Positions 1 through 64,000 of a stretch of DNA of 64,000 nt are shown piece after piece. Position numbers and translations under genes: made by a program. Source of the stretch: Desulfoluna spongiiphila (GTDB taxonomy: Bacteria; Desulfobacterota; Desulfobacteria; Desulfobacterales; Desulfolunaceae); NCBI RefSeq assembly GCF_900101345.1, contig NZ_FMUX01000002.1, positions 248,001 through 312,000 on the forward strand. The letters run 5' to 3'. The notes under the pieces were generated by a model. The model saw nothing but the letters and a program-made list of their open reading frames with translations. It searched no databases and was not told the DNA's origin. How positions within the stretch are numbered: position 1 is the first letter of the stretch; every line of letters starts with the position of its first letter.

Positions 1-1256
1 GGCTCCTGGGGCATGAAACGGATCAGGCGCCTGACCTCTGCTGTGCGGATGTCGGTCAAGGGGACGCCGTCCATGCGTATGGTTCCGTTGGTGGGGTCGT
101 AGAGCCGGACCAGAAGGGAGAGAAGTGCCGTCTTGCCGCTTCCCGGAGGGCCGACGATCCCTACGCTTTTGCCCCCTTCAACGGCCAGGGAGATCTCCTG
201 CAGGACCTGCCTTGAGCCGTTAAAGGAGAAGGAGACCTTCTCCATATCCAGCTCGCCGGCGGGGTCTGGAAGGGTGATGGGGCGACGGGGTTCCGCCACC
301 TTGGGCCTTTCATCGAAAATCACGGCCAGGCGGTCCAGGGAGGCCTTGCCCCGCTGGACGAGGTTGGTCATCCAGCCCAGGGCCATCATGGGCCAGGTCA
401 AGAGGCCCAGGTAGCTGATAAAGGCTACAAAATCTCCGGGAGAGATGGCCCCGGTGATGACAAGCCGTCCGCCTGCCCCCACCACGATGGCCGTGCCGAT
501 GCCCGAGAGAAAGATCATCAGGGGCATGAGACTCCCCGTGACCCTTACGAGGCGCAGGTTCCGCCGGACGTAATCCCCGGAGAGATCCCCCAGCCTGTCG
601 TCCACCTGCTTTCCCCTGCCGAAGACCTTGACCACGCGAATGCCGTCCACCGCCTCCCTCACATGCTCGGTGATGGCGGCCAGCCCCTCCTGCACCGCCT
701 TGTGGCGTGCGTGCATCCGCCTGCCGAACACCCGGGCGCTCAAGACGATAAAGGGCATGGGGGTCAGGGCCATGAGGGCCAGCCCCGGGTGGATCCAGGC
801 CATGAACCCGATGGCCGCACCCCCCAAAACCACGGCGTCGGTTACAGCGACGATGCCCATGCCTGTTGCCATGCGGATGTTGTTGATGTCGCTGGTGGCG
901 TGGCTCATGAGGTCCCCGGTGCGCGTGGTGTCGAAGTAGCGGGCGTCCAGGGTGAGCAGGTGGGAAAAAAGATCGTTCCGGATGGCCCGTTCCACGCGCC
1001 GGGAGGTGCCGATGAGGCTGTGGCGCCAGCCGAACCGGAACACGCCGATGAGCACGGCAAATCCCACAATGATGCCGCCGTCCCGGGCAAGGAGAAGGGG
1101 CGTGGCCGTTCCCGCGGACAGGGCGTCCACCGCGTGTTTGACGATGCGGGGAATAAAGAGCTGAAAGGCGTCTACGCCAAGCAGGAACAGAAGCCCTGTG
1201 GCGATGCGGCGCTGGTTTTCGCGAAAGTAAGGACGGATCAGGTCAAAGGCAGTCAT
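1..1256 (-). CDS. ABC exporter, membrane and ATPase fusion (partial)
   Basis: The minus-strand frame opens with ATG at 1256 and runs off the left edge, giving 418 codons; the C-terminal half of the ATPase is outside the window. An N-terminal six-helix exporter-type membrane domain (about residues 1-300) is followed by a nucleotide-binding domain with Walker A GPPGSGKT and the Q-loop FMPQE just before the edge. Conserved ABC-exporter segments such as YFDTTRTGDLMSH and IREAVDGIRVVKVF-like sequence are visible. The protein belongs to the MsbA/MdlAB-like lipid or drug exporter group in the inner membrane. The substrate cannot be told, and a heterodimer partner may lie beyond the edge. The Shine-Dalgarno (SD) sequence is weak (GTGGAT). 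Confidence 0.9.
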   Translation of the reverse strand, partial: MTAFDLIRPYFRENQRRIATGLLFLLGVDAFQLFIPRIVKHAVDALSAGTATPLLLARDGGIIVGFAVLIGVFRFGWRHSLIGTSRRVERAIRNDLFSHLLTLDARYFDTTRTGDLMSHATSDINNIRMATGMGIVAVTDAVVLGGAAIGFMAWIHPGLALMALTPMPFIVLSARVFGRRMHARHKAVQEGLAAITEHVREAVDGIRVVKVFGRGKQVDDRLGDLSGDYVRRNLRLVRVTGSLMPLMIFLSGIGTAIVVGAGGRLVITGAISPGDFVAFISYLGLLTWPMMALGWMTNLVQRGKASLDRLAVIFDERPKVAEPRRPITLPDPAGELDMEKVSFSFNGSRQVLQEISLAVEGGKSVGIVGPPGSGKTALLSLLVRLYDPTNGTIRMDGVPLTDIRTAEVRRLIRFMPQE

Positions 1257-1380
1257 GGCATATCCACGGAAACGAGGGTGTCGGGTGAGGTGATTCACTG
1301 TTCAAAATGGGGATTAAATGGCGGGAAGTCAAGGGGCATTGAGGGGTTGAGTAGCGATCAGTCAGTGGTGAAAAAACATG

Positions 1381-1434
1381 CCTCCGGCGGCCCTGCCGGG
1401 GGCCAAACTTTTGAAAAGTTTGATAAACAGGTTT
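1381..1434 (+). repeat. Dispersed repeat family A, copy 1
   Basis: This intergenic element starts CCTCCGGCGGCCCTGCCGG and continues into the palindrome AAACTTTTGAAAAGTTT and then TTTGATAAACAGG. It holds two adjacent palindromes, one GC-rich and one AT-rich. Further copies lie at 4906-4956, 33131-33215 and, inverted, 63424-63497; a fragment is at 33601-33623. All copies are between genes. The function is unknown. Confidence 0.8.
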
Positions 1435-1482
1435 TAAATAACCAATGACGTCGTGACACCTGGCGACGACAGGTAATGCCTA

Positions 1483-1570
1483 CAGCGAATGTGAACACCC
1501 TGAGGCTCGAGGGGGGGAGATCATTCGCAATCCATTTTCAAGGAGACACACCTTGCCGCCGGTGCCATTG
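1483..1570 (+). repeat. Dispersed repeat family B, degenerate copy
   Basis: This stretch resembles the better copies at 8362-8441 and 33661-33769: a CCTGAGG..GAGG segment, then AAGGAGACACACCTTGCCGCCGG. The hallmark is a stem-loop (CGAGGTG-aca-CACCTCG in good copies) followed by CCGCCGGAGGC. This copy has diverged. Confidence 0.55.
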
Positions 1571-1663
1571 TTTCTTTATTCTTTTCGTATCCAGGCTCTG
1601 CCTTGTTGGTGTGGTTTATGGCAGCGTAATGGGCTAAATTTATAGGTGAAGCGATTTCAATCG

Positions 1664-1870
1664 CGGAGGTTGAGCCTCCGTGCATCATTCCCAGGCCGAG
1701 CCTGGGAACGAAAGGTACCCTGACATAGGGGATTGCCCCTTGCGCTCGGCATTCAACACGGGCGAAGCCCGTCAGGGAATGTGATGAGCCTGAGGAACGA
1801 AGGCGAAGGAGCATTCCCGAACATGGGGTCCAGGGGATTTATTCCCTGGCCGCCGGAGGCTTTTTTTATC
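1664..1870 (+). repeat. Array of small hairpins ending in a T-run
   Basis: A 200-base non-coding stretch carries consecutive short stem-loops: CGGAGG-ttgag-CCTCCG (1664-1680), CCCAGG-ccgag-CCTGGG (1690-1706), GGGG-attg-CCCC (1728-1739), ACGGGC-gaa-GCCCGT (1758-1772) and CCAGGGGA-ttta-TTCCCTGG (1830-1849). The last is followed by GCCGCCGGAGGC and seven T. The CCCAGG..CCTGGG hairpin is of REP-like type. It lies at the 3' side of the minus-strand glycyl-radical enzyme gene. No protein is supported here. Confidence 0.5.
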
Positions 1871-1878
1871 TCCTCTTT

Positions 1879-4869
1879 TTATCCCGCCATCCCGTACTCT
1901 GCCCGTTCGATGAGTTCGATCTGCTGGGCGTGGTTGAGGCGTACGAAGTAGGCGTTGTAGCCGGAGATGCGGACGATGAGGTTGGGGTAGTGTTCCGGGC
2001 GGGCCATGGCGTCTTTCAGGGTGCTGGAGTCCACCACGTTAAACTGCATCTGCATGCCCCCCAGGCCGAGGTAGGCGGTGACGTATGCGGCCATGGTATC
2101 CACGATTTTCTGGCGGCTTTCTCCGGGTTTTGGGACGAGTTTGACGTTGAAGGCGATGTTGTTGTCCATGTGGGTGGGGTCGAGTCTGGCCACATCAAAG
2201 ATGAAGTCCAGGTAGTTGGCCGAGGCGTGGGGCTCCGGGGTGAGGCCGGGGGTGAAGGCTTTGCCGGCAAGGCGACCCGAGGGGAGGGTGCCGGAGAGGG
2301 CGCCGTAGGCCACGTGCTGGCTCATGGACCAGAAGCCGCAGGTGTAGGGGCCGCCGCGGTGGTTGGTGAATCCGTGGTAGGTGGTGCTTAAAAACCGGGT
2401 GATCTCGTTGCAGAGGAAGATGGCTTCATCGCTTCCGGATCCGAAGAGGGGGACGTGGTTGCGGACCAGTTCGCGGATGTGGGGCGCCTGGGTGAACCGG
2501 GTGTCCACGGCCTCTTTGAAGGCTGAAAGGGTGAGCCGTTTGTCGTCAAAGACGAGCTTCTTAACGGCCAGAAGAGAGTCGGTGACATCGGCCAGGCCGA
2601 TGTTGGAGGTGCCTGAGCTGTTGTATCGGGCGCCCCCTTGGGTAATGTCCGTTGCCGCGGCCAGGCAGCCGTCCATGAGAATGCTTAAGAGGGGCGTGGG
2701 GCGCATCTCGGCGTGGAGGGCGGCGTAGGTGTTGTTCAAGGTGACGGCGTTTTCGATGAGAAAGCGCTGCTGGGTTTTCCAGGCGGTAAAGAAGGCCTCA
2801 AAATCGGTGAAGTGCTTCAGGGAGCCGGTGCGGGGGCCGAGCCGGGTGCCGATGAGGGGATGGACCCCGTTGTTCAGGGCCATTTCCAGGCCTGCCACCA
2901 GGTTCATGAGGATGGAGCCTGTGTGGCCTGCGTGACGGCCGGTGAGGGTGGGTTCCACGCAGCCGATGGCGCACCAGTCGTTGGCGTGTTCTTCGGGGTA
3001 GCCGTGCTTGGCCAGGGACGCGGCGACGGCCAGGTCGTTGTGCAGGGAGGGGGTGGCCCCGGTGGTGTAGTTTACCTCGCAGAGGCGCTTGATGTAGGTG
3101 ACGCTGTTTTTCTCCGGGTGGATCCGGGCGTTGACGTTGGGGTCGTGGATGGAGAGCATCTCGGTGACCTTCAGGAGGATGTAGGTCATGTCGCAGACCC
3201 CGTCTTCCCCTTGGGGCGTGACGCCCCCCAGGGTGACGGCCTGGTCCGGTGGGGAGCCCCCGAAAAGATGGTTGCCGATGTCCGGGCTCATGGGCATGTG
3301 GTCGGTGAGGCGAAGAAAAAAGGCGCAGCACAGCTCCAGGGCCTTTTCAATGGTGGCGTTCCGCTCTTCCCGGGAGGTGCATTGGGCCATGTCCGAGAGG
3401 AAAAAGGGCTGGAGGAGGCGGTCCAGACGGCCCATGGAGAGGCCGGTGTCGGTGTTCTCCATGTTCAGGGCGATCCAGGTGGTCCAGAGGCACTGGAGGG
3501 CCTCGTGAAGGGTGACGGCCGCATGGCGCGGGACCTTTGCACAGACCCGGGCAAGGTCGGTGAGCTCTTTTTCTCGGGCGGGGTTGGGGTCTTCGGCGGC
3601 GCACCGCACGGCTTCTCGGGAGAGGGCATCGGCATAGGCGTCCAGCCCGTCGAGCATGCGGGACATGCCCCGCAGGGTGTGGGACTGCCCCTGAGTGAGC
3701 CCCGGATCTCTTTGCCGCTCCTTTATTTTTTCTCGCAGGCCTGTGGTTCCGTGGGAGAGGATGGCGGGAAAATCCGGGGCCGTGTGGGAGACCCCCACGG
3801 ATTTCCAGCAGAAGTAGGCCACCCATTTTTCGTCGATCTCAAGGGGGGTGAGGTCCTTCAACCGGGATCTTGCCTGTTCCCGGACGTTTCGATGGATCCA
3901 GAACGGAAAGAGGTCGTGGAGCGCTTTTTTTGCGTACGGAGAGATATCGTAGGGGTTGAGCTCGCGGCGGTGGACGGTGTCCAGCTCGCTCCAGAGGGAG
4001 GTGCCGTGGGTGTCGGGGTAGATGGCGACCCCGCACACCGGATCCGATGTGGTGGTGCCTGCCAGGAGCTGGTGTGTGGCGACGACAGGCTTTTTGGACT
4101 TGAGGACGTGGGCCAGGGCGAGGCCCTGGCGTTCCACGGGGTGCCAGGCGGTGCCGTCGGGTTTGGTCTCGTAGCCGTTTTTTCGGTGCCAGGCTGTGAG
4201 GGCTTCGGCCCGCTCCGGGCAGATGCGGGGGCGTGCTTTCAGGTGGCGGGCCAGAAGGGCCTCGATGCGGGGAAAGGCACCCAAATCCCAGCGTGAAAGG
4301 TAGGGGTCTTTTAAATGACGCACACCGGGGTCGTCTTCGGCATCGGCCGTCAGGTGGTGGCGGGCTCGCCGGGCAAGCCCCGCATACCCTTCGGGGCGAT
4401 CCCCAGCCGGGGTGTCGGTAAGGCTCAGCTTTGATACCACCGAGGCGTTTCCCAGGATGCGCTCCTGCAAGGGGGCCGCCAGGAGCGCCACCAGACGGTT
4501 TACAAGCTGGATGTACGCAAGGTTGCCCGAGGTGCGGATGCGGTTTTTCAGCATCATTACCATCACCTCGCTGGGGGGCAGGAGCACCAGCTCGGCCAGG
4601 CTCTTCTCGTCCCGTGCGGTGAGGCAGGCGTCCACCCTTGCAGGGATCGGCGTCACCACCCGGCACTGTCCCCCCTGAAACACAAGGGCCTGGGCCACAC
4701 TTCCGTTTTCTGTCGCCACCCCCACGCTGAAATCCATCCACCCCTCAGGAGACTTCAGCTTATTCCGCACATGGGGGAGCACGCGGAAGCCCAGGGCAAG
4801 GACGGTCAACACCCACCGCGTCAGGCGGTTCGGTGTGAACACACGGCGTGCAAAGGAAAGTACAGGCAT
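1879..4869 (-). CDS. Glycyl-radical enzyme (PFL/diol-dehydratase-like family) with N-terminal extension
   Basis: This 996-residue protein is a glycyl-radical enzyme, a family that uses a backbone glycine radical and an active-site thiyl radical for anaerobic C-C, C-N, C-O or C-S cleavage. The thiyl cysteine sits in IGCVEP (Cys637, with the neighbouring Glu as base), and the radical glycine in RISGYNAY (Gly970, 26 residues from the end). GCVEP is shared by diol dehydratases, choline lyase and isethionate lyase, so the substrate is open. Family members are usually about 800 residues; here about 170 extra N-terminal residues include a segment (about 40-135) that resembles an SCP2-like fold. The PFL domain begins near RPRICPERA (about 215). 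The start is fixed by AAGGAG six bases before ATG. No activase gene adjoins it. Confidence 0.9.
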   Translation of the reverse strand: MPVLSFARRVFTPNRLTRWVLTVLALGFRVLPHVRNKLKSPEGWMDFSVGVATENGSVAQALVFQGGQCRVVTPIPARVDACLTARDEKSLAELVLLPPSEVMVMMLKNRIRTSGNLAYIQLVNRLVALLAAPLQERILGNASVVSKLSLTDTPAGDRPEGYAGLARRARHHLTADAEDDPGVRHLKDPYLSRWDLGAFPRIEALLARHLKARPRICPERAEALTAWHRKNGYETKPDGTAWHPVERQGLALAHVLKSKKPVVATHQLLAGTTTSDPVCGVAIYPDTHGTSLWSELDTVHRRELNPYDISPYAKKALHDLFPFWIHRNVREQARSRLKDLTPLEIDEKWVAYFCWKSVGVSHTAPDFPAILSHGTTGLREKIKERQRDPGLTQGQSHTLRGMSRMLDGLDAYADALSREAVRCAAEDPNPAREKELTDLARVCAKVPRHAAVTLHEALQCLWTTWIALNMENTDTGLSMGRLDRLLQPFFLSDMAQCTSREERNATIEKALELCCAFFLRLTDHMPMSPDIGNHLFGGSPPDQAVTLGGVTPQGEDGVCDMTYILLKVTEMLSIHDPNVNARIHPEKNSVTYIKRLCEVNYTTGATPSLHNDLAVAASLAKHGYPEEHANDWCAIGCVEPTLTGRHAGHTGSILMNLVAGLEMALNNGVHPLIGTRLGPRTGSLKHFTDFEAFFTAWKTQQRFLIENAVTLNNTYAALHAEMRPTPLLSILMDGCLAAATDITQGGARYNSSGTSNIGLADVTDSLLAVKKLVFDDKRLTLSAFKEAVDTRFTQAPHIRELVRNHVPLFGSGSDEAIFLCNEITRFLSTTYHGFTNHRGGPYTCGFWSMSQHVAYGALSGTLPSGRLAGKAFTPGLTPEPHASANYLDFIFDVARLDPTHMDNNIAFNVKLVPKPGESRQKIVDTMAAYVTAYLGLGGMQMQFNVVDSSTLKDAMARPEHYPNLIVRISGYNAYFVRLNHAQQIELIERAEYGMAG

Positions 4870-4905
4870 GGCAGCTCCTTAATCGTAATGTTCAACTCAA
4901 AACAG

Positions 4906-4956
4906 CCTCCGGCGGACCTGCCGGGGGCCAAACTTTTGAAACGTTTGACCTACAGG
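4906..4956 (+). repeat. Dispersed repeat family A, copy 2
   Basis: The same CCTCCGGCGG..CTGCCGGGGGCC plus AAACTTTTGAAACGTTT core as at 1381, with a few substitutions. It lies upstream of the glycyl-radical enzyme gene and is preceded by TTCAACTCAAAACAG, which matches TTCAGCTCAAACAAG before copy 3. Confidence 0.75.
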
Positions 4957-5449
4957 TCGTCTCATAGGGGTGAGGTGATTCGTGTTCTGGGGTGCAGGGG
5001 ATTATTCTCTGGCTGCCTCCGGGCGCAAAGGTCACGAGAAACACCTTGAACGCTGTTTGCCGCGGCACATTTATTTTGTGCCTGGGCCTTAGGGGGGGGC
5101 GGTGGCGTTATGTTGACTGAACAGTGTTTAACTACCATCCGGCTGACGGTATATCAATTGAAAAGTGAAGGTTATGGACGGGATGTATGGCGCTTGGATG
5201 AGATGGGGTGGTACCGAAGGGGGACCAAAGGCTTCCCGGGGGCGCCCCGGGGATCGACATGTCGGTATGGTTTGCCGGGAGTTCGATGGATGTGTTATTG
5301 TAATATTCTGAATTTATATTGTTATGGAGGCGGGAAGGGGGCGCGTTTGATGGGCGACGTGTCCAGGTGGGGTAAAATTTTATAACACCTGCAAATGCCC
5401 GCAGGCAAAGGCTCTGCACTGTTTTTTTGTAAAAAGGCGAAAAAATAGT
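4957..5449. other. Intergenic stretch without a supported gene
   Basis: About 490 bases between the glycyl-radical enzyme gene and the ridA promoter. A degenerate family-B-like fragment (near 5000-5035) and a small GGCACA..TGTGCC hairpin near 5066 can be seen. Open frames here lack SD sequences and family resemblance. The composition becomes AT-rich toward the promoter. Confidence 0.5.
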
Positions 5450-5478
5450 TTGACAGGAGGCTTGCGAGGTCTTTAAAA
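5450..5478 (+). promoter_or_regulatory. Sigma-70-like promoter of ridA operon
   Basis: TTGACA at 5450-5455 and TTAAAA at 5473-5478 are separated by 17 bases. The -35 is perfect and the -10 is weak (3 of 6). The predicted start of transcription falls at about 5485, immediately before the palindrome at 5490. Confidence 0.5.
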
Positions 5479-5489
5479 CTTCATACATG

Positions 5490-5507
5490 TCAAATGTCGA
5501 CATTTGA
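5490..5507. promoter_or_regulatory. Perfect 18-bp palindrome, candidate GntR operator
   Basis: TCAAATGTCGACATTTGA is a perfect inverted repeat, 81 bases upstream of ridA and just after the predicted transcription start. Its TGTCGACA core fits the general TGT-n2-ACA pattern of operators bound by FadR/FCD-type GntR proteins. Such a regulator is encoded at 7305-7985, downstream in the same block, so it is the likely ligand. That pairing is inference. Confidence 0.6.
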
Positions 5508-5587
5508 AACGGATGCAAGGGGGAGCCTCCCTTTTCCCTTTCTTATGATGGACATGATAACCCACATAATGAAGGATATCACGCATT

Positions 5588-5965
5588 ATGACCCAGCCGA
5601 TTCAGACACCCGACGCACCCGCAGCCGTAGGACCCTATTCACAGGGGATTGTCTCCAACGGATTTGTTTTTGCCTCAGGTTGCCTCCCCATCGATCCCGC
5701 CACCTCAACCATGGTGGAAGGAACCATCGCCGAGAAAGCCACCCGCGCCCTTGAGAACCTCAAAGCCGTGGCCGAAGCCGGCGGCAGCTCCCTTGACAAG
5801 GCCGTGAAGGTGACGGTGTTCCTTGCGGACATTGCCGATTTTGCCGAAGCCAACAAGGTGTACGCAGAGTATTTCAAGGAGCCGTACCCGGCCCGAAGCG
5901 CCTTCCAGGTGGGCGCGCTTCCCCTGGGTGCCGCCATCGAGATCGAGGCTATTTTTGCTGTGTAA
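5588..5965 (+). CDS. ridA: RidA family enamine/imine deaminase
   Basis: This 125-residue protein covers the whole RidA (YjgF/YER057c/UK114) family length. RidA trimers hydrolyse reactive 2-aminoacrylate-type enamines/imines released by PLP enzymes, producing 2-oxoacids and ammonia in the cytosol. Visible landmarks are the N-terminal AVGPYSQG, the arginine in YPARSAFQVG (Arg103), which contacts the substrate carboxylate, and Glu120 in the C-terminal IEIEAIFAV. It is followed after 106 bases by a PLP-dependent sulfur amino acid lyase, a known source of 2-aminoacrylate, so a clean-up role is likely. The intervening gap holds a CGGGCG..CGCCCG stem-loop (5975-6003). AAGGAT lies about 10 bases before the ATG. 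Confidence 0.93.
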   Translation: MTQPIQTPDAPAAVGPYSQGIVSNGFVFASGCLPIDPATSTMVEGTIAEKATRALENLKAVAEAGGSSLDKAVKVTVFLADIADFAEANKVYAEYFKEPYPARSAFQVGALPLGAAIEIEAIFAV

Positions 5966-6071
5966 ATGACTATCCGGGCGGTGATGGTACCCATGATCGC
6001 CCGAATTAAACGGACCTTGCAGATAGATCCGATTAAACGCTTATTCCTCCCAACATAAGGAAATAAAGACC

Positions 6072-7070
6072 ATGAATTTCACTAAATTTCCCCGTCGCGG
6101 TTACCTCCAGGGCCAGACTCCCGTCGAGCCCATGAAAAACCTCAGCAAAGCCCTCGGCGGCGAGGTGAACCTCTTCGTCAAGCGTGACGACCTGCTCCCC
6201 GGTGCGTCCGGCGGCAACAAAACCCGTAAACTCGACTTCTGCATCGCCGATGCCATGGAAAAAGGCGCCGATACCATCATCACCTGCGGTGCCATCCAGT
6301 CCAACCACTGCCGTCTCACCGCTTCCTGGGCCGCCAAAGAAGGCCTTGAGTGCCACCTCGTTCTCGAAGAGCGCGTAAAGGGCTCTTACAAAGAAGACGG
6401 CAGCGGCAACAACTTCCTCTTCGAGCTCCTCGGCGTGAAATCCAAGCGTGTCGTTGAAGGTGGCTCCGACATGATGGCTGAGATGGAAAAGACCGCAGCA
6501 GAGCTCAAGGCTGCCGGCAAGAAGCCCTACATCGTTCCCGGTGGCGCGTCCAACCCCATCGGTGCCCTGGGTTACGCCGCTTGCGCCCAGGAACTGATGG
6601 AGCAGCTCAACACCACCGGTCTTTCCATTGACTACGTGGTTGTTCCCTCCGGTTCCGCCGGTACCCACGCTGGCATGGTTGTCGGCATGGCCGGCACCAA
6701 CGCCAACATCCCCGTCATCGGCATCAACGTGTCCCGCACCAAGGAAGCCCAGGAAGAGATCGTTTTCGGCCTGGCTCAGAAGACCGCTGAGCTCCTCGAC
6801 GTCAAAGGTGGCGTAGCCCGTGAAGACGTGGTGTGCTACGGCGACTATGTTGGCCCCGGTTACTCCCTGCCCACCGACGCCATGGTTGAAGCCGTGAAGC
6901 TGTTCGCCGGTGAAGAGGCGATCCTTCTCGACCCCGTTTACACCGGCAAGGTTGCAGCCGGCCTGGTGGATCACGTGCGCAAGGGAACCTTCCCCAAGGG
7001 CTCCAACGTTCTGTTCCTCCACACCGGTGGATCCCCCGCCCTCTACGCTTACCTGGATACCTTCAGGTAG
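6072..7070 (+). CDS. dcyD: D-cysteine desulfhydrase / L-cysteate sulfo-lyase-like PLP enzyme
   Basis: This 332-residue enzyme belongs to the ACC deaminase/D-cysteine desulfhydrase branch of fold-type II PLP enzymes. The PLP lysine is in SGGNKTRK (Lys50), followed by GAIQSNHCRLTA, with PSGSAGTHAG as the phosphate-binding segment and LDPVYTGK near the end. The expected reaction releases pyruvate, ammonia and sulfide from D-cysteine, or sulfite from L-cysteate if it is a CuyA-type enzyme. The segment SGNNFLFELLGV and the nearby RidA and GntR genes leave both options open. Codon choice is strongly biased to C-ending codons, suggesting high expression. AAGGAAATAAAGACC precedes the ATG. A strong terminator follows. 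Confidence 0.88.
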   Translation: MNFTKFPRRGYLQGQTPVEPMKNLSKALGGEVNLFVKRDDLLPGASGGNKTRKLDFCIADAMEKGADTIITCGAIQSNHCRLTASWAAKEGLECHLVLEERVKGSYKEDGSGNNFLFELLGVKSKRVVEGGSDMMAEMEKTAAELKAAGKKPYIVPGGASNPIGALGYAACAQELMEQLNTTGLSIDYVVVPSGSAGTHAGMVVGMAGTNANIPVIGINVSRTKEAQEEIVFGLAQKTAELLDVKGGVAREDVVCYGDYVGPGYSLPTDAMVEAVKLFAGEEAILLDPVYTGKVAAGLVDHVRKGTFPKGSNVLFLHTGGSPALYAYLDTFR

Positions 7071-7097
7071 CCTGAGGCATATGGGCCAGTGATTCCC

Positions 7098-7134
7098 GCA
7101 GCATCGGACATGGGTCCGGTGCTGCGTTTTTTTT
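7098..7134 (+). terminator. Rho-independent terminator after dcyD
   Basis: The stem GCAGCATCGGA / TCCGGTGCTGC (11 pairs, one G-T) at 7098-7108 and 7115-7125 is followed by eight T. It closes the ridA-dcyD transcript before the regulator gene. Confidence 0.85.
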
Positions 7135-7304
7135 GGGGCCCTGCGGGATGTGTGTCTCGAATAGTGAAGAAAAACGGGTTTCGGTTGATCTCATGGGCAA
7201 TATGTTGCATAGAATGGGGTTCACATGACCCGATACCCTTTTATGCCGGGTTTCTGCCTGACGTTGTCAAGCGGAGAACCCTGCGATACGGAAGCAAACG
7301 CACC

Positions 7305-7985
7305 ATGGCGGAAATCAAAACCTACAGCGAGCAGGTGACAGAGTACATCAAACGATCCATTCTCGAAGGGTCCCTGAACCCGGGAGACAAGGTCAATGAA
7401 GTGCACGTGGCCGCCACCCTTTCCATCAGCCGGGCTCCGGTCCGGGAAGCTCTTCAGATGCTGACCCGGGATGGCCTGATCGTTTCTGTTCCCCAGAAGG
7501 GCAAGTTTATCAATTGCCTGACCAAAAAGCAGATCCGGGAAAGTTACTTTACGGGCGGGGTCTTGGAAGGTGCTGCCGTTGCGGCCTCCATCGATGACTT
7601 CACCGACAAGGATTTTGATACCCTTCAGGCCATTGTGGACCGCATGGAGGTGGTGGCGTCCATGGAGACGGCCGCCGATTACATGCCGGCCCTGGACGAC
7701 AGGTTCCATGAGATGCTGTTTTCCAAGACGGACAACACGCTCCTGGTGGAACTCTCCCGCCGTTACTGCTACGGCCTCTCCAAGTTTCTTCTCTTCAGGT
7801 ACTGGCGTAACCTTTTTTCTCCCCGCACGGTCTGGCTTCGTCACAAATCAATTCTGGATGCCCTGAAAACACGCGATGTGGTCACCATTGAGAAGGCTCT
7901 CCGCGAGCACTACATCGAATCAGGCCAGCGCATGTCCACCTTCGGGTGCGAGCAGGACAACCCGCTTTGCAAGATTTGCAGGTAG
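7305..7985 (+). CDS. GntR-family transcriptional regulator, FCD type
   Basis: This 226-residue regulator has an N-terminal winged helix (about residues 1-75, ISRAPVREALQMLTRDGLI is the recognition region) and a C-terminal all-helical FCD ligand-binding domain with the usual D..FH (DDRFHEML) and H..I..AL (HKSILDAL) metal/ligand positions. FCD regulators respond to small organic acids. The open frame extends upstream to 7089, but it would pass through the terminator at 7098-7134, so ATG at 7305 (MAEIKTYSEQ) is chosen; the SD (GGAAG) is modest. Its likely target is the palindrome at 5490-5507. The ligand is unknown. Confidence 0.88.
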   Translation: MAEIKTYSEQVTEYIKRSILEGSLNPGDKVNEVHVAATLSISRAPVREALQMLTRDGLIVSVPQKGKFINCLTKKQIRESYFTGGVLEGAAVAASIDDFTDKDFDTLQAIVDRMEVVASMETAADYMPALDDRFHEMLFSKTDNTLLVELSRRYCYGLSKFLLFRYWRNLFSPRTVWLRHKSILDALKTRDVVTIEKALREHYIESGQRMSTFGCEQDNPLCKICR

Positions 7986-7992
7986 AAAAAGC

Positions 7993-8035
7993 AGGTCATA
8001 GGTCATAGGCAAAACAGGTCATAGGTTATAGGTCG
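7993..8035 (+). repeat. Short direct repeats of GGTCATAGG
   Basis: Immediately after the GntR gene, GGTCATA/GGTTATA/GGTCGTG units recur four to five times in about 40 bases. No function is evident; it may be a remnant of a local duplication. Confidence 0.5.
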
Positions 8036-8361
8036 TGGATTATCGATCATGACAGGTGCCTGTGACCAGGCGGTGGCCGCCGTATCTCCCCCTCCCCCCT
8101 TTTTTTCTTTATCTCATCATCTCATCGCAGCTTTGCAACGCGCAAAACGTGCCCACCATGGTTCGAATCTTTTTCCCCTCATTGTCCGAAATACGGACAT
8201 TTCCACATCTCTTCCGCAAAATCGGTTCGAACCCCTCTTTCACTGTGTATTCACCATTCATGCCGCCGGAGGCACCCAGATTAAAGTGGGTCTTGAGAAA
8301 CCTGAACACCGTATCCACACTCTTACATGGATTCTGGGAATGCCCGCCTGCGGGGAGAGCC

Positions 8362-8441
8362 ATTGCGATTTGCCCTGAGGAACGAAGGGCGAAGCGTAAT
8401 GGTAACCTGCTTTCGAGGTGGCACACCTCGCCGCCGGAGGC
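8362..8441 (+). repeat. Dispersed repeat family B, well-preserved copy
   Basis: CCCTGAGGAACGAAGGGCGAAGCG is followed by TTTCGAGGTGGCACACCTCG and CCGCCGGAGGC, then a T-rich end. It matches the copy at 33661-33769 almost base for base over the conserved parts. It lies at the 3' side of the minus-strand PBP1A gene. The rest of 8036-8497 holds no supported gene. Confidence 0.75.
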
Positions 8442-8497
8442 GTTCTTCGTTTTTTCTCTGTCCACCCAAGGTGAACCGAAGAAGAGATGTATTGTGT

Positions 8498-10429
8498 TTA
8501 ATGGGTTTTGAACAGGGCGGGGACGCTGCCCTTGGCAGGCTCCGAGGCGATGCGACCCGTGTCGGGGTCCATGTGGCGGAGGGTGACGCCGTCGGGGTGG
8601 TCGAAGCGGGCGGTGGGCCTGTTTTTCCAGGCGGTGTCCATGAGGTCGGTCCAGATGGGCAGGGCGGCACGGGCACCGGTTTCCACGCGTCCCAAGGGGG
8701 TGTAATTGTCGTTGCCTACCCAGACGCCTGCGGCGACGTACGGGGAGAATCCCAGGAAGAGGGCGTCCCGGTAGTTGTCGGTGGTCCCGGTTTTACCGGC
8801 CAGGGGTTTGCCCACACGCAGGGCGCCTTTTCCGGTGCCCTCGGTGACCACGGCGGCGAGCATGTCGGTGATGACGGCGGCGTCTTCCCGGGAGAGGGCC
8901 ACGGCATGGCTGGGCCGACCCTCCCAGATCACCCGGCCGTCCCGGTTTTCAATGCGGGTAATGGCCATGGGGTCCGACTTTACGCCCTGGTTGGGAAAGA
9001 CGGCGTAGGCCCGTGTGAGCTCCATGAGGGTGGTTTCGGAGGTGCCCAGGGCAAGGGAGAGGTTATTCGATAGCTGTGAGGTGATGCCCAGTCGGCGTGC
9101 AAAGGCGGCGACATTGGCCACACCCAGGGAGTCTGCAAGGCGAACGGCGGGGATGTTTTTCGACAGGGCCAGGGCCTTTCGAAGGGTGACCTCACCGCTG
9201 TATTTTCTGGAAAAGTTCTTGGGTTGCCACGGCTTTTTTCCCCGCCCCATGGAAAAGGAAACCGGAGAGTCCAGGATGAGCCGGTTCTGGTCGATGCCCT
9301 GTTCCACGGCCAGCCCGTAAATAAAGGGCTTGAAGGAGGAGCCGGGCTGGCGTTTGGCCTGGGTGGCCCGGTTGAAGGGGCTTTTCTTGAAGTTTCGCCC
9401 GCCTGCCATGGCCAGGATGCCCCCGGTGTTGACGTCCACGGCAAAAAAAGCGCATTGGGGGGCGGGGTTTTTGATGCGGTGTCTCTTCATGCGGGCTTCT
9501 AGGCGGGCCATGTTCTTGGCCATGGAGGCCTCTCCTGCCTTCTGGAGGGACAGGTTCAGGGTGGTGCGGATGGTAAGGCCGTCCTGATAGAGGCGGTCCA
9601 GGCCCACGATGCCTGCCAGCTCGTCTTTGAGGTAATCGACGAAATAGGGGGCCTGGTGCACGCGGCCTCTTTTGCCGGTGAGGGCCAGGGGTTCGGCCAG
9701 GGCGGCTTTGTAGGCCGGGGTGGTGATGCGGTGGCGGTCGTGGAGGAGCTTCAGGACAAGGTTGCGCCGCCGGATGGCCTTTTCAGGGCTCACCAGGGGG
9801 GAGTACCGGGAGGGGGACTTGGGAAGCCCGGCCAGCAGGGCGCATTCGGCCAGTGTCAGCTCGGAGACCCCTTTGCCGAAGTAGATGTTGGCTGCGGACT
9901 CCACGCCGTAGGCTCCGCTGCCGAAGTAGATCTGGTTGAGGTAGAGCTCCAGGATCTCTTTTTTGGTGTAGCGCCGCTCCAGCTGGAAGGCGAGGATCGC
10001 CTCCTTGAGCTTTCTGTCGATGCTCTTTTCCCGGGTGAGAAAAAGGGTCTTGGCCAGCTGCTGGGTGATGGTGCTGGCCCCTTCCACAAAGTTGCGGGCG
10101 AGGATGTCCTTGACGATGGCCCGGGCGATGCCCTTTAAGTCCACCCCGTTGTGATCGTAGAAGTTCCGGTCTTCGGTGTTGATGATGGCGTTCTGGAGAT
10201 GGGTGGGGACAATGGCAAGGGGCACCGGGTCTCTTTTTTCCGCATAGAACTCGGCCAGGAGGGCCCCGTCCTCGGAATAGACACGGCTCACCGACGAGGG
10301 CTTGAAGGACTTTAAAGCCTCAATCTGGGGCAGGTCCCGGGTGGTCCCGAAAAAAAGGCCGGCCATGAGGCCGGCCGCGGTGCCGATGACAAGAACGGCG
10401 ATGACGGTCAACACAAAACGTCGGTTCAT
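8498..10429 (-). CDS. mrcA: Penicillin-binding protein 1A-type bifunctional peptidoglycan synthase
   Basis: This 643-residue class A PBP polymerises and crosslinks peptidoglycan on the periplasmic face of the inner membrane. An N-terminal membrane anchor (about 5-28) precedes the GT51 glycosyltransferase with TEDRNFYDHNG (catalytic Glu86), GASTITQQLAKTLFL, RKLKEAILAFQLE and ILELYLNQIYFG. The transpeptidase carries SSFK (Ser364), SKN (423-425) and KTGTT (546-550). It lacks the long C-terminal extra domain of enterobacterial PBP1a, as many shorter homologues do. The gene begins 24 bases after the HEAT/receiver gene and is probably the last gene of the chemotaxis-like operon. The SD is weak. Confidence 0.95.
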   Translation of the reverse strand: MNRRFVLTVIAVLVIGTAAGLMAGLFFGTTRDLPQIEALKSFKPSSVSRVYSEDGALLAEFYAEKRDPVPLAIVPTHLQNAIINTEDRNFYDHNGVDLKGIARAIVKDILARNFVEGASTITQQLAKTLFLTREKSIDRKLKEAILAFQLERRYTKKEILELYLNQIYFGSGAYGVESAANIYFGKGVSELTLAECALLAGLPKSPSRYSPLVSPEKAIRRRNLVLKLLHDRHRITTPAYKAALAEPLALTGKRGRVHQAPYFVDYLKDELAGIVGLDRLYQDGLTIRTTLNLSLQKAGEASMAKNMARLEARMKRHRIKNPAPQCAFFAVDVNTGGILAMAGGRNFKKSPFNRATQAKRQPGSSFKPFIYGLAVEQGIDQNRLILDSPVSFSMGRGKKPWQPKNFSRKYSGEVTLRKALALSKNIPAVRLADSLGVANVAAFARRLGITSQLSNNLSLALGTSETTLMELTRAYAVFPNQGVKSDPMAITRIENRDGRVIWEGRPSHAVALSREDAAVITDMLAAVVTEGTGKGALRVGKPLAGKTGTTDNYRDALFLGFSPYVAAGVWVGNDNYTPLGRVETGARAALPIWTDLMDTAWKNRPTARFDHPDGVTLRHMDPDTGRIASEPAKGSVPALFKTH

Positions 10430-10453
10430 TGTGGCATAGTACGTGGGGGCGAA

Positions 10454-11983
10454 TTAAAAATCAACGGCTTCCTTGACGGTCAGCAGGCGGCTGACCATCT
10501 CCGCCAGGCCCTCGTCTGAGAAGGGCTTCATGAGGATGGCATCCACGGGGCTTGCGCCGTCTCCGGCCGGGGGCGCCGCGTCGCTCTGGGTGGTGACCAT
10601 GAGGATGGGCAGGCGCGAGCGGTCGGCATGGCGACGCAGCTGGGCGGCCAGGGTGAACCCGTCCATCTCGGGCATGTTGAGGTCTGTTACCACCAGGCGG
10701 GGGGCAAGGGCCGGGATCTCCCGGGCTGCCGTCTCCGGGTTCTCAAAGGTGGTGACCTCATAGCCCAGGGCGTTGAGCTTTTTCATGTAGAGCATGAGCA
10801 TCATCTTGGAGTCGTCCACGCAGACGATGAGGGGACGGCTCGCCCCGGTATCGGCGGTGGCTTTTTTGACCCGGTCGGCAAGGGCCTTGAACCGCTTTTT
10901 CGACAGGAACTCCACACAGTGGGCCCGTACGTCCGGGTGGGCATGGCGGATCAGGTGGGTCTCGGTGAGCCCTTCAAAGCCCTCGATGGTGAGGAGAAAC
11001 CGCAGGGTGTTGTCTGACTGGGAGTCGATGAGGGCCCCCACCACCTTGGCGGCGATGTCGTCCCCGAAGGAGACGATATTGGTAATGCCTTTTATAAGGG
11101 GCGTGGAGATGTTGCGGTCCACGGCCCGGGCCGCGGACATGCGCACGGCCTCGGAGTCGTCGGCCAGCCCCCTTGCCAGGTGCAGGGCCCATCTCGGGGA
11201 CGGGAGCCTGCCGGCCGCCTCGTAGACGGCGTAGCGGATATTGGGGTCCCGGGGCAACGAGGCGAGCAGGCCCAAAAGCGGGGGCAGGGCCTCGGGGGCA
11301 CCGCAGCGGCCCAGGGCGTTGACAGCGTGGATGGTGCAGTCGGTGTCGGCGGTGCGGAGCTGGGCGGACAGGGCGCAGACTCCTTCGCTGCCCGCGGCGG
11401 CAAAGATATCGATGGCCAGGTTGCGCAGGTCGTGGTGGGGGGACCCCAAGAGGGCCGCCACCGCGAAAAATCCGGGTTTGCCGGTGAGGGGCAGGGTCTC
11501 GGCGATGCGCTGGCCCTGGAGGCGGTTCTCTTCGCAGAGGCGCCTGATGAGCGGGGGGCCGTCTTCCCCGGCCAGGCCGAGGACGGCACGGGTTGCCGCG
11601 GTGAGGACGATGGGAGCTCTGCTGGTTGCGACCAGGTCCAGAAGGCGCGGCAGGGCCTGGGGCAGGTCCAGCTCCACCATGGCGTCCGACCAGAAGGAGA
11701 GGCGGTTCTCGTCCATGGGGCCGAAGGTGTTGCCGGCGAGGAACTGGCCGATAATCCAGTCCACCTCCATGTGGTTGCCCTTTTTCTTCAGGTCGTTGGT
11801 GAGGAATTTGACGATGGGCAGCCCCGGGGATTCGCAGCTCAGGAAGAGCTTTTTCAGGGTGGTGTGCTTCATCGTTTCGGATATGGCGGTGAAAAAGGGC
11901 ATCAGGGCGCAGCCCTTGACCGCATCGTTGAAGTCGATGCAGTGGTTCAGCTCTTCGATGTACTGGCGTTCTTGTTTATCCAT
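10454..11983 (-). CDS. HEAT-repeat protein with C-terminal receiver domain
   Basis: This 509-residue protein has helical HEAT-type repeats over about residues 60-370 (units such as ALPRLLDLVATSRAPIVLTAATRAV and SEAVRMSAARAVD) and a C-terminal CheY-like receiver (about 385-505). The receiver shows the acidic pair CVDDS, phospho-acceptor Asp434 in VVTDLNMPEMDGF, the Thr position in VTTQSD and the Lys in LMKPF. It probably acts as an output of the CheA encoded in the same operon, with the HEAT part as a protein-binding scaffold; this is inference. Its ATG overlaps the end of cheR (ATGGATAA, 8 bases), so translation is coupled. Confidence 0.88.
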   Translation of the reverse strand: MDKQERQYIEELNHCIDFNDAVKGCALMPFFTAISETMKHTTLKKLFLSCESPGLPIVKFLTNDLKKKGNHMEVDWIIGQFLAGNTFGPMDENRLSFWSDAMVELDLPQALPRLLDLVATSRAPIVLTAATRAVLGLAGEDGPPLIRRLCEENRLQGQRIAETLPLTGKPGFFAVAALLGSPHHDLRNLAIDIFAAAGSEGVCALSAQLRTADTDCTIHAVNALGRCGAPEALPPLLGLLASLPRDPNIRYAVYEAAGRLPSPRWALHLARGLADDSEAVRMSAARAVDRNISTPLIKGITNIVSFGDDIAAKVVGALIDSQSDNTLRFLLTIEGFEGLTETHLIRHAHPDVRAHCVEFLSKKRFKALADRVKKATADTGASRPLIVCVDDSKMMLMLYMKKLNALGYEVTTFENPETAAREIPALAPRLVVTDLNMPEMDGFTLAAQLRRHADRSRLPILMVTTQSDAAPPAGDGASPVDAILMKPFSDEGLAEMVSRLLTVKEAVDF

Positions 11984-12866
11984 TGATGGCCCTCAAGGGG
12001 TTCATGCGGGCCGGGGCCGATGGCGCCGTGTCCTGCAATTGATAAAAAGTGGAGTTCAGGTAGCGCATGGGTACAAAGGGCGACTCCTCCTGGGCAAGGG
12101 ACTCCGTGGATCCGATGAGGAGGCAGCCGTCGGGCTCGAGCTGGCGAGAGAGGTTGTCGAAGAGACGCAGCCGGTCTTCACGGGTGAAGTAGATGGCCAC
12201 GTTGCGGCAGAGGATGATGTCGAATTTGCCGAGTCCGGTCAAAGAGGTGAGCAGGTTCTGCTTGCGAAAGGAGACCATGCTCCGGATTTCGTCGTTGATG
12301 CGGTATCCGTCCCCTTTGGGGGTAAAGTATTTGGCCAAGCGGGCCGGGGAGAGGCCGCGGGTGACCTCAAACTGGCTGTAGAGCCCGTAGCTGGCCCGTG
12401 CAATGGCTGCATCGGAGATGTCCGTTGCGATGAGCTGAAGGTCGCAGCCCGGCTTGGGCAGGCCCAGTTCACGGAGCACCATGGCGGTGCTGTAGATCTC
12501 CTGGCCCGTGGAGCTGGCACTGCTCCAGATGCGGATGGTGACCCGGCCGCCTTTTTTGCTTTTCCGGTCGATGATGTCCGGGATGAGGCGGTGCTGAAGC
12601 AGGTTGAACGGTGCATTGTCCCTGAAAAAATAGGTCTCGTTGGTGGAGATGGCGTCGATGATCTTTTTCTCAAGGGCACGCGAGGCCTCGGTGCGCGATC
12701 GGGTCAGGAGCTCCTGATAGGAGCGGCAGCCGTATTCTGTGGCGAGCTGACCCAGCCGGGTTTCGATGAGGTACTCCTTGCCTGCGGACAGGGTGATACC
12801 CGAGATCCCATAGATGTATTTTGAGAGCGCCTGGAATTCGCTATCGGTGACCTTCAGTCTGTTCAT
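11976..12866 (-). CDS. cheR: CheR chemoreceptor methyltransferase
   Basis: This 296-residue protein is CheR, which methylates glutamates of chemoreceptors using S-adenosylmethionine. It shows an N-terminal helical CheR_N domain, STNETYFFRD, the SAM site IWSSASSTGQE and ATDIS, and the FDIILCRNVAIYF motif. Catalytic-domain architecture is complete with no TPR extension. The frame stays open upstream to 12941, but ATG at 12866 (MNRLKVTDSEF) matches the usual domain start and has AGG upstream. The canonical SCSTGEE segment appears here as SASSTGQE, a slight deviation. It lies 126 bases after cheB. No receptor gene is nearby. Confidence 0.92.
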   Translation of the reverse strand: MNRLKVTDSEFQALSKYIYGISGITLSAGKEYLIETRLGQLATEYGCRSYQELLTRSRTEASRALEKKIIDAISTNETYFFRDNAPFNLLQHRLIPDIIDRKSKKGGRVTIRIWSSASSTGQEIYSTAMVLRELGLPKPGCDLQLIATDISDAAIARASYGLYSQFEVTRGLSPARLAKYFTPKGDGYRINDEIRSMVSFRKQNLLTSLTGLGKFDIILCRNVAIYFTREDRLRLFDNLSRQLEPDGCLLIGSTESLAQEESPFVPMRYLNSTFYQLQDTAPSAPARMNPLRAING

Positions 12867-12992
12867 CGGACCTGCTTGTTGTTGCGATGTGGTTGCCGTT
12901 TCAGAGCCCTCTGGCCTGGGCGGGGCGGCCTGTCGGCACACCCTGCCCGTGGGTTGCGTGTCGCAGGGGCTCGGTCATATCGGTGAAAGGCG

Positions 12993-14111
12993 TTATTTAA
13001 GCGTGCCCATCAAGGCGCGGGCCATGTCGGAGAGGGGGACCACCTTGTCCGTGATTCCGGCTTCGGTGGGGGCCTTGGGCATCCCGTATACCGTACAGCT
13101 GGCTTCGTCCTGGGCCAGGATGACGGCACCGTTTTCGTGCATTTTCTGCAACCCCTTGAAGCCGTCCTGCCCCATGCCGGTCATGATGATGCCGGTGGCA
13201 CGTCCCACGTAGTGGTCGGCCACGGAGCGGAAGAGGTAGTCGGCAGAGGGCCGGCAGCTGTTCTCCGGGGGATCGTTGGTGATGCGGACCATGCGGTGGA
13301 TCCCGTCTCGATGGGCCTCCACGCGCATCTGCTTACCGCCCGGGGCGATGAGCGCCAGTCCCGGTTTCAACAGGTCCCCGTCTTCAGCCTCCTTGACCTC
13401 GATGGCGCACTTGGTGTTGAGGCTTGCCGCAAGGGATTTGGTAAAGACCGGCGGCATGTGCTGCACAATGAGGACGGGCACCCCGATGTCGGCCGGAAGC
13501 TTGGGAAGCATTGCCGCCAGGGCGTTGGGACCGCCGGTGGAGATACCGATGGTGACCACCTCGGAGGCTCGGCTCACAGGGCGGGTGATGCGCCGGTGTG
13601 ACGGGCTGGCCGGTGTTGCGGCAGGTTTGGGTTTTGCCTCCCGCGGGGTGGCGGTGCGTGCCAGGGTGGCCCGGGCGTTGCTGAGCCGCGAGCGAAATTT
13701 TTTCTCCTGGATCAGGGCGGTGACCGCCGGCGTCAGGCGGGTTCGTATTTTTTCGACGTTTTCCGCGGCGGTACCGGACTGGGGCTTGGTGATAAAGTCA
13801 AAGGCCCCCAGTTCCAGGGCCCGGATGGTCATGTCCCCGCCTGTGGTGGTGAGGGTGGAGAGCATGATGATGCGGGGCAGTTTCATGCCCGTTTTTCTCA
13901 GCTCTTCCAGAAGCTCTAAGCCGTTCATCTCCGGCATTTCGATGTCCAGGGTGATGAGGTCGGGCTTGAATGTCTTGATCTTGGTCAGTGCAAATCGGCC
14001 GTTGGCCGCGGTGCCGCATACCTCGGCACCCGGGATGGACGCGATGACGTCCCCGACAACTTTGCGATAGAGAATGGTATCGTCAACCACCAGTACCTTG
14101 ATGGGATCCAT
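12993..14111 (-). CDS. cheB: CheB protein-glutamate methylesterase/glutaminase
   Basis: This 372-residue response regulator removes methyl groups from chemoreceptors when phosphorylated by CheA. The receiver (1-120) has VDD at 9-11 and Asp56 in LDIEMPEMNG, followed by a linker rich in Ala/Pro/Lys and the C-terminal methylesterase domain with catalytic Ser191 (GISTGGP), His218 (VQHMPP) and Asp316 (GMGQDG). GGAGG lies seven bases before the ATG. It is separated from cheW by about 340 bases of structured non-coding sequence. Confidence 0.95.
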   Translation of the reverse strand: MDPIKVLVVDDTILYRKVVGDVIASIPGAEVCGTAANGRFALTKIKTFKPDLITLDIEMPEMNGLELLEELRKTGMKLPRIIMLSTLTTTGGDMTIRALELGAFDFITKPQSGTAAENVEKIRTRLTPAVTALIQEKKFRSRLSNARATLARTATPREAKPKPAATPASPSHRRITRPVSRASEVVTIGISTGGPNALAAMLPKLPADIGVPVLIVQHMPPVFTKSLAASLNTKCAIEVKEAEDGDLLKPGLALIAPGGKQMRVEAHRDGIHRMVRITNDPPENSCRPSADYLFRSVADHYVGRATGIIMTGMGQDGFKGLQKMHENGAVILAQDEASCTVYGMPKAPTEAGITDKVVPLSDMARALMGTLK

Positions 14112-14297
14112 GGCGATTCCTCCAGGAAACTAAAGAAGGGGTTTAAGGGCTCGGGCAACAACGGATGCACGGGGCCGTCAGGTTGAATGGCGCCACCGGA
14201 TCGGCATGACGTATGCCGAGGTGTGCTGCCACCGGCCCGGTGGGTGTGTGCAACGCATTTGCGTATGAGCCCAGGGCTGCAACGAACAGGGTGCGGA

Positions 14298-14418
14298 TAC
14301 TCCGGGAGTACAGAGACCTCCCGCAGGAGGTCCCTTGTCCGCTTTCTTTCCGAAGGGGCGCAACGACTCCGGCGAAGGTGACCTATCACCGAATCCTGGT
14401 CGGAGCGACCCTTTTTTT
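14298..14418 (+). ncRNA. Possible plus-strand small RNA with intrinsic terminator
   Basis: Between cheB and cheW, which are both on the minus strand, the plus strand carries four successive stem-loops: TACTCC-g-GGAGTA (14298-14310), GACCTCC-cgca-GGAGGTC (14315-14332), GGTGA-ccta-TCACC (14377-14390) and GGTCG-gag-CGACC (14398-14410), the last followed directly by C and eight T. A T-run only on the plus strand suggests termination of a plus-strand transcript, yet no plus-strand gene lies upstream. The 5' end and promoter are not identified. Alternatively, the fold may act within the minus-strand cheW-cheB mRNA. Confidence 0.35.
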
Positions 14419-14449
14419 TGTTACGGCCCGATAAGGGGGGCTGTTGTCA

Positions 14450-14905
14450 TCACCCTTCGGTGAGGACCCGCTCGATGTCCAGGACACCGATGAGCCCCGC
14501 CTCGGTCTTGACCACCCCTTCGAAGTAGCTCCCCTCGATGCCGCCGAGGTTTGCAGGGGGGGGTTCCACGTGGCTGGGGTCGGCGCTCATCACGTCGCTG
14601 ATGCGGTCCACCAGAAGCCCGATGTGTTCTCCCATGGAGTCCACGATGATGTTCCTGTTGTCCTTGTCCCGGGTGATGGGGGAGAGCCCTGTCTTGAGGC
14701 CGAGGTCGATGACGGTGACGATGCGCCCGCGAAGGTTGAGGACCCCCACCACGTAGTCGGGGGACTGGGGCACGCCGGTGACCTCGGTCTGCTTGTTGAT
14801 TTCCTGTATTTTGAGGATGTCAATGCCGCACTGGGCCTCACCTACGGAAAAGGTGGCAAGCTCCAGCATGGACGAGTTTCCGTTTTTCTTTGCCTGTTCA
14901 TTCAT
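14450..14905 (-). CDS. cheW: CheW coupling protein
   Basis: This 151-residue single-domain CheW would tether the CheA kinase to receptors. Typical landmarks are LELATFSVGE near the start, YVVGVLNLRGRIVTVIDL and GLLVDRISDV. AGGAGAG lies seven bases upstream of the ATG, and the gene follows cheA by 29 bases. It is a normal family member in length and order. Confidence 0.94.
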   Translation of the reverse strand: MNEQAKKNGNSSMLELATFSVGEAQCGIDILKIQEINKQTEVTGVPQSPDYVVGVLNLRGRIVTVIDLGLKTGLSPITRDKDNRNIIVDSMGEHIGLLVDRISDVMSADPSHVEPPPANLGGIEGSYFEGVVKTEAGLIGVLDIERVLTEG

Positions 14906-14934
14906 GGTGTCTCTCCTAACGCTGACGGGTTGGT

Positions 14935-17900
14935 CTACAGCGAGTACTCTCGAACCACATCAATTAGCTTTTCCCGGTCCAGTTTGATCTGGTAGCTGTC
15001 GATGCCGGCTTCCTTGCCCTTGTGGATGTCCCGCTCGCTGGCAAGGGAGGTGAGGGCCACCACGGGAAGGTGCCCGTATGTCTCGGAGGCTTTGATCTTT
15101 TTCGTGAGCTCAAAGCCGTCCATGTTGGGCATCTCCAGGTCGGTCAGGATGACGGTGAAGTCGTCCACCCCTTTGTTGAGGAAGTCCCAGGCTTCGGCGC
15201 CGTCTTCGGCGGTGGTGACGATGAATCCTTCGTCCCCTAAAAAGTCGGAGACCTGGTTGCGGAAGAAGGCGGAGTCTTCGGCAAAGAGCACGCGGATTTC
15301 ACCGCTTGTGGCGGCGAGGTCCGGGCCCGTGGGCCGGTTCTCTTCAAACCAGGTGGGGTTGACCGTGCGCACCAGCTCGAAGATGTCCACCATGAGGGTG
15401 GTGTGGTCCCCCACGATGAGGGACCCCATGATCCCTTCCTGCTTCAAGGTGGAGGAGTCCACGTTGAGGTCCACTTCCACGGCGTCCACGGGGGGTGTCA
15501 CAAGCAGGCCCGTTTCCCGGCCTCCCACACGGAAGACCACCACTTCGTACTGGTCGCTCTCGGGGACCGGGGCCACGTTGGCCACTTCGGAGACCTCGTT
15601 CAAGGGCAGGGTGCCGCCGCGGTACTGGATCACCCGGCGTCCGCCCACCTCTTCAATATCACTGGATTTGATGCGCTCAATGCGTTCCACCAGGTTGAGG
15701 GGGGCCGCAAAGTGTTCGGCCTCGCCCCCTTTGAAGGTGAGAAGGGCCGTGCGGTCGCTGCCCGCGCTGTTGCGTTCGTTGGCAGAGGCCTCTTCGGCGG
15801 CGCTGATGGTTTTGGAGGAGGACTCGTTGAGGGAGCCCATCTTGGCCAGGGAGGCCACATCCAGGATGAGGGCCACACGGCCGTCGCCCATGATGGTGGC
15901 TCCGGCGTAGCCGTCGCATTTGCTCAGGTGGCGGCCCAGGGGCTTGACCACGATCTCTTCGGAGTCACGGAGTTCATCCACCACGAGGCCGTACTTGAAG
16001 TTGCCCGCAGAGACCACGGCGATGTTGATGGCGCTGTCGCTTCGGTAACGCCGGTCTTCACCGCTTCGCATGTCGCGGATCTCTTCGGGGAGGTCCTCCT
16101 CGTCACCCTGGCGCCGGTCGGCCAGGTTGCGGCGTTTGTCCGGGTAGACTTTGCCGTCTTCGGGGTGGACAAAGGTGGGGGCGATGTCCAGGAGGTCGGT
16201 GAGGCGAAGCAGGGGCAGAAGGGCCCCTCGAAGCCTGACCACGTCGGCGTTGCCCACCTTTTCGATACGATCCTTTACCTGGGCTGCGGGGATGCGCAGC
16301 AGCTCGTCCAGGTTCACCTGGGGGATGGCGTAGCGCTCGTTCTCCACCGAGACGATCTGGCTGGGGATGATGGCCAGGGTCAGGGGCAGCTTGATGAGGA
16401 TGGTGGTCCCCTTGCCGGGCTTGGAGTGGATGTCGATGATGCCGCCGAGCTTGTCGAGGTTGGTCTTGACCACGTCCATGCCCACGCCGCGCCCGGAGAC
16501 ATCCGTCACCTGGCGTGCGGTGGAGAATCCCGGCAGGAAGATGAGGCCCACCTTCTCCTTGGTGCTCATGACGGCCACGTCGGACTCGCTTAAGAGCCCT
16601 TTTCGGATGGCTGCCGTGGCAATGGCGTCCCCGTCGATGCCGCCGCCGTCGTCACTGATCTCGATGTTGACCTGGCCCGCTTCGTGGAAGGCCTTGAGGA
16701 AGATGCGGCCCGTGGGGTTCTTGCCCAGGCGGGTTCGGTCTTCCGGGGACTCGATGCCGTGGTCCACGGAGTTTCTCACCAGGTGGGTGAGGGGGTCGTT
16801 GATGGACTCGATGATGGTTTTGTCGAGTTCCACGTCCTTGCCTTCAATGAAGAGGTCCACCTTTTTATTCAAGGTGCCTGCAAGGTCCCTGACCACGCGG
16901 GTGAATTTGTTGAAGACGTTGGAGATGGGCTGCATGCGGGTGCGCATGATGGCCTCCTGGAGTTCGGAGGTGATCATGTCGATGCGCTGGCCCGAGGTCT
17001 CCACGGCCCGTGTGTTGCTTCCGGTGATGCCCTGCATGAGCTGGTTGCGGCTGAGGACCAGTTCCCCGGCCAGGGTCATGAGGGTGTCGAGCAGTTCCAG
17101 GTTGACGCGGATGGAGGTCTGGCCCTTGCTTCGGGTCTCTGCCTCCATGGGCCGGGTGTCGTGCTCTTCCACCCTGGGTGGGGTGGGGGCGGCAGGGGCC
17201 GCTGCCTGGGGCGCAGGGGGAGGCTGCACCGGTTCGGGTGCGCTGGGGGCCGCGGGGGCAGGGGTTGCCTCGGCCTCTTCGATGATCTGCTCCACTGCGG
17301 GTTCACCGCCGCCCAGAAGCGGGGTGATGTCCTGAACCGCGGATTCGTCCAGCTCGGCCAGGAGGGGTGCGATGTCCGGTTCGATGATGGAGGCAAAAAG
17401 GACCAGGAAGGGGCGGTTCCCGTCGGCATCTGCAGCCACCGTGGGATCGGTGGAGTCTAAAATCATGCCGCTGTTGCCCAGGGTGTTCAGGACCTCGTTG
17501 ACCACCTTGCCCTGGTCGGCGATGTCCCGATCCAGGTCGTAGGCGAGGCGGTAGACGTATTTTCCCTGCCTGAGGAATTTGTCCAGCTCCTCCCGGTCCA
17601 CTTCAAAGGGGGCCAGGGGATCTTCGTCGTCGGTTGCCGACGGGGCGGGCGGGGCCTGTGCCTCGGGCGCCTCAGGGGCCTCGGGCAGGCTGTCGATGGC
17701 AATGAGTGCCTCGACAAAGCTGCTGATATCCGCCTCGTTGCTGGTTTCGATGTTGTTGACCAGGTCCGTCAGCTTGTCGAAGGCGGTGAGCAGGGTGCTG
17801 ATGACCGCCGGAGCCGGAGCCAGCTCACCGTTACGCATCATGTTCAGGGCGTTTTCCAGGTTGTGGGAGAGCTCCTTGACCTGCGTGAGCCCCATGAACC

Positions 17901-18069
17901 CTGCACCACCCTTGATGGAGTGGGCCGCTCGGAATACATTGTTGATCAGCTCTTCGCCGTTTTCAAGCCCCGCCTCCTCGATGGCCAGGAGGTCGCTTTC
18001 GATGTCCGAAAGGTGCTCCAGGGACTCTTCCACGTACATTCTTAAGGTGTCGTCGTCTTCAAAAATCAT
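14935..18069 (-). CDS. cheA: Hybrid CheA histidine kinase with C-terminal receiver
   Basis: This 1044-residue kinase starts the operon. Domains in order: HPt with phospho-histidine His50 (AAHSIKGGAGF), a Pro/Ala-rich linker (about 130-330) containing a small extra domain, dimerisation helix region, HATPase with LTHLVRNSVDHGIE and DDGGGID, a first CheW-like domain with an insertion of charged residues, a second CheW-like domain, and a C-terminal receiver with Asp977 (ILTDLEMPNMDGF). Ordinary CheA is about 650-750 residues without a receiver. Such hybrids occur in non-flagellar or alternative chemotaxis-like pathways (for example FrzE). GGAGGT lies eight bases before the ATG. The receiver may be a phosphate sink or the missing CheY. 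Confidence 0.94.
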   Translation of the reverse strand: MIFEDDDTLRMYVEESLEHLSDIESDLLAIEEAGLENGEELINNVFRAAHSIKGGAGFMGLTQVKELSHNLENALNMMRNGELAPAPAVISTLLTAFDKLTDLVNNIETSNEADISSFVEALIAIDSLPEAPEAPEAQAPPAPSATDDEDPLAPFEVDREELDKFLRQGKYVYRLAYDLDRDIADQGKVVNEVLNTLGNSGMILDSTDPTVAADADGNRPFLVLFASIIEPDIAPLLAELDESAVQDITPLLGGGEPAVEQIIEEAEATPAPAAPSAPEPVQPPPAPQAAAPAAPTPPRVEEHDTRPMEAETRSKGQTSIRVNLELLDTLMTLAGELVLSRNQLMQGITGSNTRAVETSGQRIDMITSELQEAIMRTRMQPISNVFNKFTRVVRDLAGTLNKKVDLFIEGKDVELDKTIIESINDPLTHLVRNSVDHGIESPEDRTRLGKNPTGRIFLKAFHEAGQVNIEISDDGGGIDGDAIATAAIRKGLLSESDVAVMSTKEKVGLIFLPGFSTARQVTDVSGRGVGMDVVKTNLDKLGGIIDIHSKPGKGTTILIKLPLTLAIIPSQIVSVENERYAIPQVNLDELLRIPAAQVKDRIEKVGNADVVRLRGALLPLLRLTDLLDIAPTFVHPEDGKVYPDKRRNLADRRQGDEEDLPEEIRDMRSGEDRRYRSDSAINIAVVSAGNFKYGLVVDELRDSEEIVVKPLGRHLSKCDGYAGATIMGDGRVALILDVASLAKMGSLNESSSKTISAAEEASANERNSAGSDRTALLTFKGGEAEHFAAPLNLVERIERIKSSDIEEVGGRRVIQYRGGTLPLNEVSEVANVAPVPESDQYEVVVFRVGGRETGLLVTPPVDAVEVDLNVDSSTLKQEGIMGSLIVGDHTTLMVDIFELVRTVNPTWFEENRPTGPDLAATSGEIRVLFAEDSAFFRNQVSDFLGDEGFIVTTAEDGAEAWDFLNKGVDDFTVILTDLEMPNMDGFELTKKIKASETYGHLPVVALTSLASERDIHKGKEAGIDSYQIKLDREKLIDVVREYSL

Positions 18070-18432
18070 TGCATATACCTCCAGCTCAGCCGGTCAGGTG
18101 CATTGGATGCCTTGTCCGTTGGACGTGTTATTTATTCGTTTAACCGTACTTATCGGCAGGATGGGGAGATTACTTATCCTTTTTTTTAAGGCCGGGATGA
18201 TTTCAAGTGTCTTCAAGGGGATGGGGGGCAGCGGACGTGTGATTGTCGGGGATACGGGGCGCTCCGGAGCTAAATTGCTGTTTGGTAAGGAAATACCGAC
18301 GCTATCTTTTGTTTGCCTTTCCCCGGTAACTTCCATATAATTTGCCCGTTTGCTGGCAGGGTACACCGATTTTTCTGAAAAAACGGGCCTGACATCCACC
18401 CTTATTTTGTTTGGACTGGAGTTTTAGATTAT
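18070..18432. other. Divergent intergenic region between cheA and ccdA
   Basis: The 363 bases must hold the promoters of the chemotaxis-like operon (minus strand) and of ccdA (plus strand). AT-rich tracts occur near 18170-18190 and 18390-18415. I see no clear operator, repeat or additional gene. Confidence 0.5.
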
Positions 18433-19134
18433 ATGACTGGTTTTTTGACGGTTTCCTGGGGCGCGGCATTTGCTGCGGGCCTGCTCTCGTTTTTTTCCCC
18501 GTGTGTGCTGCCGCTGGTTCCCGCCTACTTTACCTTTATAACCGGCTTCTCCCTGGAGGAACTCCATGCCGGAGGGGTGGGGGTAAGAAAGCAGGTGATC
18601 CTGGCGACCCTGGCCTATGTGTCGGGCTTTTCCCTCGTGTTCGTGCTGCTGGGCGCAGCGGTCTCCACCCTCGGCGGGCTGCTCTACGACAGCAAGGAGT
18701 GGCTCCGCATCGGCGGGGGAATCCTCGTGATCCTCTTCGGGCTTCACTTTTTGGGGCTGCTCCGTGTTCCCAGCCTTCAGGTGGACAAGCGCCTGAGGGT
18801 GCGTCAAAAGCCCCTGCACCTTTTTGGGGTGTTCGTGGTGGGTATGGCCTTCGGAGCGGGGTGGAGCCCCTGCATCGGCCCCATGCTTGGATCCATCCTT
18901 GTCCTTGCCGGAAATCAGGAGACGGTGACCCGGGGCATGGCCCTCCTGACGGTCTATTCGGCGGGTCTTGCCCTGCCCTTTGTGCTGATCTCCGTTTTTA
19001 TCCACGCCATGTTGAACTTCATGAAAAAGGCGCGCCGGGTGCTGCCCTACGTGAACAAAGTGGCCGGCGCCCTGCTTGTGGCCGTAGGGGTTCTGCTGCT
19101 CGGGGGCTATATCAATGCCCTTGCAATCCCTTAA
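18433..19134 (+). CDS. ccdA: CcdA/DsbD-like thiol-electron transporter
   Basis: This 233-residue integral membrane protein has about six transmembrane helices and the paired cysteine motifs FFSPCVLPLVPAY and GWSPCIGPMLGSIL, which carry reducing equivalents from cytoplasmic thioredoxin across the membrane. CcdA supplies electrons for cytochrome c maturation and periplasmic disulfide reduction. Its partner is probably the exported thioredoxin-like protein encoded 186 bases downstream. Length and layout match CcdA rather than full-length DsbD. Confidence 0.92.
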   Translation: MTGFLTVSWGAAFAAGLLSFFSPCVLPLVPAYFTFITGFSLEELHAGGVGVRKQVILATLAYVSGFSLVFVLLGAAVSTLGGLLYDSKEWLRIGGGILVILFGLHFLGLLRVPSLQVDKRLRVRQKPLHLFGVFVVGMAFGAGWSPCIGPMLGSILVLAGNQETVTRGMALLTVYSAGLALPFVLISVFIHAMLNFMKKARRVLPYVNKVAGALLVAVGVLLLGGYINALAIP

Positions 19135-19320
19135 CCATTATGGTGTTGTAAAAGGAGCGCTTTTGCTGCTGATGCTGTTCAGCGCTCGGTGATGTTTTTT
19201 CGTGTGCCGACGGCGGACGACCTGCCGGTGAAGGCGACAACCTGAGCCCATTGATGCCCGGAGCCCATGCCTTTATGGGAGGGGACGGACACGGTGGGAG
19301 AACCTATCCGGAGGATACCC

Positions 19321-19758
19321 ATGCGCAACGCATTGATATCGTTTGCGGCGGCCCTTGTCTGCCTGTTGATAACCAGCACGAGCGCTTTTGCCCTGGACAA
19401 TGCCCCCGGCGGCATCCAGTGGAAATCGTATCAGGAAGGGGTGGAACTGGCCGCATCCAGCGGCAGGAAGATCTACGTCAATTTCCATGCGGCCTGGTGC
19501 AAGTACTGTACCCTCATGGCCGACACCACCTTTCAGTCCAAAAAAGTGATCGCCTACTTAAACGAGAACTTCGTACCGGTGCGGGTGGACGCGGACCGGG
19601 AAAAGGAGCTGGCCCGGAAGTACCGGGTTCGGGGGCTGCCCTACAGCCTGTTCCTTGATGAAAACGGTACCCAGATCAGTTTCATGAACGGGTACCTGGA
19701 CGCCGACACCTTTTTGCAGCGGCTCCAGTTTATGGCCAAAGAGGGGTACAAACAGTAA
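19321..19758 (+). CDS. Exported thioredoxin-like protein
   Basis: This 145-residue protein has an N-terminal signal peptide (MRNALISFAAALVCLLITS, cleavage near AFA) and a thioredoxin fold with the active-site WCKYC and the cis-proline region RGLPYSLF. GGAGGA lies seven bases before ATG 19321; the frame continues upstream, but only this start gives a signal peptide. It probably receives electrons from the CcdA-like protein and reduces periplasmic disulfides or apocytochromes. The exact substrate is unknown. Confidence 0.88.
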   Translation: MRNALISFAAALVCLLITSTSAFALDNAPGGIQWKSYQEGVELAASSGRKIYVNFHAAWCKYCTLMADTTFQSKKVIAYLNENFVPVRVDADREKELARKYRVRGLPYSLFLDENGTQISFMNGYLDADTFLQRLQFMAKEGYKQ

Positions 19759-20334
19759 ATGAACGCCATGGCCCCATTTGATGTGGATTTTGCCCGGGAG
19801 ATGATTCGAACCACAGCGCACCCCGACTCGGGAGGGGATCATCTGAAAAAGGCCTCCGTGTTCATGCTCATGCGAACCCCTGAGACCGATCCGACGATTC
19901 TGGCCATCTTAAAGGCCGATAACAAGGGATACCCCTGGGCCAACCAGGTGGCGTTTCCCGGGGGGCACCAGGACCCCGTGGATCCCTCCTCCCTCTCCAC
20001 GGCGTACCGTGAGCTGGAGGAAGAGACGGGGATTCTGCCCGACCAGGTGGACCTCATTGGCTCTTTGGGCCATTTCCAGACCATCAAGAGCACCGAGATC
20101 GAAGCGTTTTTCGGGATCTGGCACGGGGAGGAAGAGGAGGTGGTCTACGACACCTCGGAGATTGCCCGCATCGTCATGATCCCCCTTGGGGAGGTGGTGA
20201 AAACCCACCATGAAAAGGCCTACTCCGGCCGTGTTCCCGGGTGGGATGAGCTGCTTTACCCGGTGGAGGACATGGCCGTCTGGGGGGCCACCGCCCGCAT
20301 TTTTCACTACTTTACCGAGTTGCTTCTGGTATAG
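19759..20334 (+). CDS. Nudix hydrolase, CoA pyrophosphatase (NudL)-like
   Basis: This 191-residue protein carries a Nudix box, FPGGHQDPVD followed by YRELEEETG, with the spacing and aspartate substitution seen in the NudL branch, and the upstream QVAFPGG motif of that group. NudL enzymes cleave CoA and its derivatives to 4'-phosphopantetheine and 3',5'-ADP. The start codon follows the thioredoxin stop codon directly (TAAATG), so the two genes are cotranslated. The CoA specificity is inferred from motif similarity. A strong terminator follows. Confidence 0.85.
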   Translation: MNAMAPFDVDFAREMIRTTAHPDSGGDHLKKASVFMLMRTPETDPTILAILKADNKGYPWANQVAFPGGHQDPVDPSSLSTAYRELEEETGILPDQVDLIGSLGHFQTIKSTEIEAFFGIWHGEEEEVVYDTSEIARIVMIPLGEVVKTHHEKAYSGRVPGWDELLYPVEDMAVWGATARIFHYFTELLLV

Positions 20335-20391
20335 TTCCGCTTCGGGTCGGGCGTTTTGCCCGGGCTTTTTATAGGAAATGACGTCATATCG

Positions 20392-20437
20392 AACTGCCCT
20401 GTCGGGGTCACACCCACCGACAGGGCAGTTTTTTTGT
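20392..20437 (+). terminator. Strong rho-independent terminator
   Basis: The perfect 14-pair stem AACTGCCCTGTCGG / CCGACAGGGCAGTT (20392-20405 and 20417-20430) is followed by a T-run. It ends the ccdA-thioredoxin-nudix transcript and separates it from the convergent small membrane-protein gene. Confidence 0.93.
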
Positions 20438-20455
20438 GGCCGGCGGTGCAGCCCC

Positions 20456-20737
20456 TTACTTTGTGAAGAGCTTGATGCGGATGGCGTGCAGGAGGATGGA
20501 AACAAAGATCCATACCGCCAGGACGATGAGCAGGGCGGGGATCCACACGTGGGCCTCCCACATGGGCTCCGACAGGCACACATCGAGCCCCACGCCGCCG
20601 AACACGGCAGAGACAAGGGCGACCAGGATGAGAAGGCGCGTGGCGGTTCGGGAACGGTACAACCCCCCGATGGCCCGCCTGATGTCCGGGGGCGTCCGTT
20701 CCATTAATCGCGTATGGGGCCTTTTGTCTTCGAACAT
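20456..20737 (-). CDS. Small membrane protein, unknown function
   Basis: This 93-residue protein is not recognised. A basic N-terminus (about residues 1-33) is followed by two predicted transmembrane segments, LLILVALVSAVFGGVGL and VWIPALLIVLAVWIFVSILL, and a short basic tail. ATG at 20737 has GGAG six to seven bases upstream and is preferred over a TTG five codons earlier. It converges on the terminator at 20392. The regular SD and hydrophobic pattern support a real gene. Confidence 0.65.
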   Translation of the reverse strand: MFEDKRPHTRLMERTPPDIRRAIGGLYRSRTATRLLILVALVSAVFGGVGLDVCLSEPMWEAHVWIPALLIVLAVWIFVSILLHAIRIKLFTK

Positions 20738-21104
20738 GGTGATCTCCTGCAAGGGTCCCGTGTTGGGGCCCGTAAGGCCGGTGCGGCCGTTATTGGGGCG
20801 GCCGGTGCCGCTTGTGCTTCAAGAAAGCCCAAGGACTTCCGTGTCTTGGGCGTCCTGTGGGTCTGCTGTTTTCGGGCCGCATAGCGCACTGGGCCCGGTG
20901 AAAAACATAGCATGCCTTTGCCGTTGGGTGGGATGGCTTTTTTTACCAGGGACAATCCGGTGGAAAGAGGGCGTGTTTCGGGTGGATCCCAGGTTTGAAT
21001 GAATAGAAAAAAAAACGGGCGTGGTCATTGTTCACGGTTGTGACAATGTGTCTACGCGCTTGATTTTTTTCGAGATTTGGCTGGTGGTGTCCCGGAGGAG
21101 GAAT
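20738..21104. other. Intergenic region upstream of NrdR boxes
   Basis: About 370 bases with no supported gene. A GC-rich stretch at 20755-20820 gives way to AT-rich DNA approaching the nrdD promoter. The promoter of the minus-strand small membrane protein should also be here, but no clear -35/-10 pair stands out. Confidence 0.45.
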
Positions 21105-21156
21105 ATACAATATGTGGGAGAATGGGCTTGACACTGACTATATATTGTGTAAACTT
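21105..21156 (+). promoter_or_regulatory. nrdD promoter with paired NrdR-like boxes
   Basis: TGACTATATATTGTGT (21135-21150) matches 13 of 16 positions of the NrdR box consensus ACACAATATATTGTGT. A weaker site, ATACAATATG followed by TGGGAG, starts at 21105, exactly 30 bases upstream. Tandem boxes about three helical turns apart are the usual NrdR arrangement before ribonucleotide reductase genes. TTGACA (21128-21133) and TAAACT (21150-21155), spaced by 16, form a promoter that the stronger box overlaps. The nrdR gene is not in this window. Confidence 0.65.
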
Positions 21157-21814
21157 GAGCTGTCTTTGAGCCCAACTGAACCGGCCCAACGACACCCCCG
21201 GGTCATTACCTGACACCCGATTTCACGATGCCACCACCCTGCGTGGGATGCGGCAGGCTGAAAACCGAGTTCTCGGAAACCCGATTAATCAGAAAATTCC
21301 ATTGTCATATGGGGCCCAAGGGGTCACGCAATCCCGGCAGGGGACACATCCGTACCCGATGCCGTGCATGGCACCCGATCCCCAACCCACTGAATGAGGG
21401 ACATCCGTAAGATAATCCATGACGGCGTTGGTGTATCACAGCAGGGGCTTCCTGCGCAGTTATTCCGGCGTCATGTCACGTCGTTACCGATCCAATAATA
21501 GGGCATTGTTGCTCCCTGCCTTGATGGCTGTCGATCGGTATCTTTCCACATAAAAATTCGATGTAAGCAGTCTTTACAACATACAAGAGGAGATGGTGGT
21601 TACATAGTCATCGGCTGAGCATGGGGATGTGTGCGCGTATTGCAGCTCCCTTACCTGATTCAGCCCGCACCGTGGTGTGCGGCTATGCAACCGGGACCCT
21701 AACCTGACTGGTACGACCGAGAGATGCGCCCTTTATGCAGAGGGGGCAGGATCGTCTCTTTTCGTACGGTCTGCGTAAACCTGTGAACGTTAAAGATGAA
21801 GAAGGGGTAGGCAT
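21157..21814 (+). other. Long nrdD leader, about 650 bases
   Basis: If transcription starts near 21162, nrdD has an untranslated leader of about 650 bases. It holds several small inverted repeats (CCGAGTTCTCGG near 21267, TGCCGTGCATGGCA near 21359) but no riboswitch class I recognise and no convincing small gene. A second promoter closer to nrdD cannot be excluded. Confidence 0.4.
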
Positions 21815-23905
21815 TTGTTCGAACGAATAAAAAAACGAAACGGTAGCGTGGTGGAATTTGACTCTTCCAAAATTACGGCGGCCATCGCAAAGGCGGGGAA
21901 AGCCACAGGGGAGTTCGGGGAGCGGGAAGGCAAGATGCTGACCATGAAGTTTCTCAGCATGGCCCGCACCCTTCGTCTGGGGGCGGTTCCCGACGTGGAA
22001 GAGGTCCAGGATATTGTAGAGCGCGTGCTCCTGGACTCTCCGTTTTACAAGACCGCCAAGGCGTACATCCTCTACCGTGAGCAGCGTGCCCAGATCCGGA
22101 ACATCACCATCAAGGCCAACACCGAGCTGATGGACAACTACATCAAAAAGCTCGACTGGAAGATCAAAGAGAACAGCAACATGAGCTACTCTCTCCAGGG
22201 CCTGAACAACTACATCTCTTCGGACATCACCGCCGAGTACTGGCTCAACCGGATTTACCCGGAAGCCATCAGGGATGCCCACAACGAAGGGCACCTTCAC
22301 ATCCATGACCTGAGCCTGCTCTCCGTGTACTGTGTGGGCTGGGACCTCCAGGACCTTCTGCGTGTGGGTTTCAAAGGCGTGGCCGGCAAGGTGGAGAGCA
22401 CCCCGCCCAAGCACCTGCGCACCGCCCTGGGCCAGATCGTGAACTTCTTTTACACCCTCCAGGGCGAAGCGGCAGGGGCCCAGGCCATCAGCAACTTCGA
22501 CACCCTGCTGGCTCCGTTTATCCGCAAGGATAACCTCTCCTACGACAAGGTGAAGCAGGCGCTCCAGGAGTTTGTTTTCAACATCAACATCCCCACCCGT
22601 GTGGGATTCCAGACGCCCTTTACCAACATCACCATGGACCTTGTGGTGCCCAAGAACCTCAAAGATACCCCCATCCTCATCGGCGGGGAGGACCTTACCG
22701 AGACCTACGGCGAGTTCCAGGAGGAGATGGACACCTTAAACCGTGCCTTTGCCGAGGTGATGATGGAAGGGGACGCCAAAGGGCGCGTGTTTACCTTCCC
22801 CATCCCCACTTACAACATCACCGAGGATTTCGACTGGGACAACCCCAACCTCGACATGATCTGGAAGATGACGGGCCGCTACGGGATTCCCTATTTCTCC
22901 AACTTCGTCAACTCCGACATGAGCCCCGACGACGCCCGGTCCATGTGCTGCCGCCTGCGGCTTGACAACCGCGAGCTCCTCAAACGCGGCGGCGGGCTTT
23001 TCGGTGCCAACCCCCTCACCGGCTCCATCGGCGTGGTCACCCTCAACCTGCCCCGCATCGGCAAAGAGGTGGACACGGAAGATGCCTTTATGGCGCGCCT
23101 TGACGAGCTCATCGACCTGGCCAAAGAGAGCCTGGTGATCAAGCGCAAGATCCTGGAAGAGTTCACCGAAAAGAACCTGTACCCCTACTCCAAGTTCTAT
23201 CTGCGCCACATCAAGGAGCGCTTCGGGATTTACTGGAAGAACCACTTTTCCACCATCGGCATCATCGGCATGCAGGAGGCCCTGGTCAACTTCATGGGCG
23301 AGGGCATCGCCGACACCGAGGGCAAGGCCCTGGCCCTGAGGATCCTGGATCACATCCGCGGCCGCCTGGAAGAGCTCCAGGATGAGACCGGTGACATCTT
23401 CAACCTGGAGGCCACCCCCGGGGAAGGCACCGGCTACCGTCTGGCCATGAAGGACAAGAAGCGTCATCCCGATGCGGCCTGTGCCAACGAAGCGGCGTAC
23501 AAGGGCGGCGACGACCCCTTCTACACCAACTCCACCCACCTGCCCGTGAACTACAGCGACGACCTCTTCGAGGTGCTGGATCTCCAGGACGAGCTCCAGA
23601 CCAAGTACACCGGGGGAACCGTGCTTCACATGTTCCTCGGGGAAGAGGTCACCGATGTGGAAGCGGTGAAGTCTTTGGTGCGGAAGGTGTCCGGCAACTA
23701 TCGCCTGCCTTACTTTACCCTGACCCCCACCTTCAGCGTCTGCCCCTCCCACGGGTACATCGCAGGGGAGGTGAAGACCTGTGAGAAGTGCGGCAGCGCA
23801 ACGGAGATCTATTCCCGCGTGGTGGGGTACCTTCGGCCCGTGTCCCAGTGGAACAACGGCAAGCAGAGCGAATTCTGCATGCGTGAAACCTTTAAGGTGG
23901 CGTAA
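21815..23905 (+). CDS. nrdD: Anaerobic (class III) ribonucleoside-triphosphate reductase
   Basis: This 696-residue glycyl-radical enzyme reduces ribonucleotides to deoxyribonucleotides without oxygen. An N-terminal ATP-cone (about 1-95, IKKRNGSVVEFDSSKI) is followed by the catalytic barrel and a C-terminal zinc site (CPSHGY and CEKCG). The radical glycine is Gly671 in RVVGYLRPV, followed by WNNGKQSEF. Translation starts at TTG 21815, preceded by AAGGGGT; there is no closer ATG before the conserved N-terminus. It is paired with nrdG downstream and controlled by the NrdR-like boxes at 21105-21156. Confidence 0.96.
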   Translation: MFERIKKRNGSVVEFDSSKITAAIAKAGKATGEFGEREGKMLTMKFLSMARTLRLGAVPDVEEVQDIVERVLLDSPFYKTAKAYILYREQRAQIRNITIKANTELMDNYIKKLDWKIKENSNMSYSLQGLNNYISSDITAEYWLNRIYPEAIRDAHNEGHLHIHDLSLLSVYCVGWDLQDLLRVGFKGVAGKVESTPPKHLRTALGQIVNFFYTLQGEAAGAQAISNFDTLLAPFIRKDNLSYDKVKQALQEFVFNINIPTRVGFQTPFTNITMDLVVPKNLKDTPILIGGEDLTETYGEFQEEMDTLNRAFAEVMMEGDAKGRVFTFPIPTYNITEDFDWDNPNLDMIWKMTGRYGIPYFSNFVNSDMSPDDARSMCCRLRLDNRELLKRGGGLFGANPLTGSIGVVTLNLPRIGKEVDTEDAFMARLDELIDLAKESLVIKRKILEEFTEKNLYPYSKFYLRHIKERFGIYWKNHFSTIGIIGMQEALVNFMGEGIADTEGKALALRILDHIRGRLEELQDETGDIFNLEATPGEGTGYRLAMKDKKRHPDAACANEAAYKGGDDPFYTNSTHLPVNYSDDLFEVLDLQDELQTKYTGGTVLHMFLGEEVTDVEAVKSLVRKVSGNYRLPYFTLTPTFSVCPSHGYIAGEVKTCEKCGSATEIYSRVVGYLRPVSQWNNGKQSEFCMRETFKVA

Positions 23906-24097
23906 GGCGGCCTGACGCAGGCAACCTGCCCACGTGCAGGTCTCGGCCGTTGCGGCGACACGTTTGCCCAGCGGCCGTTTTTCCCGCCATTGCAGGGCAA
24001 TGCCCCGTGCACTGGCTCCTGCTTTAGATGGCTGTGTCCCGTGTCCAACGGGGAACAGCAAAAGGAACGGCCTAGCTGCCGAGCCTTTGATGTGTGT

Positions 24098-24144
24098 GTC
24101 GGGGCCGATTTCTCCTTGCAGGAAAGATCGGCCCCGACTATTTT
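24098..24144 (+). terminator. Hairpin between nrdD and nrdG, possible attenuator
   Basis: A perfect 12-pair stem GTCGGGGCCGAT / ATCGGCCCCGAC (24098-24109 and 24127-24138) with a 17-base loop is followed by TATTTT. The short U-tract suggests partial termination or an mRNA-stabilising structure that would lower nrdG relative to nrdD. Confidence 0.6.
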
Positions 24145-24205
24145 GGAGCGGCAGATGCGCGGGCCTTCGCGTCCGGCATCTGGTGATGGAAGGAGAGTTC
24201 CCAAG

Positions 24206-24907
24206 ATGATTATCGGTGGTTTGAACAAATGCTCGCTCATCGACTACCCCGGAAAGATCGGGGCGGTGGTTTTTACCTACGGTTGCAACCTGACCTGCCC
24301 CTACTGCCACAACGCCGGCCTGGTGAACGAGGGAGGGCCTGAGACACCCTACGGGGTGGATGAGGTCCTGGGGTTTTTAAAAAACCGGATGGGCCGCCTG
24401 GACGCCGTGGTGGTGAGCGGGGGAGAACCCTGTCTTCACAGCGATCTCCCGGAGTTCATCCGCAAGGTCAAGGAGATGGGCTTTCTGGTCAAGCTGGACA
24501 CCAACGGCAGCCGCCCGGCCATGCTGAGGTCCCTGATGGAACAGGGGCTGCTGGACTATGTGGCCATGGACATCAAGGCCGATCCTGCCGCTTACATGCC
24601 CCTGCTTTCCCGTCGCCCCATAGAGGCCGAGCTCAAAGAGAGCGTCTCGGCCATCCTGCACTCCGGGCTGCCCCATGAGTTTCGCACCACCTGCACCTCG
24701 CCCTTCATCGACGAGGCGGTCCTCGACACCATCACCGGCATGATTGAAGGCGCAGAGCTTTACGCTCTGCAGGAGTTTAACCCCAAGCACACCCTGAATC
24801 CGGATTTTTTTGATGTTTACGAAGGGATCTCACCCGAACTCCTGGAGCGGTTCAAGTGCGTTGCCGAAGAGAAGGTCAGGCGCTGTGTGCTCAGGATGGC
24901 GTCGTGA
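24206..24907 (+). CDS. nrdG: Anaerobic ribonucleotide reductase activating protein
   Basis: This 233-residue radical-SAM enzyme installs the glycyl radical on NrdD. The [4Fe-4S] motif is CNLTCPYC, with the preceding SLIDYPGKIGAVVFTYG and VVSGGEPCL typical of the longer NrdG type. ATG 24206 (MIIGGLNKCSL) is chosen because the family begins here and AAGGAG lies 11 bases upstream, although the frame is open to 23990. It could in principle also serve the glycyl-radical enzyme at 1879-4869, but activases are normally dedicated. Confidence 0.94.
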   Translation: MIIGGLNKCSLIDYPGKIGAVVFTYGCNLTCPYCHNAGLVNEGGPETPYGVDEVLGFLKNRMGRLDAVVVSGGEPCLHSDLPEFIRKVKEMGFLVKLDTNGSRPAMLRSLMEQGLLDYVAMDIKADPAAYMPLLSRRPIEAELKESVSAILHSGLPHEFRTTCTSPFIDEAVLDTITGMIEGAELYALQEFNPKHTLNPDFFDVYEGISPELLERFKCVAEEKVRRCVLRMAS

Positions 24908-24973
24908 TGACGGCGGGGCCGCAGCTGGCAAAGGCTGCGGTCCGTTTCCGCATCTGCGCCTGTGGAGGTGCCC

Positions 24974-26134
24974 ATGACAGCAACCGGTAACGTTCCCGAA
25001 CCCATCTGCGCGGAGATTGACCTTTCGCGCATCGCCGCCAATGCCCACATATTAAAGGCCCACGCCGGAGCCGCGCGGCTCATGGCCGTGGTAAAGGCCA
25101 ATGCCTATGGCCACGGGGCCGAGCAGGTGGCCCGGACAGCCCTTGAAAACGGGGCGTCCTGGCTGGGGGTGGCCCGTGTCTCCGAGGCAGTGGCCCTGCG
25201 TGAGGCGGGCATTGAAGCCCCCATCCTGATCCTGGGGGTCACCACCGAGGCGGGGGTACCCCTGCTGATTCGCTACGCCCTTCGTCAGGCCGTGGTGGAT
25301 GCCGGGCATGCCCGCATGTTGAGCCAGGCCGCAGAACGCCTGGGCGGCAAGGTCCTCGGGCACATCAAGGTGGACACCGGCATGGGCCGTGTGGGCTTTG
25401 ATGCGGTGCAGGATCCCGGCGAGGCGTCGGCCCGGGCATGTGCTTCTGCCATCTTGGAGGCCGCAGCCCTTCCGGGGCTCCAGGCCGAAGGCATCTTTAC
25501 CCACTTTGCCACCGCCGATGAAGCCAACCTTGTGGAGGCCCGTAACCAGCTGGCCCGTTTCACGTCCGTACTGGATGACCTTAAGGCTCGCGGGCTTGTC
25601 TTTGAATTACGCCACGCCGCCAACACGGCCGGGATCTTTACCCTTCCCGAGGCCCGGTTCGACATGGTACGGGGGGGCATCTCCCTGTACGGGATGAACC
25701 CTTCTGCCAAGGTTCGCGTGGACGCCCTGGGCGTGCGGCCTGCCATGACGGTAAAGGGTAATATTGTCCAGGTAAAGCACGTGAAAAAAGGCGCCTTCAT
25801 CAGCTACGGCGGAACCTGGCGGGCAGAACAGGAGACCGTGGTGGCCACGGTGCCCTGCGGCTATGGGGACGGATACCCCCGGCTGTTGTCGGGCCGCGGG
25901 CACATGCTGGTCCGGGGCAGGCGCGTCCCTGTGCTGGGCCGGGTCTGCATGGACATGACCATGGTGGACGTCACCGGCATTGACGGCGTTGCCGTGGGCG
26001 ATGAGGTGGTGATCATGGGCAGCCAGGGGGACGCAACGGTATCCGCCGACGAGATCGCCGAGGCCATCGGCACCATCAATTATGAAGTGACCTGCATGGT
26101 TGCCTCCCGGGTTCCCCGGATCTATCTTCCGTAA
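24974..26134 (+). CDS. alr: Alanine racemase
   Basis: This 386-residue PLP enzyme interconverts L- and D-alanine for peptidoglycan. The PLP lysine is Lys41 in VVKANAYGHG, the second catalytic residue is Tyr278 in ISYGGTW, and CGYGDGYPR and RVCMDMTMVDVT are standard signatures. GGAGGTG lies four bases before ATG 24974; a GTG at 24962 overlaps the SD and is rejected. It begins 66 bases after nrdG. Length is normal. Confidence 0.96.
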   Translation: MTATGNVPEPICAEIDLSRIAANAHILKAHAGAARLMAVVKANAYGHGAEQVARTALENGASWLGVARVSEAVALREAGIEAPILILGVTTEAGVPLLIRYALRQAVVDAGHARMLSQAAERLGGKVLGHIKVDTGMGRVGFDAVQDPGEASARACASAILEAAALPGLQAEGIFTHFATADEANLVEARNQLARFTSVLDDLKARGLVFELRHAANTAGIFTLPEARFDMVRGGISLYGMNPSAKVRVDALGVRPAMTVKGNIVQVKHVKKGAFISYGGTWRAEQETVVATVPCGYGDGYPRLLSGRGHMLVRGRRVPVLGRVCMDMTMVDVTGIDGVAVGDEVVIMGSQGDATVSADEIAEAIGTINYEVTCMVASRVPRIYLP

Positions 26135-26144
26135 ATTCGCGTAC

Positions 26145-26162
26145 GGGGAGCCGGCGCTCCCC
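26145..26162 (+). terminator. Weak hairpin after alr
   Basis: GGGGAGC-cggc-GCTCCCC forms a seven-pair stem ten bases after the alr stop codon. No T-run follows, so termination would be weak or Rho-dependent. Confidence 0.35.
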
Positions 26163-26480
26163 TTCCGGCGGAAAATAAAAACAATCCAAATTCCGGAATG
26201 TTACTCATCTTTTTGCTGTTTTCTTAAATCAGTTCCTTTTGGTGCATCCCTCTATTCTACTCACCTTGCGTGATCTGCCTTGACCGATATCCCTTGGTTT
26301 TTTATGATTGCATGTTACTTTGGATAGCTATTATTGCTGATAGCCTCGCAACACGGCTTGCGGATTCCCCGGGGCAACCCGCAGGGTGTGGTTTTCCACG
26401 ATGGGGCCTGTGTTCGTGTGGAGCGATTTGTTTTACGGGGCTTTTTGCTATGTTGCCAACATGTTAAGGAAGGATATGCG
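26163..26480. other. Intergenic region before minC
   Basis: About 320 bases, AT-rich at 26170-26340, expected to hold the min operon promoter. No clear operator or small gene seen. The open frame from 26334 into minC is not used because the MinC domain begins at 26481. Confidence 0.45.
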
Positions 26481-27158
26481 GTGGCGGTTTTGTTTGGATC
26501 GGCGAAAACTGCGGTAAAAATTAAGGGGTATGGGGACGGTTTTCTGCTCTCTGTGGACCCCAAGGCTTCGGAAGACCATCTTCTGAAGGCCACGATTCGG
26601 ATTTTTCGCCAGCTTAGAAACCTTGCTGCCGGGGCACTTGTTCAGGTGGATGCCGGCAGCTGGGCCGGTTCGTCCCTCTGGGCGGATCGCCTTGCCCCGG
26701 TGCTGCAGGATCGTTTTGCCGTCTCCGGTGTCCTGCCCTACGGGGAGCCGCCGGAAAGCGAAGGGGCCGAGATCATCGCCACCCCATCGGCCTCGGAAAC
26801 CCAGGTTTTGACCGGGCGCGTGAGATCCGGTCAGCGGGTGACCACGGAGCGGCACCTGGTGGTCCTAGGGGACGTGAACCCCGGGGGCGAGGTGGTGGCC
26901 GGAGGCGACATCTATGTGATGGGCAGCCTTCGGGGGACGGCCATGGCCGGTTCCCCGGGGGATTCGACCTCCATTGTCATGGCCCTGGACTACCGGCCCA
27001 TGCAGCTTCAGATCGGATCCCATGTGGCGGATCATCACACACCCGGCAAGCCCGGGCAGGTGGTGTATGCCTCGGTGGTGGACGGCGGGGTGGTGGTGGC
27101 CGATTACCTGCAGGAAAACCCCTTTGCCAAAGCCCCGGTTCTCACCTGGAGAACGTAA
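26481..27158 (+). CDS. minC: Septum site-determining protein MinC
   Basis: This 225-residue protein inhibits FtsZ ring assembly away from midcell. The N-terminal domain (about 1-100) binds FtsZ and the C-terminal beta-helix (about 120-225) contains the conserved VVLGDVNPGGEVVAGGDIYVMGSLRGTAMAG-type segment (seen from about residue 135). The GTG start at 26481 is preceded by AAGGAAGGAT. It is followed by minD and minE in the standard order. Confidence 0.93.
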   Translation: MAVLFGSAKTAVKIKGYGDGFLLSVDPKASEDHLLKATIRIFRQLRNLAAGALVQVDAGSWAGSSLWADRLAPVLQDRFAVSGVLPYGEPPESEGAEIIATPSASETQVLTGRVRSGQRVTTERHLVVLGDVNPGGEVVAGGDIYVMGSLRGTAMAGSPGDSTSIVMALDYRPMQLQIGSHVADHHTPGKPGQVVYASVVDGGVVVADYLQENPFAKAPVLTWRT

Positions 27159-27288
27159 GCGGAGCCTTTGTGCCGCGGCAGGCGACCCGCACAAGGGGCG
27201 CATCGGGCGGCGGGTCCTTTTGTATCAGGCGATGCCTTTTGGCTGGCGCATCGTAAACAAGAAACGCACGGACAGGAGAGTTGGATAC

Positions 27289-28089
27289 GTGAAAGGCAGA
27301 GTAATCGTCATCACATCGGGTAAAGGCGGTGTGGGCAAGACCACGGCAACGGCTTCAATCGGAGCGGCCCTGGCCCTTTCGGGCAAGAAAACGGCTGTGG
27401 TGGATATGGATATCGGACTGCGGAACCTGGACGTGGTGATGGGGCTTGAAAACCGCATCGTCTTCAACGTCGTGGATGCCGTCAAACAGCGATGCAAACC
27501 CTCCCAGGTGGCCATCAAGGACCGGCGCATCGACAACCTCTTTCTCATCCCCGCGTCCCAGAGCGACAACAAGAACACCATGGGCCCCGACGAGGTGACC
27601 GCCTTTATCGAAGAGATTCGAGGCGACTACGATTTTATCCTCATCGATTGCCCCGCCGGAATCGAGCAGGGATTCGAGAACGCCGTGGCCGCCGCTGATG
27701 ACGCCGTGGTGGTCTGCATGCCCGAGGTCTCCTCCATCCGGGATGCAGACCGCATCATCGGCCTGCTCCTGGCCAAGGAGATCTCCCCCAAGCTGGTGGT
27801 GAACCGCATCGTGCCCCAGATGGTGGAACGCGGCGACATGCTCAGTCACGAGGACGTGGTGGATGTGCTCTCCGTTGAGCTCCTTGGCCTTGTGGAGATG
27901 GACGAACAGGTCATTGTCTCCACCAACACCGGGGTCCCCCTGGTGATGCAGAAGGACTCCAAGGCCGGGCGCGCCTTTGAGCGTATCGCAGGCCGCCTTG
28001 CCGGACAGACCGATCTGCCCATCGAAGTTCCCCGGACAGACAGTGGATTCTTTAAACGCCTCGGCCGGAAAATGGGTCTGGCAAGGTAA
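27289..28089 (+). CDS. minD: Septum site-determining ATPase MinD
   Basis: This 266-residue ATPase binds the membrane, recruits MinC and oscillates with MinE. The deviant Walker A is SGKGGVGKTT (residues 10-19), followed by DMDIGLRNLDVVMG and IIDCPAGIE-like DFILIDCPAGIEQGF. The C-terminal amphipathic membrane helix is visible as SGFFKRLGRKMGLAR. The GTG start (27289) has AGGAGAG about 11 bases upstream. Confidence 0.96.
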   Translation: MKGRVIVITSGKGGVGKTTATASIGAALALSGKKTAVVDMDIGLRNLDVVMGLENRIVFNVVDAVKQRCKPSQVAIKDRRIDNLFLIPASQSDNKNTMGPDEVTAFIEEIRGDYDFILIDCPAGIEQGFENAVAAADDAVVVCMPEVSSIRDADRIIGLLLAKEISPKLVVNRIVPQMVERGDMLSHEDVVDVLSVELLGLVEMDEQVIVSTNTGVPLVMQKDSKAGRAFERIAGRLAGQTDLPIEVPRTDSGFFKRLGRKMGLAR

Positions 28090-28099
28090 GGAGGAGATG

Positions 28100-28369
28100 A
28101 TGCTGAACAACCTGTTGCAGAAGATGATGGGAGGTAAAGGCGAGACCCGGAGCAGCGATGTGGCCAGAAAGCGCCTCAAGCTCGCCCTGGTGTGCGACAG
28201 CCTGGAGGTCTCCGACGAGGTCCTGACCAATTTGCGCGAGGACCTTCTGGATGTGATTTCCCGCTATTTTGAAATTGACAGGGCGGGGTTTACCCTGGAT
28301 ATTGACAAAACCGAGGACTACTCGGCCCTGGTGATGAACACCCCGATCCTGTCGTCCCTTCGCCGATAG
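28100..28369 (+). CDS. minE: Cell division topological specificity factor MinE
   Basis: This 89-residue protein stimulates MinD ATPase and confines division to midcell. The N-terminal anti-MinCD helix region (SSDVARKRLKLALVCDS) and C-terminal dimer domain (LREDLLDVISRYFEID) are clear. TAAGGAGG sits five bases before ATG 28100; an ATG three bases earlier is possible. It starts 10 bases after minD. Confidence 0.93.
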   Translation: MLNNLLQKMMGGKGETRSSDVARKRLKLALVCDSLEVSDEVLTNLREDLLDVISRYFEIDRAGFTLDIDKTEDYSALVMNTPILSSLRR

Positions 28370-28446
28370 GGCCGATGGACTTTTTCAGGACCCCTGAGAC
28401 GAATTGACATTGGGGTCTCCTACGACCATTGACATGAGAGGATGCC

Positions 28447-29142
28447 ATGGATCTCACACATGACCTGCTGCGGACCATTCCCCTGTTTCGTTCCCTGGAC
28501 ACCGCCAGCCTTGACCGCATCGCAGATGCGGTAAAACCGGTGGCCCTCAAGCAGGGAGAGGCCCTTTTCCGCAAGGGGGACGAGGGCAATGAGATGTACA
28601 TCATTGAAGAGGGGGCCGTTAAAATTGTCCTTCCCTCCAGCGTGGGGGAAGAGATCATCCTGACGGTTTTGAGGGAGCCTTCCTTTTTCGGGACCATGTC
28701 CATGTTTGACGGCCAGAGCCGAAGCGCCGACGCCGTGGCCATGACCGCCAGCCGTCTACTGGTCCTCGAGCGCGACGCCTTTATCCACATCCTCCAGGAA
28801 GACGAGCACGCCCTGCGCACCCTCTTGTGCGACCTTTCCTCCATGATCCGGAAAACAGACGACCTTTTAGAAGGCCTCTGCTTTTTCAGTATCTCCACCC
28901 GCCTTGCCAAGTGCCTTCTGGAGCTGGCCGAAAAGGTCTCCGACGGACGGGACAAACCCGTTGAGATTGACCTTACCTTCACCCAGAAAGAGCTGGGGGA
29001 GATGGTGGGCGCCACCCGCGAGAGCGTGAACCGGGAGCTCAAAAAACTCCGGGAAGAGGGCATCATCCAGCTGAACCGCGGGGTGATCACCATCTCGGAC
29101 TGGGAGTCCCTGGAAGAGCTCGCCGTGCCCATGGATTTTTAG
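28447..29142 (+). CDS. Crp/Fnr-family transcriptional regulator
   Basis: This 231-residue regulator has an N-terminal cyclic-nucleotide-binding-like beta-roll (about 10-125, GDEGNEMYIIEEGAVKI), a dimer helix and a C-terminal winged helix (FTQKELGEMVGATRESVNRELKKL). The beta-roll lacks an obvious N-terminal cysteine cluster, so an FNR iron-sulfur sensor is unlikely; the ligand is unknown. ATTGACAT occurs twice upstream (28403 and 28428), 25 bases apart, which may be a self-control site or promoter parts. The gene follows minE by 77 bases. Confidence 0.9.
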   Translation: MDLTHDLLRTIPLFRSLDTASLDRIADAVKPVALKQGEALFRKGDEGNEMYIIEEGAVKIVLPSSVGEEIILTVLREPSFFGTMSMFDGQSRSADAVAMTASRLLVLERDAFIHILQEDEHALRTLLCDLSSMIRKTDDLLEGLCFFSISTRLAKCLLELAEKVSDGRDKPVEIDLTFTQKELGEMVGATRESVNRELKKLREEGIIQLNRGVITISDWESLEELAVPMDF

Positions 29143-29191
29143 GCCTTAGGCCCCGGCCCAATGAGAAAGTGCGGTTTTTCTAAAGTCTAAA

Positions 29192-30525
29192 GGGGACAGG
29201 CTCTTTATGCAAAGTTCGCAGCTTGACCGGTTTGGTGCGCAGCCCCAGACCTGATATGCAAATAATCACGGTTTTTTCATGGTTGCTCTATCGTGCATGG
29301 GGCTTGAGGAAAGCTCGGGCTTGATAAGGGCGTTCAGGGGGGGGCAATAAGGCGCAGTCCGGCATGGGGCACTATAACAGTCCTTTAGCGTTTATTGGTT
29401 TTTACCACACAGCAGGTACATCCATTTCTACTCTTCTACTGGCGATGAGGGCGTTGTTCAGGCCTCCCCCAGTCGTTTCAAGGAGTACATCCCCTCGATT
29501 CCTTTGACACGCTTCGGGACTTTCTCCCGTGTTGCCCGGAAAAGGTCTTTGAATGTGTTGTAATGCGTCTCAACAAAGGTCCGGGACCCTATAATTCCGG
29601 AATCCGTAAAGTAGCGCGTCCTGTACCGGAAGCGCCTTGCGCGATTCACCTCAAAGCTCTCGGCTGTCTCTTCATCCAGAATCTCTTGGGGGATGCTTGC
29701 TTTTCCTCTCTTCTCGATGGCTCCCAAATGATAGAGGTATTTCCGGTACGTTTTTAGTTTCGCCGATGGGTCATCCTCACTGACATCCGGTATTCCCAAA
29801 TCCGGTGAGAGAAACCCGTCCCTGTTTCCGGTTTGGAATCGGTGTCCGATGGAGCACCAGCGATACTCCTCGGGTCGCTTTACGATACCTGCACGCACGG
29901 CATTTAAATCTATATATGCGAGACAATGGATCAACGTGTTCCCCTGCTCAACGATGACGCTTTTAAAGCGTTCTCCCCACAGGGTCCCTTTGCGTTTTTT
30001 TCGTTTGTTGTAAAAGCACGAAAACCTTTGCTTGATGTCCTTGACGTAGGCTGAGAGGCTGCAAAATCTTTCTCGGTACTCTTCCAGGCGGCCTTCAGAA
30101 AATTCCGTATTCCTCCCATAGAGTCTCTGAAAGCGTTTTCGCACTTCGTCGTCAGAGATCATGTCGCCGGGGCTCACTTCGATGAGCAGGTGAAAATGGT
30201 TTCCCATGATGGCGAACCCCAAAACCTCAACACAGTAAATCGTGGAAAAAATCTGAATGATTCGAACCAGCTCGTCTTTTTCAACCTTGCCGAAGGGAAG
30301 GCCGTCCAGTGCGGTGCGGCTGATCACATGGTAGGCGGCTTTTTGCCCTGAATCTGTAACGACCATACGGGGAACTCGTGGCATGGAATCCTCCTTTTCG
30401 GTGTTGCAGCATCTGATGCGCGGGATCGGTTTATGGGGGGGATTTTTTTATGATTTGAATATGATACCGATACAGTGAAGCCTGCCACAAGATGGATGGA
30501 ATGTCCAACATAAAGAGCCTGTCCC
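29192..30525. mobile_element. REP-associated transposase unit with inverted repeats
   Basis: GGGACAGGCTCTTTATG at 29193-29209 recurs inverted at 30509-30525, bracketing the transposase gene. The outer bases (G29192) differ slightly. Single-copy RAYT genes flanked by short palindromic repeats are typical of REP-associated elements and are often domesticated. No target-site duplication was identified. Between 29210 and 29457 nothing else is recognised. Confidence 0.7.
29458..30384 (-). CDS. REP-associated tyrosine transposase (IS200-like)
   Basis: This 308-residue protein is a Y1 transposase of the IS200/RAYT group. The metal-binding HUH motif is GNHFHLL (His63, His65) and the catalytic tyrosine is most likely Tyr157 in LAYIDLNAVRAG. 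The C-terminal region is longer than in IS200, as in RAYTs. AAGGAGG lies five bases upstream of the ATG, and the frame is intact, so the protein may still be active. It could move or process the family of repeats in this genome, but the flanking repeat differs from families A and B. Confidence 0.9.
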   Translation of the reverse strand: MPRVPRMVVTDSGQKAAYHVISRTALDGLPFGKVEKDELVRIIQIFSTIYCVEVLGFAIMGNHFHLLIEVSPGDMISDDEVRKRFQRLYGRNTEFSEGRLEEYRERFCSLSAYVKDIKQRFSCFYNKRKKRKGTLWGERFKSVIVEQGNTLIHCLAYIDLNAVRAGIVKRPEEYRWCSIGHRFQTGNRDGFLSPDLGIPDVSEDDPSAKLKTYRKYLYHLGAIEKRGKASIPQEILDEETAESFEVNRARRFRYRTRYFTDSGIIGSRTFVETHYNTFKDLFRATREKVPKRVKGIEGMYSLKRLGEA

Positions 30526-30691
30526 TATTTGGGTTCGACAGGCAGCCCTTGCTTTGATGGTGAGCTTAAGGTAGTAGAAAAAGACTGTTTTCGTTGATGG
30601 ATGACAAGACGGCAGCTTTCTGCCCATCGGCTCCCGGAGCGTTGAAGGGCCACTGCAAAGAACAAACGACGAAATCCCGTGAAGAAGCCGC

Positions 30692-30768
30692 TGTGATTTG
30701 ACCCGGGGAATGAGGGGCAATCGGCTTTATTTAGGTGGCTTACCTCGCCGCCGGAGGCATTTTTTTTA
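30692..30768 (+). repeat. Dispersed repeat family B copy
   Basis: GGGGAATGAGGGGCAATCGG leads into TTTAGGTGGCTTACCTCGCCGCCGGAGGCATT followed by eight T (split here: GGTGGCTTACC stem, then CCGCCGGAGGC). It lies upstream of the isocitrate dehydrogenase gene. The stretch 30526-30691 holds no recognisable gene. Confidence 0.6.
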
Positions 30769-30839
30769 AGGATTCATTGTTGCGAAGGCCCGACCTCTGT
30801 GAGAGTCCACTGCCACAGCTGGTGGTTTACCTGAATTAA

Positions 30840-33077
<2,238 letters not shown>

Positions 33078-33130
33078 TGAGTCCGCTTTGCCTTTGGCTA
33101 AGCCGTGACAAGCCGTAAAAAAGTGTAACT

Positions 33131-33215
33131 ATTCAGCTCAAACAAGCCTCCGGCAGCCCTGCCGGGGGCCAAACTTTTAGCCTGATTTATAAAACCGGGT
33201 TTGACAAACAGGTCT
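33131..33215 (+). repeat. Dispersed repeat family A, longest copy
   Basis: ATTCAGCTCAAACAAG leads into CCTCCGGCAGCCCTGCCGG, then GGGCCAAACTTTTAG and, after an interruption, GTTTGACAAACAGGTC. Within it CCGGCAG-cc-CTGCCGG is a perfect stem. The 5' flank is shared with the inverted copy at 63424-63497, so the repeat unit is longer than its palindromes. A further GCCGGAGGC with TTCAAAAAAGCG follows to about 33320. Confidence 0.75.
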
Positions 33216-33348
33216 TAAGCAAGCCTTTCCAGGCTCCGCCGAAATAATTTCCACTTTTTCGCGTGCATTAGAAACGTTTTTTGCGGAGCTTTTTTTCAAA
33301 AAAGCGACCCGCCGGAGGCAAGCTGAATAGTTACAAAAAAGTTTCGGT

Positions 33349-33392
33349 TACCACGCCCCTTTCCTTCGGGTCAGAAGCGAAGGGGCGTGGTA
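33349..33392. terminator. Hairpin, probable terminator on either strand
   Basis: The perfect 13-pair stem TACCACGCCCCTT / AAGGGGCGTGGTA has an 18-base loop. A preceding run of A (33335-33340) would be a U-run for minus-strand transcripts of the HD-domain gene at 33780. Confidence 0.6.
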
Positions 33393-33600
33393 ATGAATTT
33401 CCCAACCATTGCCTGTCTCACCCTTTGATTTTTCTATAATTCCCGGTTGCATCATTTGGAATGCTTAAAGTCTGCGCGGATAAAGTGCCAGAAGCCCCGC
33501 CCATTGGACGCATGGGCCGCGTTGTATTGACCTGAACGGAAATACAAACAAGGCGTCTTTCAGGATACATGACACATGTGTCTGGCTGTCTGGAATCAAG

Positions 33601-33769
33601 CTTTTGAAAAGTTTGATAAACAGCTGTTTGGCAAGGTCCTTTCCCGTATACCCTGGATGAATGGCGAATGTGATTTTCCCCGAGGAACGAGGGGTAAAGC
33701 GCATTCGCTATTTGCTTTCGAGGTGACACACCTCGCCGCCGGAGGCATGTGTTTGTTTTTTTTTGGGGA
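33601..33769 (+). repeat. Fragment of family A plus full family B element
   Basis: CTTTTGAAAAGTTTGATAAACAG (split: CTTTTGAAAAG, TTTGATAAACAG) at 33601-33623 is the 3' part of family A. It is followed at 33661-33769 by a complete family B copy: CCCGAGGAACGAGGGG, CATTCGCTATTTGC, TTCGAGGTGACACACCTCG, CCGCCGGAGGC and a T-run. The two families thus lie side by side at the 3' end of the HD-domain gene. Confidence 0.7.
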
Positions 33770-33779
33770 GGGAGGGCAA

Positions 33780-34589
33780 TCAGGGCGTTGTGGAGCTGGA
33801 GGCGGTGCAACCGCCCAGGTTCGGGGCGAACTCGCTCTGGATAATGGTGTAGAGCTTTTTCCCCACATCCAGGCCGATGTCGATGAAGCCGGGGCCGTAG
33901 AGCTTTCCGGTCTGGGACCGGAAGGTTTTTTTGATGCGGGCGATCCCTTCCAGGGCCCTGGGGTAGTGGCTCATGAAGAGGGGCAGGGGAATCCGCGCGT
34001 AGGAGACCATGTCCCAGACGGTGTGGGCAAAGTTGTCGGGTCCCCAGCGGAATTTGTCGGCATCGTAGAGGGCGTCTGCCAGGAGCTGGGCGTCAGGCCC
34101 GGTCGGACAGGCTGCGTCATTGGTTTTAAAGGCTTCGTGGCAGGCAATGGCAAAGGCGATTTCGTGGATCTCGTTTTGGGGAAAGTGCAGAACCGCCAGG
34201 ACTTTTTCCGCGTAGGCAGCCCCTTTTTCGGCGTGGTCCTTGTGCTTTCGCATGGTGTCGTGCAGGAGCCCGGCGCAGTGGGCCTTGAACATGAGACGGT
34301 CTACGCACGGGGCGTCGGCCGTGTTGTGTTCCTTGCTGCGCCTGCGTTCCACAAGCACGATGGCACCGGCTTCGATGGCCACCTTCTGGGAATGGAAGAG
34401 GCCGTGGCCAAAGTCTTCATCCAACTCAGCCTCCAGGTGGGAGATGAGCTCCTTTAACTCTGCGCTTCGATCAAAAAGCCGATGTGACCGCTTAAGGGCA
34501 TCGGCTTCCTCTTTATAAAAGGCGGGTTCAGGAAGGGTTTGCACCAGCTCCCGTGCCCGCTGTCGAATTTGTCTGTACGTCTCATCCAT
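33780..34589 (-). CDS. HD-domain phosphohydrolase, unknown substrate
   Basis: This 269-residue protein carries an HD metal-dependent phosphohydrolase domain: HSQKV (His66), LLHD (His110-Asp111), a conserved histidine in ACHEA and the aspartate in LYDADKFRWG. A helical N-terminal region (1-60) precedes it. Such proteins hydrolyse phosphomonoesters or nucleotides; the substrate is not evident. ATG 34589 is chosen because upstream codons (to 34703) lack family-like sequence; the SD is weak. It ends in GGCTASSSTTP. Confidence 0.8.
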   Translation of the reverse strand: MDETYRQIRQRARELVQTLPEPAFYKEEADALKRSHRLFDRSAELKELISHLEAELDEDFGHGLFHSQKVAIEAGAIVLVERRRSKEHNTADAPCVDRLMFKAHCAGLLHDTMRKHKDHAEKGAAYAEKVLAVLHFPQNEIHEIAFAIACHEAFKTNDAACPTGPDAQLLADALYDADKFRWGPDNFAHTVWDMVSYARIPLPLFMSHYPRALEGIARIKKTFRSQTGKLYGPGFIDIGLDVGKKLYTIIQSEFAPNLGGCTASSSTTP

Positions 34590-34776
34590 GGGTAGAAGTG
34601 TACCACACACCCCGGCGGCTTGGAAATAGTGAAGCGTGGCTTGAAGGGGCTGCTGTCGGTGGGGATTGCCCTTTTGACCGGGGGCCGATGCGGTTTGTAA
34701 CAACTCTCTTTTGTCCTCTTTTTTACACGGTTTTCAGGCCTGGTCGCATCGACCTGGTTTGGCTTAAAAAAAAACA

Positions 34777-34805
34777 TTGACAGGGTCTCTGGCCTGGTCT
34801 AAATA
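34777..34805 (+). promoter_or_regulatory. Sigma-70-like promoter of DUF134 operon
   Basis: TTGACA (34777-34782) is followed after 17 bases by TAAATA (34800-34805), a modest -10. Predicted transcription begins at about 34812, inside the palindrome that follows. Confidence 0.5.
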
Positions 34806-34810
34806 ACAAC

Positions 34811-34830
34811 TTATGAGCATATGCTCATAA
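34811..34830. promoter_or_regulatory. Perfect 20-bp palindromic operator
   Basis: TTATGAGCATATGCTCATAA is a perfect inverted repeat, right behind the -10 and only two bases before the SD AAGGAGGA. Binding there would block the promoter and perhaps translation. The natural candidate is the DUF134 protein encoded directly downstream (autoregulation), an inference. Confidence 0.7.
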
Positions 34831-34843
34831 CTAAGGAGGAGCC

Positions 34844-35284
34844 ATGGTACGTCCAAAAAAAGAACGGGTGGTGGGAGTTCCCTCCAGCCTCAGCTACTTC
34901 AAACCGGGGGGAATTCCCCTTCGGCAGCTTGAGGAGACCCTTCTCACCGTGGACGAACTGGAGTCCCTTCGGCTCTGTGATCTGGAACAACTTTCCCATG
35001 AAGAGGCGGGACGCCGCATGAACGTGTCCCGGGCCACCCTTGGGCGCATCGTGCGGGAAGCTCGGCGCAAGGTGGCCGATGCCCTGGTTCACGCCAAGGC
35101 CCTGCGTGTGGAAGGCGGCAACTACCGGATCACAGAGGAGATGCGCCTGTTTGTCTGCAGCGGTTGCGGCAAACGGTGGGAAGAACCCTATGGAACCGGA
35201 CGCCCCGATGGTTGTCCTTCGTGTGACAGCGTCAAATTCCACAGGGTCTGGAAAGAAGAAGCCGAGTTCCCCGAGTCTGAATGA
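34844..35284 (+). CDS. DUF134 family DNA-binding protein
   Basis: This 146-residue protein belongs to DUF134 (UPF0251). It has a sigma-70 region-4-like helix-turn-helix (about 37-80, LTVDELESLRLCDLEQLSHEEAGRRMNVSRATLGRIV in pieces) and a C-terminal zinc-ribbon-like pair of CxxC motifs (CSGCG and CPSC). Members are commonly found beside ferredoxin-ATPases and NifX-like proteins, as here. It likely controls this operon through the palindrome at 34811-34830. AAGGAGGA provides a strong SD. Confidence 0.88.
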   Translation: MVRPKKERVVGVPSSLSYFKPGGIPLRQLEETLLTVDELESLRLCDLEQLSHEEAGRRMNVSRATLGRIVREARRKVADALVHAKALRVEGGNYRITEEMRLFVCSGCGKRWEEPYGTGRPDGCPSCDSVKFHRVWKEEAEFPESE

Positions 35285-35430
35285 TGCCGTGCGCAAGCGT
35301 TTTTGATATTGTACGATCCGGCCCCACATCCGAGATTGGTGCTCATCAAAATGATTTTCACAGACATCTTTGCACCCCCTCCTGGGGCTCCGGCGGTAAG
35401 ATAAACCCGTAAGACGGGGTAGTGAACGCC

Positions 35431-36279
35431 ATGATGATCACGGTAGCAAGCGGCAAAGGGGGCACGGGGAAGACCACCGTGGCCACCAACCTCGCCGTGG
35501 CCGTCGGAGAAGGGGCGACCCTTCTTGACTGCGACGTGGAAGAGCCCAATGTCCATCTGTTTTTGAATCCCGAATCGGTCATAAGGACCCCTGTCACCAC
35601 CATGGTTCCGGTGGTGGACCAGGACGTATGCGTCCAGTGCGGCGCGTGCAGTGATTTGTGCCAGTTTTCCGCCATCACCCTGGTGGCCGGCGAGCTTTAT
35701 ACTTTTCCCCGCATGTGCCACAGCTGTGGCGGGTGCGTGATGGTGTGCCCCAACGGGGCTCTGACCGAAGGCACCCGTGAACTCGGTGAGTTGGAGAGGG
35801 GCCGGTACAAAGGCATCGAACTGATTACAGGCCGCCTGAAGGTCGGCGAAGCCATGAGCCCTCCCCTCATCGACAGGGTGAAGGAGGCCGCAGACGGCAA
35901 GGAGCTGGTGATTGTGGATGCCCCTCCGGGGACCTCCTGCCCGGTGATCGCCGCCATGGGCGGCACCCACTATGTGGTGCTGGTCACCGAGCCGACGCCC
36001 TTCGGCCTCAACGACTTGAAGCTCGCCGTGGAGGCGGTGCGGGTCCTGGGCATTCCCTTCGGCATCGTCATTAACCGTGCCGATGCAGGGGATGACCGTG
36101 TGGTCCGGTATGCGGAGGAGGAGGGCATTGAGATTCTGATGTCGATTCCTTACAGCCGGAAAGTGGCAGAGTATTACGCCAGGGGGCGGCTCCTGGTGGA
36201 GGCGATGCCGGAGATGGCCGAGGCCTTCGCCGGTATGGTGAAAAAGATCCGGAAAGCCGCAGAAGGGGGGACAAGATGA
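35431..36279 (+). CDS. ParA/MinD-type ATPase with inserted ferredoxin domain (1)
   Basis: This 282-residue protein has a deviant Walker A (SGKGGTGKTT) at its N-terminus, interrupted by an 8Fe ferredoxin insert with CVQCGACSDLC and CHSCGGCVMVCP, and then Walker-B-like VIVDAPPGTSCPV. Such ATPases occur with the NifX-like orange proteins of Desulfovibrio and are suspected to handle metal clusters or to act in cell division. ATG 35431 (or 35434) is preferred over GTG 35422 on SD spacing. It overlaps the next gene by four bases (ATGA). Confidence 0.9.
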   Translation: MMITVASGKGGTGKTTVATNLAVAVGEGATLLDCDVEEPNVHLFLNPESVIRTPVTTMVPVVDQDVCVQCGACSDLCQFSAITLVAGELYTFPRMCHSCGGCVMVCPNGALTEGTRELGELERGRYKGIELITGRLKVGEAMSPPLIDRVKEAADGKELVIVDAPPGTSCPVIAAMGGTHYVVLVTEPTPFGLNDLKLAVEAVRVLGIPFGIVINRADAGDDRVVRYAEEEGIEILMSIPYSRKVAEYYARGRLLVEAMPEMAEAFAGMVKKIRKAAEGGTR

Positions 36280-37166
36280 AAGAGATTACCATCTTAAGCG
36301 GCAAGGGAGGCACCGGCAAAACCACCGTTACCGCTTCCTTTGCGGCCCTTGCAACCAACAGGGTGCTGGTGGACGCCGATGTCGACGCCGCCAACCTGTA
36401 CATGATCACCCCCCACACCGTGGAGGAAGAGCATCCCTTTCAAGGGGGGAACCTGCCCAAGATCGATATCCAGGCCTGCACCCACTGCGGGGAGTGCATC
36501 ACCCGGTGCCGGTACGAGGCCATTGAAAAGGGGCCGCGCCTCAACCGCATTGCCTGTGAAGGCTGCGGGGTGTGCGCCCATTTTTGTCCCGAGGGGGCCA
36601 TCACCATGGAGCCCCGGGTCTGCGGTACCTGGTTCAACTCCAGCACGGAAAACGGGCCCCTTGTCCACGCCCGCCTGGGCATTGCCGAGGAGAACTCCGG
36701 CCTCCTTGTCTCCCTGCTGCGTCGGGAAGCCCGCAAAAAGGTGGACGAGACAGCCGCCAACCTGATCCTTGTGGACGGACCTCCGGGGATCGGCTGCCCG
36801 GTGATTGCCGCCACCACCGGATGCGACGCCGTGGTGGTGGTCACCGAGCCCACGGTCTCGGGGCTCCACGATCTGGAGCGCGTGGCCGAACTCACCACTT
36901 TTCTCAAGGTCCCTGCCATGATCACCATCAACCGGTGGGACCTTCATCCCATGATGGCCGAGCGTATCCGTGAGGTGGCAAAGGAGAAGGGGATGCATCA
37001 TCTGGGCGATATCCCTGTGGACGATGCGGTGACGGCGTCCATGGTGCAGGGTAAGCCCCTGGTTACCTGTTCCGACGGGCCTGCGGCCACGGCGATTCGT
37101 GGCGTGTGGCAGCAGGTTGTCAATTTTTTGGATGAAAAACGCGGGCCACTGAAGATGGCTCTGTAA
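36276..37166 (+). CDS. ParA/MinD-type ATPase with inserted ferredoxin domain (2)
   Basis: This 296-residue paralogue of the preceding protein has SGKGGTGKTT at the N-terminus, the iron-sulfur insert CTHCGECITRC and CEGCGVCAHFCP, and LVDGPPGIGCPV. The two probably form a heterodimer, as adjacent pairs of this type usually do. Translation is coupled through the ATGA overlap. The C-terminal 80 residues lack the MinD membrane helix. Confidence 0.9.
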   Translation: MKEITILSGKGGTGKTTVTASFAALATNRVLVDADVDAANLYMITPHTVEEEHPFQGGNLPKIDIQACTHCGECITRCRYEAIEKGPRLNRIACEGCGVCAHFCPEGAITMEPRVCGTWFNSSTENGPLVHARLGIAEENSGLLVSLLRREARKKVDETAANLILVDGPPGIGCPVIAATTGCDAVVVVTEPTVSGLHDLERVAELTTFLKVPAMITINRWDLHPMMAERIREVAKEKGMHHLGDIPVDDAVTASMVQGKPLVTCSDGPAATAIRGVWQQVVNFLDEKRGPLKMAL

Positions 37167-37182
37167 CCCAAGGAGAACCCCA

Positions 37183-37545
37183 ATGAAAATCGCAGTGACA
37201 TCTACAGCACCGGATTTCGATGCTCCCATGGACCCCCGGTTCGGCCGCGCCGCCTGCTTTCTCGTGGTAGACACCGAGACCATGGCCTGGAGCGTGGTGG
37301 AAAATTCCCAGAACCTGAACGCTGCCCAGGGTGCGGGTATCCAGGCAGGTAAAACCATCGTGGAAACGGGGTGCACCGCCATCATCACCGGCAATTGCGG
37401 CCCCAAGGCCTTCCGCGTGCTCACCGGAGCCGGCATCAAGATTGTGACCGGGGCCAAGGGCAGTGCCCGCCAGGCCGTCGAACAGTTCAAGGCCGGTGAA
37501 CTCCAGGAGTCCTCCGAGGCCAACGTCGAGGGCCACTGGATTTAA
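37183..37545 (+). CDS. NifX/NafY-like protein (orange-protein family)
   Basis: This 120-residue protein is a single dinitrogenase iron-molybdenum cofactor-binding domain (NifX/NafY/MTH1175-like), with DPRFGRAACFLVVD and ITGNCGPKAFRVL. Homologues bind molybdenum-, iron- or copper-containing clusters. No nif genes accompany it, so a nitrogenase role is not implied. AAGGAG lies seven bases before the ATG, and it follows the ATPase after 16 bases. Confidence 0.88.
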   Translation: MKIAVTSTAPDFDAPMDPRFGRAACFLVVDTETMAWSVVENSQNLNAAQGAGIQAGKTIVETGCTAIITGNCGPKAFRVLTGAGIKIVTGAKGSARQAVEQFKAGELQESSEANVEGHWI

Positions 37546-37560
37546 GTCGCCTTAGCTAAC

Positions 37561-37594
37561 GCATTCAAGGTGGCTTGCCTTGCCGCCGCTTTTG
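37561..37594 (+). repeat. Short family B-like element inside the operon
   Basis: CATTCAAGGTGGCTTGCCTTGCCGCC resembles the 3' half of family B (stem CAAGG-tggctt-gCCTTG) and lies between the two NifX-like genes. It lacks the GGAGGC end. Bases are quoted in two parts: CATTCAAGGTGGC, TTGCCTTGCCGCC. Confidence 0.4.
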
Positions 37595-37616
37595 TATACA
37601 CATGAAGGAGAAAAAC

Positions 37617-37973
37617 ATGAAAATCGCCATTCCACTGGCCATGGGCCAGCTTACCGCACACTTCGGACATTGCCAGGAATTTGCCTTTGTTAACGTTGCC
37701 GACGGGGCGATCAAGGACACCGAAAAGATCGTTCCTCCGCCCCACGAGCCCGGCGTGCTTCCCAAATGGCTGGCAGACCACGGCGTGACCCACGTCATCG
37801 CCGGCGGCATGGGCGGCAGGGCCCAGCAGCTCCTTAACGCCAGCAACATTGAGGTGGTCACCGGTGCCCCCGTGGAAGACCCTGAAGTCCTGGTCAAAGC
37901 CTGGCTTGCCAAGACCCTGGAAACCGGTGAGAACGCCTGCGGACATGATGAAAATCATATCTGCGATCACTGA
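37617..37973 (+). CDS. NifX/NafY-like protein with Cys/His tail
   Basis: This 118-residue protein is a second member of the NifX/NafY-like family, starting MKIAIPLAMGQLTAHFGHC, with IAGGMGGRAQQLL. Its C-terminal tail CGHDENHICDH could bind a metal, a feature absent in the first paralogue. AAGGAG lies eight bases before ATG 37617. It is the last gene of the cluster; a large hairpin terminator follows. Confidence 0.86.
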   Translation: MKIAIPLAMGQLTAHFGHCQEFAFVNVADGAIKDTEKIVPPPHEPGVLPKWLADHGVTHVIAGGMGGRAQQLLNASNIEVVTGAPVEDPEVLVKAWLAKTLETGENACGHDENHICDH

Positions 37974-38086
37974 TTTGCGCTTGATCGCGCCCTGGGTTTT
38001 TCAGGATTTTTTCTGGAAAGCGTTCGGCGACGGGCTTGATTCACTTGTCCGTCCACTCGAAGAAGAGAGCCCGTCGCTGAACACGT

Positions 38087-38130
38087 ATACCCCGTTTTCG
38101 AAACCGCTGTTTCGAAAACGGGGTATTTTT
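38087..38130 (+). terminator. Strong rho-independent terminator
   Basis: A perfect 18-pair stem (38087-38104 and 38109-38126, loop CGCT) begins ATACCCCGTTTTCG and ends in GGGGTAT followed by T's. An additional stem GCGACGGGCT..AGCCCGTCGC lies just upstream (about 38027-38078). It ends the DUF134-ATPase-NifX operon and may also serve the convergent HAD gene. Confidence 0.92.
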
Positions 38131-38152
38131 ATTGTGGCCTATGGGTTTTTCT

Positions 38153-38761
38153 TCAGGGCTGAAGCAAGGGGGTCGCCTTACGGGCAATCTCTTTCCAGGA
38201 CGCACAGCGGGTGCAGGCAGGGTGACCCTCGGTGTGCCGGTTCCAGGGGCGGTCGAACAAAAAGGTCGGGACCTTCATGGTACCGCTGAGAAAGGCGGCC
38301 ATGGACAGGGAGTCTTCCACGGCGCAGGTGTAGGTGCGGGTTTTTATCTCATCCAGGGTGATGAAGGGGCCCTGGGCGGGGTCATGGCGCCCGTATTTGT
38401 CGCAAATTTCAAAGCTGTCAAAGGGAATGCCTGCCATTTTCAGCCAGGTCAGGGAGAGCTCCCGGGTTTCAGGGGGACGGCCGGTGACCACGGCAATGGG
38501 GTAGCCCGCCACCTGCCAGGCGGACAGGGCCTCCCTGACCCCGGTCACCGGTGAAAACCCCATCAGCACCTCCTTTGTATGCACCACCTCGAAAAGATGG
38601 GCCAGCTGTGCCCGGGTCAGGCCAAAGGAGCTGGAAAGGTCAAAGTCGGCAATGGCCTCATAGCTGGCCTCGATGCCGAATTCCCGTTTCACAAGTGCCG
38701 GATAGGTGCGCGTGGTCTCGGCAATGACGTCATCCATGTCAACGAAAATCGGATGCTTCAT
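38153..38761 (-). CDS. HAD-superfamily 5'-nucleotidase-like phosphatase
   Basis: This 202-residue protein has the HAD motif I VDMDDVIAET (Asp8, Asp10), motif II VVTGRPP and a late acidic motif VEDSLSM. It resembles the 5'(3')-deoxyribonucleotidase/YqfW branch. The substrate is uncertain. It starts three bases after the dapB-like stop codon with no SD of its own, which suggests translational coupling. Confidence 0.8.
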   Translation of the reverse strand: MKHPIFVDMDDVIAETTRTYPALVKREFGIEASYEAIADFDLSSSFGLTRAQLAHLFEVVHTKEVLMGFSPVTGVREALSAWQVAGYPIAVVTGRPPETRELSLTWLKMAGIPFDSFEICDKYGRHDPAQGPFITLDEIKTRTYTCAVEDSLSMAAFLSGTMKVPTFLFDRPWNRHTEGHPACTRCASWKEIARKATPLLQP

Positions 38762-38764
38762 CGG

Positions 38765-39589
38765 TTAGAGATTTTTCAGGACGTCGATCATGGAGAAGCA
38801 GTGACCCTTGATGCCCGCCAGGCGTTTTTTCTCCACAAAGGCCACGGCGTCCAGGGTGCCTTCGGCGTAGATGTCCCGTCCGTTGATGTTGTGGGTGATG
38901 CCGAATTCGGAGCTGCCGTCCGGGGCGCAAAGGGTGTAGGTGTGCCAGCCGTGGCCGTCCAGGTGCTCTTCGGGGATGCCCATGGCTTTTTGGGCTTCGG
39001 GTTCACGGACCTTGTCGATGTCGGCCTCGGTGAACTCCACCCCCAGGAGGTTGAACTGGCGGATGATGGCCTTGGCCGTGCCGCTGGTATCGGCTTTCCA
39101 GCTCTGGTGGCTCTCCTTGACGGTCATCTGAAAATCCTTGAAAAGGCCGGGGAAGTTTTTGGCCCCGTACTCGATCATGGCCTGGAGGCCCACGATCTGC
39201 TTGGCCATGTTGGGGGCGATGACAGCCGGAATGGCCGAGTCGGTCACATCGGCGCGGATCTGCTCCCGGTTGCCGCCCGTGGTGCCCATGACAAAGGGCA
39301 GGCCTTCGGCACAGTAAAAGGCCACGTTGGCATCCACAGCGCTGGGGTGGGTGTAGTCCACGGTGACAAAGGGCCCGTACGTCTCCTTGATGGTTTTCAG
39401 CACCGCGCTGCGCTCCTCGGGGGAGACCAGGGTGATGTCCGTGCCGTTGACCCGGACGCTTTTTTCCGTGTCGGGGCCGGTGAGGGAGTAGGGAACGACG
39501 GTGAACCGCTCGTCATTTATCGCATGGGCCAAAATGGTGGTGGCTACCTTGCCCGGAACGCCGTTGATCATGATGTGGGTGATCGTCAT
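38765..39589 (-). CDS. dapB: Dihydrodipicolinate reductase-like protein (plant-type DapB)
   Basis: This 274-residue enzyme resembles the plant-type DapB family, which reduces hydroxy/dihydrodipicolinate with NAD(P)H in lysine and diaminopimelate synthesis. Visible are the Rossmann segment IMINGVPGKVATTIL, VDYTHPSAV, MGTTGGNREQI and the substrate motif ESHQSWKADTSGTAKA in place of E.HH..K.DAPSGTA. The glycine pattern NGVPGKV differs from the bacterial GxxGxxG. GAGGCGAT precedes the ATG. It pairs with the HAD phosphatase, and no other lysine gene is near. Confidence 0.82.
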   Translation of the reverse strand: MTITHIMINGVPGKVATTILAHAINDERFTVVPYSLTGPDTEKSVRVNGTDITLVSPEERSAVLKTIKETYGPFVTVDYTHPSAVDANVAFYCAEGLPFVMGTTGGNREQIRADVTDSAIPAVIAPNMAKQIVGLQAMIEYGAKNFPGLFKDFQMTVKESHQSWKADTSGTAKAIIRQFNLLGVEFTEADIDKVREPEAQKAMGIPEEHLDGHGWHTYTLCAPDGSSEFGITHNINGRDIYAEGTLDAVAFVEKKRLAGIKGHCFSMIDVLKNL

Positions 39590-39890
39590 GGTATCGCCTC
39601 GTCAGTGGTGGATTTGATTTTTTGTTTTCGCGCTGTGCACATGCCTCGGCATGCCCGACGGTAACCTACCACAATTGTCCCTTGGATTCAAAAGCCTGTG
39701 GTTGGAGGGGAGAACGGTATTTTGGAATGAGGGGGGCAGATCCCGTCTGTTGTTCTCACGCCATCCCTGTGGTAAAAACGGAGCAGTAAGCTGTGTCCGC
39801 CTTGCCTGTCTGAACGAATCGATGCGACAGGCGACCCGCCTTGGGTGGGCAGCCCCCTCTTTCCCCGTCCGAAAAGGAGAGTCCATCGCC
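39590..39890. other. Divergent intergenic region, dapB-like / GspE-like
   Basis: About 300 bases containing promoters for both flanking genes. An open plus-strand frame from 39651 merges with the GspE-like gene, but its residues do not resemble the family. Nothing else is recognised. Confidence 0.45.
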
Positions 39891-41678
39891 ATGAATGCCA
39901 TTTCCCGTGAAAAATTATCTCCGAAATCCGTGTTGACCCATCTTGTTCAGGGGGGCTACCTCTCCCAGGATCAGGCCAGGCATGTTGTCTCCATGCGGGA
40001 GAGCGTGGAGAGAAAGCTGTCTCGGAAGAGGGAGGGCAAAAAGGTGGGGATCATCGAGGTGCTGAGGCACCTCTCCATGGACCGGGCCGACAGGCCGGGG
40101 GAGCCCCTGGATGAGGATGCGATTTACCAGGCCCTGGCCGATGCCTGGGCCATAGATTATATGAAGATCAACCCCTTGAAGCTCAACATGGAGACGGTGA
40201 CCAAGACCATCCCCAGGAATTTTGCCATGAAGCACCTCGTGCTACCGGTGGCGATCAAAGACGGGGAGCTCACCGTGGCCATGTCCGATCCCTTCAACGC
40301 CGAGGTGCTGGATGACCTCAAGCGGGTGAGCCAGATGCGCATCCGGCCCGTGGTGACGTCCCGGTCCGACATCGAGCGCTATATCAACGAATTTTTCGGG
40401 TTCAGGTCGTCCATCGCTGCGGCCAAATCACAGTATGCAGGAACGGGCATCGACCTGGGCAACCTGGAGCAGTTCGTCAAGCTGGGATCCTACGGGGAGA
40501 TCCAGTCTTCGGACCACCACATCATCAACGCGGTGAATCATCTGTTCAGCTATGCCTTTGACCAGCGGGCCAGCGATATCCATATCGAGCCCAAGCGCGA
40601 TGTGACCGTCATCCGTATGCGCATTGACGGGGCGCTGCACTCCGTCTACGAGTTGCCTAAGACCATTCACAGCGCCCTGGTGACGCGCATCAAGGCCATG
40701 AGCCGCCTGGACATGGCGGAGAAGAGGCGCCCCCAGGACGGCCGCATCAAAACGGACAAAGACGGCACGGAGGTGGAGATCCGTGTCTCCACCGTGCCCG
40801 TGGCCTTTGGAGAGAAGGTGGTGATGCGTGTGCTGCATCCGGACATCATGTTCCAGGATCTTGAAAAACTCGGGTTTACCGGGGAGGATCTGGTTCGGTA
40901 CGAAGCCCTTGTGAACCGACCCCACGGCATTGTGCTGGTGTGCGGGCCCACGGGAAGCGGCAAGTCCACCACCCTTTACTCCACCTTGAGGCGACGGGCG
41001 AGCCCGGAGCTCAACATCACCACCGTGGAAGACCCCATCGAGATGGTCCATGAGGAGTTCAACCAGATCGCGGTCCAGCCCCAGGTGGGCATCACGTTCG
41101 GCACCATCTTAAGAAATATCCTGCGACAGGACCCGGACATCATCATGCTCGGGGAGATGAGGGACCTCGACACGGCAGAGAACGCGGCCCAGGCGTCCAT
41201 GACCGGCCACCTGGTCCTCTCCACCCTGCACACCAACGATGCGCCGTCGGCCATTATCCGCCTGCTGGACATCGGGATCCCCTCGTACATCATCCAGGCA
41301 ACCCTCTCCGGGGTAGTGGCCCAGCGCCTGGTGAAGCGGGTCTGTCCCCATTGCGTGGAGACCTATGAGATGGACAGCGAAAAATTAAAAGGGCTCGGCC
41401 TGGATTCGGGTCGGGAAGGGATGCTGACCCTGTCTCGGGGCGCCGGGTGCCTCAAGTGTCGTGGAACAGGGTACCTGGGCCGGCTGGCCATCTTTGAGAT
41501 CCTCACCTATTCCGAGGAAGTCCGTCGCCTGACCACCCGGGACGCGGACGCTGAGGCGATTCGTATTCAGGGGGTCAAGGAGGGGATGGTGAGTCTGAGG
41601 GAGAGCGGCATCCGGCAGCTCCTGGCCGGGAACACCACCTGGGAGGAGCTCCTGCGGGTGACCTGGGAGAGCCATTGA
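39891..41678 (+). CDS. GspE/PilB-family secretion/pilus ATPase
   Basis: This 595-residue ATPase has an N-terminal T2SSE_N-like domain (about 60-170), then the RecA-like motor with Walker A GPTGSGKST (from residue 352, Lys358), Asp box TTVEDPIEMV, Walker B DPDIIMLGEMRD, His box LSTLHTNDAPSAI, and a tetracysteine zinc site (CPHC and CLKC). It powers type II secretion or type IV pilus assembly. No other pilus or secretion gene is in the window, so it is an orphan here. AAGGAG lies about 11 bases before ATG 39891. Confidence 0.93.
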   Translation: MNAISREKLSPKSVLTHLVQGGYLSQDQARHVVSMRESVERKLSRKREGKKVGIIEVLRHLSMDRADRPGEPLDEDAIYQALADAWAIDYMKINPLKLNMETVTKTIPRNFAMKHLVLPVAIKDGELTVAMSDPFNAEVLDDLKRVSQMRIRPVVTSRSDIERYINEFFGFRSSIAAAKSQYAGTGIDLGNLEQFVKLGSYGEIQSSDHHIINAVNHLFSYAFDQRASDIHIEPKRDVTVIRMRIDGALHSVYELPKTIHSALVTRIKAMSRLDMAEKRRPQDGRIKTDKDGTEVEIRVSTVPVAFGEKVVMRVLHPDIMFQDLEKLGFTGEDLVRYEALVNRPHGIVLVCGPTGSGKSTTLYSTLRRRASPELNITTVEDPIEMVHEEFNQIAVQPQVGITFGTILRNILRQDPDIIMLGEMRDLDTAENAAQASMTGHLVLSTLHTNDAPSAIIRLLDIGIPSYIIQATLSGVVAQRLVKRVCPHCVETYEMDSEKLKGLGLDSGREGMLTLSRGAGCLKCRGTGYLGRLAIFEILTYSEEVRRLTTRDADAEAIRIQGVKEGMVSLRESGIRQLLAGNTTWEELLRVTWESH

Positions 41679-41694
41679 TTCTGTACTTGAAAAA

Positions 41695-41728
41695 AAAGGC
41701 GCCCTGAACATGATGTCAGGGCGCCTTT
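41695..41728. terminator. Bidirectional rho-independent terminator
   Basis: AAAGGCGCCCTGA / TCAGGGCGCCTTT forms a perfect 13-pair stem with an eight-base loop, with an A-run on the left and T's on the right. It serves the convergent GspE-like and LysM genes. Confidence 0.9.
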
Positions 41729-41747
41729 GTGATTGGTTTGGGGCGGA

Positions 41748-42842
41748 TTACTTTTTTAAAAAGGTGAAATGATCTCCGGGGGTGAACCCCTGGGTGGAGT
41801 AGGTCACCAGAACGGTTGCCGTTTCGTCCTGGGTGTCGAGGACAATGAAATTGCCGATGTTGACGGGGACCATCAGGCCTTTGTCTGTTAAGGCGTCGTC
41901 GGCCTTTTTGGTCTCGTAGTAAAACACCGTGTAGGTCTGGCCCTTGGCAATGCCGTCGGAGGCGCCCCGGTTGATGAAGCCGACCATGTCCTGGCCGAAG
42001 GTGGTCTCTCCTTCCTCGGCGGTGATGATCTCCCCTTCCATGGACTCTAAGCCGTCCAGGATGGGGATGTCACGGGACCGTTTTTTGTAGGGCATGATCT
42101 TGTCGTCGAGCTTGATGGAGCGGTAGGAGTCGGTGATGCGGGCGATGAAAAAGCCGTCCCGTTCTCCCATGATCTCCACCACCCCGCTCAGGTAGTGCTG
42201 GGTTCCGATCTCCTTGCGGACGCGGTTGAGTTTTTTTCTGTTGACGTCCAGGAGCCGTGCGGTGATCTGTCGGGGAGTGATGGTGCGGTAGGTGACATAG
42301 CGCGCGCCGATGACCAGGGAGGTCTCTTCGCTGGCCTTGATGTAGATGATGTCGCCTTCGCCCAGCATCAGCTGGTCGGTGCCCTTGAGTTTGAAGACCG
42401 TGCCGTGGGGGGTGACGGGCTCTTTTTTCATGAACCCGACCCGCTCGATTTTGGAGTAGTGGTAGGTGCGGGGCTCCTCTTTGTCCGCGATGGCGGCGGC
42501 TTCCACGGCGCCGGCTTCGTCAACGGCCATGGCGTGGCTCGAATCCCCGGTGCCCAGGGCGTCCAGATCGCTGCGATGGACGAGTTTGATTTTCTGGCCG
42601 GGATAGATCAGGTGGGGGTTGGCCAGCTGTCCGTTTTTGCTCCAGAGGTCGGGCCAGGTGTAGGGATTGTCGCTGAATTTTTGAGAGAGGCCCCAGAGGG
42701 TGTCCCCTTTTTTGACCGTGTAGTACACCCCGGTTTCCGAGGCGACCTGCTTCGTGGTATCAGCCAGACCTGATACCCCGGAGGACAAAAGGAAGACCAG
42801 TGTGAGTACGGCGGCGTATCGGAGTTTTGCCTTGATATCCAT
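41748..42842 (-). CDS. Exported LysM-domain protein
   Basis: This 364-residue protein has a signal peptide (MDIKAKLRYAAVLTLVFLL.., cleavage near GLA) and a LysM peptidoglycan-binding domain at about 40-90 (YYTVKKGDTLWGLSQ..PHLIYPGQKIKL). The remainder resembles no family I can name, but carries beta-rich segments that may form a second cell-wall domain (about 200-360). GGAG lies six bases before ATG 42842; the longer open frame upstream lacks a signal peptide. LysM proteins with this layout are often periplasmic or envelope-associated. Confidence 0.88.
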   Translation of the reverse strand: MDIKAKLRYAAVLTLVFLLSSGVSGLADTTKQVASETGVYYTVKKGDTLWGLSQKFSDNPYTWPDLWSKNGQLANPHLIYPGQKIKLVHRSDLDALGTGDSSHAMAVDEAGAVEAAAIADKEEPRTYHYSKIERVGFMKKEPVTPHGTVFKLKGTDQLMLGEGDIIYIKASEETSLVIGARYVTYRTITPRQITARLLDVNRKKLNRVRKEIGTQHYLSGVVEIMGERDGFFIARITDSYRSIKLDDKIMPYKKRSRDIPILDGLESMEGEIITAEEGETTFGQDMVGFINRGASDGIAKGQTYTVFYYETKKADDALTDKGLMVPVNIGNFIVLDTQDETATVLVTYSTQGFTPGDHFTFLKK

Positions 42843-43258
42843 AATCGCTCCGGTATGATAATTAAGGTAAGTTGATATAGACCGTATCCGGTCTGAAATA
42901 AGGCCCCTGCATCGCTCTTTACTGTCCGGTTTTTTCATCCGTGTGTCAATACCAAATACTGGAAAGCGCTCACGTATTTTGGGGCCCTCTGGGGACATAA
43001 GATATAAGGTGAACCCAAGGAGTGGACGCCGTTCGGGCGTCTTTCTTACATCTGGGGTTGTGGTGCGGAAACAACCCCTGTATATGGTGGCAGCGGGTGG
43101 CTCCGGATCGTTGTTGAGGTGCCACAGGTCACACACTTACAGCTCATATATCCTGTATTGTCCTGATTTGTCAATGTTTTCGCGAATGCTCCCGTTGGGG
43201 CGCGGAACGGGCCTTGACGGGTTGTCACGCATCGGGCAGCAAAGGGAGAGGAACGTTT
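42843..43258. other. Intergenic region, LysM / HD hydrolase
   Basis: About 415 bases between divergent genes. AT-rich patches near 42860-42890 and 43140-43175 could hold promoters. No repeat element or additional gene is supported. Confidence 0.45.
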
Positions 43259-43810
43259 ATGGAACGGATTGCAGATTTTTTGTTTGAAGCGGGGATGTTG
43301 AAGCGGATTCCGCGTTCCGGCTACCATTTCCTTGGCGGGGGAAAGGAGAGCATCGCCGAGCACTCCTTTATGATCACCACCATCGCCTTTGCCCTGTCCC
43401 GCATGGATGAGACCGTGGACGCCGGCAAGCTGCTGGCCATGTGCCTGGTGCACGACCTTCCCGAGGCCCGCACCGGGGACCTGAACTATGTTCAGAAAAA
43501 ATACTGCTCCGCCGATGAAGCCCGTGCCGTGGCCGACCAGGCCCGGGGCCTTCCCTTCGGGAAAGAGTATGCCGCCCTGGTGGAGGAGTTCAATGCCTGT
43601 GAGACCCTTGAGGCAAGGCTTGCCAAGGACGCAGACCAGCTTGCCTTTGTCCTTGACCTGAGAACGCTCATGGACACCGGTCACAACGGTGCCGACAAAT
43701 GGCTGGCCGTGGTGCTGGAGCGCCTGGTGACGGAGCCGGGGCGAAAGCTTGCCGACGCCATTGTATCCCGGGCCTGGGACGACTGGTGGTTGACGGGGTA
43801 TTCCGAATAG
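43259..43810 (+). CDS. HD-domain 5'-nucleotidase-like hydrolase (YfbR/HDDC2-type)
   Basis: This 183-residue protein has the HD signature SIAEHSFMIT (His35), CLVHDLPEARTGDL (His65-Asp66, Glu69) and a late aspartate in LAKDADQLAF. Members such as YfbR dephosphorylate deoxynucleoside 5'-monophosphates. AGAGGAA lies six bases before ATG 43259. Substrate assignment is by family only. Confidence 0.88.
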   Translation: MERIADFLFEAGMLKRIPRSGYHFLGGGKESIAEHSFMITTIAFALSRMDETVDAGKLLAMCLVHDLPEARTGDLNYVQKKYCSADEARAVADQARGLPFGKEYAALVEEFNACETLEARLAKDADQLAFVLDLRTLMDTGHNGADKWLAVVLERLVTEPGRKLADAIVSRAWDDWWLTGYSE

Positions 43811-44059
43811 GGACAGGCCTGTGTATCGCAATTTGTTCACGGGGCCCTGAGCGTTCTGCGGGGCATCAATGGTGGTTTTCCGGCTTTCTTCGGGTGGGGT
43901 GGAAAGGGGCTGGGGAGAAAATGCCTTTAACTTCGGCGCCGGTTTGGCCGATCAACATGAATGCATTCGGCATCAGTCTCGGGTGCTCTCGTGAGGCGAG
44001 ACCGAAATAAAAAGGGGGAGGCGTGCCCGCATGTGTGAGCGGGCCAAAGGGCGGAAGGC

Positions 44060-45403
44060 ATGGAAAAAATGGATACGGCTAAAATTTTGTATGTGGACGA
44101 TGACCAGGATCTGATTCAAATTTACACCCGGTTTCTGGAAGGGGAAAACTACAGCCTGAAAACCGCTGCCGATGCGGAGGAGGGGCTTGAGATCGCCCAG
44201 GACTTCATGCCGGACCTTATCATCAGCGATGTGGCCATGCCCGGCATGGATGGGCTGGAGTTCTGTCGCAGGGTTCGGGCATCCGAGGGTCTTGGGGACG
44301 TCATCTTTATGCTGGTTTCCGGCATTGATGTGGAGCCGAGTGACGTGGTGGCGGGGCTCGGTGCCGGTGCGGACGAGTACCTGGTCAAGCCCTTTTCCCG
44401 CGATGAGCTCGTGGCCCGTATCGGGACCCTGCTGCGGATAAAAGGGCTAAAGGAGAGGGCTGAAAACGCCGATAGTTTTTTAAAGGACGAACTCCGGAAC
44501 CGCGACACCCTGGAGGCCAGGCTGGCAGAGCTCAAGGAGGAGCTCGCCGGTGAACGGGAGGCCCTTTCCGGGGCCCTCAAGCAGGTGGCTTCCCTGGTGG
44601 GTGAGCGGCAAAAAGCTGTGGAACGGGCCGATGCCATGGAGGCCCGGGCATCAGACACCCTGACGACCTGTGTGGGCCTGCTGGTTTCAGCCCTGGACGC
44701 ACGGCCGGTCTTTAAACGGGGACACGGCGCCGATGTGGCGCGCCTGTCTGTGGCCATGGCCGAGGATCTGGGGATGGAGGATGACAAGCGCCATCACCTG
44801 GAACAGGCCGCGCGGCTTCACGAGCTGGGGCTGCTTTTTGTATCGGAAACCCTGGCGGGGAAAAACCCGCTGGACTACTCCGAATCGGAAGCGGATTTTC
44901 TCTCCAGGCACCCCGAACGGGCCGGGAAGATGCTGGCCGGTGTGGAGGGGCTGGAAGAGACGGCCCGCATTGTCCGGCACCTGTTTGAACACCTCGACGG
45001 GAGCGGGACCCCCAGGGGCTTGAAAAAAGATGCCATCCCCTTGGCGTCACGGATCATTGCCGTGGCAGACGCCTGGGAAACCCTGGCGGCATGGCCGGAT
45101 GGCGGCAGCGAGAGAGATCGTCTGGACAGGCTGGAAGAAGAAGCAGGGACGCGATTCGACCCCAAGGTTGTACACTGTTTGCGTAAGTGTCTGGGACGAA
45201 AGCCTGAAACTGAAGTCGGTGGCCGTGTGGAAATGAATGTGTTTGATGTGAAGCCCGGAATGGTTCTCGCCTCAGCCATCTATACAGCCAAGGGTGCCAT
45301 GCTCCTGCCGGAGGATACGGTCCTGACGGACGAGTATATCAGGCAGATCGCACGCTACAACCGGATCGATTCCCTGGAAGAGACTGTATTTATAAAGGGA
45401 TAG
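44060..45403 (+). CDS. Response regulator with degenerate HD-GYP-like domain
   Basis: This 447-residue protein has a receiver (1-125; DDDQD at 13-17, Asp57 in ISDVAMPGMDG, Lys in LVKPFS), a coiled coil (about 130-200) and an HD-GYP-like domain (about 205-345) and C-terminal extra domain. Where active c-di-GMP phosphodiesterases have HDIGK, this has HELGL (His254-Glu255), and the GYP motif reads SGTPRGL. Loss of the metal-binding Asp and Lys suggests it is a non-catalytic signalling protein. It is followed after 11 bases by motA, so it may regulate a motor. Confidence 0.85.
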   Translation: MEKMDTAKILYVDDDQDLIQIYTRFLEGENYSLKTAADAEEGLEIAQDFMPDLIISDVAMPGMDGLEFCRRVRASEGLGDVIFMLVSGIDVEPSDVVAGLGAGADEYLVKPFSRDELVARIGTLLRIKGLKERAENADSFLKDELRNRDTLEARLAELKEELAGEREALSGALKQVASLVGERQKAVERADAMEARASDTLTTCVGLLVSALDARPVFKRGHGADVARLSVAMAEDLGMEDDKRHHLEQAARLHELGLLFVSETLAGKNPLDYSESEADFLSRHPERAGKMLAGVEGLEETARIVRHLFEHLDGSGTPRGLKKDAIPLASRIIAVADAWETLAAWPDGGSERDRLDRLEEEAGTRFDPKVVHCLRKCLGRKPETEVGGRVEMNVFDVKPGMVLASAIYTAKGAMLLPEDTVLTDEYIRQIARYNRIDSLEETVFIKG

Positions 45404-45414
45404 GTTGGCTTGAC

Positions 45415-46182
45415 ATGGATCTGGCTTCATTGATAGGTGTGATTTCCGGGGTTGGCTTTACGGCCGCGTGTATTCTTCTGGGCAGCAGCCTGATGCTGTT
45501 TTGGAACATGCCGTCGGTGATGATCGTTGTGGGCGGGACCATCGCCTCGACCCTCATTGCCTACCCCCTCAAAGAGTTCCTTGGCGTCTTCAAGACCGTT
45601 GGCAAGGTCTTTATGTTTAAGATCGAGAAACCCGAAGACCTGGTCAAGGCTCTGGTGGAGATCTCCAACAAGGCGAGGAAGGGCGGGCTTCTCTCCATCG
45701 AAGCAGACATCAACAGCACCGAAGACCCCTACCTGAAAAGTGCCCTCCAGATGACCGTGGACGGGGTGAAAACCTCGGACATCGCCGCGGTGATGCAAAA
45801 GAGGATGGAGTTGACCCACCGGGAACACAAGGTGGGGTACTCGGTTCTTGCCTCCATGGGGTCCTATGCCCCGGCCTTTGGCATGGTGGGCACCCTCATC
45901 GGCCTGGTGCAGATGCTGGCCAACCTCGACGACCCCTCCTCCATCGGGCCGAAAATGGCGGTGGCCATGATCACCACCTTTTACGGCGCCCTGATGGCCA
46001 ACCTGTTTTTCATTCCCATGTCGGACAAGCTGAAGCTCCGCAGCGAAGAGGAGATCATGAACATGACCCTGCTGTACGAGGGCGTGGTCTCCATCCGCGA
46101 AGGGGAGCACCCCAGGCTCATGGAAGACAAGCTCAACGTCTACCTGTCGGCCGGGGGCGGAAAAGCCGCCAAAGAGGAGTAG
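45415..46182 (+). CDS. motA: Flagellar-type motor stator MotA
   Basis: This 255-residue MotA/PomA-type subunit has four membrane helices, with GGTIASTLIAYPL and the conserved loop LLSIEADINSTEDPYLKSALQMTVDG, then GSYAPAFGMVGTLIGLVQML. With MotB it forms the ion channel that powers rotation or other energised processes. It follows the receiver/HD-GYP-like gene by 11 bases and precedes motB by three. The ion (H+ or Na+) is not evident. Confidence 0.93.
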   Translation: MDLASLIGVISGVGFTAACILLGSSLMLFWNMPSVMIVVGGTIASTLIAYPLKEFLGVFKTVGKVFMFKIEKPEDLVKALVEISNKARKGGLLSIEADINSTEDPYLKSALQMTVDGVKTSDIAAVMQKRMELTHREHKVGYSVLASMGSYAPAFGMVGTLIGLVQMLANLDDPSSIGPKMAVAMITTFYGALMANLFFIPMSDKLKLRSEEEIMNMTLLYEGVVSIREGEHPRLMEDKLNVYLSAGGGKAAKEE

Positions 46183-46185
46183 ACC

Positions 46186-47010
46186 ATGGCTGACGAAAAC
46201 GGCACCGGCGCAGCCGAAGAAGAGGCGGCTCCGGCCCTGAACCCTCCGGCCTCCATCGGGGGCGACGACGAAGAGGGCGGTGGCGCCCCCGAGTGGATGT
46301 GTACCTTTTCCGACCTGGTGACCCTGCTCATGTGCTTTTTTGTTCTGCTTTTTGCCATGAGTACCATCCAGGAGGAGACCTTCAAGGAGCTTGTTCAGTC
46401 CTTGAAATCAGCCCTGGGCGTGCAGCAGGTTCCCGAGACCGGCACCCGTGAAGGGTTGAGGATGAACGCGGGCACCGACACCACCGACCCCAAGGACCAT
46501 GCCGTCGATGAGCTGGGGGGGATGGTCCAAAAAGAGATGGAAGAGATCGTCAGCGATGTGCGCGAGCTCATCATGTTCAACAAGCTCGGCGGCCAGGTGC
46601 GGGTGGAGGAGACCGAAGACGGCGCGGTGATCACCATCGCCGACATGGTCATTTTCGGGCCCGGCGAGGCAAGGCTCTCCGAGGACGGGCGCATCGTCAT
46701 GGAGAAGGTGGCCATGGTGCTGGCCCAGTTTCATTATCCCGTCACGGTGTCGGGGCATACCGACGCCCTGCCCATGGCCAGGCGCAATGACGATTCCAAC
46801 TGGGAACTCTCCACCCGTCGTGCCACCAGCGTGGTGCGTTTTCTTATCTCCATGGGCATTGATCCTGCCGAGTTGAAGGCCCAGGGGTTTGCCCACTACC
46901 GACCGGTGGCCGACAACGGGACCCCCGAGGGGCGCGCGAAAAACCGTCGGGTGGAGATTACCTATGAGCGCACCTACATCGCCCGGGCGATGGGCGGGGA
47001 GCTGTATTAG
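46186..47010 (+). CDS. motB: Motor stator MotB
   Basis: This 274-residue protein has a cytoplasmic acidic N-terminus, one membrane helix with the ion-binding Asp43 in FSDLVTLLMCFFVLL, a plug region, and a C-terminal OmpA-like peptidoglycan-binding domain (GHTDALPM, NWELSTRRA, NRRVEITY). It anchors MotA to the cell wall. A short stem AAGGCC..GGCCTT follows the stop. Confidence 0.93.
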   Translation: MADENGTGAAEEEAAPALNPPASIGGDDEEGGGAPEWMCTFSDLVTLLMCFFVLLFAMSTIQEETFKELVQSLKSALGVQQVPETGTREGLRMNAGTDTTDPKDHAVDELGGMVQKEMEEIVSDVRELIMFNKLGGQVRVEETEDGAVITIADMVIFGPGEARLSEDGRIVMEKVAMVLAQFHYPVTVSGHTDALPMARRNDDSNWELSTRRATSVVRFLISMGIDPAELKAQGFAHYRPVADNGTPEGRAKNRRVEITYERTYIARAMGGELY

Positions 47011-47228
47011 GAAGGCCACGGGCCTTTTGTCTGTTCTTCCATCACTGCCCCCTTCCTTTGCCGTCCTGCCTTTGGAACGCGTCGTGTCCACGATTGCTGT
47101 TGAACTCTCAATTTCTATCGGATAGAATACAAAGTTTTTAAAATATCGCTGGGGCGACGCCACCCGGGGGACATTTTCTCTGCGGCTGATGGCGGCCCTG
47201 TCTTTTACGTTTTTTTGTGGTGACGGAT

Positions 47229-47897
47229 ATGAAATTGAGATTGGATGAGCTTGCCAAGGCCATGGCCCTGCCGCGGGACACCCTGGAACGCTGGATTCGC
47301 CAGGGGCGCATTCCCGTGAAGAAAACCGGGACGGAGTGCTCTTTCGGGTTTGCGACCCTTAAGAGCTGGGCCGGAAAACACAACACCACCTTTGTCCTGG
47401 ATGAGCCGACTTCGCCCGTGGATGCCACGCGGGAGGCCGTGACCCTGTCCCGTGTCCTGGAGCGCGGAGGGGTGGTGTACGATCTTGATGGCGACGATGT
47501 GTCGTCGGTCCTTCTGAACATGACCTCCTCGGTGAGGGGGCTGGGGGAAGGGGAGAGGGAGTCCCTTTTTCATCTCCTTGACGAGCGGGAACGCCTGGCT
47601 TCCACCGGTGTGGGGCGCGGTGTGGCCCTTCCCCACCCTCGAACGCCCATGGACGCCTGCGAGACCCCGTCCATCACCACCTTTTTCTTAAAGCACCCCG
47701 TGGATTTCGGTGCGGTGGATGACCTTCCGGTGCGCGTGCTCTTCCTGATTCTGAGTCCGGATGTGGGGATTCACCTTCAGCTTTTGTCCAAAATTTCTTT
47801 TTGTGTTCGGGAACCCGCGTTTCTGCGGTTTCTGGAGAGCGTGCCCTCGGAGGCGGCCCTTTTGGAAAAGGTGGCCGAGTTCGAGAGCCGTCTGTGA
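47229..47897 (+). CDS. HTH-EIIA (PtsN-like) fusion protein
   Basis: This 222-residue protein joins an N-terminal excisionase/MerR-like helix-turn-helix (1-50: LRLDELAKAMALPRDTLERWIRQGRIPV) to a PTS EIIA domain of the nitrogen/fructose type (about 65-222), with the phospho-histidine His136 in GVGRGVALPHPR. Such proteins are regulatory rather than transport components. No PTS genes adjoin it. ATG 47229 is preferred; the GTG codons upstream are not needed. The SD is weak. Confidence 0.82.
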   Translation: MKLRLDELAKAMALPRDTLERWIRQGRIPVKKTGTECSFGFATLKSWAGKHNTTFVLDEPTSPVDATREAVTLSRVLERGGVVYDLDGDDVSSVLLNMTSSVRGLGEGERESLFHLLDERERLASTGVGRGVALPHPRTPMDACETPSITTFFLKHPVDFGAVDDLPVRVLFLILSPDVGIHLQLLSKISFCVREPAFLRFLESVPSEAALLEKVAEFESRL

Positions 47898-48190
47898 CGG
47901 CCCGTGTGGGAGCCCGGTTTTTTGCGGTGGGGCAAGGCCACGGGCACCCTCTTTACAACGGGGATGGAATCTGTTAGTCCGGCGGTGTCGGTTCGGTACC
48001 GACAGTTGTTGGGTTCAGCCAGGAAAACCCCTGGTCCGGAGACCCCATGGAGTTCAGGCGGCGAATCGCCGCTGGGGGACCATGGTGTGTCCGGTTCAGG
48101 CGTTTTAAGGGCCTTTTTGCGTCATGATACCGGGGCGTGTTTTGTTTATGGTCGGGAACCCTTTTCCGACATCTTTGGGGATCTTTTCAA

Positions 48191-49918
48191 ATGTTGAAAA
48201 GGCTGTGTAGACTTCCGTCGAAGTTACCGCGTATTCAGTCGGATGACCGGTTGATTTTGATGGTGGCAGGCGTCATGGTGGGGATTGCAAGCGGGTTGGC
48301 GGCCTTGGCCCTGAACCGCAGCCTTGAGGCGATGATGGAACTGGTTCATCACCTGAAGGACTACCCCTGGGCGTTTGTGCTGCCCGGGATCGGTGCGGCC
48401 GTGTCCGCCATCTATCTCGATTATGTGATGAAGGAGGGGGCCGGCCACGGGGTGCCGGAGGTGATCTATGCCGTCTCCCGCTACGGGGGGCTCCTGCGCC
48501 TGAGGTCCAGCGTTTCGCGGCTCATCTCCAGTTGCCTGACCATCGGCAGCGGCGGCTCGGCAGGCCCTGAGGCCCCGGTGGTGATGAGCGGGGCGGCCAT
48601 CGGCTCCAATATCGCCAAGCTCTTCAATTTAAATGACCGCCAGCGCGTGACCCTTGTGGGGTGCGGGGCGGCCGGTGCCATCTCTTCCATCTTCAACGCC
48701 CCCATTGCCGGCCTGGTCTTTGTGCTGGAGGTGGTCCTGGGGGAGTGGTCCACGGTGAATATCGTGCCCATCGCCATCGCGGCGGTGGCAGGCACGGAAG
48801 TGAGCCGTTTTTTCAACGGCAACCAGATCGCCTTCAGCCACACCGGGTTTGATATCGGGGTGGCCGATACGGTTGCGGCTGCAGGCCTCGGGCTGGCCAC
48901 GGCCCTTTTTTCCATCCTGCTGACCCGGGCACTGCGTTCCATGAACGGGGTCTCCTCCGGGGTCAAGCTTCCCAAGTGGGGGCGGGCGGCCATCGGCGGT
49001 TGTCTGGTGGGGCTTCTGGGCCTTATCTTCCCCGATGTGCAGGGGGAAGGGTACCATGCCATCCGTGAGATGATCGTGGGGGCCTACAACGGTGCCTTTC
49101 AAGTGGCTGCCATTGCTATTTTTGCCAAGATACTGGCCACCTCCCTGACCCTGGGCTGGGGTGGGTCCGGGGGGATCTTTGCCCCCTCCCTTGTGGTGGG
49201 CAGCTTTACCGGGCTGGCCTTTTACCGGGGCGTCACCGTCCTCTGGCCCTCCATTCCCCTGGTGGGGGAAGGGTGCTTTGCCCTTTTGGGCATGGCCGGG
49301 CTCATCAGCGGTATCCTCCAGGCCCCGTTGACCGGTATTTTCCTTATCGTGCAGATCACCGGGGGGTATGAGGTGATCCTGCCCCTTATCGTCGTTTCTG
49401 CCGTCTCCACCACCATCACCCACTATTTTGAGCCAGCCTCCTTTTATATGAAGGATCTGGTGGACCGGGGCCAGCTTCTCCGTCCCGGCACCGATGCGCG
49501 GGTGCTCAACGACCTCTCCCTGGGTGAACTCATCGAAAAAGATTGTCTGTCCGTGACGCCCCACATGACCCTGCGGGAGTTTGTGGAGGTGATCAAGCGC
49601 TCCACACGCAACTATTTTCCCGTGGAAGACCCCGGCACCGGGGATTTTCTGGGCATGGTGGACCTCGACAGGGTGCGGCCCTATCTGTTTGACACCATCA
49701 TGTACGACGCCGTGGTGGTGGAGCAGATCATGGACCGCGACGTTGCCACCATCGCCTACGGGGACGAGCTGGCCGAGGTGTTGCAAACCATGGACGGCCA
49801 GGGGCTTTTCAGTATGCCCCTGGTGGTGAACCGGCGGTTTGTGGGGATGATCTCCAAGGCCACCCTCCTTGATAAATACCGAAAAGAGCTGATGGTGCAG
49901 ACCACCGACAACCCCTGA
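48191..49918 (+). CDS. CLC-family chloride channel/antiporter with CBS domains
   Basis: This 575-residue protein has about ten to twelve membrane helices with CLC selectivity motifs GSGGSAG-PEAP (the gate glutamate seems retained, here GPEAP for the usual GREGP), GWGGSGGIFAPSLVVG and LTGIFLIVQITGGYE. Two C-terminal CBS domains (about 450-570) may bind adenosine nucleotides. It mediates Cl- or Cl-/H+ movement. ATG 48191 (MLKRLCRL) follows GGGGATC. It is followed six bases later by a universal stress protein gene. The stretch 47898-48190 holds nothing else recognised. Confidence 0.92.
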   Translation: MLKRLCRLPSKLPRIQSDDRLILMVAGVMVGIASGLAALALNRSLEAMMELVHHLKDYPWAFVLPGIGAAVSAIYLDYVMKEGAGHGVPEVIYAVSRYGGLLRLRSSVSRLISSCLTIGSGGSAGPEAPVVMSGAAIGSNIAKLFNLNDRQRVTLVGCGAAGAISSIFNAPIAGLVFVLEVVLGEWSTVNIVPIAIAAVAGTEVSRFFNGNQIAFSHTGFDIGVADTVAAAGLGLATALFSILLTRALRSMNGVSSGVKLPKWGRAAIGGCLVGLLGLIFPDVQGEGYHAIREMIVGAYNGAFQVAAIAIFAKILATSLTLGWGGSGGIFAPSLVVGSFTGLAFYRGVTVLWPSIPLVGEGCFALLGMAGLISGILQAPLTGIFLIVQITGGYEVILPLIVVSAVSTTITHYFEPASFYMKDLVDRGQLLRPGTDARVLNDLSLGELIEKDCLSVTPHMTLREFVEVIKRSTRNYFPVEDPGTGDFLGMVDLDRVRPYLFDTIMYDAVVVEQIMDRDVATIAYGDELAEVLQTMDGQGLFSMPLVVNRRFVGMISKATLLDKYRKELMVQTTDNP

Positions 49919-49924
49919 TAAGGC

Positions 49925-50767
49925 ATGAAACCTATGGATACCCAACTTTTCCACATTTTTCGGAACACGCCCACCGGGCGGGAGACCTTTCTTCAATCAC
50001 TCTATTTCTGTCGCCTCATGGGGGCGTCTCCGGTGGTGTACGTGCCCAAGCACACCAAGTTCCTGATGTACTTTGAGCGGGATGTGGTACAGGTGGATCT
50101 GGACAGCTCCTACTTAACCGCTTCGGAGACGGCTGAAAAACACGCGCGGGAGCTGGCCGAGCAGGAAGGGTTGGATCCCGGGGTGTTCAAGGCGAAAAAC
50201 TTTACAGCCTCCACCCTGCCGGACATTCCCGTGGACTTTGATTTCATGTGCTGTCCGCGCAGCATCAGCGATCTGACGAGCAAGATCGGGTTGGGGTACA
50301 TCGGCTCGCGGGTGCGCCGTATTATCCGCTCTGCTTTTTTTCCCGTGCTGATCACCAGCCCCTCCTTTCGTCAGTGGAACAGCATCACGGTTTTCTTCGG
50401 GGGGTCTGAAAACGCGGTCAATGCCCTGCGCTTAGGGGCCCGTATCGCCCGAAAAACAGGCATGAAGCTGCGCCTCTTTACCCAGGTCGAAGGGGGTAAG
50501 ACACGGGACGATTACGAGAGGGTGATCGTTGAGAGCGGCCTGGGGGATGACATGTCTGCCTATGTGGACGACTGGCTCCTGTTTTTCGGGGGCAGGTTTG
50601 AAGAAAATCTTTACGAGGTCCCCCATGACAGCCTGTTGGTTCTGGGGGCCTATGGCCACGGATTGATCCGGGACCTTCTCTTTGGAAGCAAGATGGAGAC
50701 CATTCAGTCGGTGATGCCCAACAACCTGATGGTGGCCGGTCCCAATTACGTCGACAGGCGCGCCTGA
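49925..50767 (+). CDS. Universal stress protein-like, two-domain
   Basis: This 280-residue protein has two alpha/beta halves. The C-terminal half shows the ATP-binding USP motif, GAYGHGLIRDLLFGS (G2xG9xGS). The N-terminal half is diverged. It begins six bases after the CLC gene (ATAAGGC as SD) and may sense or regulate ion or energy status with it; that link is inference. ATG 49934 is an alternative start. Confidence 0.82.
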   Translation: MKPMDTQLFHIFRNTPTGRETFLQSLYFCRLMGASPVVYVPKHTKFLMYFERDVVQVDLDSSYLTASETAEKHARELAEQEGLDPGVFKAKNFTASTLPDIPVDFDFMCCPRSISDLTSKIGLGYIGSRVRRIIRSAFFPVLITSPSFRQWNSITVFFGGSENAVNALRLGARIARKTGMKLRLFTQVEGGKTRDDYERVIVESGLGDDMSAYVDDWLLFFGGRFEENLYEVPHDSLLVLGAYGHGLIRDLLFGSKMETIQSVMPNNLMVAGPNYVDRRA

Positions 50768-50831
50768 TGGGATGATGCGTTATCCCGGGGCGTTGTGTGA
50801 GAGCCTTGGGGGGTGGGCCTGCGGCTGCCAC

Positions 50832-50851
50832 GGGACCTTTTTCAAGGTCCC
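50832..50851. other. Short hairpin upstream of tRNA
   Basis: GGGACCTT-tttc-AAGGTCCC is an eight-pair stem without a following T-run. It may end the CLC-USP transcript weakly. Confidence 0.35.
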
Positions 50852-51009
50852 CTGAAAAGTGTGAGAAAACCCCTTGACAAAGATATGGGGATGACGTAAA
50901 TCTTCTCTCGCTTTTGGAGCGGTATCCAAAACAAGCTGCTTCGGCGGCAAGGCTTCCACAGCACGCAAGGGTGGAAGGCCGGATACCGATTATAAGGGTT
51001 ATAGTTTGC

Positions 51010-51099
51010 GGAGAGGTGACCGAGTGGCTGAAGGTGCACGCCTGGAAAGCGTGTGTGCTGTAACAGGTACCGAGAGTTCGAATCTCTCCCTCTCCGCCA
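51010..51099 (+). tRNA. tRNA-Ser (anticodon GGA)
   Basis: A complete class II tRNA with encoded CCA. Acceptor arm GGAGAGG (51010-51016) pairs with CCTCTCC (51089-51095), followed by G and CCA. The anticodon stem CACGC/GCGTG frames the loop CTGGAAA, so the anticodon is GGA at 51044-51046 (serine codons UCC/UCU). The long variable arm and GTTCGAATC of the T-arm are clear. It lies 300 bases upstream of dnaX. Confidence 0.97.
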
Positions 51100-51138
51100 C
51101 TACCCCTTATAACTAAATTAAGGGTCAGGTTACATCGG

Positions 51139-51191
51139 AACAGGTTTTCACCACCTCCTCTCAATTCGGACGTGGGGCACCTGTTTTTTTT
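51139..51191 (+). terminator. Terminator after tRNA-Ser
   Basis: AACAGGT (51139-51145) pairs with ACCTGTT (51179-51185) around an inner partly paired loop, followed by eight T. The stem is short, but the T-run is strong. The rest of 51192-51405 shows no gene; 4.5S RNA, often found near dnaX, was looked for and not found. Confidence 0.6.
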
Positions 51192-51405
51192 GTTTTGGCC
51201 CCATAGTCTTGCCCATGGCAGCAACGGGATGGACGGGGCGCTTGCAGCGCCGCTCATTTTATGGTTTCATCCCTGGTAGTGACCCCATGCACTGTGTGGG
51301 GCTTTTGAGGCGGCACCAGGCCGCGGCTGATTTGATGACACGCCGGCGCCTTGCCCGCGTTCCGGTCCGGAACCGGTCTTCGGCCGGCAGGGAGAACCGG
51401 TCACC

Positions 51406-53412
51406 ATGTCCTATCTTGTCCTTGCCCGAAAATACAGACCCCAGCTTTTTGACGATGTGGTGGGGCAGTCCCACGTCACCACCACGCTCACCCATGCCAT
51501 TTCTGCCGACCGTGTCGCCCATGCCATTCTTTTTTCCGGCCCCCGGGGCACAGGGAAAACCTCGGTGGCACGAATCCTTGCCAAGGCGATGAACTGTTCC
51601 GGCAGGCGGGAGACCGGTTCCCCCCACCCCTGCAACTCCTGCCGTTCCTGTCGGGAGATCACCCAGGGCAGCTCGGCCGATGTCTTTGAGATCGACGGTG
51701 CCTCCAACAACAGCGTGGAGCAGGTAAGGGAGCTGCGAAGCAACGTCAGCTACATGCCTGTCTACAGCCCCTTTAAGATCTACATCATCGACGAGGTGCA
51801 CATGCTCAGCATGGCGGCCTTCAACGCCCTTCTCAAGACCCTGGAAGAGCCGCCGCCCCATGTCCTGTTTATGTTCGCCACCACCGAAGTGCACAAGATC
51901 CCGGTGACCATTCTTTCGCGTTGTCAGCGCCACGACATGCGGCGTGTTTCCCACCGGGACCTCAAGGCCCACCTTGAAAGGCTCAGCTCCTTAGAGGGCG
52001 TGTCCGTTCCCCAGGAGAGCCTGGATCTCATCACCGTGGAAGCGGGGGGCTCGGTGCGGGACTCCCTGAGCATCCTCGATCAGATTATCGGCAGCGCCGT
52101 GGACGGCGCCGTGACCCATGAGTCGGTGCTGACCACCCTGGGGGCCGTGGAGACGAGCGATGTGATGGCCCTTGTGGGGGCCCTGATTCGGAGGGACGGC
52201 GGGGCTGTTCTGTCGGCGGTGAACCGCTTTTACACCCAGGGCAACGATCTGCGGCGCCTCTTTTCCAGCCTGACCCAGACCTTAAGGAACCTTTTGGTAC
52301 TGGACGTGGCCGGGCCCGAGGTGCTGGACCTTCCCGACGGAGAGACGGGCGCCCTGGCCGCCATGGCCAAGGCTTCCACCCGGGGATTCCTCACCAAGGC
52401 CCTGGAGGTGCTCCTGGCCGAAGAGCCGGCGGTGCGCTATGCTGCCGCCCCCAAGATGGCCCTGGAGCTGGCCCTGATCAAGATCCTCCAGGTACCCGAT
52501 GCCCTCTCAATAGACACCCTGATTCGAAAAATCGACACCCTGCAGAAGACAGGAGGAAGCTCCCCTGCGCCATCGGGGGCACCCCAGGGTGCGGCCGGGG
52601 TTTCCGAATCCCGGGCGGCATACACCCCCAAGGCGCCTTCTGCCGGTCCGGTAGGCACCGCCCCGGAGTCGGCCGTGGTGGCCTCGTCGAGCCCGGCTCC
52701 GACCGAGCCGGTGCGCCCCGCCCCGGAACCGCTCCAGGCGGCTGCGTCGAGCCCGGCTCCGGCCGAGTCGGTGCGCCCCGTACCGGAACCGATCCAGGCG
52801 GCTCCGTCGAGCCCGGCCCCGGCCGAGCCGGTGCGCCCCGTCCCGGAACCGGTCCAGGCGGCTCCGTCGAGCCCGGCCCCGATCGAACCGGCCCACTCCG
52901 TCCCGGAACAGGCCATGGCGGCTCTGTCCGGTCCGGCCTCGGCCCCTCAGCCTCCCCGGGGGGCTGCAGTTCAGGCGGCAGGGAACGAAGCACCTCGTCC
53001 TGCCTGGAACCCTTCGGATTCGCCTGAAAAGGCATGGGGGGCGTTCCTTGAGGCCCTGCGTAAAAACCGGCCCCCCCTGGCCCCGCTCCTTGCCAAAAGC
53101 GCCTTGAAAAAAGTGGCGGGAAAGAGTATTGAGATCGAAATCACCGCCAACCGTTTTGCCGTGGGACGACTTAAAAACGGCAAGAAAAAAGAGTTGGAAG
53201 ACGAGATCCGGGCCTGGTTCGGCCCGGAGATGGACGTGACCCTACACACCATCATTGCCGGCGAAGAGACCCCTTCCGGGGGGCGCCACGGGAACGATCG
53301 TTTCGTGACCGAGGCAAAAGAGCACCCCGTGATTCATGAAGCCATACGGGTCTTCGGGGGCAAGGTGGATGTCAACATCATTAAGGAGGAAGACCATGAA
53401 AGGCATGGGTAA
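51406..53412 (+). CDS. dnaX: DNA polymerase III subunits gamma and tau
   Basis: This 668-residue clamp-loader subunit has an AAA+ domain with Walker A GPRGTGKTS, zinc cysteines (MNCSG.., CNSCRSC), Walker B IIDEVHML and sensor 1 FATTEVHKIP, then domain III. A low-complexity Pro/Ala linker (about 385-535) contains four 20-residue repeats. The C-terminal tau-like domain (about 540-668) should contact the polymerase and helicase. The start ATG follows CAGGGAG. It overlaps ybaB by 17 bases. No convincing frameshift site for a separate gamma product was found. Confidence 0.96.
   Translation: MSYLVLARKYRPQLFDDVVGQSHVTTTLTHAISADRVAHAILFSGPRGTGKTSVARILAKAMNCSGRRETGSPHPCNSCRSCREITQGSSADVFEIDGASNNSVEQVRELRSNVSYMPVYSPFKIYIIDEVHMLSMAAFNALLKTLEEPPPHVLFMFATTEVHKIPVTILSRCQRHDMRRVSHRDLKAHLERLSSLEGVSVPQESLDLITVEAGGSVRDSLSILDQIIGSAVDGAVTHESVLTTLGAVETSDVMALVGALIRRDGGAVLSAVNRFYTQGNDLRRLFSSLTQTLRNLLVLDVAGPEVLDLPDGETGALAAMAKASTRGFLTKALEVLLAEEPAVRYAAAPKMALELALIKILQVPDALSIDTLIRKIDTLQKTGGSSPAPSGAPQGAAGVSESRAAYTPKAPSAGPVGTAPESAVVASSSPAPTEPVRPAPEPLQAAASSPAPAESVRPVPEPIQAAPSSPAPAEPVRPVPEPVQAAPSSPAPIEPAHSVPEQAMAALSGPASAPQPPRGAAVQAAGNEAPRPAWNPSDSPEKAWGAFLEALRKNRPPLAPLLAKSALKKVAGKSIEIEITANRFAVGRLKNGKKKELEDEIRAWFGPEMDVTLHTIIAGEETPSGGRHGNDRFVTEAKEHPVIHEAIRVFGGKVDVNIIKEEDHERHG
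52687..52926 (+). repeat. Four 60-base tandem repeats inside dnaX
   Basis: Units of 60 bases begin at 52687, 52747, 52807 and 52867. Each encodes about 20 residues of the type SSPAPAEPVRPVPEPVQAAP. Units 2 and 3 are the closest; unit 4 is diverged. The repeats lie in the linker and keep the reading frame, so the copy number could vary without loss of function. Confidence 0.9.
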
Positions 53413-53707
53413 CATGATGAAGCAGGCCCAGAAGATGCAGGCCAAGATGATGAAGCTTCAAAACGAGATGGACCAGTACACCGCAGAGGGTACCGCAGGT
53501 GGCGGCGTGGTCAAGGCGGTGGCCAACGGCAAGCAGAAAGTGCTTTCTGTTACCATCGACCCGGAAGTGGTGGACCCCGAAGATGTGGAGATCCTCCAGG
53601 AGATGGTAGCTGCCGCTGTGAACGACGCCCTGACCAAGGTGGGGACCATCGTCAACGAGAAGATGAGCAAGGTGACCGGCGGGATGAATATTCCCGGTCT
53701 GATGTAG
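53396..53707 (+). CDS. ybaB: YbaB/EbfC nucleoid-associated protein
   Basis: This 103-residue DNA-binding protein begins MKGMGNMMKQAQKMQAKMMK, with VTIDPEVVDPEDVEILQEMV in the core (quoted in part). YbaB is found between dnaX and recR in many bacteria, as here. AAGGAGGAA lies four bases before ATG 53396. Its methionine-rich N-terminus is typical. Confidence 0.94.
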   Translation: MKGMGNMMKQAQKMQAKMMKLQNEMDQYTAEGTAGGGVVKAVANGKQKVLSVTIDPEVVDPEDVEILQEMVAAAVNDALTKVGTIVNEKMSKVTGGMNIPGLM

Positions 53708-53807
53708 GTTTTTCCCCTGCTTTGTTGCCCAGGCTGCCGGAGGCTTTCCCTCCGGCATGCCGCTTACGGGCCGTGCGTTTTGCTTTGCACCCATTCCCAG
53801 GTCCAGC

Positions 53808-54407
53808 ATGAATCATTATCCAGCCTCGTTGAAGCAGCTTATCGACAATCTCGCCCGTTTGCCGGGGATCGGCCGCAAGAGCGCCGAACGACTGGCCCTT
53901 CATATCCTGAAGGCCCCGCACCGAGAAGCGGATCTTCTGGCGGGGAGCATTGCCGAGGTGAAACGGCGAGTCCGGCTCTGCCGCCGCTGTTTTGCTCTTT
54001 CAGAGTCCGATCATTGCCCCATTTGTGCCAACACGGCCCGTGATCAGTCACGCATCTGCGTGGTGGAAAAACCGGCGGACATGGCGGCCATTGAGACCTC
54101 CGGGGGGTACTCCGGCACCTACCATATCCTCCAGGGGGCGTTGTCGCCCATGGACGATATCGGCCCGGACGACCTGCGTATTGCAGAGCTCCTCAACCGG
54201 GTGAAGGCCGAAGGCCCGGCAGAGGTGATCCTTGCCACGGGGACCAATGTGGAAGGGGAGGCCACCGCCGCCTATATCGCCGAGAAGCTCCACCTTCTGT
54301 CGGTGCGGGTGACGCGCATTGCCTCGGGCGTGCCCATGGGCGGGGATTTGAAATATGTGGATCAGGTGACCCTGAAACGGGCCATGGAGACGCGACATGA
54401 TACATAG
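53808..54407 (+). CDS. recR: Recombination mediator RecR
   Basis: This 199-residue protein helps load RecA at gaps. It shows the N-terminal helix-hairpin-helix (LPGIGRKSAERLALHIL), the zinc finger CRRC..CPIC and the Toprim domain (ICVVEKPADMAAIE, ATGTNVEGEATA). ATG 53808 is preferred by length and family start. The end overlaps the next gene by 11 bases. Confidence 0.95.
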   Translation: MNHYPASLKQLIDNLARLPGIGRKSAERLALHILKAPHREADLLAGSIAEVKRRVRLCRRCFALSESDHCPICANTARDQSRICVVEKPADMAAIETSGGYSGTYHILQGALSPMDDIGPDDLRIAELLNRVKAEGPAEVILATGTNVEGEATAAYIAEKLHLLSVRVTRIASGVPMGGDLKYVDQVTLKRAMETRHDT

Positions 54408-54855
54408 TAGCACCACAAGTGATGACATTTTCGAGTGCACCCAGTGCGGCGAGTGCTGCACGGGTTTCGGGGGCACCTACATGACGGAAGAGGATGTGGA
54501 CCGCATCGCCGATTTCATCGGCATGAGCCCGGAGCGGTTTGTGGAGACGCGCTGCCAGATTGTCGACGGCATGCCGGTGATCGCCGCAGGCGAGGACGGG
54601 CGCTGCGTTTTTTTCAAGGATAACTGCACCATCCACGAGGTGAAGCCCCGCATGTGCCGTGCCTGGCCCTTCATCGATGCCGTGGTTCGGGTCCCTTCCA
54701 ACTGGGACCTCATGGCCAACGCCTGCCCGGGAATCCGGACAGGGTTTCCCCATGATGTGATCCGGCGCATTGTCGGCCAGGAGCAGAGCAAGCTCAATGA
54801 GGCCAGGCATGAAGCCGGGTCAATCTCGCCACATCTCAGGGGGCAGAAGGCGTAA
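54397..54855 (+). CDS. YkgJ-type cysteine-cluster protein
   Basis: This 152-residue protein has cysteine clusters CTQCGECC and CVFF..CTIHEVKPRMCRAWP of the YkgJ family, suspected to bind zinc or an iron-sulfur cluster. Its function is not known. The ATG lies within recR (11-base overlap), so it is coupled to recR. Its 3' end overlaps the convergent minus-strand gene by 36 bases. Confidence 0.88.
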   Translation: MIHSSTTSDDIFECTQCGECCTGFGGTYMTEEDVDRIADFIGMSPERFVETRCQIVDGMPVIAAGEDGRCVFFKDNCTIHEVKPRMCRAWPFIDAVVRVPSNWDLMANACPGIRTGFPHDVIRRIVGQEQSKLNEARHEAGSISPHLRGQKA

Positions 54856-55062
54856 GGGGGCGTCTGCCTCCTCCGGGATGGCGATGACACCCCGGCGTTC
54901 CAGCTCCCCAAGGGCTGCATGAAACCCTGCGGCGTCCCCTGCCCACAACGGCTCCACCCCACGGCGGGTCAGGGGCAGGTCCTGGTCTGCCAGGCCGGTT
55001 AAAAGCAGGTAACACGAGACGGTCTCCGTGGGGAGGCCAAGGGTGAAAATTTTCTGGTCCAT
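54820..55062 (-). CDS. Small conserved-looking protein, unknown function
   Basis: This 80-residue protein starts MDQKIFTLGLPTETVSCYLL and ends in PPEMWRD. ATG 55062 lies ten bases after a strong GGAGG; ATG 55068 lies four bases after it and may be used instead. No domain is recognised; it looks helical and may be a small regulator or winged-helix-like protein (LPLTRRGVEPLW, LGELERRGVIAI). It overlaps the 3' end of the YkgJ-like gene tail to tail. Confidence 0.65.
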   Translation of the reverse strand: MDQKIFTLGLPTETVSCYLLLTGLADQDLPLTRRGVEPLWAGDAAGFHAALGELERRGVIAIPEEADAPLRLLPPEMWRD

Positions 55063-55243
55063 GTGCATGGGACCTCCTTTCCTGAAAGGCGTGTGCATGG
55101 GCTTGTTCGGGGCTTTCCCCGGTGGGGGCCCCACTTCGCTGACACTGCGGAGTATACCAAACGGTGTCCAATTCACAACCCTTGCCGGGCCATGGTCGAC
55201 ACCGTGTGGATCCGGCAGAACATACACAGGCGTTTTTACTATT

Positions 55244-56029
55244 ATGATTGGTATTTTTGACTCGGGTATCGGGGGGCTTACCACCTGCCGTGCCTTGAAA
55301 CAACTCCTTCCCGGTCACGAGATGATCTATTTCGGCGACACCGCCCGCACTCCCTACGGCAGCAAGAGCCGGGAGACCGTCGTGCGGTACAGCTTAGAAA
55401 ACACCCGCTTTCTCCTGGATATGGGGGCGGAGATGATCGTGGTGGGGTGCAACACGGCATCCAGCGTGGCCCCTGCGGCCATCAGGGAGGCCTTTGACGT
55501 GCCTGTGTTTGAAGTGGTGACTCCGGCTGTGGAGCAGGCCCTTGCCGCCTCGAAAAAGGGGCAGATCGGGGTGATCGGAACCCGTGGCACCATCGCAAGC
55601 AGGGTGTACGAAACCCGCATCAAAGAGATGCGCCCCACCGCGTCGGTGCATTCCAACCCCTGTCCCCTGCTGGTGCCCCTCGTGGAAGAGGGGTGGTTTG
55701 ATCGCCCCGAAACCCGCAGGATCGTCAAGAGCTATATCCACCCGCTGCGGGTCCGTCAGATCGATACCCTGATTCTCGGGTGCACCCACTACCCCATGCT
55801 GGAGCCCATCATCAAGCAGAAAGCGGGGAAACGTGTCTCCATTATCAACTCCGGGGCGGCCGTGGCCCGTCAGGTCAAGGCCTATGTGGACGCCCACCCC
55901 GAGTGGCGGGACAAGGGCGGCAGCGAAGGCTGCGACCGGTTTTATGTCTCCGATTACACCCCCCAGTTTCGCTCCATCGCCGAATCCATCCTCAATCAGA
56001 AGGTGGAACTCCAGCTGGTTCAGCAGTAG
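55244..56029 (+). CDS. murI: Glutamate racemase
   Basis: This 261-residue cofactor-independent racemase makes D-glutamate for peptidoglycan. Catalytic cysteines are Cys69 (VGCNTAS) and Cys180 (LGCTHYP), with the N-terminal IGIFDSGIGGLT and DTARTPYG. ATG 55244 fits the family start; the SD is weak. Upstream bases remain open in frame to 55028 but overlap the minus-strand small gene's leader. Confidence 0.95.
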   Translation: MIGIFDSGIGGLTTCRALKQLLPGHEMIYFGDTARTPYGSKSRETVVRYSLENTRFLLDMGAEMIVVGCNTASSVAPAAIREAFDVPVFEVVTPAVEQALAASKKGQIGVIGTRGTIASRVYETRIKEMRPTASVHSNPCPLLVPLVEEGWFDRPETRRIVKSYIHPLRVRQIDTLILGCTHYPMLEPIIKQKAGKRVSIINSGAAVARQVKAYVDAHPEWRDKGGSEGCDRFYVSDYTPQFRSIAESILNQKVELQLVQQ

Positions 56030-56423
56030 CGGCGGGCGGCTTTTGGCGGGCACCCGCCATGACTCGCCCACGGATGACGGTTTTTTTTTGTGCGGGTGTG
56101 GCCTGGAGCCATGCCCGCCCAAAAGGGCCGTGCCGAATAAAGATTGATCAAATGCGGGTTTGATATTATAAATAAATACAGCGTCTTTTTCGGGCGCTTT
56201 CTTTCTTCGGATCATCCGCTGCGGGTCCCCTTGCACCCTTGGGAGCATCCGCATTTTTAAACGGCCTTTTCCGGCTGGATTTTTGTCTCTTCCTCTTTTC
56301 TTTTTCTCCTCGTGCCCCTTCGCTCACCGCCGGATGCCGGTTGCTTTGTTTCATTCTTCTCCGTGAAAACCACTCTTATGCATCATGCATTCCCCACCCG
56401 CAACGCCATGTGAGGAGGACTCC
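56030..56423. other. Intergenic region between murI and mdh
   Basis: About 390 bases. A stem GGCGGG-ca-CCCGCC near 56056 and a nine-T run near 56079 may terminate murI. AT-rich DNA near 56150-56185 could be the mdh promoter. No gene is supported. Confidence 0.45.
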
Positions 56424-57353
56424 ATGACCGTACGCAAGATTTTCATTGCCGGGGCCGGAAACGTCGGCTCCGCTGCCGCCGCTTTTATGGCGACCAAACA
56501 GCTCGGGAACATTCACCTCTATGATATCCTGGAGGATTTTGCCGTGGGCCAGGCCATGGATATCAACCAGTCCCTGCCGTATTGGCGGTCCGACTCCAAG
56601 GTGACGGGGTGCCGCTCTCTGGGGGAAATGGAAGGGGCGGACGTGGTGGTGATCACCGCCGGTGGCAAGAGGGCCGAGGGCATGACCCGCCTGGACCTTC
56701 TCTATCAGAACCTCGACATCATGTACGAGATCGGCGAGATGGTGATGACCCTGGCCCCGGACGCCTTTGTCCATGTCACCAGCAACCCGGTGGACGTTCT
56801 GACCTGGGCCTTGAAAGAGCGGTGGCCCAAGATGAAGGTGACGGGTCTCGGCTGCGCCCTGGATGCCATGCGGTTTCGGTTTTTCCTCGCCGAGCACTTG
56901 AATGTCTCCCGGGAGGCCGTGAACTGTACCGTTATCGGGACCCATGACGACAACATGATACCCCTGGTGAACCGGGCCGATGTGGGGGGGACCCCCGTGA
57001 AAGAGCACCTTTCTCCTGACGATGAGGATCGCCTGGTGACCCTGGTGAAGCACGGGGGCGGTGACATCGTCAAGCGCTTGAAGACGCGCAGCGGTTTTTT
57101 TGCCGCAGCCACCAAGGTGACCCAGATCGTTGAGTCCCACCTTCACAACAAGCAGCACATCTTTCCCTTGAGTGTCCTCGTAAACGGTGAGTACGGATAC
57201 TCGGACATGGCCTTGTCCCTTCCCGTTTCCATCGGGGAGCGGGGGGCCCACAAGGTGTTTGAGTTTGATTTGAGCGACGAAGAGCGGATCCTGCTGGATG
57301 TGTGCGCCGACTCCATGCGCAAGGTGATTGCTGAAATACGTGAGAGGGCATAA
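56424..57353 (+). CDS. mdh: Malate dehydrogenase (LDH/MDH family)
   Basis: This 309-residue NAD-dependent enzyme interconverts malate and oxaloacetate. The nucleotide motif is GAGNVGSAAA; the active-site loop reads GGKRAEGMTR, with the Arg expected in malate dehydrogenases; TSNPVDV and the catalytic histidine in IGTHDDNM follow. GAGGAGG lies seven bases before ATG 56424. Together with the isocitrate dehydrogenase it indicates TCA-cycle reactions. Lactate dehydrogenase activity is less likely but not excluded. Confidence 0.9.
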   Translation: MTVRKIFIAGAGNVGSAAAAFMATKQLGNIHLYDILEDFAVGQAMDINQSLPYWRSDSKVTGCRSLGEMEGADVVVITAGGKRAEGMTRLDLLYQNLDIMYEIGEMVMTLAPDAFVHVTSNPVDVLTWALKERWPKMKVTGLGCALDAMRFRFFLAEHLNVSREAVNCTVIGTHDDNMIPLVNRADVGGTPVKEHLSPDDEDRLVTLVKHGGGDIVKRLKTRSGFFAAATKVTQIVESHLHNKQHIFPLSVLVNGEYGYSDMALSLPVSIGERGAHKVFEFDLSDEERILLDVCADSMRKVIAEIRERA

Positions 57354-57469
57354 AGGCGCGGCAGGTAACATGTGGGCTGCCCGCATGGTTTTGTGGGCGT
57401 CAACCGACAGGAACCGGAAAATCCATCGACCGAATTCAAAACGGACCGATTTCTCAAAGGGAGGAGACG

Positions 57470-57646
57470 GTGGGTGACTCAGGCCTTACAGCAACTTTGG
57501 AACGAAGGACGGCAACGGACAGGCGGATCTACTCCTACGATAAACATTACCCGGAGAGACGCAAAGGGGGAGACAGGCGGGGAGACGAAGAGCCCGGTGC
57601 CGAAATCGGTTTGCGGGCAGAGGGCGACGGCCCCAAGCGTACCTGA
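57470..57646 (+). CDS. Small Arg-rich protein with ERR/DRR repeats (58 residues)
   Basis: A short frame starts with GTG at 57470, five bases after GGGAGGAG, and ends at TGA 57646. The product contains TLERRTATDRR and YDKHYPERRKGGDRR, a doubled ERR-x3-4-DRR pattern that looks selected rather than random. Similar short ERR..DRR proteins are recalled from related bacteria, but this was not checked. Function unknown. The other parts of 57354-57853 hold no recognised gene. Confidence 0.55.
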   Translation: MGDSGLTATLERRTATDRRIYSYDKHYPERRKGGDRRGDEEPGAEIGLRAEGDGPKRT

Positions 57647-57853
57647 CCGCTGATGCCCGGCGTTTTGCTTTGCACGGCGGAACAAGCCGGCTTTCCCCGG
57701 CCTGTAACAAGCCCTTTCTGCGCGTCGAGCCGCGCTTTTCATCCCCTTAACTCAGCATGCCACGTACTCCTTTCGGGGTGAGCTGAAAGAAACCATCCTT
57801 TTACTACAGATACCCCCCAAGGCCCCATTGATCGTGCAGACCCTGCTCTGTGT

Positions 57854-58885
57854 TCACTGGGGTTTTGTGATGTGGAGCTGCGAAATTTTTGTCAAAAGGG
57901 TTTTATAGCTGATTTTAAGTATTTTTGAAGCGCGTGTCCTGTTCCAGTTCGTCATAGTCAAAATCTGCGAAATCGCCTCCCGCTCGATGATATCAACCGC
58001 ATGTTGCTTGATTCCTTTCAGGGAAAAGTCAGCCAATGCCTCCGGGGATTTGGTGGCAAGGTCCCGGATCTCTCCCATGAGGTGGTCGTAGATGGGAGGG
58101 GCTGCAGGGGAGGCGCCGTTAATCCGGGGAGACTCCTCATCGAGGATTTCGCTGAGGGTGGCCTGATCACAGCCTATGAGAAGAATTCGTTTCAGGGCAC
58201 TGAGAAGCTGCCGGACGTTTCCTGGCCATGGGCAGCGGCAAAGCCTGTCGAAGGTGTAGGTGTTGAGCGGGCTGATCTCCCGGTCCGTGTATATCCGCCG
58301 GTAGACCTGCGTGTAATGGGCAATGAGCTCGGGGATATCCTCGGGACGTTCCCGTAACGGGGGGATGTGGATTTTGACCATGTTCAGCCGGTAGTAAAGG
58401 TCCTGGCGGAACTCTTTCTTTTCTATTTTCTGCTGCAGGTCGTGGTTTGTGGCAGAAATGACCCAGGTGTTGGATCTCAAGTTGGTTTCAGAGCCCAGGC
58501 GGCTGTACTCCCCGCTTTGAAGCACGTGAAGGAGTTTTGCCTGGAGATGAAAGGTCATGTCTCCGATCTCGTCTAAAAACAGGACCCCGTCGTCGGCCAG
58601 TTCGAATTTACCCTTGCGCATTTTGTGGGCACCCGTGTAGGCGCCCTGTTCGATCCCAAAGAGTTCGCTTTCAAGGAGCGTGTCCGGAATGGCGGCACAG
58701 TTGACCTTGACGAACTCTTTTTTGTTTCGCAGGGATGTCTCGTACAGGGAGCGTGCGACAACCTCTTTACCCACACCGGTTTCGCCGGTAATGACGACGT
58801 TGAGGGCCGCGTTCCGCGCGATGCGGCTTACTGTCTCGCGAATTTTATTCATGGCGGGGCTGACCCCGACGAGGATGGTGCTCAT
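57854..58885 (-). CDS. Sigma-54-dependent activator without receiver domain
   Basis: This 343-residue protein begins directly with the AAA+ domain: Walker A GETGVGKE (from residue 34), the sigma-54-contact loop GAYTGA (81-86, the variant of GAFTGA), Walker B GVLFLDEIGD and RPEDIPEL, then a C-terminal Fis-type HTH (SQILTMTNWNRTRASKILKISYKTLLTKI in pieces). Without an N-terminal sensor it must be controlled by a partner or by its level, as in PspF. ATG 58885 has AGGGTGA upstream. It is divergent from the exopolysaccharide locus and may activate it. Confidence 0.9.
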   Translation of the reverse strand: MSTILVGVSPAMNKIRETVSRIARNAALNVVITGETGVGKEVVARSLYETSLRNKKEFVKVNCAAIPDTLLESELFGIEQGAYTGAHKMRKGKFELADDGVLFLDEIGDMTFHLQAKLLHVLQSGEYSRLGSETNLRSNTWVISATNHDLQQKIEKKEFRQDLYYRLNMVKIHIPPLRERPEDIPELIAHYTQVYRRIYTDREISPLNTYTFDRLCRCPWPGNVRQLLSALKRILLIGCDQATLSEILDEESPRINGASPAAPPIYDHLMGEIRDLATKSPEALADFSLKGIKQHAVDIIEREAISQILTMTNWNRTRASKILKISYKTLLTKISQLHITKPQ

Positions 58886-59232
58886 GATGTCACCCTGGGG
58901 AATATATAGGTTCGGCCTCAACCCTTGGGGGGACGGGCCTGGCAGGGACACAACGGATCGGTCGGAATACTCAGGGACTTAAAGGCCATGTGCGCTTAAG
59001 AGGGGGGCGTGTCAGTGCCCAATTTATCTCCAGCGTGAATGGTGTCCCATGAGTGTGTATTAAAATCAGTTCCAACGTTTGTGTTTGTTGTGACTGGATC
59101 GCGTATCGCGAAATCAAGGAGTTAATTAATAAATGAAATATTTTTCCATGGCAAGAGTAAAGATGGTTTTTTACTCCTGGGTGTGTGCTGTGATCCTTGA
59201 CAGGTAATAATATATTGTATTTTTATAATCTG
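58886..59232. other. Divergent control region upstream of the exopolysaccharide locus
   Basis: About 350 bases, strongly AT-rich from 59100 onward. A TTGACA at 59197 lacks a well-spaced -10. A TATAAT (59224-59229) is nearby. No exact -24/-12 site (GG-N10-GC) was found despite the adjacent sigma-54 activator. Confidence 0.45.
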
Positions 59233-59261
59233 TTGACGCGCACCCTTTCGGTAGGTATATA
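59233..59261 (+). promoter_or_regulatory. Sigma-70-like promoter of exopolysaccharide locus
   Basis: TTGACG (59233-59238) and TATATA (59256-59261) are separated by 17 bases. Predicted transcription starts at about 59268, 17-30 bases before the first possible start codons of the chain-length gene. Confidence 0.5.
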
Positions 59262-59296
59262 AGTGAATCTTCTGGAACTCGATATTGCCTTTTACT

Positions 59297-60841
59297 ATGA
59301 CTGTGTGGGGCTTGATGAAGGAATCAGGTAGTAATGCCAGTATTGATTTTGAATTTATCGCAGGGATGGTAGTTAAGTGGTACTGGGTCCTGTTGATACC
59401 CGTTACGATCTCCGTTTTTGTGGGGATATATCTGATTTATACCTCCCAGAGATTTTACGAGGCAAGGACGGTCATTCTGGTCCAGCCCCAGAAATTACCC
59501 ACGGATGTGGTGCGAAACATCATCGCCGAGGACATTAACACCCGGGTGAGTACGCTTTCCCAGCGCATCAAGAGCCGAACGAATCTCGAGAAAATCATTG
59601 ACGAATTTCATCTGTTTTCCAGTCACGAGTCAAAAGACATGTACATGGAGGACAAGATCGACACCCTCCGCCGGCGCATATCGTTTAAGGTGACCAACGG
59701 GCGAAATCGCAATGCAGACTCCTTTGCCGTCACATACAAGGGCACGGATCCTGTCCGTGTCACAAAAATTACCCAGTCCCTGGCATCGTATATCATCGAT
59801 GAAAACCTGAAGCTCAGGGAAACCCAGGTTCTCGGGACCAACTCTTTTCTGGAAGATGAGCTGGAGACCATGAGGAAAAAGCTCGTGAAGACGGAGACGG
59901 GGCTCAAGGAGTACCGCGAGCGATACATGGGAGGGCTGCCGGAGCAGTTGAACAGCAACCTGCGTATCCTGGCCTCCCTTAACGAACGCCTGCCCCATGC
60001 CAGGAACGAGGTCAGGGCCACAAAGCTCCAACTGGACGCGGTGCGCCAGAAACTCAGCCTGGCCTCCGGGACCGGTGGGCCTGCCGCCGCCGTTACGGAC
60101 CAGGGGAAAAGCGAGCTGGAACGCCTCAAAGAAGAGCTGAACGTCCGGCTGAAACGCTACACCAAACGGCACCCGGATGTGCGCAGGCTCAAAGCGTCCA
60201 TTGCCGCCCTGGAAGAGCAGCCCGCCGAAGAAGCCGGCCCTTTGCAGGAGGCACCCAAGCCCCGGGCCGCATCGCTTCTTGATCGCCAGAGACGTGAGAT
60301 CCTGGCGGAGCTTGCCGTCAGTGAAAAAGAGCTCACACAGCTCAAGGCCCAGATCGCAATCTATAAAAAAAGGGTGGAGGATACCCCCCGAAGGGAACAG
60401 GAGCTGCTCTCCCTCCAGAGGGATTACGAGAACATCCGCGGTGCCTACCACTCTCTTCTGGGCCGTCAGCTTGAGGCCCAGATTGCCGTGAACATGGAAA
60501 AGAAGCAGAAGGGCGAACAGTTTCGCATTATTGACCCTGCAAGGGTCCCGGAAAAACCGGTGGAGCCCGACATGAAAAAAATAGTGCTGTTTGTTCTGGC
60601 CGCCGGCCTGGGCCTCGGCTGCGGGGTGGTCGGGCTTCTGGAGTTCATGTTCCAGACCTTTCGAGGCCGCCGTGCCGTTGAGTCGGCCACCTCCGTGCCC
60701 GTCATCGCCACGATCCCCAACATGGAAGGATCCGGTGGGGTCCGTGCCCTTCTCTGGAAGCGGGTGGTCCCCATCTCCGGGGGGGCCATGGCATTTTCCC
60801 TTATCGGGGTGTTTCTCTGCCTTGCCTACCTGAAAGGGTGA
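59297..60841 (+). CDS. Polysaccharide chain-length determinant (Wzz/XrtA type)
   Basis: This protein of about 514 residues has a Wzz domain at the N-terminus with a first membrane helix (VVKWYWVLLIPVTISVFVGIYLI in part), a long periplasmic coiled-coil region (about 170-400), the PxxP-type end RVPEKPVEPD and a second helix, then an extra C-terminal helix. It resembles the chain-length protein of XrtA/PEP-CTERM exopolysaccharide loci. The start is uncertain among TTG 59285, ATG 59297 and ATG 59315. The tyrosine autokinase follows four bases later. Confidence 0.88.
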   Translation: MTVWGLMKESGSNASIDFEFIAGMVVKWYWVLLIPVTISVFVGIYLIYTSQRFYEARTVILVQPQKLPTDVVRNIIAEDINTRVSTLSQRIKSRTNLEKIIDEFHLFSSHESKDMYMEDKIDTLRRRISFKVTNGRNRNADSFAVTYKGTDPVRVTKITQSLASYIIDENLKLRETQVLGTNSFLEDELETMRKKLVKTETGLKEYRERYMGGLPEQLNSNLRILASLNERLPHARNEVRATKLQLDAVRQKLSLASGTGGPAAAVTDQGKSELERLKEELNVRLKRYTKRHPDVRRLKASIAALEEQPAEEAGPLQEAPKPRAASLLDRQRREILAELAVSEKELTQLKAQIAIYKKRVEDTPRREQELLSLQRDYENIRGAYHSLLGRQLEAQIAVNMEKKQKGEQFRIIDPARVPEKPVEPDMKKIVLFVLAAGLGLGCGVVGLLEFMFQTFRGRRAVESATSVPVIATIPNMEGSGGVRALLWKRVVPISGGAMAFSLIGVFLCLAYLKG

Positions 60842-60845
60842 GTCC

Positions 60846-61632
60846 ATGGGTGTTCTAAGTAAAAGGGAAGAGACTCCGGACGGCGAACACATCGGCACCC
60901 CAGGGGGCCTCGGGCCTCCGGGTGAGGTTGCCGCCAAAAAACTCGTGACCCTTTCGGACCCCTGGGGGTACAGCTCGGAACAGTTTCGGGCCGTCAAGAC
61001 CTCCATTATGTTTCCCGCTGACGGGCGCGATATTCGAACCCTTCTTGTGACAAGCGCCGTCCCCGGGGAAGGCAAAACCTTTGTGGCGGCAAACATTGCG
61101 GCGTCCCTTGCCGGCAGCATGGACAACCATGTGCTTATTGTCGACAGCGATATGAGGCGTCCGTCCATGGCCGAATTTTTCTCGCTGCCCCCCGGAGCGT
61201 CTGGCCTGGACCTTTATTTGAACCACCGATGCCCCCTTGAAGACGTGATTTATCGTACGGGCATTGATAAATTATCCCTTATTCCGGCGGGAGGCGGTGT
61301 GCCCAACCCGTCGGAGCTGATTACCTCGTCCACCATGACTCAGATGATTGCAGATGTCCGGGCGCGCTATTCAGATCGTTATGTGATTATTGATTCCCCC
61401 CCCCCCTTTGTTTGCCCCGGAGACCATCGCCATATCCAAGTATGTCGACGGGATTGTTGTTGTGATTCGAAATGATAAAACGCAGAAAAAATCTGTGGCG
61501 GAGTTGCTGGACAGGCTGGACCGGGACAAGGTCATCGGCATCGTCCTGAACAGGCACAACGCCCCCTTTGGCATGGGATACGGCTACAGAAATCCATCCC
61601 CTTACGGCAAGAAGCCGAGCAAAAAAAAGTAA
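60846..61632 (+). pseudogene. Tyrosine autokinase (BY-kinase), frameshifted at a C-tract
   Basis: Reads as a BY-kinase of the XrtA/CpsD type: Walker A VPGEGKT (Lys77), Walker A' VLIVDSDMRRPS, and the late VIIDSPP. Frame one (60846-61475) then runs into nonsense after an 11-C tract (61396-61406), while the correct continuation LFAPETIAISKYVDGIVVV lies in the next frame and ends at 61632 with a tyrosine cluster (YGYRNPSPY). Ten C's would give an intact 261-residue protein. The extra C may be a sequencing error, an off state of a phase-variable switch, or restored by slippage. It partners the chain-length protein to control polymer length. Confidence 0.85.
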
Positions 61633-61809
61633 GTGCTCACGTAAAATAAAGATGTCTGAACAAGACTGAAGCATGCCGCAGTGATTAGTCCCGGGGACTC
61701 CGTCTGCCCCCTTGTCTGTATGGCACCATGTGCCCGACCTAAGACTGGAATTCACGGTTCTCTGCTCGACCCGTGACATATCCGGGTTCGCAGGCCGGGA
61801 CGCGACAAG

Positions 61810-61880
61810 CCATGGGATAAATCGCTGCGAAATAGAGGTTTCACTGTGACTCGCCTTGCCGCCGGAGGCATCGCCTTTTC
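61810..61880 (+). repeat. Dispersed repeat family B copy
   Basis: ATCGCTGCGAAATAGAGGTTTCA is followed by TGACTCGCCTTGCCGCCGGAGGC (quoted in two parts: CTCGCCTTG, CCGCCGGAGGC). The stem arm is decayed. It lies between the kinase and the sugar transferase; 61633-61809 shows nothing else. Confidence 0.45.
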
Positions 61881-61978
61881 GTGTGCAGGGTCTGTGGTTT
61901 GACTTGCGACACACCGGTGCCTCCCATGGTGGCGGCATCATGACGTATTAATGGACCAGCAGGTGGTAGTGACTCGAT

Positions 61979-63364
61979 ATGATCAACGTTTTTAGAAGCT
62001 ATTATACTATACGCAATCTGTTTTTGATTATGCTTGAAAGTGTGCTCCTTTATCTGTGCATCCTGTTTTCGGCGACTCTTTTTGCGGGCGGCGAAGGGGC
62101 CGGGGATTTGTCGGGCCTCTCCACGAAGGCGGGGCTTGTTGTCTCCACCTGCATTTTCTGCCTTTACTGCAACAATATCTATAGCTTGAAAGATACGAAT
62201 GGCTACGCAGACCTGGCCTTTAAGCTGTTTCAGTCCTTTGGCGCGGCCATGATTCTGCTGGCGATGGTGTATGCGGCTTTCAACCAGGCCATCATCGGTA
62301 CGAAGTTCTTTTTTGTCTATATCCCCGTCGTGGTGGCGATTCTTTCGATCTGGCGGTTTTTTTATGTCTACCTGCTCAAGTCCGGTGTGCTGAGCCAGAG
62401 CATCTATATTATCGGGGACAGCGACCTGGCCATCGATATCTGCCGGGAGACAGAAGCCGAGATCGACTGCGGGTATCGCGTCAAAGGGATCCTTTCGCGC
62501 AACCCCCTCAAGGGGATGGAATCGGTTACGGCCCCGCACATCAACACCTACGATAATTTAGCCGCAACAGCCAAAGCAAACGGCATCAAGCGCATCGTGG
62601 TTGCCCTGAAAGAGAAACGGGGCAATTTTCCCATCGACGAACTCCTCCTGTGCCGTGTGAGCGGCATCGATGTGGTTGAGGGCAATACCTTCTATGAGAT
62701 GTTGACGGGGAAATTCCTTGTCTCATCCATCAACCCCACCTGGCTGATCTTTTCAAACGGATTCAAAAAGAGCCGGATTCGAAACATCTTCAAACGGCTC
62801 GAGGATCTGTTTGCCTCCGTTATTCTGCTGGCCCTTTTTTCTCCCCTGATTCTTGTTACGGCCCTTCTTATCAAATGGGACTCCAAGGGACCGGTGCTTT
62901 TTTCCCAGGATCGCCTGGGAATTCGGCACAAGCCATACAGGCTCTATAAGTTCAGGTCCATGGTGGAGAATGCCGAGGGCCTCAGCGGTCCCGTATGGGC
63001 CAGTAGAGAGGACCCCCGGGTTACCCGTGTGGGGAAATTCATCAGGACATGGCGAATCGACGAACTCCCGCAATTGTTCAACGTACTCAAGGGAGACATG
63101 AGCCTTGTGGGACCGCGTCCGGAAAGGGAGCATTTCGTCAAGCAGCTGGAGGCCCAGGTGCCCTACTACGCCGAGCGGTTCATCGTCAGGCCCGGAGTCA
63201 CGGGGTGGGCCCAGGTGCGGTATGAGTACGGCGACTCCGTGGAAGATGCCATGGAGAAGCTCAACTACGACCTTTTTTACATCAAGAACATGAGCATTTT
63301 CATGGATGTCGTGATCGTGTGCCGGACCATCCGCACGGTTCTTTTCGGGGTGGGGGCCAGGTAG
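61979..63364 (+). CDS. Undecaprenyl-phosphate sugar-1-phosphate transferase (XrtA-type)
   Basis: This 461-residue polyprenyl glycosylphosphotransferase starts exopolysaccharide repeat-unit synthesis on undecaprenyl phosphate. Four to five N-terminal membrane helices, a CoA-binding-like middle domain (YIIGDSDLA) and the C-terminal catalytic domain (KFRSMVENAE, RIDELPQLFNVLKGDMSLVGPRPE in part, RPGVTGWAQV) are in order. It resembles the EpsB_2 family of XrtA loci. No strong SD precedes ATG 61979. The first sugar is not determined. Confidence 0.92.
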   Translation: MINVFRSYYTIRNLFLIMLESVLLYLCILFSATLFAGGEGAGDLSGLSTKAGLVVSTCIFCLYCNNIYSLKDTNGYADLAFKLFQSFGAAMILLAMVYAAFNQAIIGTKFFFVYIPVVVAILSIWRFFYVYLLKSGVLSQSIYIIGDSDLAIDICRETEAEIDCGYRVKGILSRNPLKGMESVTAPHINTYDNLAATAKANGIKRIVVALKEKRGNFPIDELLLCRVSGIDVVEGNTFYEMLTGKFLVSSINPTWLIFSNGFKKSRIRNIFKRLEDLFASVILLALFSPLILVTALLIKWDSKGPVLFSQDRLGIRHKPYRLYKFRSMVENAEGLSGPVWASREDPRVTRVGKFIRTWRIDELPQLFNVLKGDMSLVGPRPEREHFVKQLEAQVPYYAERFIVRPGVTGWAQVRYEYGDSVEDAMEKLNYDLFYIKNMSIFMDVVIVCRTIRTVLFGVGAR

Positions 63365-63423
63365 CTGCCCTGTCGGTTGGGGGGCTTCGGCCACCATTCA
63401 ACCGGTGCCTGGAAGGCTCACGT

Positions 63424-63497
63424 AAGACCTGTTTGTCAAACTTTTTAAAAGTTTGGCCCCCGGCAGGGCCGCCGGAGGCTTGTTTGAGCTGAATAGT
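63424..63497 (-). repeat. Dispersed repeat family A, inverted copy
   Basis: GACCTGTTTGTCAAACTTTT, AAAAGTTTGGCCCCCGGCAG, GGCCGCCGGAGGCTTGTTTG, AGCTGAATAG read on the plus strand are the reverse complement of the copy at 33131-33215, including the outer TTCAGCTCAAACAAG. It lies between the sugar transferase and the export gene. Confidence 0.8.
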
Positions 63498-63573
63498 GAC
63501 CCGTTTTTCTGTTGGTCGGGGACGGCAATTTTACGTTGGTATCGTGGGCTCATGGAACCCAAGGGGCGAAGCT

Positions 63574-64000
63574 ATGTCTTGTCGTCAGGTCGTTGCGGTT
63601 GTCTTGGTTGTGCTGTTGGCTGGGGTTTTCTCAGGGACCCCGGCCCGGGCAAAAAAAAGGGAAGAGCCAAACTATACCCTGGGCTATGGGGACGTGATCG
63701 ATGTCCTGGTGTGGAAGGAGGCGGATTTTACGGTTGAAGGCCTCACGGTACGTCTCGACGGAAAAATCACCTTGCCCCTGGTCAATGATATCCGGGCCGA
63801 AGGACAGACAACCCGGCAACTCAAGGCCCACCTTGAAATTGTTCTGCGAAAGTATATTGAGAGCCCCGTGGTGACAGTGCTCTTAAAAGAGGCTCGGAGC
63901 CAGCGGTTCTATATCCTCGGGGAGGTCATGCAAACGGGGGAGTATTCCCTGACCAAAGAGTTGACGGTCCTTCAGGCCTTTGCCATCGCCGGCGGGTTTA
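63574..64000 (+). CDS. Polysaccharide export protein (Wza-like), partial
   Basis: The gene starts at ATG 63574 (AAGGGGCG upstream) and runs off the right edge after 142 codons. A signal peptide (VVAVVLVVLLAGVFSGTPARA) precedes the polysaccharide export domain: YTLGYGDVIDVLVWKE, DGKITLPLVNDIRAEG, and the start of a SLBB domain (FYILGEVMQTGEYSLTKELTVLQAFAIAGG, in part). No lipobox cysteine is seen near the cleavage site. It forms the outer-membrane pore in related loci. Confidence 0.9.
   Translation, partial: MSCRQVVAVVLVVLLAGVFSGTPARAKKREEPNYTLGYGDVIDVLVWKEADFTVEGLTVRLDGKITLPLVNDIRAEGQTTRQLKAHLEIVLRKYIESPVVTVLLKEARSQRFYILGEVMQTGEYSLTKELTVLQAFAIAGGF

Follow-up and report, generated by a model that had tools for sequence, protein, structure and literature searches.

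A C11 run splits an exopolysaccharide tyrosine autokinase gene in the Desulfoluna spongiiphila assembly and is probably an unselected one-base length change

The poly-C tract of Neisseria siaD is a homopolymer in a phase-variable surface-polysaccharide gene. Homopolymer phase variation has also been described for the O1 antigen genes of Vibrio cholerae (PMC3441752). Like the homopolymers of siaD and of the O1 antigen genes, the C11 run described here lies within the coding region of a surface-polysaccharide gene; reversible length variation within a strain has been demonstrated in those systems, whereas the Desulfoluna run is known from one assembly.

In Akkermansia muciniphila, a G9 run in Amuc_1413 became G10 in several evolved strains, with both states mixed in the reads and with loss of mucus binding (PMC13055324). 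Amuc_1413 resembles the Desulfoluna gene in that a C/G homopolymer lies inside a gene of the polysaccharide chain-length/tyrosine-kinase type and the protein is cut short when one base is gained. The two differ in that the Akkermansia change arose repeatedly in culture, made up 87–91% of reads and had a phenotype, with run lengths of 8–10 among 100 genomes (PMC13055324), whereas the Desulfoluna C11 has been seen in a single assembly. In Acinetobacter baumannii, capsule mutants selected by phage carry one-base homopolymer changes in glycosyltransferase and export genes of the capsule locus, namely A9 to A8 in gtr6 and T9 to T10 in wzx (PMC10249906). These one-base changes are similar in kind to the one discussed here, but they affect A/T runs, were obtained under laboratory phage selection, and were proven in independent mutants.

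Spurious frameshift pseudogenes that originate from assembly are documented to be common (PMC11017572). Like the cases described below, they are single-frameshift pseudogenes scattered across a draft genome; the Desulfoluna cases are known from assembled sequence.

The C11 run and the kinase gene

The window is the whole stretch of DNA that was analyzed, 64,000 nucleotides from the marine sulfate reducer D. spongiiphila. The features around the run are given below in window coordinates.

59285–60841, + strand: intact polysaccharide chain-length determinant (Wzz-like), directly upstream of the kinase gene; NCBIfam TIGR03007, E = 1e-75, below the curated cut-off.
60846–61475, + strand: tyrosine autokinase as assembled, 209 amino acids, of which residues 1–187 are genuine and the last 22 are frameshifted.
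61408–61632, + strand: 3' remainder of the kinase gene, out of frame, LFAPETIAISKY...NRHNAPFGMGYGYRNPSPYGKKPSKKK-stop, which includes the C-terminal tyrosine cluster; pN/pS 0.30.
61979–63364, + strand: intact EpsB_2-type polyprenyl glycosylphosphotransferase of an XrtA/PEP-CTERM-type exopolysaccharide cluster; TIGR03013, 439 bits, over the cut-off of 393.
63568–63999, + strand: start of a polysaccharide export protein that continues past the end of the window; TIGR03027, E = 5e-26, a partial match below the cut-off.

The initial annotation had placed an eleven-C tract at 61396–61406, with the autokinase frame lost after VIIDSPPP, and proposed that the tract splits the gene; position, length, and frames were all verified. 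The run occupies positions 61396–61406 of the forward strand, inside the Ser-Pro-Pro-Pro codons, and is the only C/G run longer than 8 bases in the window. The frame at 60846–61475 encodes the kinase up to ...YVIIDSPPP and then reads FVCPGDHRHIQVCRRDCCCDSK to a stop codon; the neighboring frame supplies the kinase remainder (LFAPETIAISKYVDG...GYGYRNPSPYGKKPSKKK, up to 61632). Translation of run-length variants showed that C10 yields a single frame of 261 amino acids and C13 one of 262 amino acids, and that C8, C9, C11, and C12 all yield a truncated kinase. The run is, in other words, a simple repeat whose length sets the frame, with two in-frame lengths (C10 and C13) and four off-frame lengths among those translated. 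The expectation that ten Cs would give an intact 261-residue protein with a tyrosine cluster was thereby borne out, and this in-frame C10 state occurs naturally in Desulfoluna limicola.

A C11 run appeared in 43 of 100 dinucleotide shuffles of the window, and its presence as such is not surprising at this base composition. What is unusual is that it lies within a gene: of the other scorable runs of at least 10 bases in the genome, none has well-scored coding stretches on both sides, these runs being either non-coding or bordered by coding sequence on one side only. The possibility of a chance C11 outside any gene was rejected, since the two coding stretches that flank the run are halves of one kinase.

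Judged from its sequence and surroundings, the gene is that of an ordinary tyrosine autokinase of the CpsD/Wzc type and belongs to an exopolysaccharide cluster. The 5' frame contains the Walker A (PGEGKT), A' (LIVDSDMR), and B (YVIIDSPPP) motifs, and the C-terminal tyrosine cluster is found in the other frame only, so that no single frame carries both. The truncated kinase scores 111.8 bits against TIGR01007, above the curated cut-off of 108.05, with a match that reaches profile position 137 of 204. Its best match is TIGR03018 (XrtA-associated kinase), with 157 bits, which is below the cut-off of 230.65; intact relatives score 197–200. CapB, VpsO, BceF, and Wzc (PDB 4jlv, 6u1q, 6z0p, and 3la6) belong to the same sequence family, and the intact ortholog of Desulfoluna butyratoxydans could be aligned with these structure chains along its entire kinase domain (E values as low as 1e-31). 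It follows that the lost part comprises conserved sequence of the domain together with the tyrosine cluster. Unlike these four proteins, the assembled Desulfoluna kinase lacks everything past Walker B, and the truncated protein would be expected to be inactive.

Besides C11, the kinase gene contains no lesion. The pN/pS ratio relative to D. butyratoxydans is 0.30 downstream of the run and 0.23 upstream, so that the 3' part of the gene remains under purifying constraint and has not decayed. With no other lesion and comparable constraint on the 3' and 5' parts, the C11 change is either recent or not real.

The cluster genes adjoining the kinase have open frames, and an exosortase and an XrtA-type glycosyltransferase are encoded farther downstream. 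The XrtA-like context is visible in matches above the cut-offs for TIGR03013 and the exosortase family TIGR02602, and for TIGR04063 in the D. butyratoxydans ortholog of the glycosyltransferase. The source genome (G000) has a second, intact cluster of like layout (chain length, kinase, EpsB_2, and export) at about 401100–405900 of contig C16 (L137:9114–13907), the kinase of which is an intact paralog with 66% identity.

Run length in relatives and codon usage

The Desulfoluna relatives compared were D. butyratoxydans MSL71 (G001), D. limicola ASN36 (G002), and metagenome-assembled genomes (MAGs), with one genome per species. For a second strain, D. spongiiphila DBB (ANI 98.5%), a closed genome from Illumina and PacBio data (GCA_902498735) and a list of detected proteins have been published (PMC7031245). 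Intact kinase orthologs were found in G001, G002, G003, and G005; a search of six Desulfoluna genomes, including the source, matched no kinase ortholog in G004. The C run at the motif is C6 in G001 (after CCG), C10 in G002, C8 in G003, and C5 in G005 (CCCCCACCCC), and the intact paralog in the source genome has C5. The C10 of D. limicola is in frame and its immediate flanks are identical to those of the source C11 site. Among the 25 relatives read, this is the only run of at least 9 bases at the motif, and the relatives read outside Desulfoluna have C runs of at most 5. Comparison of tract length among relatives, which had been suggested as a check on phase variation, thus gave C5, C5, C6, C8, C10, and C11 across the Desulfoluna copies and no conserved tract.

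Based on the codon usage of the source genome, about 6% of Ser-Pro-Pro-Pro sequences are expected to be written as TCC CCC CCC CC(C/T). A C10 run requires common codons only and no special cause. With lengths from C5 to C11 across Desulfoluna copies and this expectation of 6%, the tract is neither conserved nor longer than codon usage gives.

Long C/G runs are rarer in coding sequence than in synonymous shuffles, with 13 observed versus 44.7 for length 8, 3 versus 12.6 for length 9, and 1 versus 5.0 for lengths of at least 10. Because coding sequence holds far fewer of these runs than the shuffles do, a long C/G run is a liability for a gene, and the initial annotation was right to regard long homopolymers as slip-prone, in that coding sequence avoids them. 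Across 559 kb of G000 coding sequence, strong avoidance relative to synonymous shuffles extends to C/G runs of at least 7 bases. Contig C1 of D. limicola has many long C/G runs of up to 18 bases (e.g., G002:C1:316311–316328), and the sampled ones of at least 11 bases score as non-coding.

Frameshifts at other C/G runs of the assembly

The source assembly comprises 6,535,106 bases in 52 contigs. A periodic Markov model, with 559 kb of coding sequence as its training set, served to score the frames on both sides of runs, and 270 matched G001 proteins were used for a protein-level comparison.

Several other genes are frameshifted at C/G runs. In nuoD, the shift is +1 at G9 (L084:1501–1509; G000:C13:148147–148155), where G001 reads GTGGGCGGGGTG; the gene occurs once in each of the six Desulfoluna genomes, and its matched open frame in the source is shorter than in any of the other five. 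A sigma-54 dependent regulator is shifted by +2 or −1 at G9 (L086:1501–1509; G000:C13:225609–225617), and an SBP_bac_5 oligopeptide-binding protein by +1 at C8 (L144:13041–13048; G000:C25). The frame scan, followed by the protein-level comparison, identified a +1 shift at G7 in the TIGR04063 XrtA-type glycosyltransferase (L133:10755–10761; G000:C16:322755–322761), which lies 13 kb downstream of the kinase in the same cluster; the G001 gene has G6, is intact, and has flanks that are 96% identical. The protein-level comparison also revealed an FMN-reductase-like gene that is frameshifted at C6 (L131:515–530; G000:C16), whereas its G001 counterpart has C5 and is intact.

In the sister genomes G001 and G002, the same frame scan found none of 72 coding C/G runs of at least 7 bases to be shifted, and in the reciprocal protein-level comparison no C/G run of G001 proved to be shifted. 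The counts are small: in the unbiased 724 kb, 3/60 runs were shifted in the source versus 0/72 in the sisters (Fisher p = 0.09), and with the listed G9 runs added, the numbers were 5/73 versus 0/72 (Fisher p = 0.06, again small counts). The excess of shifted runs in the source assembly is suggestive, not strong. Among A/T runs of at least 7 bases in the source assembly, there was no true frameshift, the two flagged cases being gene junctions.

Four apparent shifts (L145:9439, L147:12317, L139:1262, and L141:17922) were discarded because they proved to be gene junctions once the frames were read (e.g., the boundary of MurG and MurC, or a G run that immediately precedes a start codon). A further flagged run, the G8 at L138:12359, has a divergent flank. 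A mutator explanation was rejected as well, mutS and mutL being present with open frames. C/G runs of 22 bases are located at or adjoining contig ends (G000:C14:14695–14716 and C48:164582–164603), and the assembly seems to break at long C/G runs.

Origin of the extra C and its meaning

We consider it likely, with a probability of roughly 0.75, that the extra C is an unselected change of one base in the length of a slippery run and not a regulatory device. The Asp-Ser-Pro-Pro-Pro of Walker B is by chance written in C-rich codons (TCC CCC CCC CCT), which create a C10 run; with C11, as in the assembly, the protein would come to an end 22 residues past the motif, without the final portion of the kinase fold and the tyrosine cluster. 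The run does not look like a dedicated switch because +1 gains in C/G runs also break unrelated genes of the same assembly. One-base gains of this kind across unrelated genes are expected from a homopolymer-biased consensus error or from real slippage, and under error or mutation alike, several runs are affected, the kinase run among them. The chances that the extra C stems from a sequencing or assembly error are a little short of even, and a genuine slippage mutation that abolished gene function in the culture used for sequencing is a more tentative proposal, error being somewhat more likely than mutation. Error is favored because breaks occur in a conserved single-copy respiratory gene (nuoD) and at runs of only 5 to 7 bases. 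If the AA1 draft is based on Illumina data only, +1 errors in runs of 5 to 8 bases would be unexpected, and real mutation would become more probable. The sequencing or assembly error that the initial annotation had mentioned as an alternative has thus become the best fit to the genome-wide pattern of +1 changes, which falls short of proof. The chance of a second lesion within 14 kb, as seen for the kinase and the glycosyltransferase, is about 0.1, and two lesions in one exopolysaccharide cluster could reflect selection or relaxed selection.

The initial annotation had raised a possible phase-variable switch. In such a contingency locus, reversible slippage would take the C run from 10 (on) to 9, 11, or 12 (off) and back, leaving a fraction of the population without this exopolysaccharide kinase. 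Such a locus would account for a pure run of 10–11 Cs within a surface-polysaccharide gene, for off-frame lengths that truncate the kinase at once, for C10 in D. limicola versus C11 in the source, and for the fact that C11 is the sole scored run of at least 10 bases in the source genome with coding stretches on both sides, and it has a precedent in the Wzz/Wzc-like Amuc_1413, where G9 to G10 reached 87–91% of reads (PMC13055324). However, the run length is not conserved within the genus (C5, C5, C6, and C8 in other Desulfoluna copies) or in the relatives read outside it (at most 5), codon usage (6%) accounts for the C10 length, an equal +1 change occurs in metabolic genes such as the single-copy nuoD, and the second cluster contains an intact paralog (66% identical). 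A dedicated phase-variation site is therefore improbable, and this claim was not upheld. We doubt even more that the run acts as a functional on/off switch for one of the two paralogous exopolysaccharide clusters, with a surface coat that is mixed in a clonal population and the glycosyltransferase frameshift as a second switch point. The second intact cluster (C16, about 401–406 kb) and the frameshifted glycosyltransferase of the first cluster would also suit an old pseudogene, fixed in the source strain, whose role has been assumed by the paralogous cluster, but with a single lesion in the kinase, an undecayed 3' part, and open adjoining cluster genes, this is very unlikely. CCC-C is a +1-prone site for proline tRNA, and a single +1 slip restores the kinase frame, as would be needed if slippage of the ribosome or RNA polymerase on the C run produced a mixture of full-length and short kinase. 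Such recoding is highly improbable, given that D. limicola and other orthologs encode the kinase without any shift and that no off-frame arrangement is common to the genus.

As it stands, the kinase gene is mainly a caution against reading frameshifted C/G runs of this draft, including the run in nuoD, as biology ahead of a read check. If C10 and C11 did alternate reversibly in culture, this would be one more example of an established kind, akin to G9 and G10 in Amuc_1413. If the run were a true switch, homopolymer phase variation of exopolysaccharide kinases, a recent finding in Akkermansia, would be extended to a sponge-associated sulfate reducer.
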